Assembly (NCBI GenBank): GCA_031178565.1
Contig: JAPSIU010000003.1
Span: forward strand, 1 to 33,710
Direction of reading: 5' to 3'
Length of the DNA: 33,710 bases
DNA from: Leucobacter sp.
GTDB lineage: Bacteria; Actinomycetota; Actinomycetes; Actinomycetales; Microbacteriaceae
Notes under the pieces: model-generated
The model's input: only the letters and a program-made list of their open reading frames with translations
Databases searched by the model: none
Told to the model about the DNA's origin: nothing
Position numbers and translations under genes: made by a program
Shown here: positions 1-33,710 of the stretch, one piece after another
How the letters are laid out: each line of letters begins with the position of its first letter
Position numbering within the stretch: the stretch's first letter is position 1

Positions 1-2121
1 CTGCAGTCCGCCGCACTCGGCGTCGGCCTGCTGACCGCTGGCGTCGGGCTGCTCGGCGGCGCCCTGATGCGCGGCGTCGTGAACGTCGCCGAGTTCCGCG
101 CCGCTTCGGCCACGCTCGGCATGACCGGCGCGAACGCACGTCGCGGCCTCGCATCTGTTGCCTCATTCCTGGGTGGGCCATGGGGAATCGCTCTGGCCGC
201 GGCATCGCTGTCGGTGCATCTCTTCAACTCGGCGATGGATGCTTCGAAGACGTCCGCCGAGACGTTCACCAACGCGATCAAGCAGGGCGAGTCCGCGGTC
301 GCGGCGATGCAGTCCACTGCAGAGCAGAACGAGCAGGGTATCGCGAAGGCCTTCATCAACGTCGAGCAGCACCTGCAGGATCTCCCCGCCCTGGCCGATA
401 AAGCAGCCACAGCAGGCCGCGGGTTCTGGTCCTCGATGAGCTTCAACGAGAACGCCGCACTCGACTCGATCAAGGAACTCGGATCCTCGCTCGCGACTCT
501 CGCCAGCAGCGACCTCCCGCAAGCGCAGGAGGCGTTCGCGGCGTTCGTCAAGGACAGTGGCCTGGACGACGCGCAGGCGCTCACCTTCTTGAACGAGGAG
601 ATGGGCGGGTTCAAGTCGTCGCTGCTCGATGCAGCGGAGGTGGCCGGTCTGGCTACCGATGACACGACCCTCCTGAAGCTCGCGCTGGGTGAGATCAGCC
701 CGGCCGCAGCAGATGGAGCCTCGGCGGCCGACGGGCAGGCTACGTCTCTCGAGGCGCTTGCTGGCGTGGCTCAGTCCACGAGCGAAGATGTTGCTGAGCT
801 GTCGGATCAGATCCGGGACTTCGGCGGCGCGGCATTCGATGTCGAGGGCGCTGCGATCAAGCTCCAGGAGGAATACCGCGCTCTTTCCGACGCACTTGCG
901 GAGGGTGGGCAGTCGCTCGACATCACGACTGAGGCTGGCGGGAAGACGGTACAGCAGCTGCTCGATATCGCTTCAGCGGCGAATGAGTCCGCGGGTGCGA
1001 CGTTCGCGATGACGGGACGGCAAGAGGATGCCAACGCGATCCTCGACGAGGCTCGTCAGAAGATCATCGACGCCCGTACGGCGCTCGGCGAGTCCCCCGA
1101 AGTGGCGGCGGCATGGGCCGACCGGTTCGTGTCGTCGTCGGCCGCGGTGAATGACGCGATGCAGGAGGTCGCAGACAAGATCGCGGAGATCCCGTCCGAG
1201 AAGAAGCTCTACATCGACGCCGAAACGGCGGCAGCGTACGAGGGCATCGAGGGCGTGCAGGTCATGCAGATCGACGACAAGACCGCGGTCGTGGTCGGCG
1301 ATAACGATGACGCGATGGCGAAGATCCACGAGATCGCCGCGCAGCAGCCGCCGGACAAGATCTTCCAGATCAGCGCCGACGCCGCTGATGCGTACGCCGG
1401 TATCGACGGCGTGAATGTCAAGAAGGTCGACGGGAAGACCGCCTACGTGTGGGGTAACAACGCGGAGGCTGTCCAGGCGATCGAAGACGTCAACGCGAAA
1501 CAGACGCCCCGGAAGGTCGTCACTATCGACGGCGACTCTTCGAAGTTCGAGGGCGTCTGGTCGGGGATTGTCGGACGTGTCGGCGAAGCGTGGGTCAACG
1601 TCTTCGGACGCAAGACCGACTTCGCTGGCGGCATCTACGGCTCCGGCGGCCAGCACTTCGCCGCGGGCGGCTTCACTCATGTGCGGCGGTTCGCGGCAGG
1701 TGGATTCCCGCCGGGAATGTATCAGGGCCGCCTCGGCGGGATCTGGAAGCCGGGCATCGATGGCCTCATGCACAACTTCGCTGAGGCCGAGCACGGAGTC
1801 CCGTGGGAGGCCTACCTCTCGGGGAAGCCCGAGTTCCGGGGCCGCAATATCGCGCTCGCGCTCCAGTCCCTCACAAGGCTCGGGTTCCCGGTGGTGCCAG
1901 CGAGTCAGGTGTACGGCACGAGGGCGTTCGCGACAGGCGATGTGCTCGCGCGGCGTACCTCGGCGCCGACTCCGTCGGCTCCTGTCGGCGGGCCTCAGGT
2001 GGAGCGTCGACGTCGTCGGCGTGGCCCCCTTGCTGAGGTCATCAATATCGGCGTGGACGCCGGAACGAACGATCTGCGGACGTTCGCTGACATGTTCGAC
2101 CGATTCGACCGAGAGGGGTGA
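1..2121 (+). CDS. Phage tail tape measure protein, C-terminal part (5' truncated by window)
   Basis: The frame is open from base 1, so the tracked ATG at 67 is internal and the gene begins upstream. The visible part starts with Gly/Ala/Leu-rich hydrophobic sequence, followed by a long Ala-rich helical region, as in tape measure proteins that set tail length and line the tail tube. Around nt 1195-1545 three similar beta-alpha units repeat; each ends near a phrase like DDKTAVVVG or DGKTAYVWG and then a short helix. The C-terminus has Gly-rich FAAGGF repeats and a segment ending KPEFRGRNIAL, a form common at the end of actinophage tape measure proteins. The stop lies 2 nt before the next gene. 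Family assignment is by order and composition; no enzyme domain was seen. Confidence 0.85.
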   Translation: MQSAALGVGLLTAGVGLLGGALMRGVVNVAEFRAASATLGMTGANARRGLASVASFLGGPWGIALAAASLSVHLFNSAMDASKTSAETFTNAIKQGESAVAAMQSTAEQNEQGIAKAFINVEQHLQDLPALADKAATAGRGFWSSMSFNENAALDSIKELGSSLATLASSDLPQAQEAFAAFVKDSGLDDAQALTFLNEEMGGFKSSLLDAAEVAGLATDDTTLLKLALGEISPAAADGASAADGQATSLEALAGVAQSTSEDVAELSDQIRDFGGAAFDVEGAAIKLQEEYRALSDALAEGGQSLDITTEAGGKTVQQLLDIASAANESAGATFAMTGRQEDANAILDEARQKIIDARTALGESPEVAAAWADRFVSSSAAVNDAMQEVADKIAEIPSEKKLYIDAETAAAYEGIEGVQVMQIDDKTAVVVGDNDDAMAKIHEIAAQQPPDKIFQISADAADAYAGIDGVNVKKVDGKTAYVWGNNAEAVQAIEDVNAKQTPRKVVTIDGDSSKFEGVWSGIVGRVGEAWVNVFGRKTDFAGGIYGSGGQHFAAGGFTHVRRFAAGGFPPGMYQGRLGGIWKPGIDGLMHNFAEAEHGVPWEAYLSGKPEFRGRNIALALQSLTRLGFPVVPASQVYGTRAFATGDVLARRTSAPTPSAPVGGPQVERRRRRRGPLAEVINIGVDAGTNDLRTFADMFDRFDREG

Positions 2122-2123
2122 CG

Positions 2124-3029
2124 ATGTTCGGAACGTGGCAGCTCTCCTACGAGGGCACCGGCTACGAGTTCGGCACTCCCGCTCATGCGGTGCAGGTGGT
2201 CGAGTGGGAGCAGGATCCCGACGTGCACGACGTCGGCGACGTCCGCCCGCCCCGGCAGGACGGCGTCTGGTTCGATGAGGACACCGTCGAGCCTGGCCAG
2301 ATCGTCGTGCATGTGCTCATCGACTTCACGTCTGCGCCGTATCCGGTGGAGGAGTGTGTGCGGCGCGCCATGCTGGCTCGGGCTGAGCTCGAGCGGGTGT
2401 GGCGCGCCGACACCCTTCGCAGGTCGTCGCGTGCGGTCGCGGAGCTCACGATCGGCGGGGAGGTCATCGTCGAGGGCAGGCCCCGTCGGGCCCGCTTCGA
2501 TGACGCCTACCAGAACGTCGGCCGCATCACCGCCGAGCTCCCGTTCGTGCCGGCCCGGCATGAGGTGTTCCTCGCTGGTGGGGATGGCGGTTGGCGGGAG
2601 GCCACGGTCGGTCTGGTGCCGCCGGAGCAGGCCGGCGGATGGATGTTCCCCCTCGTGTTCCCTCTCACGAACCTGCATCCGGTGGTGCGCGGCACGCATT
2701 TCACGGTCGGCGGTGACGCGCGGGCGGCGGCGATCGTCGAGATCGCGGGACCGATCGGTGCTGGCGCCGAGCTGGAGATCCCGGATCTGTGGGTGGTGCG
2801 CACGAACCGGGCGCTCGCGTACGACGAGGTCGCTGTCGCGGACGCGCGACCCGGTCGGGCACTCCTGACGGTGAATGGGCGGCCTGAGAACTGGCTTGCT
2901 CCGTCCTCGTCTCGACTGTCCGAGATCTCTCTTCCCCCGGGCGCCTGGCAGGTCATGCTCCGGGGCTCATCTCTTGAAGGCACGGCATCCGGTCGGGTGC
3001 GGTGGCGCGACACGAAGGCAGGTAAGTAA
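2124..3029 (+). CDS. Distal tail (Dit-like) / phage tail family protein
   Basis: Protein of 301 aa placed directly after the tape measure gene, the usual position of the distal tail protein that joins the tail tube to the baseplate. It is a soluble, beta-rich sequence with no signal or membrane segment. The N-terminus (MFGTWQLSYEGTGYEFG) and the split layout, a first domain to about residue 150 and a second beta-sandwich-like part, fit siphovirus tail family proteins. I prefer ATG 2124 because GAGAGG at 2111-2116 is 7 nt upstream. The tracked GTG at 2118 would overlap the previous stop and sit too close to that ribosome site. The stop overlaps the next ATG by one base (TAATG). Confidence 0.72.
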   Translation: MFGTWQLSYEGTGYEFGTPAHAVQVVEWEQDPDVHDVGDVRPPRQDGVWFDEDTVEPGQIVVHVLIDFTSAPYPVEECVRRAMLARAELERVWRADTLRRSSRAVAELTIGGEVIVEGRPRRARFDDAYQNVGRITAELPFVPARHEVFLAGGDGGWREATVGLVPPEQAGGWMFPLVFPLTNLHPVVRGTHFTVGGDARAAAIVEIAGPIGAGAELEIPDLWVVRTNRALAYDEVAVADARPGRALLTVNGRPENWLAPSSSRLSEISLPPGAWQVMLRGSSLEGTASGRVRWRDTKAGK

Positions 3030-4036
3030 TGGGCTGGGCAATCGATGGGCCGGTGCCGACGGAGGTCGCGGACGGGCGACGGATGCTGTACTCCGCAACG
3101 AGTGGCGCGGAGGGCGTCGGCGGGGTCTCCGATCTGAAGGTTGCGCCCCTCGCGACGCCTGGTCAGGGGATCCGCGTGCTGACCGGTACGGCTCTGATCC
3201 GGTCCGCGTATGGGTCTGCCGGGAACGAAACGTACCAGGGTGCTGTCAGTACGCAGCAGACGGTGGCGACCACGCCGACACCGTCGTCTCCGTCGACGGG
3301 CCGCTCGGATCTCGTGGTGATGCAGGTGGAGGATCCCTGGGCGGTGAACTCACCCTGGCCGACTCCCGCGACTCCCGCGACCTATGATGCGTTCCCGATC
3401 CGCATCATCGAGGGCGTCCCGGCAGGGACGACACGTCTGCAGGACGTCCCCGGCTACCAGACGCGCACCGCGGTCACGCTCGCCCGGATCGATATCCCCG
3501 CGTCGACGGGGACGATCACGGCGGGCATGATCAAGGACCTCCGGAAGGTCGCGCGCCCGAACCGGGACCATGCGATGCGCGTACACGCGCTCACCGGGAC
3601 GGACACTTCACAGATCACGACGACGACGGCATACCCCGCAGGTGGGCAGACCTGGCCGACCGCGGTAGATGCGGCCTGGACAGAGATCGACATCCCGTCG
3701 TGGGCGTCGCGCGCGCGAATCACGATGATCTGGGGCGGCGTACGCATCCCTCCTGGGAATGCGTTCGGCTACACATGGGTACAGATCGCGCAGACAGTGC
3801 ACCCGCAGAACGTGAAGACGCAGGCGACGGCGTGGGATACCCCGGGCCTGTCGCAGAACTCGAAGTACACGCATTTCACGGCGGACGAAGTGACGATCCC
3901 GCCGGAGCTGCGCGGCACGCGGCAGAAGTTCTACCCGCGCGCAAACCGCACTGGCGGTACCGCGTCTGCCGGCATGATCCTCGACTACGGATCCTCGGTG
4001 ATGCTCCTCGTTGATTTCTACGAGCAGGCGATCTGA
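3029..4036 (+). CDS. Minor tail / baseplate protein
   Basis: Protein of 335 aa starting in a TAATG overlap with the upstream tail gene, so it is probably translationally coupled. The first ~170 residues contain stretches such as SDLVVMQVEDP and IPASTGTITAGMIKDLRKVARP, which resemble the N-terminal attachment domain found in many actinophage minor tail proteins. The C-terminal half (about 190-335) is beta-rich and may be a small sugar-binding or trimer-forming domain. No catalytic motif is visible. It likely acts at the tail tip in host contact, which I infer from position; the exact role is unknown. Confidence 0.65.
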   Translation: MGWAIDGPVPTEVADGRRMLYSATSGAEGVGGVSDLKVAPLATPGQGIRVLTGTALIRSAYGSAGNETYQGAVSTQQTVATTPTPSSPSTGRSDLVVMQVEDPWAVNSPWPTPATPATYDAFPIRIIEGVPAGTTRLQDVPGYQTRTAVTLARIDIPASTGTITAGMIKDLRKVARPNRDHAMRVHALTGTDTSQITTTTAYPAGGQTWPTAVDAAWTEIDIPSWASRARITMIWGGVRIPPGNAFGYTWVQIAQTVHPQNVKTQATAWDTPGLSQNSKYTHFTADEVTIPPELRGTRQKFYPRANRTGGTASAGMILDYGSSVMLLVDFYEQAI

Positions 4037-5496
4037 TGCGGTGGAGCGTGCAGCGTTACGGCACGTGGGAGTGGCTCGACTACGAGATGCCGCTCGTCGT
4101 GCCGGAGGGTCCGGAGTGGGCGCTATCCGCGTACGGGATCGTCCGCGCAACCGTCCCCGCCCCAGCCGCGCGCTATCTCGCCGATGACGGACGGGCGATG
4201 TTCGAGGACTGGGGCACGCTCGTACACCTCGAGATCGACGACCCTGGCCGCGTACGGCGGGAGTGGACGGGCTGGGTGAAAGAGGCTGTGCTCGACTCGA
4301 GCGGCTGGGACCTGTCCCTGGTCGAGTTCCCGGGCTATTTCGCGGGCGTCCCCTACGAGGGCCTCGTCCGCGGCACCGGCACCGACCCGGCCGTGATGAT
4401 CCGGCAGATCGTCGGAGACACCCAGGGCTGGGCGAATAGCTGGTTCGGGTGCACCGTCGTCGGCTCTACGCCGGTCCGGCTGGGCACCACGCTCGACGAC
4501 AAGGTCGCGGCGGCGCGTGCCGTCGTGGACGCCCGGAAGAAGACTCTGGACAGTTTCTCGAAGACGAGGACGGAGCAGACGAAGAGTCTGCAGGATCTCG
4601 ATGCGACGCTCTCCGACGAAGTCGTCGCAGCCCGCTCGCTGCTCGCGCAGGCGCAGGCACAGGTCGCCTCTCTCATCAAGGCGGGGGCTCCGTCTGCGCA
4701 GATCGAGACGGCCCGCCAGACCGTCACCGCCCGCCAGGCCACCTACACGACGGCGCTGTCCGCCTACAACGCGGAAGTCGCCGCTGGTCGTGCCGCGCTC
4801 GCTGCGGCGAAGACCGATCAGGATGCGGCTCGTGTTGCTCACAAGGCGGCCGAGGATGCGTACAAGGCCGCGAAGGACGAGCGGGCGTTGAAGGGTGGCG
4901 CGTACGAGGTGCGTGGTGAGGATCTCACCGACACGTACCGTGCGATCAACGAACTCGCGAGGTCGGCGGGGATCGAGTGGACGACTGAGACCGTCTACAC
5001 GGAGGGCGCACCCGACGTGCGTGTCCGGATCCACTATCCGCGGGCGGGCGGACGCCGGGACGACCTGATCTTCGACACCGGCGTGAACATCGTCTCTGCG
5101 CTCGAGCTCGAGCCCGGCGGCGAGTACGCCAACGCCGCGGTCGGGGTGGGTGCGGGCGAAGGACCGAAGGCGATCCGCCGCAGCCTGAATCTCCGATCCC
5201 AGCGTGCACGCCGCCCCGCCGTGGTCGAGGACAAGACGCTCCGAACGGCCGCGCAGGTCGATGCGGCGATGCGGTACGAGGTCGCGCTCCGTCAGGCTCC
5301 CCCGTACCCGCCGGAGATCGAAGTCATCGACCACCCCAACTGCAGGCTCGGCGCCTGGTCCGTCGGGGATCTGATCACGGTGCAGGGCGCGCTCCGCAAC
5401 GGGCTCACCTACCGGGGGCTGCTCCGTGTCGTGTCCTGGGCCCGGAAGGGCGCTACGCGTGCGGTGCTGCGCCTGCAGCCCGCCGAACCAATCTAA
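4036..5496 (+). CDS. Gp37-like minor tail protein with internal coiled coil
   Basis: Protein of 486 aa starting in a TGATG overlap with the previous gene. Residues ~1-145 and ~300-486 look like the two halves of the Gp37-like/Tal-type tail hub domain of actinophages. The N-terminal half has a strand-rich start and FPGYFAGVPYEG; the C-terminal half ends in a beta domain with GDLITVQGAL. Between them, about residues 150-290 are almost pure Ala/Lys/Glu/Gln/Asp helix, predicted as a long coiled coil inserted into the hub. Trimeric hub proteins form the baseplate centre and often carry a fibre. No peptidase motif is evident. Family assignment is from fold-like features and gene order. Confidence 0.68.
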   Translation: MRWSVQRYGTWEWLDYEMPLVVPEGPEWALSAYGIVRATVPAPAARYLADDGRAMFEDWGTLVHLEIDDPGRVRREWTGWVKEAVLDSSGWDLSLVEFPGYFAGVPYEGLVRGTGTDPAVMIRQIVGDTQGWANSWFGCTVVGSTPVRLGTTLDDKVAAARAVVDARKKTLDSFSKTRTEQTKSLQDLDATLSDEVVAARSLLAQAQAQVASLIKAGAPSAQIETARQTVTARQATYTTALSAYNAEVAAGRAALAAAKTDQDAARVAHKAAEDAYKAAKDERALKGGAYEVRGEDLTDTYRAINELARSAGIEWTTETVYTEGAPDVRVRIHYPRAGGRRDDLIFDTGVNIVSALELEPGGEYANAAVGVGAGEGPKAIRRSLNLRSQRARRPAVVEDKTLRTAAQVDAAMRYEVALRQAPPYPPEIEVIDHPNCRLGAWSVGDLITVQGALRNGLTYRGLLRVVSWARKGATRAVLRLQPAEPI

Positions 5497-5509
5497 AAGG
5501 AGACACCTC

Positions 5510-8500
5510 ATGGCTCGTGACCCCATGGAGCGCATCGCTCGAGAAGTCGTGAGCACCAAGAAGCGCCTCGACGCGCTCGCCCGCTCGCGTCAGCTTCCCG
5601 CGACGTCGGTGACGCTCGACGACGGAGAAGAGCAGGACCTCACGAACGTCCTGATCCGTGGCGCTGACGCCTGGGCCGGTGTGGGGGCGATCGATGAGCA
5701 CCTCACCGACATCGGCGACATCGCGGATGATTCCGCGGTCGGGTCCACGTTCCTGCCCGACCAGGTCGCAGCCGCGGCCGGGTCCGCGGACGCCGGCTAC
5801 GACACCGGCATCGTTGCCTGGGAGCGCGCGCAGGAAGCGAAGGCCGAGATCGAGTCGACGCGTGTCGAGCTCGAAGGTCGCCTCACGGACCTGGATCTGG
5901 ATCTCGTCGCCGCCGAAGGACGTCTCGCTGAAGCCCAGGCCCGCGCCGATGCAGCGTTCGGGGCGGCTGAATCCCGGGGGCTTCCGGTCGTGCAAGATAC
6001 CGCTCCTGCAGGCGTGGAGATCCGCCGCAACGTCGTGCTCGCGCCTCGCGGCACGGCAGCACGGGCCGGCAACTGGGCGTCCATGACCGCCCGATCGACG
6101 GAACTCACCGGCGGCCCAGAGTACTGCCCGCAGTGGGGCAAGGGAGTCGTCAGCGCGGCTACGTCCTCCTCGCTGACGTATTGGACGGCGGGAACCGGCC
6201 TCGGCGGCACACCGGTCGTCGGTGGGCAGACGTATGAGCTTGGGATGTCGGTGTACTCCTCGCGGGCGACCGACAACCGCATCGCGATCTACCAGTACCG
6301 GGCGGATGGGTCTCTCATCTCGGCAGACTCGACGATCTTCCCTCTCCTGCCGATCAGCGCTGGTGAGTGGATCCGCCGGGAAGCGACCTGGACCGCGCCC
6401 GCGGACTGTGCGCATGTCCTGCTCGAAGTGCATCTTGTGGCTCCGTCAGGCGGATGGGCAGCGGGCGACATCATCGGGTACACGGCGTCCGCTGTATCCT
6501 CCGGCACGGGCGGGTATTTCGACGGCGGGTATGCGCCAGGACGCACGTACTCGACCGCATGGACTGGGCCGGCGAATGCGTCGGTCTCGGTGCTCTCGGA
6601 GTGGGAGGTGCCTCCGTCTCAGATTCTCTGGATCGACACGTCCGGGGGCGCGAACACGCCCATGCGGTGGGACGGCACCTCCTGGGTTGAGATCACCGAC
6701 AAGACCGCGAAGGACGCCGCGGCGGATGCCGCCGTCGCGCACGAAACTGCGTCGTCGGCGCAAGGTGCCGCGGATACTGCAAAAGCAGCGGCGGATGCCG
6801 CGGCGGTGGCCGCTCTGGAGGCTGCGGATCTCGCAGCCGGGGGCGGCGCGGTCCTCGTGCAGGACACAGCACCCACGGTGACGGAAGTGCGCCGGAACTA
6901 CATCAAGGGCTCGTCGCCGTTGTCCGGGAACATGATCGCGAACTTTGCATCCACGTCGCGATCCGTGGTCACAGATCCGCTGGGGATTTACGGCCAAGTG
7001 ATCCAGGTCGTCACCACTGGAACTGCTGGAGGCATAACTCAGAACGTCGCCACCGGCTCCAACATGGGCGCGGCCGAGATGCCGGCCGGGGCAGGAACCT
7101 TCACGGCCCTCTTCCGCGCCCCGGCGGGCGCGCTGATGCGCGTCGGCGTGCAGGAGTATTCGCCGACGATCACCCCGCGCGGTGAAAACTTCCTGCCGTG
7201 GGCGGCCGCGACGGGCAACTGGCAGGAGGTCACACTCCCCTACACGGTCACCGCCGCCGACTCGCGAACACGGATTGCGGTGCAAGCTCAGAACCCGGTG
7301 ACGTTCTGGGTGGGAGGCGTCTCCGGCGAGACCGGCGCCACCCCGGGCGGGATCATCCTGCCCGGATATCCGTCGCCAGACCCGCTCCTAACGCCCGCGT
7401 GGACCGGCCCGGCGAATGCGTCCCCGTCGGTGTTGCTGCGTGGTCCGGTCCGCTTGGACCGTATCCTCTGGATCGACACCACTAGTGGGGCGAACACACC
7501 GAAGCGGTGGAACGGCAGCATATGGACGGAGGTCACGGATAAGGCCGCGAAGGACGCGGCAACCGCGGCAGCCAGCGCGGCCTCAGCGGCAGCTACCGCG
7601 CAGTCGAAAGCCGATGCGGCGCACACCCTCGCCGGCACCGCGCAGTCGAATGCTCAGAGCGCGCTCACGATGGCGGGCACGAAGGGCAAGGTCTACTACT
7701 CGACGTCCGCCCCTGCGGGCGAGGCGACCGCGCAGGGTGACCTGTGGCGACAGATCGACGACACTTCGAAAGACGTCCTGGCGGAGTGGTACTGGACCGG
7801 GACGGCATGGCAGTCGTCGAAGATCACGACGACCGCGATCGCGAACTTGGATGTCGGCAAGCTCGTCGTCGGGACCGGGATCATCTCGGATCTCGTCGCG
7901 CAACACATCGCCGGCCGCACGGCGAGCTTCCAGACCGTCGATGTGAACAACATCTTCGTCACCGGTCAGGCCGTCATCCAGGAAGCTGTGATCGAGGCGC
8001 TCTGGGCGCAGGTCGTGAAAGCCCGCTTCCTTATCGCGACTGAGCAGATCATCACGAAGGATGTCATCGCAGAGGGAACGATCTCGGCAAGCAAGCTCGC
8101 GTCCGACGTGTTCCAGGGCAATACCTTTATCGGTAACACGTTCGTCGGCGGCACCGTCAGCGGCTCGTTCTTCGAGCTCAGCGGGTACGGCAACAACGTG
8201 CTCCGCCTGTCCGACCCGATGACCAGCGTCACGCCGTGGACTGCCACCGATGGCGCTACGCGAGCGCTCGACTCCCTCATGTTCCGGTCGTCGCCCACGT
8301 CGATGCGTATCACCCGAGGCACGAGCACGTCCCCCACTGCGGGCGCGTACCGAAACATCACGGTACCCGCCGGTAAGGGCGCGGAAGCGGTGTTCTGGGT
8401 GTATTCCCCGACCGCGATGACGGTCTCCGCGAACTTCTGGAACGTGCAGTTCCCGAACCGGGCAACGGAAACGTACGTTCCTGCCGGGGCCTGGACGGAA

Positions 8501-9367
8501 GTACGGTTCAGCGCGGAGTCCCCGTCAGCCACACAGTCATGGACACGCCTGTACATTAAGTCCGGTGGCGGGCTGGCTCCGGCGTACTTCTGTGTCGATG
8601 ACCTCGCCGTGAGCTCGACCGATATTGACAACCGCAAGCTGTCGATCCTCCGAGACGAGAGCGGCGGCCCGCAGGTGTACGGGAACAGTGGCGAGTGGCA
8701 CCGCTTCAAGCTGTACGTCGGGGAACCCCCCGGCGGCAGCCGCGGCGGATCCCTTGCGGTGTGGAACAACGAAGGCACCGTGGTCACCGGATACTCCGGC
8801 ACAGGCGTCAACATGTCCGACAGTGTCGGAGAACGCCTGACGATCACCAACGGTGGCATGAGATGGCCGAAACCGTCGACGTTCAACACGGAGATCCAGT
8901 CGAACTCCGCGACCGGGTTCCTCATCGAATCCATGAACGCGAGCGCTCCACTCACCCTGAAATCCACAGGGAACGACATCGCGCTCTCAGCCAACGCGGT
9001 CACCTCGGATCGCGCGCTGAAGGTCCTCTGGTCTGGCGAGATCTTCATGAATGGCAGTCAGGTCGCCCCGCTGTCGGATCTGGTGACGAACCAGCTCTCC
9101 GGCATCGTGCTCGTCTGGTCCCGATACCCCACCGGTGGGCCCGCGGCGAACGATTCGTGGACGGAGTGCTTCGTACCGAAGCACCACGTCACGATGAACG
9201 TCACCGGCGGATCTCGCGGCATCTATATGACGGGCACGACCGGGTTCACCAGTGGCGGCGACTGGAAGAAATACATCTACATTTCCAACGATCAGATCAC
9301 CGGGAATGCGTCCAACTCGGTCGCCCCGAACACCAACGTCGTGCTCCGTTACGTGCTCGGTGTCTGA
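5510..9367 (+). CDS. Large tail fibre / minor tail protein with tandem duplicated modules
   Basis: The ATG at 5510 is chosen over the tracked start at 5426 because a strong site (AAAGGAGA, 5496-5503) precedes it and the upstream 28 codons overlap the previous gene. The product is 1285 aa. An Ala/Glu helical N-terminal part leads into two copies of a module. Each begins with VQDTAP...RRN, continues as a beta-sandwich like a carbohydrate-binding domain, passes WTGPANAS, and ends in an ILWIDT..GANTP.RW.G phrase and an Ala-rich coiled coil. The middle (IANLDVGKLVVGTG onward) resembles the beta-helical fibre shaft of siphovirus host-specificity proteins. Another beta-sandwich follows at ~910-1050 and a compact C-terminal tip closes the protein. 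It is the likely receptor-binding fibre. Confidence 0.78.
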   Translation: MARDPMERIAREVVSTKKRLDALARSRQLPATSVTLDDGEEQDLTNVLIRGADAWAGVGAIDEHLTDIGDIADDSAVGSTFLPDQVAAAAGSADAGYDTGIVAWERAQEAKAEIESTRVELEGRLTDLDLDLVAAEGRLAEAQARADAAFGAAESRGLPVVQDTAPAGVEIRRNVVLAPRGTAARAGNWASMTARSTELTGGPEYCPQWGKGVVSAATSSSLTYWTAGTGLGGTPVVGGQTYELGMSVYSSRATDNRIAIYQYRADGSLISADSTIFPLLPISAGEWIRREATWTAPADCAHVLLEVHLVAPSGGWAAGDIIGYTASAVSSGTGGYFDGGYAPGRTYSTAWTGPANASVSVLSEWEVPPSQILWIDTSGGANTPMRWDGTSWVEITDKTAKDAAADAAVAHETASSAQGAADTAKAAADAAAVAALEAADLAAGGGAVLVQDTAPTVTEVRRNYIKGSSPLSGNMIANFASTSRSVVTDPLGIYGQVIQVVTTGTAGGITQNVATGSNMGAAEMPAGAGTFTALFRAPAGALMRVGVQEYSPTITPRGENFLPWAAATGNWQEVTLPYTVTAADSRTRIAVQAQNPVTFWVGGVSGETGATPGGIILPGYPSPDPLLTPAWTGPANASPSVLLRGPVRLDRILWIDTTSGANTPKRWNGSIWTEVTDKAAKDAATAAASAASAAATAQSKADAAHTLAGTAQSNAQSALTMAGTKGKVYYSTSAPAGEATAQGDLWRQIDDTSKDVLAEWYWTGTAWQSSKITTTAIANLDVGKLVVGTGIISDLVAQHIAGRTASFQTVDVNNIFVTGQAVIQEAVIEALWAQVVKARFLIATEQIITKDVIAEGTISASKLASDVFQGNTFIGNTFVGGTVSGSFFELSGYGNNVLRLSDPMTSVTPWTATDGATRALDSLMFRSSPTSMRITRGTSTSPTAGAYRNITVPAGKGAEAVFWVYSPTAMTVSANFWNVQFPNRATETYVPAGAWTEVRFSAESPSATQSWTRLYIKSGGGLAPAYFCVDDLAVSSTDIDNRKLSILRDESGGPQVYGNSGEWHRFKLYVGEPPGGSRGGSLAVWNNEGTVVTGYSGTGVNMSDSVGERLTITNGGMRWPKPSTFNTEIQSNSATGFLIESMNASAPLTLKSTGNDIALSANAVTSDRALKVLWSGEIFMNGSQVAPLSDLVTNQLSGIVLVWSRYPTGGPAANDSWTECFVPKHHVTMNVTGGSRGIYMTGTTGFTSGGDWKKYIYISNDQITGNASNSVAPNTNVVLRYVLGV

Positions 9368-9382
9368 CAGGAAGGAGCCGCG

Positions 9383-9724
9383 TTGTCGTACCTGGCCCAA
9401 TCGAAGTTGACCGAGGATCATCATCTCGTCTCCCGCGTCGCCGCGTGTGCGGCAACCCGCGGGATCCGTGACGCTCGCCCGTGGGCGGCGCAGCACATGT
9501 GGCTGCTGTCCGCCCAGCCCGGGTGGGCGGCAGCGTACGCAGACGCGACCGCAGCCGATCCACCCGTGGACCCGGCCGACTGGGTCCCGCATGCCGGCGC
9601 GGATCCGAACGTTATCACTGACGGGATGATCCTCACCGGCGTCGAAGCAGTGATCGCACAGACGGCACCGCCGGCACCGCCTGACCCGCCTGCCGTCCCC
9701 GTACCCACTGAGAGCCCCGCCTAA
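9383..9724 (+). CDS. Small conserved phage protein, function unknown
   Basis: Protein of 113 aa beginning at TTG 9383, behind a good ribosome site (GGAAGGAG) 15 nt after the fibre gene. The first ~60 residues are helical and rich in Trp, His and Ala (TEDHHLVSRVAACAA, then W..H.W.L..QPGWAAAYA). The last ~30 residues are Pro/Ala-rich and probably disordered. Such proteins commonly lie between the fibre and lysis genes in actinophages, where they are annotated as hypothetical. No signal peptide or membrane segment is seen. The stop codon lies in the loop of a perfect hairpin (9710..9738). Confidence 0.62.
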   Translation: MSYLAQSKLTEDHHLVSRVAACAATRGIRDARPWAAQHMWLLSAQPGWAAAYADATAADPPVDPADWVPHAGADPNVITDGMILTGVEAVIAQTAPPAPPDPPAVPVPTESPA

Positions 9725-9738
9725 ACCGCGGGGCTCTC
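9710..9738 (+). terminator. Perfect hairpin between tail and lysis genes
   Basis: An 11-bp perfect stem, GAGAGCCCCGC with GCGGGGCTCTC, closes a 7-nt loop that contains the TAA stop of the upstream gene. The stem is GC-rich but no T-run follows, and the endolysin ribosome site begins 8 nt after it. It could be a partial terminator, an attenuator or an RNA end-protecting stem that sets the ratio of tail to lysis messages. Confidence 0.55.
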
Positions 9739-9756
9739 CTCACTTGAGGAGACTTC

Positions 9757-10449
9757 ATGGCGATTTACTACCCGTTCGACCTGTCCCTCGTCTCCGAGTG
9801 GCCAGGCACCCGGCCCGCCGGCTGGGCTCCGCACTGGGGCACCGACTTCGCCGTGCCCTCCGGTACGTCCGTCCCCGCGACGGGCACCGGCACGATCGTG
9901 CGCGTTGGCGACGACGGCCTCGGCGGCTTCACCATCGACCTCGTGGACGACTCCGGCCTACTGCACCGCTTCGGTCACCTCACCTGGCGGTCCGCGCGCG
10001 TCAGCGTCGGGCAGCGCGTCGCCGCCGGCCAGGTCATCGCGCTCTCGGGGAACTCTGGGGCCTCCCTCGGCCCACACCTCCACTGGGAGCTGCGCTGGGA
10101 CCGTCTCTGGTCCTGGGGCGCATGGGTCGACCCCCGCTCGCTCAATCCCCGGCGGCTCGGCAGCTCCGCGCCGACCCCTATCAAGCAGACCGGCGACTGC
10201 GGGTGCGCACGTCGCCGCATCAGGAAAGGACAGAAGGAAATGCATCTCATCTTCCTCACCAAGGGAGCCCGCCAGGACGGGTCCCCCGCGTACGCCATCT
10301 ACGAGCCCGGCCAGCAGGGGTCGTGGGAGGAGTTCGACAACACCACCGCGAAGGGCAAATACGCCAATGCACTGGCGGCGCAGTTCGGTACGCCGATGGA
10401 GGTGAGCCTCAAGAAGTGGCTCGACCTGCAGAAGAAGTACAAGGCATGA
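9757..10449 (+). CDS. M23-family endopeptidase endolysin
   Basis: Protein of 230 aa, ATG 9757 with GAGGAG 5 nt upstream. Residues ~20-125 form an M23 (LytM/lysostaphin type) zinc metallopeptidase domain. The metal ligands are visible as HWGTD (H26, D30) and HLHWE near residue 108, with a further histidine in HRFGHL. It would cut peptide cross-links of host peptidoglycan. There is no signal peptide, so it depends on the downstream holin for release, as in classical phage lysis. A basic Cys-containing linker (~140-160) joins a C-terminal ~70-residue domain starting at MHLIFLTKG, probably wall-binding. That domain has its own internal start signal. The stop overlaps the next ATG (ATGA). Confidence 0.88.
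   Translation: MAIYYPFDLSLVSEWPGTRPAGWAPHWGTDFAVPSGTSVPATGTGTIVRVGDDGLGGFTIDLVDDSGLLHRFGHLTWRSARVSVGQRVAAGQVIALSGNSGASLGPHLHWELRWDRLWSWGAWVDPRSLNPRRLGSSAPTPIKQTGDCGCARRRIRKGQKEMHLIFLTKGARQDGSPAYAIYEPGQQGSWEEFDNTTAKGKYANALAAQFGTPMEVSLKKWLDLQKKYKA
10240..10449 (+). CDS. Possible internal translation product: C-terminal domain of the endolysin (69 aa)
   Basis: Codon 162 of the endolysin is an ATG preceded by AAAGGA (10225-10230, 9 nt away) and a second purine tract AGAAGG. This is stronger than most starts in the window. It is in frame, and translation from it would yield only the C-terminal domain. Some Gram-positive endolysins make such a separate binding-domain subunit from an internal start, and the subunit then joins the full-length enzyme. 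Alternatively, two once-separate genes were fused, leaving the old ribosome site inside the linker. This is inference from sequence only. Confidence 0.5.
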   Translation: MHLIFLTKGARQDGSPAYAIYEPGQQGSWEEFDNTTAKGKYANALAAQFGTPMEVSLKKWLDLQKKYKA

Positions 10450-10835
10450 CCCCTGGCCCGATGCTCGAGATCGATTGGAGCATCGTGCTTACAGCTCTCA
10501 TCGGAGCGGCGGGCGGCGCTGTCGTCGCCCTGATCGGTGCGAGGGAGCGACGGCACGAGACTGCGAAGACGCTCCTGGCTCAGCAGGATCGCGAGCGGCG
10601 CGACCGAGCCGCGCAGCAGGAGGCCGCGACACAAACCCTCATCGACCAGATCCAGGAGGAGCGCGACGCCTACGCGCAGCAGCTCCGCGAGGAGCGAGCT
10701 GCTGGTGACGCTCGCCTGGACAAGATGTGGGCCGACAAGGCCGCTTCGCGTCAGCACGTCGCGCAGCTCCGCGCGCACATCTACCGCGGCGACCCGCCGC
10801 CCCCGCCGGAACCCCCGGTCGGCTACATCGAATAG
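10446..10835 (+). CDS. Single-span membrane protein with coiled coil (lysis cassette, holin/spanin-like)
   Basis: Protein of 129 aa whose ATG overlaps the endolysin stop (ATGA). The tracked ORF starting at 9744 is an extension through the endolysin in another frame. Residues ~12-35 (IVLTALIGAAGGAVVALIGA) form one membrane helix. A long charged Arg/Glu/Gln/Ala coiled coil follows to about 105, then a Pro-rich tail. This architecture, beside endolysin and holin, fits a second holin-like or lysis-accessory protein. It could also bridge membrane and wall. The start has only a weak ribosome site, so coupling to endolysin translation is likely; ATG 10461 is an alternative. Confidence 0.68.
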   Translation: MTPGPMLEIDWSIVLTALIGAAGGAVVALIGARERRHETAKTLLAQQDRERRDRAAQQEAATQTLIDQIQEERDAYAQQLREERAAGDARLDKMWADKAASRQHVAQLRAHIYRGDPPPPPEPPVGYIE

Positions 10836-10843
10836 GAGACATC

Positions 10844-11143
10844 TTGGAAATCCAGATCCCTGCAATCCCTGCGGGCGTGCTCACGCTGCTCAGCGTGCTC
10901 GCCCCGTACGCGATCGCGCTCATCAACCACCCGTCGTGGCCAGCAGGGTCGAAGCGGGTCGTCGCGATCGCGGTGAGCTTCGTGCTTACTGTGGTCGTGC
11001 TCGCCGGTTACTTCGTCATGACCGGCGACCTGATCCCGCAGTGGCCCGTGCTCCTGCTCCTCGGCATCGTCGTCAGCCAAGCCGCATACACCGCGCTCTG
11101 GCCGTCCGTGAAATCCATCGAAGGCCGCCACGGCGCCCACTGA
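10844..11143 (+). CDS. Phage holin, three membrane helices
   Basis: Protein of 99 aa read from TTG 10844, with AGGAGA at 10834-10839; the tracked ATG 10727 extension overlaps the previous gene. Three hydrophobic helices are clear at about residues 9-27, 39-60 and 67-86, separated by short loops, with a charged tail. Size and topology are those of a phage holin, which collects in the inner membrane and opens it at a set time to let the endolysin out. It is the last gene of the rightward late operon and is followed by a terminator. The specific holin family is not determined. Confidence 0.8.
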   Translation: MEIQIPAIPAGVLTLLSVLAPYAIALINHPSWPAGSKRVVAIAVSFVLTVVVLAGYFVMTGDLIPQWPVLLLLGIVVSQAAYTALWPSVKSIEGRHGAH

Positions 11144-11162
11144 TATCCCCCTCGCAAGACTT

Positions 11163-11199
11163 CGCCCCCTCCTGGCTTCGGCTGGGAGGGGGCGATTTT
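11163..11199 (+). terminator. Rho-independent terminator of the phage late operon
   Basis: A 10-bp stem CGCCCCCTCC/GGAGGGGGCG encloses a loop that can itself close as GC-TTCG-GC, and is followed by ATTTTC. It lies 19 nt after the holin stop and 8 nt before the end of the convergent SRAP gene. The T-run is on the + strand, so it mainly serves the rightward operon. Confidence 0.85.
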
Positions 11200-11206
11200 C
11201 GTGTGT

Positions 11207-11833
11207 CTACACGGTCGTCATGGCGCGGGAGATCTCCTCGCTCGCGTGCTGCACCTCGGCGACAAGCTCGGCATCCCCAGGACGCTCGGGGTCGAGCCAC
11301 TCGTCATGCATCTCGCGCGGCAGCACGAGCGGCATGCGCCCCCAGTACTCCGCGGCCTCACTCCCGGCGGGCGCGTCGCGGGTGACCATCGAGTAGGAGA
11401 CGAGCTCGCTACCGTCGTCGCGAGTCACGGTCGAGGTGACGGCCGCGATCCCGAAAATCTCCTCGCCCGGGAGAGTGAAGCGCCCCTTCTTCTCGATGTA
11501 CCATGTCGCGGGCAGGAGGGCTCGGTGCTGGAAGGGACGCTTCCATGAGCGGAGCAGGCGGTCGTCGCGCGAGTTGAACGCCGAGAACTTCACCGGCCCG
11601 GAGCCGTCGAGCCAGAGCCACCACCACGCGAGCAGCAACTCCCGCCCGCCCTCGGATGCGCGGATGATCGGGTTCAAATTCAGGGCGTTCTTCCCTGTGA
11701 TCTTCGCCCCGCCGCCGCGCTGCTGCATCCACTCATCCAGCAGCGACAGGGATCCCTGCTCACTCATCGGCTCGAGACCGCCCGGGAGAGGGATGATCTT
11801 GCCGTCGCCGCCGAGTCCATACGATGCGCACAT
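11207..11833 (-). CDS. SRAP (YedK/HMCES-like) protein with altered active site
   Basis: Protein of 208 aa. It begins Met-Cys, and Cys2 is the residue that, after Met removal, links covalently to abasic sites in single-stranded DNA in this family. Other family marks are visible: FNSRDD (N87, R89, DNA contact), PATWYIEK (E114, the conserved acid) and GRMPLVLP (the family HxRMP loop). In that loop the usual His is replaced by Trp (YWGRMP, W164). Family members shield abasic sites from error-prone repair; phage copies may protect phage DNA. It is the last gene of the leftward small-gene group. Cross-linking should remain possible with Cys2 and E114, but the missing His makes activity or reversal uncertain. 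Confidence 0.88.
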   Translation of the reverse strand: MCASYGLGGDGKIIPLPGGLEPMSEQGSLSLLDEWMQQRGGGAKITGKNALNLNPIIRASEGGRELLLAWWWLWLDGSGPVKFSAFNSRDDRLLRSWKRPFQHRALLPATWYIEKKGRFTLPGEEIFGIAAVTSTVTRDDGSELVSYSMVTRDAPAGSEAAEYWGRMPLVLPREMHDEWLDPERPGDAELVAEVQHASEEISRAMTTV

Positions 11834-11893
11834 GCCGACAGGCTACGCCGCCGAGCCAGTCGTCGCTAGGGCTCCAGCCTAGGCTGATGACCA

Positions 11894-12175
11894 TCAGGGC
11901 TGCTCGACAGCGCCGTTCAGAGGCCCGTTGCGCGACCGCTGAGCGGCCTTGATCGGGCCGTCACCCCAGCGCACCGAAGCGTCCGCAGCAGCTAGCGTCG
12001 TCTGGATCGAGGTCATACGCCGCTGCGCGGGGTCGACATGCCATCCCATGACGAGGAATCGCGCCTCCCCGGCGGTGTCGGTGATGCGGTGCACGATCGC
12101 TGCAGGGTGATCTTTCACGTAGCGCATGATCGCCCACGTGTCGGCGTCCAGTCGGATCGGGTCAGGATTCGGCAT
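11894..12175 (-). CDS. Small phage protein (93 aa), function unknown
   Basis: The start is set at ATG 12175; the longer tracked ORF to 12364 runs through the neighbouring small gene in the wrong frame. The protein begins MPNPDPIRLDADTWAIMRY and contains a compact alpha/beta core to about residue 75 (VHRITDTAGEARFLVMGWHVD) and a basic tail. No signal, membrane segment or known catalytic motif is seen. It lies 30 nt downstream of a zinc-ribbon microprotein gene and 60 nt upstream of the SRAP gene, so all probably share one leftward transcript. Codon-position GC bias supports translation. Confidence 0.62.
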   Translation of the reverse strand: MPNPDPIRLDADTWAIMRYVKDHPAAIVHRITDTAGEARFLVMGWHVDPAQRRMTSIQTTLAAADASVRWGDGPIKAAQRSRNGPLNGAVEQP

Positions 12176-12204
12176 GCGGGCAGGATACGCCGCACTCCCG
12201 ACAA

Positions 12205-12339
12205 TCAGCCCTCGGTCTCCCAGGGCAGACGCTCCGGCAGCGCCGGCAGGATCCGCACGACACCGCACGCGGCGTCGAGGCATCGGACGGTCTCCCCTTC
12301 CCGCTCCGCGGGTCCCCCGCACCCGACACAGATCCACAC
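12205..12339 (-). CDS. Zinc-ribbon microprotein (44 aa)
   Basis: Not given as its own line in the ORF track. GTG 12339 is preceded by GGGAGG at 6-7 nt, inside the end of the upstream gene. The protein has Cys pairs in the pattern CVGCGG and CLDAACG, spaced 12 residues apart, as in a small four-Cys zinc ribbon, then a short tail ending ERLPWETEG. Such microproteins are common in phage accessory regions, and some bind DNA or partner proteins. No specific function can be assigned. Only 2 nt separate it from the upstream stop, which supports operon membership. Confidence 0.66.
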   Translation of the reverse strand: MWICVGCGGPAEREGETVRCLDAACGVVRILPALPERLPWETEG

Positions 12340-12341
12340 CG

Positions 12342-12491
12342 CTACGCCTCCCGATACCAGGCAATCTTCACAGCACCCTCCGGGAGCCGCGAGAGGGCCG
12401 CACGCGTCCCGGCGTCCCAGTCTCCGACATCGTCGCTCTCGGCTCGGGAGATCGCGCCGTCGGGGAGGCGGTAGACGAGGATCGCACGCAT
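12342..12491 (-). CDS. Small phage protein (49 aa), function unknown
   Basis: Not in the ORF track because of its size. ATG 12491 reads MRAILVYRLPDGAISRAESD and continues to a TAG at 12342. The sequence has a short strand-like start, an acidic middle with DDVGDWD, and ends KIAWYREA. Its 3' end carries the ribosome site of the next microprotein gene and only 2 nt separate them, so the pair is probably translated together. The ribosome site for this gene is weak. It is the first gene of the leftward group, with its promoter expected in the att-proximal repeat region. Confidence 0.58.
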   Translation of the reverse strand: MRAILVYRLPDGAISRAESDDVGDWDAGTRAALSRLPEGAVKIAWYREA

Positions 12492-12509
12492 GACCGCAGC
12501 CTACCGGGA

Positions 12510-12656
12510 TGGGGCAAATCTGGGGCAGTGGGCAATCGCAGTTGGTCGTAATGCGTTGCCCCACGCGGCCCCCTAGTCTTCGACAGATCGACCCTCTCGA
12601 GCCGATCTGTCGTAGGCTGCCGTGGGGCACCGCGATCCGTCGCAGACGGTCGTAAT
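12510..12656. repeat. att-proximal repeat cluster (TGGGGCA repeats and nested inverted repeats)
   Basis: TGGGGCA occurs at 12510-12516, 12521-12527 and 12623-12629, and inverted (TGCCCCA) at 12557-12563; a near copy TGGGCA is at 12529. TGCCCCACG (12557-12565) and CGTGGGGCA (12621-12629) form outer arms around a perfect 10-bp inverted pair, CGACAGATCG (12581-12590) and CGATCTGTCG (12603-12612). GGTCGTAAT is repeated directly at 12544-12552 and 12648-12656. Position just inside the attachment site fits integrase arm-type or excisionase sites, with a possible promoter for the leftward genes. Together with the tRNA fragment and downstream terminator this fills the gene-free stretch 12492..12917. 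Confidence 0.6.
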
Positions 12657-12668
12657 CTGCGAGCCTCA

Positions 12669-12711
12669 TTCCGGTACCGTAGGTCGGGGGTTCGAATCCC
12701 TCCGGGGGCAC
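12669..12711 (+). other. attR: 3' half of tRNA-Arg(CCG)
   Basis: The stretch fits the 3' part of a tRNA by position. It has anticodon loop TTCCGGT (anticodon CCG, 12671-12673), anticodon-stem 3' strand ACCGT, variable loop AGGTC, T stem GGGGG/CCCTC around TTCGAAT, acceptor 3' strand CGGGGGC, discriminator A and a C. No matching 5' half (expected GCCCCCG...ACGGT) exists to the left, where phage repeats lie instead. This is the classic footprint of tyrosine-integrase insertion into a tRNA gene. The intact tRNA should be re-formed at the left end of the prophage, next to the integrase. Confidence 0.82.
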
Positions 12712-12721
12712 TGTGACATCG

Positions 12722-12764
12722 CCCCTCAGCTTCCGCGGGATCACGCGGGACCTGAGGGGTTTTT
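12722..12764 (+). terminator. Rho-independent terminator, originally of the tRNA-Arg gene
   Basis: CCCCTCAG pairs with CTGAGGGG (8 bp), an inner CCGCG/CGCGG stem extends it, and TTTTT follows. It begins 11 nt after the tRNA 3' end, so it is most simply the host tRNA terminator, now cut off from the functional tRNA by the prophage. Confidence 0.85.
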
Positions 12765-12886
12765 CCATGCTTCGATGGGGTGGGCCCACATTCAGGTTTC
12801 CCAGGCGCCGGACCGCCGATCCCGATTTCGTAGGCGACCCAGAGGGCCTCCTCACCCTGTCGGGGCGGGCTGCTCGGGGCACTCGG

Positions 12887-12915
12887 CGAGCACACGACGA
12901 CTCGCGTCGTGCTCG
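12887..12915 (-). terminator. Hairpin just downstream of the HNH nuclease gene
   Basis: CGAGCAC/GTGCTCG plus GACG/CGTC form an 11-bp stem with a 2-nt bulge and 5-nt loop. It starts 2 nt after the TAG of the leftward HNH gene. No T-run follows, so it may end transcription weakly or protect the RNA end. Confidence 0.5.
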
Positions 12916-12917
12916 GC

Positions 12918-13601
12918 CTACGTCATCCACAACCCGTACTCGACCTTGACGGAGACCTGGTGCGCGACGTACTCGCACCTGAAGGACCCGTTCGGAGGCA
13001 GCCAGGACGCGGCGTCCCCGTCGCCCTTTCGGTTGTTCGTCGGACCGTCGACCGCGAAGAGGTTGAGCGGGTCGTTGGCGAGGGCGATCCGCTCATCCCG
13101 CGTCAGCGCCTGGGCGCCCTTCTGCCAGGCGTCCGAGAGTGCGACGACGTGATCGATCTGCACCGCCTCGGAGGTGCCCTGACCGCGCACGAACTCGATG
13201 CGCTTCCCGGTGTAGGGGTCGACGAGCACCCCGGAGAGCACCTTGCACGGCCCCGAGAGCACGACCCCCGCGAGGTCGCGCTGCAGCACATCGTTGCGGG
13301 CGTCGCAGCCGTTGCGATCCGGATCCTTCCACCCGCTCCCGAACCGCTCGTCCCGGTCGTAGCCCGTCTTGGGCGCGCGTCCCTTCACGGGGATCGCGTC
13401 GAGCAGGGCGAGCGCCGTACGGGACGCGTCCGGTGCCTTCGAGGGGGCCGGAGCGGGATCCGGAGCGGACTCGGGATCCGCGCTCCCCGGCACGGGCTCG
13501 GGAGGCGCTTCCAGCACCCGCCCCGCGGCCTGCGTCCCGACGAAGACCAGAGCGATCAGCAGAGCGATCAGAATCCAGGGCTTCTTCTTCAGTTCGCTCA
13601 T
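12918..13601 (-). CDS. Membrane-anchored or secreted HNH (DUF1524/GmrSD-type) nuclease
   Basis: Protein of 227 aa. The start at ATG 13601 overlaps the stop of the upstream regulator (ATGA); the tracked start at 13775 is an unrelated extension. Residues 1-28 are a basic n-region plus one hydrophobic helix (signal anchor or signal peptide), followed by a Pro/Ala/Ser linker to ~60. The C-terminal domain has the family marks RNGCDARNDVL, IDHVVALSDAW (D150-H151) and DPLNLFAVDGPTNNRKG, which together form the beta-beta-alpha metal nuclease site. Actinobacteria commonly export such proteins and they probably degrade extracellular DNA. Coupling to an AraC-type regulator is unusual and may simply be read-through expression. 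Confidence 0.85.
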   Translation of the reverse strand: MSELKKKPWILIALLIALVFVGTQAAGRVLEAPPEPVPGSADPESAPDPAPAPSKAPDASRTALALLDAIPVKGRAPKTGYDRDERFGSGWKDPDRNGCDARNDVLQRDLAGVVLSGPCKVLSGVLVDPYTGKRIEFVRGQGTSEAVQIDHVVALSDAWQKGAQALTRDERIALANDPLNLFAVDGPTNNRKGDGDAASWLPPNGSFRCEYVAHQVSVKVEYGLWMT

Positions 13602-14542
13602 CCCGTCGCGAACCGGCGCCGGTAGGAGGTGGGTGTCGTCGAGTACCGCCGCACGAAATTCTGCCGGAAGGTGACCGCGCTCGCGAAGCCGCACGTGCGA
13701 GCGATGCGTTCGATGCTCCAGTCGGTGCCCTCGAGGAGGCGGCACGTCTCGTCGAGACGGCGCGCGAGCACCCACCGGGCCGGGCTGGTTCCCATGACCT
13801 CCCGGAACAGGCGGGAGAAATTGCGGGGGCTCATCCGCGCGTGATCCGCGAGCTCCTCCAGGGACAGTCCCAGGTCGAGATTCTCGAGCGCCCAGGTGAC
13901 GGTCTCGCCGATCGGACCGGTCGTGCGGACGGGAAGCGGACGCTCGATGAACTGCGCCTGGCCGCCCTCCCGGTGCGGGGCGACGACGAGGCTACGGGCG
14001 ATCGCCGTCGCCGCGGCCGAGCCGAGCCGCCGCCGCACCACGTGCAGGCACGCGTCGAGCCCGGATGCGGTGCCGGCCGAGGTGAGCACGTCGCCGTGAT
14101 CGACGTAGATCGCGTCGGCCTGCACGTCCACAGCCGGGTACCGCTCCTCGAGTCCGGCGGCCGCGGCCCAGTGGGTCGTCGCGGATCGCCCGTCGAGGAT
14201 CCCGCTCGCGGCCACCGGGAACACACCGAGGCAGAGCCCGATGATCTCGGCTCCCCGGGCGTGGGCGGTACGGATCAGCTCCACAGTCTCCGGCGACGGC
14301 TCGGAGAGTTCGGTGCTCCACGACGGGAAGACCAGGATCGAGGCCTCCGCGGCGGCCTCGGGCCCCGCGATGCCGCCCATCTCGATGCCGTCCGAGGATC
14401 GCACCGGCCCGCCGTCGCTGCTCCAGACGACGGTGCTCCAGTCCTCGGCGAGCCCCTGCCGACCCACCTCTCCGAAGGTGAGCAGCGGAATGGCGAGGTG
14501 GAAGGCGGTGATTCCGTCGAACGCGTGCACCGCGACTCTCAT
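13598..14542 (-). CDS. GlxA/FtrA-type AraC-family regulator with DJ-1/PfpI sensor domain
   Basis: Protein of 314 aa. ATG 14542 is preferred because AGGA lies 7 nt before it; the tracked ATG 14560 has no such site. Residues ~1-190 form a class-I glutamine-amidotransferase-like domain with its nucleophile-elbow Cys in IGLCLGVFP (C104) and TTHW after it. Residues ~215-312 hold the double helix-turn-helix of AraC regulators (LSLEELADHARMSPRNFSR and the second helix pair at FRQNFVRRYSTTPTSYRRRF). Relatives control amine, cyanide or nitrile catabolism. It is divergent from an isochorismatase-like hydrolase gene, a frequent regulator-target layout, with the 122-bp gap as the likely shared control region. 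Confidence 0.9.
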   Translation of the reverse strand: MRVAVHAFDGITAFHLAIPLLTFGEVGRQGLAEDWSTVVWSSDGGPVRSSDGIEMGGIAGPEAAAEASILVFPSWSTELSEPSPETVELIRTAHARGAEIIGLCLGVFPVAASGILDGRSATTHWAAAAGLEERYPAVDVQADAIYVDHGDVLTSAGTASGLDACLHVVRRRLGSAAATAIARSLVVAPHREGGQAQFIERPLPVRTTGPIGETVTWALENLDLGLSLEELADHARMSPRNFSRLFREVMGTSPARWVLARRLDETCRLLEGTDWSIERIARTCGFASAVTFRQNFVRRYSTTPTSYRRRFATG

Positions 14543-14664
14543 ATGTTGTCCTGAATCCATCGAAGATGTGCTGATACGCCACTCACGTTACCCCACTCGG
14601 ACCTCGCAGGATAGGAAGCGAGCCGCACCGCCCGGAGCGGCCGCATCCGCCGAAAGGAACGTCA

Positions 14665-15297
14665 ATGACCGCCCCCACCCGCGCGCTCGTCGTGATCGAT
14701 GTGCAGAACGACTACTTCGCAGGACCTCTCGAGATCCAGCACCCTCCCCGCGACGCGTCGCTCTCGAACATCACGCGCGTCATGGACGCGGCACGAGACG
14801 CCGGGATCCCCGTGCTGACCGTGCAGCACATCCTGCCCGCGGGTGCACCCGTCTTCGCCGAGGGCTCCGAGGGAGCGAGCCTGCACCCCGAGGTCGAGCG
14901 CCGCGCCGAGAGCGCGGCGAAGCACGTCACCAAGGACGTCTCGAGCGTCTTCGGCGTAGAGGGCGTGACCGAATGGCTGCGCGAGAACGGCGTCGACACG
15001 GTGACCCTCGTCGGCTACATGACGAACAACTGCGTCATCGGCACCGCAGCGGGGGCGGAGCCGCTCGGCTTCGCCGTCGAGGTGCTGTCCGACGCCACCG
15101 GCGCGATCCACCTCGCGAACGAGGCCGGGAGCGTCTCGGCGCAGCAGGTGCACGAGACCCTGCTCGCCCTGCTCCACTCCAACTGGGCCGCGGTGGCGGA
15201 CGCCGACGCCTGGATCGGCGCGCTCGCCGCGGGCGACGCTCTCCCGAAGAGCGACCTCGGCACCTCTTCGATCCAGGGTGCCGCGACGCATCAGTAG
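14665..15297 (+). CDS. Isochorismatase-family cysteine hydrolase
   Basis: Protein of 210 aa, ATG 14665 after AAAGGAA. The catalytic triad of the family is visible: Asp in VVIDVQNDYF (D12), Lys in HVTKD (K90) and Cys in TNNCVIGT (C123). The preceding M-T pair supplies the usual cis-peptide region. Members hydrolyse amides or vinyl ethers such as nicotinamide, N-carbamoylsarcosine, ureidoacrylate or isochorismate; the substrate cannot be read here. The divergent GlxA-type regulator suggests inducible catabolism of an amide or amine. An SDR gene follows 70 nt downstream on the same strand and may be cotranscribed. Confidence 0.9.
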   Translation: MTAPTRALVVIDVQNDYFAGPLEIQHPPRDASLSNITRVMDAARDAGIPVLTVQHILPAGAPVFAEGSEGASLHPEVERRAESAAKHVTKDVSSVFGVEGVTEWLRENGVDTVTLVGYMTNNCVIGTAAGAEPLGFAVEVLSDATGAIHLANEAGSVSAQQVHETLLALLHSNWAAVADADAWIGALAAGDALPKSDLGTSSIQGAATHQ

Positions 15298-15367
15298 GCG
15301 CATCAGCAGGAATCGGTCGAAGGACGACCCCGGCGAGAAGGCGGCTCCCGAACGCTAGGCTCGAGTC

Positions 15368-16219
15368 ATGTCAGCGACGCCGCACTCCCCGCACTCAGGA
15401 TCCGCCGCACCCGCTCCGCCCGTCGCGGAGCGGGTGGCGGTCGTCTCGGGCGCGGGTTCCCCGGACGGGATCGGGTTCGCGGCCGCGGCCCGCCTCGTGC
15501 GCGCGGGATACCGGGTCGTCGTGGGAGCCACGAGCGAGCGGATCCTCGATCGTGCGGCCGAGCTCGAGGACGCGGCCGCGGGTGCCCGCAGCGAGGCCGA
15601 CCGGATCCCCTGGGCGATCCCCGTCATCGCGGATCTCACCGAGGAGTCCGGGGCCGAGCGCCTCATCGACGCGGCGGTCGAGAGCTACGGCCGCCTCGAC
15701 GTGCTCGTGAACAATGCGGGTATGACCTCGGTCTCGGATCCGCAGGAACCCGCGGCCGCCTCAGCACTCGACCGGGCCGGGTGGGAGCACGCGATCACCC
15801 GCAACCTCACCACGGCCTACCTCGTGACCCGCTGCGCACTCCCCCGGCTCACCGCGGCGGAGCACGGGCGGATCATCACGGTCTCCTCCGTCTCCGGGCC
15901 GCTGCTCGCCTACCGCGGCGACGTCGGCTACCACGCGGCGAAGGCCGGGCTCGTCGGGCTCACCCGCTCCCTCGCAGTGGATCTCGCCGCGACCGGGACG
16001 ACCGCGAACGCGGTCGCCCCCGGCTGGATCAGAACCGGCTCGGCGACCGAGCACGAGAACCGCATGGGAGACGCGACACCGATGGGCCGCTCCGGCACCC
16101 CCGACGAGGTCGCGGCCGTGATCGAGTTCCTGGCGTCGCCGGCGGCCTCCTACGTGACCGGGCAGGTGCTGGTGGTGGACGGCGGCAACGCGATCCAGGA
16201 CGAGAAGGGGATCGCGTAG
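15368..16219 (+). CDS. SDR-family oxidoreductase (3-oxoacyl-ACP reductase-like)
   Basis: Protein of 283 aa, ATG 15368, with weak ribosome site. It has a Pro/Ser-rich extra N-terminus of ~20 residues, then a Rossmann fold. The cofactor loop reads SGAGSPDGIG (27-36), a variant of TGxxxGIG with the longer loop seen in some FabG-like proteins. NNAG is at 115-118, catalytic Ser in VSSVSG (~174) and YHAAK gives Y188/K192. The C-terminus (ASYVTGQVLVVDGG) is the standard classical-SDR ending. It reduces or oxidises an unknown carbonyl/alcohol with NAD(P)(H). It is convergent with the catalase gene, 16 nt apart. Confidence 0.88.
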   Translation: MSATPHSPHSGSAAPAPPVAERVAVVSGAGSPDGIGFAAAARLVRAGYRVVVGATSERILDRAAELEDAAAGARSEADRIPWAIPVIADLTEESGAERLIDAAVESYGRLDVLVNNAGMTSVSDPQEPAAASALDRAGWEHAITRNLTTAYLVTRCALPRLTAAEHGRIITVSSVSGPLLAYRGDVGYHAAKAGLVGLTRSLAVDLAATGTTANAVAPGWIRTGSATEHENRMGDATPMGRSGTPDEVAAVIEFLASPAASYVTGQVLVVDGGNAIQDEKGIA

Positions 16220-16235
16220 CCGCCGTCCCGCCGGA

Positions 16236-17690
16236 TCAGGCGCGCGCCGCCTCGAGGTTCGCGCGCAGCGAGCGACCGAGGCCCTCGTCCACCTGGCTCC
16301 AGTACCGGATCGCGCGCTCGCGGATCTCCTCGCTCTGCACGGCGCCGACCGCACCCGTGATCGTCGCGAGGAAGCGCTGCTTCGCGGCGGCGTCGAAGAC
16401 CTCGCGGAAGAGCGTCCCGGCCTGGCCGAAGTCGTCGTCCTCGGCGTGCAGCGTCGCGGCGGAGCGGATCAGCTCGCCGTCCGACTCCCAGGAGCCGGCG
16501 CCCGCGAGGGCCTCGTCGGCGACGGGGCCGCCCTTCGAGTTCGGCGCGTAGACCGGGGCGCTCGCCGGCTTGAAGCCGTGGCGCGCGGCGCCGTCCTGCG
16601 AGTAGTTGTGCACGGGTGCGACGGGCGCGTTCACCGGCAGCTCGTTGTAGTTCGTGCCGACCCGGTAGCGCTGGGCGTCGGGGTAGGAGAACACACGGGC
16701 CTGCAGCATCTTGTCGGGGCTGATGTCGATCCCGGGCACGGTGTTGGCCGGCGAGAACGCGGCCTGCTCGATCTGCGCGAAGAAGTTCTCGGGGTTGCGG
16801 TTCAGCGTGTGCACGCCGACCTCGATCAGCGGGTAGTCGGCGTGCGGCCACACCTTGGTGAGGTCGAAGGGGTTGAAGCGGTAGGTCTTCGCGTCCTCGT
16901 ACGGCATGACCTGCACGAAGACCTTCCAGGCCGGGAACTCGCCGCGCTCGATCGCCTCGTACAGGTCGCGCCGGTAGTAGTCGGCATCGGCGCCCGCGAT
17001 GGCCTCGGCCTCGGCGCCGCTCATCTCCTCGTTGCCCTGCAGCGCCTTGAAGTGGTACTTCACCCAGAAGCGCTCGCCGGCGGCGTTGATCCACTGGTAG
17101 GTGTGCGAGCCGAAGCCGGGCATGTGCCGCCAGGACCGGGGCAGACCGCGGTCCCCCATGAGGTAGGTCACCTGGTGGGCGGACTCGGGCGAGAGCGTCC
17201 AGAAGTCCCACTGCATGTCGGCGTCGCGCAGGCCCGATCCCGGCAGACGCTTCTGGGAGTGGATGAAATCGGGGAACTTGATGCCGTCGCGGATGAAGAA
17301 CACTGGGGTGTTGTTGCCGACGATGTCGTAGTTGCCCTCGCTGGTGTAGAACTTCACCGAGAAGCCCCGCACGTCGCGCCAGGTGTCGGGGGATCCCTGT
17401 TCGCCCGCGACCGAGGAGAAGCGCTGCACGGTCTCGGTCACGGCACCCGGCTGGAACACGGCCGCGCGAGTGTACGCGGAGACGTCGCCGGTGACGACGA
17501 ACTCGCCGAAGGCCCCTCCGCCCTTCGCGTGCACGATGCGCTCGGGGATCCGCTCGCGATTGAACTGGGCCAGCTTCTCGACCAGGTAGCGGTCGTGGAT
17601 CGCGATCGTGCCGTCGGCACCGGCGCTCAGCGAGTGTGCGTCGCTCACGACCGGGGTTCCCGTCTGGGTGGTGGTGGGAGTGTGTGACAT
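16236..17690 (-). CDS. katA: Monofunctional haem catalase
   Basis: Protein of 484 aa, the normal size for small-subunit (clade 3) catalases, ATG 17690 with GGAGA upstream. It converts hydrogen peroxide to water and oxygen in the cytoplasm. Distal-haem His54 is in [12 protein letters not shown], the distal Asn in [13 protein letters not shown] (~126), and the proximal haem Tyr lies in [20 protein letters not shown]-site residues of clade 3 are plausible around HRxxQ-like positions but were not checked. It is downstream of a Fur-family gene on the same strand with a 69-nt gap, the standard actinobacterial fur-catalase pair, so it is likely peroxide-inducible. The gene symbol is by family, not by strain evidence. 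Confidence 0.95.
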
Positions 17691-17759
17691 GCAGTGTTCT
17701 CCATTCTGTTTTCGGGTACGACGAATACCGCCCCGGTCGAGGGGAGGCGCGGGGCTGCT

Positions 17760-18182
17760 CTACGCGGCCGACTCCTGACAGTCGGAGCACAGGCCCCAGA
17801 ACGTGACCTCGGCCGATCGGACGGTGAAGCCCGACGTCGAGGACGGGTCGAGACACGGCGCGTGCCCGACGACGCAGTCCACGTCGCCCACCGCTCCGCA
17901 GCGGGAGCAGACGACGTGGTGATGGTTGTCGCCGACGCGCCGCTCGTAGAGAGCCGCGGATCCGGCGGGCTCGATCCGGCGGACGAGGCCCGCCGCCGTC
18001 AGATCCGCGAGGATGTTGTGCACCGACTGGATCGAGGTCGTCGGCAGCTCACGAGCGACCACCCGGAACACCCCGTCGGCGTCCGAGTGCGGCATGGAGA
18101 CGAGCGCGTCGAGCACCGCGATCCGGCCCGCGGTCGCCCGCAGCCCGGCGCTTCGCAGCGTCTCGTCGAGGGTGGTCTCCAT
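17760..18182 (-). CDS. furA: Fur-family peroxide-type regulator (FurA/CatR-like)
   Basis: Protein of 140 aa, start ATG 18182 (METTLDETLRSAGLR); the tracked start at 18305 is an extension into the signal peptidase gene. The N-terminal winged helix covers ~1-80 (TSIQSVHNILADLTAAGLV recognition region). The dimerisation domain has the regulatory metal-site run DNHHHVVC. Structural zinc Cys pairs are CSRC and CSDC. Position directly upstream of catalase, as in mycobacterial furA-katG and Streptomyces catR-catA, indicates a peroxide/iron sensor repressing its own operon. No ribosome site precedes the ATG; the promoter geometry suggests a leaderless message. Confidence 0.92.
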   Translation of the reverse strand: METTLDETLRSAGLRATAGRIAVLDALVSMPHSDADGVFRVVARELPTTSIQSVHNILADLTAAGLVRRIEPAGSAALYERRVGDNHHHVVCSRCGAVGDVDCVVGHAPCLDPSSTSGFTVRSAEVTFWGLCSDCQESAA

Positions 18183-18189
18183 GCCAGCA

Positions 18190-18219
18190 ACACTATCCAC
18201 TTTTTTGAATAACTCAAAA
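18190..18219 (-). promoter_or_regulatory. furA promoter with Fur-type operator, probably leaderless
   Basis: Read leftward: -35 TTGAGT (18217-18212), 16-nt spacer, -10 TAGTGT (18195-18190), then 7 nt to the ATG at 18182. Transcription would therefore begin at or next to the start codon. A palindrome TTTTGA-ATAAC-TCAAAA (18203-18219) covers the -35 and spacer and is sharply AT-rich against its surroundings, as expected for a Fur-family site. It overlaps the last codons of the upstream signal peptidase gene. Confidence 0.68.
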
Positions 18220-18744
18220 TAATTGTCCCGGCGAGTCCGACGGCGATCGGTCGCGGAGCGGGATCCGGACCCAGGCGAGGAGCAGCACGAACGCGAGCAC
18301 CGCAAGCACAGCGCCGAGGCCGGCCGGCGTGCGCAGCGCCAGCGCGAGACAGCCGAGCCAGGGCAGCGTCACGACGTGCAGCCCGGCCTCCCGCACGAGG
18401 TACGGCACCGGGTCGTCGGTATCGTTGGCGTCGCCCCGCAGCACGAGGGAGGCGAGTCCCCCATCGAGCGGATCGACCGACACGACGCGATGCGTGACGA
18501 GGCCGTGCCCGTCCCCGCGAGGGACGGTGACGACCGCGCCGGGCTCGATCCCCGACGCATCAACGGTTCGGCTGAGGATCAGCGAGCCGATCGGCAGCTC
18601 GGGCTCCATCGATCCCGAGACGACGACCGCGGGCCGCAGCCCGAGCACCATCGACGCGGCGAAGGCCAGGATGCTGAGCGCGCCGATCACCGCCGCACCC
18701 CACAGCAGCGCGGATCGCAGAATGCGCAGAGCGGTCATGGTCAT
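18214..18744 (-). CDS. sipW: Signal peptidase I of the SipW/ER type
   Basis: Protein of 176 aa, ATG 18744 with GAGGAG 9 nt upstream. An N-terminal membrane helix (~12-36) leads into SGSMEPELPIGS with catalytic Ser45. Box D reads GLVTHRVV, with His85 where ordinary bacterial signal peptidases have Lys. RGDANDTDDP gives the conserved Asp box, and a second membrane helix lies near the C-terminus (~140-162). Ser-His enzymes of this kind (Bacillus SipW) process TasA-like matrix proteins and camelysins. Here it closes a run of genes whose products have matching leaders ending in AxFTD-like motifs, so it is their likely dedicated processor. The gap to the upstream RCC1 gene is 96 nt. Confidence 0.9.
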   Translation of the reverse strand: MTMTALRILRSALLWGAAVIGALSILAFAASMVLGLRPAVVVSGSMEPELPIGSLILSRTVDASGIEPGAVVTVPRGDGHGLVTHRVVSVDPLDGGLASLVLRGDANDTDDPVPYLVREAGLHVVTLPWLGCLALALRTPAGLGAVLAVLAFVLLLAWVRIPLRDRSPSDSPGQLF

Positions 18745-18840
18745 ACGGGTCGTCTCCTCGGGTCGGGCGGATGCGTCGGGAATGTACGGGCTCGGGGATC
18801 CGGATCGGGGATCCCCTTCGGGTCGGATGGATCGGGCGGC

Positions 18841-20517
18841 TCATCGCAGCACCTGCACGGTCCCAGCGGCGGAGTCGCTCACGGGGGCGCCGAACGGCGT
18901 CTCCGGAGCGGCTTCGTCGTAGCGGTAGATCTTGTATCCCTGCAGGGCCTTCGCCGGCACGACGCACTGGTTGAAGGCGTAGCCCGCGACGGTGCCCGCG
19001 CCCCACGCCCACATCGAACCGTCGGCGGAGCGCGCCCAGGAAGCGCACTGCGTCGACGCGATGGAGGTGACGGGGCGCTCTCCCGGCAGGCCCGCGACGG
19101 GGACGGGGAGATCCACCCGATTGACCGCCGTGGGTCCGCCGGCGGACGAGCAGCCGCCCGCGACGATCCGTCCCCAGTTCGTCGGCGCGCCGACCGCCTG
19201 GCAGGCGTTGTTGGCGCCCCAGCCGTACGCGATGCCGTCGCCGGAGAGCGCGAGCAGCGAGCTCACGCCGGCGGTGACGCGGTCGATCGAGAGGGACCCG
19301 GCGACGGGCGCGGGTCTGCCCGCGGGCTCCGACGCGCTCGGAGTACGGCCGAGGAACTGCTCCCCGTAACCGGCCTTCGTCAACCAGGTGAGGAGTTCTC
19401 CCCCGCTCGTGAGCAGCCGCGCGGCCCCGGCGCTGAACCCCAGCTGGCGCACCGGGCAGCCCGAGTCGTCCACGAGCGCGCTGCCCTTCGATCCGTCGCA
19501 GGCCGGCAGCACCCGTTCGCGCGTGTGCTCGACGATCGCGAGGTAGCGCTCGTGCCGCTGCGTATCGTCCGGCAGCCGGGCCTCGTCGTAGACGAGCCCG
19601 TCCGCGGTGGTGTAGCTCTCGGGATAGCGCTGGAACAGCGCGCGATTCGCCCCCTCGTTGAGCGCCGGGCAGCGGGCGTTCACGGTGACGCCGCTCAGGC
19701 CGTCGGTGGTGTCGAAGCCCCAGGTGTAGACGAGCCCGTTGCGGCCGACGGCTCCCGCGGAGTTCGTGCCGCCCCAGATCGACCGCCAGGCGACCTCACC
19801 GAGGTTCGATGGGCCCGTGCACGGCCAGGCCGACGGGACGGCCGTCGTCGCGCGCACCGCGAAGGGCAGTGCCGCGCTCGCGGCGCCCGCCGGATTCGGC
19901 AGGTTCTCGCCTCCGTAGCCCCAGGCCCACATCACCCCATCGCCGTCGAGCGCCAGGAACTGGTTCTCGATGCGGGCGATGGAGGCGATCGGCGGCAGCT
20001 CGCCGCCCCCGTCGGTCCGGATCACACGCCCCGCGTGCGCGCTGTCCGCTCGCGAGATGCCGCCTCGGCCGATGAGCTTCTCGCCACCGTACGGCCGCCC
20101 CCAGGTCCACACCCCGCCGCCGGCGTCGAGCGCCATGAACGATGTCGTGTCCGCCCACGGCGCATGGAAGTCGTTGGTCGATCCCGCGGCGTCGACGATG
20201 CGCACGCCGTCGGGGAAGGCGACGCGCGTGGGCTCCGCCGTCGGGGCGACCGAGAGGCTGCCGTTGCCGTCGCCCGTCCCCCGGTAGCCCGAGACGTACA
20301 GATCTCCGCGCGCGGAGACGAAGACCGAGGAGGCCGCCGACTGGTCGACGTTCACCGGCGGGGACTCGAGCCCCGACGAGGTGACGAGGGATGCCCGGCC
20401 GAACGTCGAGTCGGTGAAGCCCGCCGCTGTCGTCTCGGCGCCCGCGAGCCCGATGACCGCGATGAGCGTCGCCGCCGCGAGTGTCTTCTTCGTGGCTCTC
20501 ATGCGTATGGCGCTCAT
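18841..20517 (-). CDS. Exported RCC1-repeat beta-propeller protein with SipW-type leader
   Basis: Protein of 558 aa, ATG 20517 overlapping the upstream stop (ATGA). The N-terminus has a basic n-region and hydrophobic core ending TTAAGFTDS, the SipW-dependent leader style seen in its neighbours. The mature part carries RCC1-type blades, each ending in phrases like GGVWTWGRP, GVMWAWGYG, GLVYTWGFD, GIAYGWGAN and GSMWAWGAG, about six or seven in all. Cys residues in pairs between blades suggest disulphides outside the cell. RCC1 propellers are protein-interaction scaffolds. Export with a dedicated peptidase suggests a surface or secreted binding role; the ligand is unknown. Confidence 0.85.
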   Translation of the reverse strand: MSAIRMRATKKTLAAATLIAVIGLAGAETTAAGFTDSTFGRASLVTSSGLESPPVNVDQSAASSVFVSARGDLYVSGYRGTGDGNGSLSVAPTAEPTRVAFPDGVRIVDAAGSTNDFHAPWADTTSFMALDAGGGVWTWGRPYGGEKLIGRGGISRADSAHAGRVIRTDGGGELPPIASIARIENQFLALDGDGVMWAWGYGGENLPNPAGAASAALPFAVRATTAVPSAWPCTGPSNLGEVAWRSIWGGTNSAGAVGRNGLVYTWGFDTTDGLSGVTVNARCPALNEGANRALFQRYPESYTTADGLVYDEARLPDDTQRHERYLAIVEHTRERVLPACDGSKGSALVDDSGCPVRQLGFSAGAARLLTSGGELLTWLTKAGYGEQFLGRTPSASEPAGRPAPVAGSLSIDRVTAGVSSLLALSGDGIAYGWGANNACQAVGAPTNWGRIVAGGCSSAGGPTAVNRVDLPVPVAGLPGERPVTSIASTQCASWARSADGSMWAWGAGTVAGYAFNQCVVPAKALQGYKIYRYDEAAPETPFGAPVSDSAAGTVQVLR

Positions 20518-21767
20518 GCCTGCGATCTCCCTTCGAGGTGGACGGCGACGGTCCAGTCCGCGCCCGTCATCGCGCGGAGCGCGGGGTCGTCCGCGAGCTG
20601 CAGCGTCAGGAGGTACGTGCGGCAGGATCCGGCCCCGCCGGTGTACGCCTCGCCGGGCGACTGCGCCGCGCCCTCGCGAGGCGCGAGCACCGTTCCCACG
20701 ACGCTCTCCGTCAGTTCGCTCAGCGGCACGCCCGCCCCCGGGTCGGCGGGGTCGCCGACGAGCACCCGCTCACCGGCGGGATCCTCCGCTCCGCCGCAGT
20801 GCTCGCTCTCGACCACTGTGAGGCGCAGCAGCCGTTCCAGGTGGTCGATCCCGCCCTCGGGAACCTCCAGGCGCAACGCCGGAACCGCCGAGACCGCCGC
20901 GCTGTTGTTCGCGAGCGCGAGCTGAATCCGGATCGCGGATCCCGGGACGATCCCCTTCGCGGGGGTGAAGCGCACGGTCTCGCCCGGGCGCGTGGCGACC
21001 CGCCGGATCGTGCCCCGGTCGTCGAGCATCGCCACTTCGAAGTCGGCGGCGAGATCCGATCGGAGTCGCACGCGATCGGTGTAGGCCGCCTGGACCTGGA
21101 CGGCGACCAGAGCGGCGATCGCGATCACCGCGACCGCCGCCGCGGCCGCGAACAGCCCGGCCCTCGTCCACCGGGCGCCTCTCCGCCGAATGAGCAGCGA
21201 ACCGCCCAGGCCGGCCGCGGCGAGCGCCACCGCCGCAAGCCACCCGGTCTGCTCGCCGCCCGTCATCGCCAGGCCGCCGTCGAAGGAGGCGGAGCCCCCG
21301 TCCTGCACCGCCGCGAAGCGGAAGTGCAGCGTCGCGTCCGATCCGCGGTACTCGTCTCCGGCCGCCGCCGGCAGCGCTGCGATCGCCCGGACGGCGTTCG
21401 AGCGACTGTCCCCGGACGACGGCACGGCCACGACCCGGCCGCGGAGCTCCGCGGCCGTCCCCGACGCGAGCTCCAGCGGAAACGCTCCGGCCGCGTCGTC
21501 GCCCTGCCCATCGAGCAGTTCGAGGCGCAGGCTCAGCGGATGACCGCCCTCGGTCGCCCGACCCTCGGCCTCGAGCAGCACGAGCGAGACTCGGCCCGGA
21601 TCCTCATCGGGAGCGCGCACGCGCATGATCCACTCGACGCTGCGCCCCGGAGCCGGGGTCTGGATCGTCGTGACCTCGCCCTCCGTCTCGAGCCGGGGCT
21701 CCGCGTGCGCGGCGGTCCCGCCCCACATCAGCGACAGCAGCGCGAGGAGCGTCGCGATCGGCCTCAT
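20514..21767 (-). CDS. Composite surface protein: LAxTG sortase-anchored half fused to SipW-type exported half
   Basis: Protein of 417 aa, ATG 21767 with AAGGAG 7 nt upstream and a 4-nt overlap with the previous gene. Residues 1-22 are a normal signal peptide (ends AHA). A beta-rich domain follows to ~160. LAMTG (166-170) plus a hydrophobic helix (~176-193) and RRR form a sortase signal of the LAxTG (class E) style. Instead of ending there, the chain goes on through RRRGARWTR into a second helix (~204-227) ending QVQAAYTD (to 231), a SipW-type leader, and a second beta-rich domain of ~185 residues with two Cys. No start codon lies in frame at the junction. The likely topology is a membrane hairpin with both domains outside. 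Confidence 0.75.
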   Translation of the reverse strand: MRPIATLLALLSLMWGGTAAHAEPRLETEGEVTTIQTPAPGRSVEWIMRVRAPDEDPGRVSLVLLEAEGRATEGGHPLSLRLELLDGQGDDAAGAFPLELASGTAAELRGRVVAVPSSGDSRSNAVRAIAALPAAAGDEYRGSDATLHFRFAAVQDGGSASFDGGLAMTGGEQTGWLAAVALAAAGLGGSLLIRRRGARWTRAGLFAAAAAVAVIAIAALVAVQVQAAYTDRVRLRSDLAADFEVAMLDDRGTIRRVATRPGETVRFTPAKGIVPGSAIRIQLALANNSAAVSAVPALRLEVPEGGIDHLERLLRLTVVESEHCGGAEDPAGERVLVGDPADPGAGVPLSELTESVVGTVLAPREGAAQSPGEAYTGGAGSCRTYLLTLQLADDPALRAMTGADWTVAVHLEGRSQA

Positions 21768-22474
21768 TCCCATACTCCTTCCAGAAGGATCGGTTGGTCT
21801 CCGGCCACCGTCTCGCCGATCACCTGCAGCACGAGCCCGAGAGGACGGCCGAAACTCGCGGCGGGGGCGTCGGAGGCGAGCCACAGACCGACCGAGACCA
21901 CCGCCTGCTCACCGGCTCCGAGGGCCGTCCCAAGATCGAGGCCCTCGGGATGATCCGCGAACCAGGAGCCGCGGATCGGCGCGTCGCCGATCGCATCGCC
22001 CCCGATCGTCGCTCCGACGAGCAGGGCGGCGGGATCGGCGCCTCCGGTCGCCTCCGCCTCGTCCTCCGCGGCGCGGACGACGAGGCGGAGGGCCGCGGGG
22101 CCCTCGGACAGATTGACGACGGGCATCGCGACCGTCGCCGTCGGCCGCTGCGGCCACCCCGCGGGGTCCTCCTCGAGCACGCGGACGGGCAGACCGTTCG
22201 AGGTCAGCTCGCTCGCGTCGTCGATCTCCGGATGCTGCACGACGGCTGGGTCGCCATCGCCGTCGGGTTCCCCGAACTGCGCGACGTCGACCGCGCCTCC
22301 CGCGGAGACCTCCCCCGCGAAGCCCGCGGTGAATAGGGCGTCGGTCGCGGGAACCGACGCCGCTACGACGAGAAGTGCGACGGCGGCGCACACACCCGCG
22401 ATGCCTCGGCGCCATGCCTGCGGACATGGTCGCGACGGCGGATGTCGCCGCGGCGGCGCGCATCCCGCGCTCAC
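21764..22474 (-). CDS. Exported protein with SipW-type leader, TasA/camelysin-like
   Basis: Protein of 236 aa from GTG 22474, which overlaps the upstream stop (GTGA); no better start exists before the leader. The N-terminus has a basic stretch (QAWRRG) and a hydrophobic core ending ATDALFTAGFAGEV, close to the leaders of its neighbours. The mature part begins GGAVDVAQFG and is acidic and beta-rich, with conserved-looking WPQRPTATVAMPVVNLSEGPAALRL, the 'added strand' pattern of TasA-type beta-sandwiches. No sortase motif is seen. I infer a secreted subunit of the same surface structure; fibre formation is not shown. Confidence 0.75.
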   Translation of the reverse strand: MSAGCAPPRRHPPSRPCPQAWRRGIAGVCAAVALLVVAASVPATDALFTAGFAGEVSAGGAVDVAQFGEPDGDGDPAVVQHPEIDDASELTSNGLPVRVLEEDPAGWPQRPTATVAMPVVNLSEGPAALRLVVRAAEDEAEATGGADPAALLVGATIGGDAIGDAPIRGSWFADHPEGLDLGTALGAGEQAVVSVGLWLASDAPAASFGRPLGLVLQVIGETVAGDQPILLEGVWE

Positions 22475-23085
22475 CGGGAGATCCCGTCCACGCGGAGGCG
22501 CACGACGGACCCCGGGGAACCGGACGCCCCGAGGAGCTGCGCGGGTTCATCGGAGAGGACCCGCAGCCCGAAGTTGCGTACTTCACCGGGTTCGAGAGGG
22601 CTCCCCGCGCAGGCCCGCCGGCTGCCCTCCTCGGGAAGCGTCAGCAGCGCCCCGTCCCTCCCCGAGAGCACTGCGCGCGGGGGGGCCGCGGAGTCCGACG
22701 GCTGCCGGTCCTGCTCGAGCGTGAAACACAGCGCAGCCGGGAGGGTCGGACTCGTGTTGCGAACCGCTATCGCGTAGCTGCGATCGCCGCCGCCATCCGC
22801 GTCGGAGCCGGCCAGGCCGACTTCGAGGGCCTCCGGGTTGGCCTCGGACCACTCCGGCGGGGCCGGCGTCCACTCCGGGATCGACGTGCTCTCCACCGTC
22901 CCCGCCTCCTCTCTCGCTGCGATCTGGATATCGAACTCGTGATCCGCCCCCGCGCGCATCTGCGCGACGACATCGATCGCGATGACGCTGAGCGCCGCGG
23001 TGGACAGCACCGCGGCCGCGAGCAGCGCTCCGAGGCTCGCGCCTGCCCTCATGCGGCGACCCGCGACCGCGCTGCCGGCCCGCAT
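22471..23085 (-). CDS. Exported TasA-like paralogue
   Basis: Protein of 204 aa, ATG 23085, 3 nt after the upstream stop; the ribosome site is weak, so coupling is likely. A basic start and hydrophobic helix (~15-42) lead into DHEFDIQIAA. That matches DNAYNIQVST in the gene before it, and both then carry a W..EANP phrase, so the two are paralogues from tandem duplication. Unlike the others, this leader lacks a clear FTD-type end (it reads VVAQMRAGADHEFD), so processing may differ. Two Cys in the mature part (LCFTLEQD and RRACAGS) may form a disulphide. Function unknown; likely a surface subunit. Confidence 0.74.
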   Translation of the reverse strand: MRAGSAVAGRRMRAGASLGALLAAAVLSTAALSVIAIDVVAQMRAGADHEFDIQIAAREEAGTVESTSIPEWTPAPPEWSEANPEALEVGLAGSDADGGGDRSYAIAVRNTSPTLPAALCFTLEQDRQPSDSAAPPRAVLSGRDGALLTLPEEGSRRACAGSPLEPGEVRNFGLRVLSDEPAQLLGASGSPGSVVRLRVDGISR

Positions 23086-23088
23086 CGG

Positions 23089-23802
23089 CTACTTGCTCGT
23101 GCCGTCGAGACGTGCCTCGACCCGGACGCCGCCGCCGTTCGCGGCGTTGGTGGAGGCCTGGTCCTCGCCGTTCGCGAGGGAGACGCGCAGCACGAGCACC
23201 CGTCCGGCCCCGCTCGTCAGGTCGCCGAGGTCGACCGTCGCCGTCGATCCGCGGGCGGCGAACGCCCCGGCGGGAATCGGCCGCAGGTCGGCGGGAACGG
23301 TCGTCGCGTCGTCCACCATCCCGTAGTCGAAGCGCAGGAGCGCCGCGTAGGCGGCGTCCGCCGGGGCGTCGCCGTCGGTGACGTTGTTCAGCGTGAGCGC
23401 CAGCGTCGAGTCCAGGTTCTTGGACGCGTTGCGCACCGGCACCTTGACGATGAGCGGGTCTCCCCCGGGGATCAGGGCGTCAGCACCCGGGATGGGCAGC
23501 GCCTCCGCATCCGGGTTCGCCTCCACCCACCGCCCGACCTCGCCGACGCTGTTCTCCTGACCGGTCGAGACCTGGATGTTGTACGCGTTGTCCGCCCCGC
23601 CGAATCCTCCGCCCGCGCCGAGGTCCAGCAGCGCGTAGTCGGTGAAGGCCGCTGCGGTCACGAGCGCGCCGGCCGTGAGGAGCGCGCCGACGGCGATGAT
23701 CGCACGGCGCTTGCCGCGACGCCTCGTGTCCCCCGATCCTGCCGCTCCCTCGATCCCGCGCGTGCCGCTCGTCGCTTCGTCGCGCTGCGTCTGGTCGATC
23801 AT
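23089..23802 (-). CDS. SipW-dependent exported protein, TasA/camelysin-like, first gene of the surface operon
   Basis: Protein of 237 aa, ATG 23802 with AAGGGGA upstream. A long n-region holds RRRGKRR, then a hydrophobic core ending TAAAFTDYALL, a clear alternate (SipW-dependent) leader. The mature part (GGADNAYNIQVSTGQEN, W.EANPDAEALP, LIVKVPVRNASKNLDSTLALTL) has the beta-sandwich strand pattern of TasA/camelysin-type proteins, which in Bacillus form biofilm fibres or cell-bound proteases. No zinc-protease motif is visible, so a structural role is more likely. It follows the LAL regulator gene after a 169-nt gap containing palindromes. Confidence 0.8.
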   Translation of the reverse strand: MIDQTQRDEATSGTRGIEGAAGSGDTRRRGKRRAIIAVGALLTAGALVTAAAFTDYALLDLGAGGGFGGADNAYNIQVSTGQENSVGEVGRWVEANPDAEALPIPGADALIPGGDPLIVKVPVRNASKNLDSTLALTLNNVTDGDAPADAAYAALLRFDYGMVDDATTVPADLRPIPAGAFAARGSTATVDLGDLTSGAGRVLVLRVSLANGEDQASTNAANGGGVRVEARLDGTSK

Positions 23803-23836
23803 GTGTTCCCCTTGCTGTCGCCGTGAGTGGATTCCG

Positions 23837-23880
23837 CCGGTGATCCCAGCGCTGCTGGGAACCGGCTGATCCAGGATCAG
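23837..23880. promoter_or_regulatory. Two adjacent palindromes upstream of the surface operon
   Basis: CCCAGC-GCT-GCTGGG (23845-23859) is flanked by CCGGT and ACCGG, and directly next to it is CTGATCC-A-GGATCAG (23866-23880), a perfect 7-1-7 palindrome. They lie 43-78 nt before the ATG of the first exported protein. They are placed to act as binding sites for the adjacent LuxR-family regulator; a terminator for that regulator is less likely because no T-run follows on the leftward strand. Confidence 0.5.
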
Positions 23881-23971
23881 CGCGCGGGTGAACGACTGAG
23901 TATGCGGCCGGGGTCCGGTGAGGGCGCCTCTAGGTGGCCGCGGGGAGAAGTTGAGTAGGGGTGCGCAGAGT

Positions 23972-26497
23972 CTAGAGTCGCGAGTCGATGAGCTCGAAGA
24001 GCTCGGTCCGTGTGCGCGACCCGGTCTTGCGCAGCGCCGACGCGAGGTGGTTCTCGACCGTGCGCACGCTCAGGCCGAGACGTTCCGCGATCCGGCGATT
24101 CGTGAGAGCGCCCGCGAGCAGCGCGATCTCCCGCTCGCGAGGGGTGAGGGTGTCTCCGGTCGTCGGCGGCGTCGGGGCCTGCTCGGAGACCTCGTTCACG
24201 GGAAGGTACCGATTGCTGAACGCGACATCCGCGAGGTGCTCGAGATCGTCGGCGCGACGCTCATCGACGCGGCCGGCCCCGTCCCCCGCTCCGGCCCCGG
24301 CGCCGAGACGCTCGTAACGCGCGGCCGAGCGCAGGAGGGATCTCAGCAGGCCGTCGTGCTGGCCGGTCCCGAGCCGGTCGAGGGTGCCGGCCAGATGCTC
24401 GATGCTCGCCGAGCGGTCGAGCCCGAGCGTGAGCTCCTCGGCCGCTGCGAACGCGGGGATCGGTCTCCTCCGCTGCACCGCCCGGAAGGCCGCCGAGGTC
24501 TCGGGCCCGTATCGCAGCGTGAGCGACGCGAGTGCGGTGTGAGCCGCGCCGGTGACATATCCCAGCTCGTACCTCCGCTGCACGGCATCGGCGACCGTCC
24601 GATCCTGGGCTTCGCCCGTCGTCGGGTAGTCCGTGAACGCCTGGAAGGAGTCGGACCCCATCCCGAGGAAGGGTCCGGCCTGGGGCAGGAGCATGGCCGA
24701 CTCGCTGAGGAAGGAGTCCTTCGCCGCGGACTGCCCGGAGAACACCGCGATGAGCCCCTGCATGTTCAAACAGGCCGTGTAGACGGAGGTGTATTCGAGC
24801 TGGGGCCGCCCGACGAGCACGGCCGCGTCCACGCACTGCTGCACGGCCCGGTACTCCCCCAGATAACTCTGCGCGAGCACCGCCACGTAGGCCGACGAGG
24901 CGAACAGGGTCCGGTCGAGCGTGCCCTCCGCCTCCTGCATGGCTGCGGCAGCACGGCGCAGCGATGCGACGGCGTCGCCCTCGAAGAGCGGGAGCAGCTG
25001 CCTCGCCCACCCGACCGAGCGCCGCGCATCGGAGCCTGCGCGCGCGGCGAGGTCGGCGGCCTCGGCGATTCTCCCGCCCGCCATGAGCGCCATCAGTGCG
25101 GCGGCCTCCCGGACCCCCGCGGGATCCTCGCCCGGAGCGAGCAGATCGTCGAGGTCCTCGGGAACCCCCTGCCCGTTCATCAGCTCCAGGAGAGCGTGAA
25201 CCGACCGTGCGGAGTCGTGCCAGAGCGGGTGCAGGGCGCCGAAGCGGCCGATCATGTCGCAGGCCCGGTCCAGGTCGTGCTCCTGCATCGCCACCCAGGT
25301 CGCCCGGGCGAACGCGAACAGGAAGGCCGACGGGTCCGGTCGGCCGCGCCCCTCCGGTGTGGTCGTCAGCACCCGGTGCAGCTCCTGCTGCTGCGCCGGG
25401 GCTCCCGAGGCGACGGCGTAGTAGTCGAGCGCGTTGGGAATCGTGGGCTCCCGGTTCCACCGCGCGAGGGCCGCCGCGGCATCGCGTGCGGCGCGATCGA
25501 CGAACCGGCGGGCGAGAGTCGTGAGCTTGTCGGGATCGCCGCACCAGTCGGGAACGCCCTCCGGGGAGGGCCCCGAGACCGGCAGGCGGGCGCGGCCTCG
25601 ACGGAACCGATCGACGAGGATCGGCGGCCACGCGATCAGCGCCGGAGCGCCGGAGGCACCGCTCGCCCGCACTGCTCCGAGCTCCCGGGCGCGCTCGATG
25701 GTCTCCGGTCCGTACCTCTCCGTCAGGTCGTCCTCGCCGCGCGCTCCCTCCACCGCCAGGAACCGGATCAGCGATCGCACCTCGTCGCCGACGTCCGAGA
25801 AGAGCTCGTCGACGACCGGGATCATGTCCTCGTTCCACAGCGAGTCGCCCGTCTGCTGCCAGGTCCCGGCTCGCAGTTCGAGGAGCGCTCTCTCGCGTGC
25901 GCTCTGCAGCAGCGCCGTGATCAGCTTCGGCGAACCGCCGGTCTTGCTGAACGCCCTCGTCACCGCCGAGGGCGCGAGCCGGCCTCCGAGCACGTCGCGG
26001 GCGAGCGCGCTGGTCCTCGCGAGATCGAGCGGCCGCAGAGGGACGACCCGCTCGGGCCAGCGGACGGGGAAGCCGCTCCGCCGATCGGCGCCCGTCACCT
26101 CGGTGATGAGCGCGCGCAGTCCGAGTCGCTCGCGAAGGGTCGCGAGCGCTCGGACGGATACCGGGTCCATGCGGTGGGAGTCGTCGATCAGCAGGATCGC
26201 CTCCGGCGACAGGCGCTGCGCGACCTCGTCGATGACGAGATCGAGGCGCAGCAGAAGGTCTCCGACCCGCTGCGCTGCGCCGAGCTCGGAGGCCAGCCGA
26301 CCGAGGACGTAGCCCGCGCTGTCCGCGGCGGCGTACTCGCCGATGCAGTGGAGCACGGTCTCGCCGGTCTTCCGCAGCGAGTCGGCGACATCTCGGACGA
26401 AGCGCGACCGGCCGCTGCCGCGATCGCCGACGACCCGGACGCTCCATCCGGCGCGGAGGGCGGTGCGGGATATCCCGATCTCATTCCCGAAGACCAT
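23972..26497 (-). CDS. LAL-type (ATP-binding LuxR-family) transcriptional regulator
   Basis: Protein of 841 aa, ATG 26497 with GGGAG 6-7 nt upstream. The N-terminal AAA/STAND-like module has a P-loop VVGDRGSGRSRF in which the usual Lys is Arg (R30), and a Walker B strand AILLIDDSH (~100-108). The middle ~400 residues are Ala/Leu/Arg-rich helical repeats typical of the MalT/LAL sensor region. The last ~60 residues are a LuxR helix-turn-helix (LTPREREIALLAGALTNRRIAERLGLS, then VRTVENHL). LAL proteins activate polymer, antibiotic or surface gene sets. It lies just upstream of the SipW operon in the same direction and is its likely regulator. Confidence 0.9.
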   Translation of the reverse strand: MVFGNEIGISRTALRAGWSVRVVGDRGSGRSRFVRDVADSLRKTGETVLHCIGEYAAADSAGYVLGRLASELGAAQRVGDLLLRLDLVIDEVAQRLSPEAILLIDDSHRMDPVSVRALATLRERLGLRALITEVTGADRRSGFPVRWPERVVPLRPLDLARTSALARDVLGGRLAPSAVTRAFSKTGGSPKLITALLQSARERALLELRAGTWQQTGDSLWNEDMIPVVDELFSDVGDEVRSLIRFLAVEGARGEDDLTERYGPETIERARELGAVRASGASGAPALIAWPPILVDRFRRGRARLPVSGPSPEGVPDWCGDPDKLTTLARRFVDRAARDAAAALARWNREPTIPNALDYYAVASGAPAQQQELHRVLTTTPEGRGRPDPSAFLFAFARATWVAMQEHDLDRACDMIGRFGALHPLWHDSARSVHALLELMNGQGVPEDLDDLLAPGEDPAGVREAAALMALMAGGRIAEAADLAARAGSDARRSVGWARQLLPLFEGDAVASLRRAAAAMQEAEGTLDRTLFASSAYVAVLAQSYLGEYRAVQQCVDAAVLVGRPQLEYTSVYTACLNMQGLIAVFSGQSAAKDSFLSESAMLLPQAGPFLGMGSDSFQAFTDYPTTGEAQDRTVADAVQRRYELGYVTGAAHTALASLTLRYGPETSAAFRAVQRRRPIPAFAAAEELTLGLDRSASIEHLAGTLDRLGTGQHDGLLRSLLRSAARYERLGAGAGAGDGAGRVDERRADDLEHLADVAFSNRYLPVNEVSEQAPTPPTTGDTLTPREREIALLAGALTNRRIAERLGLSVRTVENHLASALRKTGSRTRTELFELIDSRL

Positions 26498-26614
26498 CGC
26501 CGCTCCCGTCCGTCGTAGGCCCCCACATTATCCCCCGAACTCCGGCGCGGGCGTCCGGCCGTAACGTCTCCCCCGCGATTTCGCAACGGGGTGACGAGCG
26601 CAGGGGTCCCCGGT

Positions 26615-26647
26615 TTGACTGGAGAACGTCCGCTACGAAGTAAGGAG
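26615..26647 (+). promoter_or_regulatory. Possible promoter and ribosome site of the PfpI-like gene
   Basis: TTGACT (26615-26620) is followed after 17 nt by AAGTAA, a poor -10, then a strong AAGGAG (26642-26647) 6 nt before ATG 26654. The ribosome site settles the start; the promoter call is tentative, since the -10 overlaps the ribosome site and would need a leader that starts very close to the gene. Confidence 0.3.
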
Positions 26648-26653
26648 ATCACC

Positions 26654-27202
26654 ATGTCACATCTGACCGGTAAGCGAGTTGCGATCCTGGCCACGAACGG
26701 CTTCGAGGACTCCGAGCTCACCGAGCCCCTCTCCGCGGTGCGCGAGCATGAGGCCGAGATCGAGGTCGTCTCGACCGAGACGGGCACGATCCGCGGCAAG
26801 AACGGACACGAGGTCTCCGTGGATCGGGCGAGTTCAGACGCGAAGGCCGACGAGTACGACGCGCTGGTGCTTCCGGGCGGGGTGCAGAACGGCGACCAGA
26901 TGCGGCTCGACCAGGAGGCGGTGCGATTCACCCGCGAGTTCTTCGAGCAGCACAAGCCCGTCGCGGCGATCTGCCACGGCGGCTGGATCCTCGCCGACGC
27001 CGACGTGCTGCGCGGCCGCCGCGTCACCTCGTACCCGAGCCTGCGCACCGATCTCGTGAACGCCGGGGCGACCTGGGTGGACGAGGAGGTCGTCGTGGAT
27101 CAGGGACTCGTGACGAGCCGGACGCCGAAGGACCTTCCGGCGTTCAACGCGAAGCTGGTGGAGGAGATCGCCGAGGGCAAGCACAAGGGGCAGACCGCGT
27201 AG
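26654..27202 (+). CDS. PfpI/DJ-1 family protein (YhbO-like, type 1 glutamine amidotransferase fold)
   Basis: Protein of 182 aa, normal for the family. ATG 26654 follows AAGGAG; the tracked start at 26591 adds 21 unlikely residues. The fold marks are the early Glu in NGFEDSEL (E18), the Asp/Leu strand LVLPGGVQNGD, and nucleophile Cys107-His108 in AAICHGGWIL. Members have been reported as proteases, chaperones and glyoxal/methylglyoxal deglycases acting in stress; which applies here is unresolved. It stands alone on the + strand, divergent from the LAL gene and convergent with hipA (9 nt gap). Confidence 0.92.
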   Translation: MSHLTGKRVAILATNGFEDSELTEPLSAVREHEAEIEVVSTETGTIRGKNGHEVSVDRASSDAKADEYDALVLPGGVQNGDQMRLDQEAVRFTREFFEQHKPVAAICHGGWILADADVLRGRRVTSYPSLRTDLVNAGATWVDEEVVVDQGLVTSRTPKDLPAFNAKLVEEIAEGKHKGQTA

Positions 27203-27211
27203 GGATCTCCG

Positions 27212-28405
27212 TCAGCCCAGCTCGTCGCGGCGGAAGCGCAGTTCCCGCTCGGCCCCCCGGAGCGGGGAGCCCTCGAAACCGACTGCGGAGAGGTCGACGC
27301 CCATCGCAGCGGGGAGGGCTCGCCGCTGCAGACTCCTGGCCGCCCGCTCGGGGAGGCCCAAAGCCTCCCCGAAGCGGTCCCAGTGCGTCCGGCGCAGTCC
27401 GCGCTGCTTGCCGTCGACGCTCAGCGCGATGGTGCGGTCGCCGTAGACCAGGGTGCAGGGCACGTCGTAGATCGGTGCGATGACCGCGCCGAGACCGGGA
27501 TCGGCGATCACCGCGATGTTCTTCGCGTGGAGGTCGCCGTTTCCGGTGAGCCACGCGAAGAGGAGCTGCAGATAGAGGTTCCGAGCTGCGACCAGAGGCG
27601 CCTCCGTCAGATTCATGAGAGCGGTGCACGCGTCTTCGCCGGCGATGCGGTACTTGTCGGCGGGCGGGATGTCCGCCGCTTGGGCGGCGTCCTCCTGCGC
27701 GAGGCGCACCCACCCGTTCGCGTTGCGCATCCGATCGAAGCGACGGACGAGCAGTGCGGGCGCTCCGTGCCGGTCCATGATGATCCGGCTGCGCGCGACC
27801 GGGATCTTGAGCGCTCTGGCCGCGATCAGGTGGGCGTGCTCGTTCTCGAGCAGGAGCGGATACTCGCTCGACCCGAACTTCACGAGGTACGATCCGCGGT
27901 CGCTCGCGAGCGGCGCGGTGCGCATGTTGCCGCTGACCTTGTTCTGCACTCCCGGGAGCGCGTGCAGGTCGAGCTGCTCGGCGAGGCGCCCGAAGTCGAG
28001 TCTCTCCCAGTCGCTCTCCTCGACGCGCGCCCGCGGTTCGAGAAGCGGCTCCCCGTGCGGTACCAGCTGCACGTCTCCGGGAGTATCTGCGCCGACCGCG
28101 AGGAGGAGTGAGAACTCATCGCTCAGGGATGTCTTCACGGCGCGCTGCAGGTTCACGAGGCGCTGCCCTTCGGGGAGCAGGCCTGCGAAGAAGTTCGGCA
28201 CGGACCCGCCCCGGGTGAGCACGGGCTCGGCGCGGAGCGGCAGGCTGCTCGCCACGGCGGGGGCGCCCGATTCGAGATAGGCAGCCAGGTAGGCGAAGGA
28301 AATGCCGCCCCCGGACTCCCTCGTCAGAGTGCCCGCCGGCCGGCCGGACTTGTACACGTCGGCCCGCTCGACGGACGTGATCCGATCGAACTCGGGGCCG
28401 GTCAC
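27212..28405 (-). CDS. hipA: HipA-type serine/threonine kinase toxin
   Basis: Protein of 397 aa from GTG 28405, overlapping the hipB stop (GTGA); the tracked ORF to 28489 runs into hipB in another frame. The N-terminal couple domain (~10-115) includes FFAGLLPEGQRL. The kinase core shows the P-loop-like GVQNKVSGNM (152-161), ATP-binding Lys in YLVKFG (K176), catalytic loop NGDLHAKN (289-296, Asp291) and metal-binding Asp in IYDVPC (D314). All key residues are present, so the kinase looks active. HipA toxins phosphorylate glutamyl- or other tRNA synthetases and slow growth; the HipB partner neutralises and represses. Confidence 0.92.
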   Translation of the reverse strand: MTGPEFDRITSVERADVYKSGRPAGTLTRESGGGISFAYLAAYLESGAPAVASSLPLRAEPVLTRGGSVPNFFAGLLPEGQRLVNLQRAVKTSLSDEFSLLLAVGADTPGDVQLVPHGEPLLEPRARVEESDWERLDFGRLAEQLDLHALPGVQNKVSGNMRTAPLASDRGSYLVKFGSSEYPLLLENEHAHLIAARALKIPVARSRIIMDRHGAPALLVRRFDRMRNANGWVRLAQEDAAQAADIPPADKYRIAGEDACTALMNLTEAPLVAARNLYLQLLFAWLTGNGDLHAKNIAVIADPGLGAVIAPIYDVPCTLVYGDRTIALSVDGKQRGLRRTHWDRFGEALGLPERAARSLQRRALPAAMGVDLSAVGFEGSPLRGAERELRFRRDELG

Positions 28406-28662
28406 GATCCGTCGCCTCGCTGAGACGCCTGGACCGCGGGGAGCGAGAAGTCGCCCGCCGCGGTCAGGCGCAGCCCGAGTGCTGCGCATGCCCTCTCGAC
28501 CGACCCGATGCTCGGAGATGCCGCTCCCCGTTCGATGTCCCGCAGGGTCCGCTCGCTCATTTCTGCGAGCTCCGCGAGATCCGCCTGCGTGAGTCCGAGA
28601 GCCGAGCGGCGCTCCCGGATGCCCTCGCCCAGCAGGCGCAGATGCTCATCGACCACGTCCAT
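28402..28662 (-). CDS. hipB: HipB-type antitoxin, Xre-family repressor
   Basis: Protein of about 86 aa with one Cro/C1 helix-turn-helix: RRSALGLTQADLAELAEMSERTLRDIERG and a following helix to ~60. The last ~20 residues are flexible. The region GGGAGGTGATG places several possible starts close together. GTG 28665 (tracked) and ATG 28662 sit very near the ribosome site, while GTG 28656 has ideal 8-nt spacing; I report ATG 28662. It overlaps hipA by 4 nt. It would bind hipA and repress the operon through the two operators just upstream. Confidence 0.9.
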   Translation of the reverse strand: MDVVDEHLRLLGEGIRERRSALGLTQADLAELAEMSERTLRDIERGAASPSIGSVERACAALGLRLTAAGDFSLPAVQASQRGDGS

Positions 28663-28680
28663 CACCTCCCGAACACCCCG

Positions 28681-28764
28681 GATCCGGCAGAATCATGCCG
28701 AATTCACTTGGAGCCCTCCCATAGTAGATCCATCCGAGGTAATTCGGCAATATCTTGCCGGATC
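28681..28764 (-). promoter_or_regulatory. hipBA promoter with two palindromic operators
   Basis: Operator 1 (28681-28704) and operator 2 (28741-28764) each contain CGGCA-N6-TGCCG. They are arranged as a 24-bp near-perfect inverted pair: AATTCGGCA and TGCCGGATC are identical in both, and only the central 6 bp differ. Between them lies a promoter read leftward: -35 TTGCCG (28750-28745) inside operator 2, an 18-nt spacer, and -10 TACTAT (28726-28721). Transcription should start near 28714, with operator 1 just downstream. Repressor on both sites would cover -35 and the early transcript and could loop or bend the 36-bp core, as HipB does in E. coli with a different motif. Confidence 0.85.
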
Positions 28765-28828
28765 CGACCGATGCCGATCCGCCGACGCCGCTACCGCGTC
28801 TCAACCGGCAGGATCCCGCCGCCCTTCC

Positions 28829-29587
28829 TCAGCCGCGCGGTCCCCCGGCGACGTAGAGCACCTGACCGGAGACGAAACCGCTCTCCTCCGAGGCGAAGAA
28901 TGCCACCGCGTTCGCGACGTCGGCGGGAGCGCCGACCCTGCCGACCGCCGTCGCAGCGGCCTCGCGCTCGACGAGTTCGTCGAAGCCGATCCCGAGGCGA
29001 TCGGCGACGGATCGTGTCATGTCGGTGGCGATGAAACCGGGGGCGACCGCGTTGGCGGTGATCCCGAACCTGCCGAGCTCGAGCGCGAGCGTCTTCGTGA
29101 AGCCCTGGATGCCGGCCTTGGCGGCCGAGTAGTTCGCCTGGCCTGCGTTGCCGAGCGCCGAGGTGCTCGAGATGTTCACGATCCGACCCCACCGGTGATC
29201 GACCATGAAGCGCTGGGCTTCCCGGCTCATGAGGAAGGCGCCGCGCAGGTGCACGTCCATGATCGTGTCCCAGCCCTCGACGGGCATCTTGAAGAGCAGG
29301 TCGTCGCGGAGCACACCGGCGTTGTTGACCAGGATGAGCGGCGGCCCGAGACGCTCGGCGGCCTCCTCCACGCCCGCCCCGACGCTCGACTCGTCGCTGA
29401 CGTCCACCTGGAACCTGGCGGCCTCACCCCCGCTCTCGCGGATCAGCCACTCGGTTTCGGCGAGTCCCTCGAGATCGAGGTCGAAGAGTGCGAGTCGTTC
29501 GCCGCGGCCGGAGAGCTCGAGCGCGATGGCCCGGCCGAGACCCCGCGCGGCTCCGGTGACGATCGCGGTGCGTGCTCTCCCCGTCAT
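28829..29587 (-). CDS. FabG-like 3-oxoacyl-ACP reductase family SDR
   Basis: Protein of 252 aa, ATG 29587, 9 nt after the upstream stop. Cofactor loop TGAARGLG (11-18), NNAG (88-91), Ser in ISSTSALGN (140-141), YSAAK (Y153, K157) and a closing SGQVLYVAGG are all typical of FabG and related hydroxyacyl dehydrogenases. Asp36-Leu-Asp38 after the second strand (LALFDLDLEG) suggests NAD preference over NADP. Physiological substrate unknown; the last gene of a leftward group with an epimerase-like protein and amidase upstream. No fatty-acid synthesis genes are nearby, so it is probably a catabolic or secondary SDR. Confidence 0.9.
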   Translation of the reverse strand: MTGRARTAIVTGAARGLGRAIALELSGRGERLALFDLDLEGLAETEWLIRESGGEAARFQVDVSDESSVGAGVEEAAERLGPPLILVNNAGVLRDDLLFKMPVEGWDTIMDVHLRGAFLMSREAQRFMVDHRWGRIVNISSTSALGNAGQANYSAAKAGIQGFTKTLALELGRFGITANAVAPGFIATDMTRSVADRLGIGFDELVEREAAATAVGRVGAPADVANAVAFFASEESGFVSGQVLYVAGGPRG

Positions 29588-29596
29588 CCCCGTGCC

Positions 29597-30241
29597 CTAC
29601 CCGCGCAACGCCTCGGCGACGGGGGTCCCACCGTCGTTGAACCGGATGGTGCGGCGGATCGTGCCGTCGTCCGCGAGTGCGGCGGCGATCACCCGCGCCA
29701 CGTTCGCCCGGGAGACGCTGCCCGGCTCGGCGGTGTCCGCGTCGATGAGGCCGCTCGCCTCTCCGAGGGTGAGTGTGCTCGGGCCGAGCACGGTCCAGTC
29801 GAGACCGCTCGCCCGCAGGTGCTCGTCGGCCACCGCCTTCGCCTCGGCGTAGGGGAAGAAGGAGTTCTCGGGATCCACCCCGTGCTCGGGCGAGGATCCG
29901 AAGTAGGACACCATCACGTAGCGCTTCGCACCCGCGCGCTCGGCGGCGTCCATGGTGCGGATCGCCGCGTCGCGGTCGACCGCGCGGGTCCTGTCCGGGT
30001 TTCCGCCGCCGGCCCCGGCCGACCAGACGACCGCGTCGTGCCCCTCGATGAGCGTCGCGAGCGCTGCGACGTCGAGCTGCTCGACATCCGCGACGAGCGG
30101 CTCGGCCCCCGCGGCCCTCACGTCGTCCGCGTGCTCGGGGTTCCGGATCACCGCCGTCACCGAGTCGCCCCGCCCAGCCAGGATGGGCTCCGCGAGGAGA
30201 GCGATCTTGCCGTGTCCGCCGAAGAGAATGATACGAGCCAT
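29597..30241 (-). CDS. NAD(P)-binding (NmrA/SDR-atypical) protein
   Basis: Protein of 214 aa. ATG 30241 reads MARIILFGGHGKIALLAEPIL, an atypical-SDR GxxGxxx cofactor loop; the tracked ORF to 31915 is an extension across the amidase. Further marks are TAVIRNPEHADDV (second strand), AVVWSAGAG and YVMVSYFGS with a later Y-x3-K (YAEAK), and WTVLGPSTLT, matching the NAD(P)H-binding family related to biliverdin reductase-like and YwnB-type proteins. It lacks an extended substrate domain. It probably acts as a small redox or sensor protein. The stop is 9 nt before the FabG-like start, so the two are likely cotranscribed. Confidence 0.85.
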   Translation of the reverse strand: MARIILFGGHGKIALLAEPILAGRGDSVTAVIRNPEHADDVRAAGAEPLVADVEQLDVAALATLIEGHDAVVWSAGAGGGNPDRTRAVDRDAAIRTMDAAERAGAKRYVMVSYFGSSPEHGVDPENSFFPYAEAKAVADEHLRASGLDWTVLGPSTLTLGEASGLIDADTAEPGSVSRANVARVIAAALADDGTIRRTIRFNDGGTPVAEALRG

Positions 30242-30303
30242 GCCGTCCACCCTACGCCGCTCCGCCGCTGCGTTCCAGGAGGTCGTCCGGGGCGCTCGCG
30301 CTC

Positions 30304-32019
30304 TCAGAGCCGCGGCGTGCGCGGCGGCTCCGTTCGCCGGGATCCCGTGGCCTCGAAGGCCGCCGCGAACTCGAGGAGCCGCGTGTCGTCGTAGGCTCGA
30401 CCGGCGAAGGTGAGCCCCACCGGCATCCCGATGTCGGTCGTCGTGCCCATCGGCACCGTGACCGTCGGTATGCCGAGGTGCCTGGGGACGAGATTGCCGT
30501 TCGCCACCCACACCCCGTTGCGCCAGCCGAGGTCGGCGGAGGCCTCGTCGACGTCCATGTCGGCCGCTCCCACGTCGGCGACCGCGGGGAACACCACGGC
30601 GTCGAGACCGCGCTCGTCCATCCAATGCTCGAGATCGATGCGGCGCGTCTCCTCGAGGCCGCGCAGCCCCACCTCGAGGAGTGGGATCTCGTTCCAGGGT
30701 GTGATCCCTCGCTCGGCGATCCGGACGTACTCGTCCATCCCTGCGACGAGCTCGCCCTCGCGGTTCGGGAGCGTCCCGGGATCGTGCGGATAGATCTGCG
30801 GCCCGTCGACGTCCGCGAGGCGGTGCAGCGCCGGATCGCCGTTGGCGGCGAGGAAGTCGTCGAACGCCCAGGCGGTGAGGTCCCAGAGCTCGAGCGGCAG
30901 GAACTCGGGCGGCACGATCCCGCGGGTGAGGATCGTCGGCGCGCCCGGCCTGTCCCCCTCGTAGTTCGTGACGACCGGGAAATCGACCTCCACGACCTCC
31001 GCGCCCGCGGCCTCGAGGTCGCGGCGAGCCGCCTCCCAGAGTTCGACGATCGACTCGCGCGTGCGGATCGCCTCGCCCGTTGCGCCGCCGATGCCGCCGT
31101 CCGGGTTCGTTCCCGCCTCGGGATCGGCGTTGATGTACATCTTCGGCACGGCGAAGCGGCGGCCCGAGAGCTTGCGGCCCGCCGCGTCGCGATCGCGCGG
31201 GACGAGTTCCGTGTACGAGCCCGGGCGCACCTCGGAGGCGGCGGGGATCGGCACCCAGGGTTGGAGCCGCCACAGGTCCCCTCGGGTCTCGGGGTCGTCC
31301 GCGACGATCACGTCGAGCACCTCGAGCAGATCCGCCATCGTTCGGGCGTAGGGCACGACCACGTCCATGGTCGGGGTGAGCGGCCAGTTGCCGCGCACCG
31401 AGATGACGCCCCGGCTCGGCGTGTACGCGCAGAGGGCGTTGTTCGACGCGGGACCGCGACCGCTCGACCAGGTCTCCTCGGCGAGCCCGAAGGCCGCGAA
31501 GGACGCGGCGGTCGAGGTGCCCGCGCCGTTCGAGGATCCGGAGGCGAAGGGCGCCGTGAGGAACCCCGCGTTGTAGGGGCTCTCCGCGCGGCCGTAGACG
31601 CCGCGCTGCATGCCGCCGTTCGCCATGGGCGGCATGTTCGTCTTGCCGAGGCAGATCGCGCCGGCTGCGCGCAGCCGCTCCACCGTGAAGGCGTCGCGCC
31701 GGGCGACGAGATCCTTGAACGCCGGGCTGCCGGCGGCGGCGGTGAGTCCGCGCACGAGGTAGCTGTCCTTCGCCGTGTACGGGATCCCGTCGAGGGGCCC
31801 GAGGACCTCGCCGCGAGCTCGGCGTTCGTCCGACGCCCGAGCTTCGGCGAGCGCCTCGGGATTGCCCACGACGATGGAGTTGAGGGCCGTGCTCGTCCCG
31901 GGCCCGTCGTAGCACTCGATGCGGGCGAGATAGGCCTCGACGAGCTCGACTGCTGTGACTCGGCCCGTCTCGAGGGCTTCCCTGAGCTCGGCGATCCCGG
32001 CCTCCACGACGTCGATCAT
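30304..32019 (-). CDS. Amidase-signature family hydrolase
   Basis: Protein of 571 aa, ATG 32019 with AGGGG upstream; the tracked start at 32106 is an extension. The Ser-cisSer-Lys triad is visible: Lys84 in IPYTAKDSYL, cis-Ser in GSSNGAG (~162-163) and nucleophile Ser186 in EETWSSGRGPAS. The last replaces the usual GTDTGGSIRxPA while keeping Ser, Arg and Pro in register. The N-terminal helix and scissor pattern (LVEAYLARIECYD) match the fungal/actinobacterial amidase subgroup related to aryl acylamidases. It hydrolyses an unknown amide in the cytoplasm; no signal peptide. It is divergent from the macro-domain gene. Confidence 0.9.
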   Translation of the reverse strand: MIDVVEAGIAELREALETGRVTAVELVEAYLARIECYDGPGTSTALNSIVVGNPEALAEARASDERRARGEVLGPLDGIPYTAKDSYLVRGLTAAAGSPAFKDLVARRDAFTVERLRAAGAICLGKTNMPPMANGGMQRGVYGRAESPYNAGFLTAPFASGSSNGAGTSTAASFAAFGLAEETWSSGRGPASNNALCAYTPSRGVISVRGNWPLTPTMDVVVPYARTMADLLEVLDVIVADDPETRGDLWRLQPWVPIPAASEVRPGSYTELVPRDRDAAGRKLSGRRFAVPKMYINADPEAGTNPDGGIGGATGEAIRTRESIVELWEAARRDLEAAGAEVVEVDFPVVTNYEGDRPGAPTILTRGIVPPEFLPLELWDLTAWAFDDFLAANGDPALHRLADVDGPQIYPHDPGTLPNREGELVAGMDEYVRIAERGITPWNEIPLLEVGLRGLEETRRIDLEHWMDERGLDAVVFPAVADVGAADMDVDEASADLGWRNGVWVANGNLVPRHLGIPTVTVPMGTTTDIGMPVGLTFAGRAYDDTRLLEFAAAFEATGSRRTEPPRTPRL

Positions 32020-32135
32020 GCGTGCCCCTTCATGTGCGCCTTCTCGTGCGCGCCTTCGCGTACGGCGGCCTTCCCGCCCGGAACCGACCCTACCGCGCCC
32101 TTCCACCGGGGAGCCGCCGCTGCAAGACTGGTCTC

Positions 32136-32669
32136 ATGGTCCGCCTCACCGCCGTCCTGGGAGACATCACCGAGCAGCACGTCGACGCGATCGTCAACGC
32201 CGCGAATACCGCGATGCGCGGCGGGGGCGGCGTCGACGGGGCGATCCACCGGGCCGGCGGCCCCGGGATCCTGCGCGACTGCGTGGAGCGCTTCCCCGAC
32301 GGGCTCGCCACGGGCGACGCCGGCTGGACCGCCGCGGGCGAGCTCCCGGCGCGGTGGGTGATCCACACGGTCGGCCCGAACTGGAGGGCCGGTCAGCGCG
32401 AACGCTCGCTGCTCGAATCCTGCTACCGCCGGGCGCTCGAGGTCGCCGACGAACTCGGGGCCCGCACGGTCGCCTTCCCGCTGATATCGGCCGGCTTCTA
32501 CGGCTGGCCCCTCGAAGACGCGATCGAGGCCGCGGTCGACACGGTCCTCGCGTCTGAGGCCGGTGTCGAGGAGGCGGGGATCGCAGCCCGGGACGATGTC
32601 GTGCACGGCCTCGTGGAGGCGGCGATCCGCGCCCGGGGAGTTCGGGCGGATCAGAGGCGCCGCGACTGA
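32136..32669 (+). CDS. Macro-domain protein (O-acetyl-ADP-ribose deacetylase/YmdB-like)
   Basis: Protein of 177 aa, ATG 32136 with only a weak upstream ribosome site. The macro fold shows GDITEQHVDAIVNAANTAMRGGGGVDGAIH with N21, N24 and the Gly loop that binds ADP-ribose, and FPLISAGFYGWP for the second loop. These match the MacroD class, which remove ADP-ribose from proteins or nucleic acids or deacetylate O-acetyl-ADP-ribose. The last ~35 residues are unlike the usual ending (RDDVVHGLVEAAIRARG...) and may be a lineage-specific cap. No ADP-ribosyltransferase lies beside it, so it appears to be a housekeeping copy rather than a DarTG antitoxin. Confidence 0.9.
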   Translation: MVRLTAVLGDITEQHVDAIVNAANTAMRGGGGVDGAIHRAGGPGILRDCVERFPDGLATGDAGWTAAGELPARWVIHTVGPNWRAGQRERSLLESCYRRALEVADELGARTVAFPLISAGFYGWPLEDAIEAAVDTVLASEAGVEEAGIAARDDVVHGLVEAAIRARGVRADQRRRD

Positions 32670-32708
32670 GCGCAGATGGTTTTGCCGACGCGCCCCGGCC
32701 GGTGCCGC

Positions 32709-33710
32709 TCAGGTGCCGCAGTAGGTGATGAAGGGGCCGGAGCCGGGCGGCGCCGGGAGAGCGTAGCGTTCGAGGCCCTGGCGCTCCTCGAACGGGCGGG
32801 AGACGACGTCGAGGATCCGCTCGAACGGGCCGAGGTCGCCGGCGTTCGCGGCCTCGAGCGCCTCGTCGACGAGGTGGTTCCGCGGGATGTAGGCGGGATT
32901 CACGGAGTCCATGGCGTCGGAATCCGGCGACAACTCGCGCCACTGCCGGAACCAGCCGCCGAGCGCCCGTCCCTCGGGAAGGAGTTCGCGCAGCGAGGCC
33001 TCCCTCCCGCGCGCGGCCTCCGCGAGCGCGCGGAAGAAGCGCGTGTAGTCGACGCGCCCCTCCTGCAGGTCGCCCAGCAGTCCCGTCGCGATCTCCGTCA
33101 CGATCTCGTCGTCGACGCGCTCGAGCATGCGGCCGGCGGCCCCGGCGGTCCCCGCTGGCCGCGGATCCCGCCGTCCGCCGAGACCGAGCTTCGCGCGCAT
33201 GCCGGCGATCCAGGCCTCGTCGAAATCTCCCGTGAACCGCGAGAGCGCCCGCAGTGCGATCTCCTTCGCGGCGTCCTCCTCAGGAGCGAGCAGCGGCAGC
33301 AGCGTCTCGGCGAAACGCGTGAGGTTCCAGAGGATGATCCCCGGCTGATTGCCGTAGGCGTACCGACCCCGATGGTCGATCGAGCTGAACACGGACGCGG
33401 GATCGTAGGCGTCGATGAAGGCGCAGGGACCGTAGTCGATCGTCTCGCCCGAGATCGTCGTGTTGTCGGTGTTCATCACTCCGTGCACGAAGCCGACGAG
33501 CATCCACGAGGCGACCAGCTTCGCCTGAGCGCCGACCACCGCGCTCAGCAGTTCGGAGTAGGGATCCTCGACGTCCGCCAGGACTGGGTAGTGGCGGTCG
33601 ATCGCGAAGTCGGCCAGCCGGCGCAGCAGCTCGAGATCCCCCGTCGAGCGGACGAGCTGGAACGTTCCGACGCGCAGGTGACTGGCGGCGATGCGCACCA
33701 GCACGGCGCC
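32709..33710 (-). CDS. selO: SelO/YdiU family protein AMPylase, C-terminal part (5' end outside the window)
   Basis: The frame is open to the right edge, reading GAVLVRIAASHLRVGTFQ, so the start lies beyond 33710 and the tracked start at 33704 is internal. About 333 residues are visible of a protein usually ~480-500 aa. Family marks are MNTDNTTISGETIDYGPCAFID with the active-site NTDN and DYGP metal motif, and the C-terminal FITYCGT, whose Cys sits where some relatives have selenocysteine. SelO is a pseudokinase-fold enzyme that transfers AMP to Ser/Thr/Tyr of proteins in redox stress. It is convergent with the macro-domain gene, 39 nt apart. Confidence 0.93.
   Translation of the reverse strand, partial: GAVLVRIAASHLRVGTFQLVRSTGDLELLRRLADFAIDRHYPVLADVEDPYSELLSAVVGAQAKLVASWMLVGFVHGVMNTDNTTISGETIDYGPCAFIDAYDPASVFSSIDHRGRYAYGNQPGIILWNLTRFAETLLPLLAPEEDAAKEIALRALSRFTGDFDEAWIAGMRAKLGLGGRRDPRPAGTAGAAGRMLERVDDEIVTEIATGLLGDLQEGRVDYTRFFRALAEAARGREASLRELLPEGRALGGWFRQWRELSPDSDAMDSVNPAYIPRNHLVDEALEAANAGDLGPFERILDVVSRPFEERQGLERYALPAPPGSGPFITYCGT

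Follow-up and report, generated by a model that had tools for sequence, protein, structure and literature searches.

The SRAP Gene and Its Prophage Surroundings

The window, the whole stretch of 33,710 nucleotides analyzed from contig JAPSIU010000003.1 of a Leucobacter sp. genome (GCA_031178565.1), captures the right-hand end of a prophage, since tail and lysis genes lie upstream, an attR site lies downstream, and attL is found together with an integrase on C204, another contig of this genome. The tail genes are followed by an M23 endolysin, a holin-like protein, a SRAP gene running in the opposite direction, the small gene c9 and attR, with the SRAP gene positioned approximately 0.8 kb inside attR:

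67 to 9724, plus strand: phage tail genes (tape measure, minor tail proteins, tail fibre)
9757 to 10449, plus strand: M23 peptidase endolysin
10832 to 11143, plus strand: small membrane protein in holin position (phrog_30277)
11207 to 11833, minus strand: SRAP-family gene, 208 aa, with His-to-Trp at residue 164 (YWGRMP), from Pfam, alignment and AlphaFold fold
11342 to 11344, minus strand: Trp164 codon TGG, in place of YedK His160 (codon read and alignment; position from the residue number)
11492 to 11494, minus strand: Glu114 codon (YedK Glu105), retained, from alignment
11828 to 11830, minus strand: Cys2 codon, cross-linking residue, retained, from ORF translation and alignment
11894 to 12175, minus strand: c9, a 93-aa protein adjoining SRAP on the same strand
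12669 to 12718, plus strand: attR core, a perfect 50-bp match to the 3′ terminus of tRNA-Arg(CCG) on contig C204

Contig C204 carries the complete tRNA-Arg(CCG) beside a tyrosine integrase (attL), followed by further phage early genes, RecT and YqaJ among them, and from the shared att core we infer that the remaining arm of this prophage is located there. Directly outside attR, a protein with a GmrSD_C domain is encoded (12918-13775, minus strand). The c9 family adjoins SRAP only in loci of the mobile clade described below, and does so in nine distinct ones (L005, L009, L017, L043, L049, L052, L069, L070 and L136). The model of c9 is β-rich and gave no Pfam, PHROG or confident PDB fold match; c9 is a possible partner of SRAP.

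The SRAP ORF runs from 11833 to 11207 in an intact frame, and its protein (MCASYG...FNSRDD...WYIEKK...AAEYWGRMPLVLP) scores 47.3 bits on the Pfam SRAP profile PF02586, whose cut-off is 27.1 (E 2.3e-12), and also matches PHROG 1599 (E 5.5e-18). A frame or strand artefact was ruled out by checking ORF and translation. The AlphaFold model has a pLDDT of 90.8, all 20 PDB matches of its fold search at E<=0.001 are SRAP (BB1717-like) structures, and the PDB sequence search likewise identified it as a SRAP protein. By contrast, tblastn against 50,697 phage records returned zero matches, and the BFVD search returned nothing at E<=0.001. LexA/SOS control of the gene was rejected, since no LexA box (CGAAC-N4-GTTCG, with up to two mismatches) is present within 300 bp, including upstream; sites with one mismatch occur at the relatives L010, L026, L031 and L075. 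A TANNNT-like -10 box is located about 6 nt before the ATG (11834-11860, minus strand), as upstream of many mobile SRAP genes, and suggests a leaderless transcript.

Replacement of the Active-Site His by Trp

A sequence-only reading of the locus had proposed that the active-site His of this SRAP is replaced by Trp, with Cys2, Asn87, Arg89 and Glu114 retained. Both parts are borne out, with the strand corrected to minus: when about 100 sequences, E. coli YedK (IHDRRP) among them, are aligned with MAFFT, Trp164 falls without a gap into the column of YedK His160, and the four residue numbers are correct in the translation and the alignment. The TGG codon recurs in 20 distinct sequences from a single clade and in one sequence from another genus, so that chance or error can be dismissed. 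Within the subfamily alignment of 78 relatives, Cys2, Asn87 and Glu114 are each found in 78/78 and Arg89 in 77/78, and the His column contains 43 His, 21 Trp, four Val, three Ile, three Leu, two Lys, one Asp and one Asn.

The same reading had named another His placed in the site as evidence that would overturn it. All His columns of the 20 Trp proteins were therefore inspected and none is invariant, the best being H176 (17/20), H103 (13/20) and H196 (12/20), which rules out a relocated His. Within the genus, His74 is a feature of most chromosomal copies, as it is of most long-loop mobile copies; the Trp clade carries Trp74, which excludes compensation by His74 there. The window protein thus displays the profile score, the fold, Cys as residue 2 and the active-site Asn87 and Glu114 of the SRAP family, with Trp164 at the place of the C-terminal His that marks canonical YedK/HMCES-type enzymes, whose thiazolidine cross-link with abasic single-stranded DNA reverses over hours. 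Since Trp164 occupies the His160 column and the clade has no invariant His elsewhere, we file the protein, on alignment grounds, as a variant SRAP homologue and not as a canonical YedK/HMCES-type enzyme.

The window protein shares its fold with E. coli YedK (PDB 6NUA, 6KCQ, 8D2M), with Cys2, Asn75/87, Arg77/89 and Glu105/114 in matching columns, but the two are only about 20% identical and differ at His160/Trp164, in the N-terminal half and in the WWWLW segment. Fold and active-site frame are also common to the SRAP domain of human HMCES (PDB 5KO9, 6OEB), a replication-associated animal protein that keeps the His (IHHRMP). A further comparison is with the chromosomal SRAP of the same genome (L001/L100), which is 52% identical, belongs to the same Microbacteriaceae subfamily and has the same Cys, Asn, Arg and Glu, but retains the His (VHSRMP) and lies among core genes (such as mscL, a YihY-like and an IMP-dehydrogenase-like gene, named by reading of sequences).

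Distribution and Origin of the Trp Form

SRAP homologues are present in 51/54 genomes of the genus. In a tree built without the active site's own columns, the window protein belongs to a mobile clade of 31 proteins (support 96/91), in which Cys2, Asn87, Arg89, Glu114 and Arg166 are all invariant. This clade comprises a Leucobacter sub-clade of 22 proteins (95/89), 20 with Trp and two with His (L044 and L140), and a long-loop sub-clade of nine proteins (97/96). The Trp-clade sequences are 61-81% identical to the window protein and all keep the Trp codon, and their median dN/dS of 0.27 over 156 pairs indicates purifying selection. The His-to-Trp swap is thus real and conserved across the whole Leucobacter clade. 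In six genomes (G002, G009, G010, G014, G035 and G043), several of them near-complete, the Trp form is the sole match to the SRAP profile. Genome G023 holds five Trp-type copies (L045-L048, L087), three of which have an identical protein. Broken SRAP copies also occur, with an in-frame TAG in L024/L099 and an in-frame stop or split frames in L079, L080 and L098.

A Trp form is also found outside the 31-protein clade, in another genus, where it adjoins an integrase (L104). Furthermore, a single clean origin of Trp without His members inside is rejected by the AU test (p 0.001). One of the two His members, L044 (5001-5624), branches within the Trp clade and has the motif YHPRMP, its His codon CAC being three changes away from TGG; its genome additionally carries two Trp copies. 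None of its ten neighbours is phage-like by the automatic score, and those identified by reading of the sequences are a DNA polymerase I-like protein, a decarboxylase-like protein and a surface protein. The residues flanking the His of L044 are those of the Trp clade, which speaks against a transfer of the His from the chromosomal paralogue, and this copy outside a phage context seems to have reverted from Trp to His. The second His member, L140, is encoded on a viral contig, where the SRAP gene is flanked by integrase on one side and lysis genes on the other, the arrangement to be expected if a cargo gene sits next to att and the genome is circular.

The long-loop proteins (L030, L031, L032, L049, L052, L065, L069, L070 and L071), other REPLACEMENTS, have a lengthened loop before RMP (e.g. 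VVSSRGESRMP) and carry Val, Ile, Leu or Lys at the aligned His column, and in every case a Glu or Asp occupies position -2 relative to the Arg. L033 and L035 combine an early His with a late Glu, and L050 plainly has Asp at the His place. Which residue fills the His place in the long-loop proteins is ambiguous from the alignment; an acid may substitute for it, which is conceivable because the YedK variant H160E is only 3-fold slower. As judged from these comparisons, the Trp clade is the one group that lacks a plausible proton donor at the site. A solved SRAP structure from Bacteroides (BT_1218, PDB 2F20) reads IDNTKHRMP and may also lack the His at the usual place.

SRAPs carried by temperate phages are already known (PMC3765255; PMC8424206). 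SPbeta YoqW and the SRAPs of F116 and enterobacterial prophages are, like the window gene, phage-carried and belong with PHROG 1599. The earlier suggestion of a phage form holds only in part, because SRAPs of other phages keep the His: all five residues are present in 124 of the 137 distinct viral SRAP ORFs of a survey in which YedK-like and SPbeta-like sequences predominate, and the others are of the Leucobacter type, fragments or altered at other residues, except for one unverified clone (L285). Nearly all intact phage SRAPs surveyed thus retain the His. The suggestion stands insofar as the window gene lies in a prophage and 12/21 Trp copies have phage-like neighbours by the automatic score, compared with 6/12 long-loop copies with V, I, L or K and 1/43 His copies; it does not hold for the other 9/21 Trp copies, although several cases scored as lacking phage neighbours have short flanks, nor for L140, the phage relative that keeps His. 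The L006, L025 and L026 groups look chromosomal, and L006 sits directly at the 3′ end of a tRNA-Thr, a likely integration remnant. A phage context as the driver of His loss is not claimed: the association of mobility with His loss is strong in raw counts (Fisher p 9e-8), but the tree contains only six independent pairs, on which it is not significant.

Predicted Consequences for Cross-Link Formation and Release

For YedK, His160 and Glu105 were shown to open the sugar ring, and Glu105 alone drives Schiff base formation (PMC9436759). Cross-linking by H160A and H160Q is about 10-fold slower, and H160Q "severely slowed" reversal and exchange with the Schiff-base step unaffected (PMC9436759). These kinetics agree with the earlier statement that the His of the cellular enzyme helps both to form and to reverse the DNA link. 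Since this His is absent from the Trp form, it is reasonable to predict a more permanent link by analogy.

The best explanation of the observed residues, conservation, clade and prophage location, with slow formation and release extrapolated from the YedK mutants, is that a temperate phage carries a working SRAP under selection, which would capture abasic sites slowly via Cys2 and Glu114 and leave a near-permanent cap, an account that we hold with moderate confidence. The N-terminal Cys2, presumably exposed by loss of the initiator Met, would form a thiazolidine with abasic sites of single-stranded DNA, with Glu114 as the presumed main acid/base. Trp164 would leave no proton donor for opening the sugar ring or for undoing the bond, such that formation of the link would be slowed several-fold and its release far more. 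The bulk of Trp could also block the sugar pocket altogether, or act unlike Gln or Ala.

An unlikely alternative is a shift in substrate, whereby the Trp form would act on already-open aldehydes, such as the 3′-PUA ends left by lyases, instead of closed-ring abasic sites. The His would be little needed at open aldehydes, and 3′-PUA ends are indeed less dependent on it in YedK (PMC9436759); moreover, Asn87 is invariant, and its YedK counterpart mattered more for 3′-PUA. However, wild-type YedK already handles both substrates. Improbable to a somewhat greater degree is a compensated enzyme with near-normal kinetics, in which another residue took over the proton chemistry. The best candidate is Asp76, which all 20 Trp-clade proteins carry and which the two His-bearing members, L044 (with Ser) and L140, have lost, and this co-occurrence with Trp164 hints at compensation, all the more as the H160E variant indicates that a carboxylate can serve. 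On the other hand, the independent Trp form L104 has Gly76, and YedK likewise has an Asp in this region (WWD) alongside its His.

The loss of a catalytic residue and the small c9 gene alongside SRAP in nine mobile-clade loci could be taken to indicate a non-covalent DNA-binding or regulatory protein, as had also been proposed from the sequence. This fits poorly with Cys2 and Glu114, which are needed for the covalent chemistry and are invariant in 31/31 mobile-clade proteins, and we regard it as quite improbable. A decaying, inactive copy is scarcely credible: related copies are broken, as described above, but the window gene has an open frame, the dN/dS is low, the active site is invariant and Trp is fixed over the clade down to 61% identity.

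Returning to the near-permanent cap, a slower enzyme that does not release is not obviously useful to a phage, and long-lived capping of phage or host DNA as its benefit is a guess. A benefit from capping abasic sites is nevertheless plausible, since a base-excising defence exists in Brig1, although deletion of yedK in E. coli left that immunity unchanged (PMC11078745) and nothing in this analysis ties the window gene to defence. In a more far-reaching and tentative version, which we consider rather doubtful, the Trp clade would comprise natural capture-without-release SRAPs used by temperate phages for permanent capping, and selection would have restored the His in the non-phage copy L044 via three nucleotide changes.

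Significance

The C-terminal active-site His of SRAP has been termed absolutely conserved (PMC3765255). In the literature searched, the coverage of which is incomplete, neither a natural clade-wide loss of this residue nor biochemistry on any Trp variant was found. The clade described here shows that the His is not universal. The DNA repair field has yet to settle if SRAP/HMCES links are released and by what route, and a natural clade in which the capture residues are kept and the release-assisting residue is swapped would offer a test of whether formation can be uncoupled from release. The His paralogue in the same genome and the apparent nested reversion would provide matched pairs for this purpose without artificial mutants.
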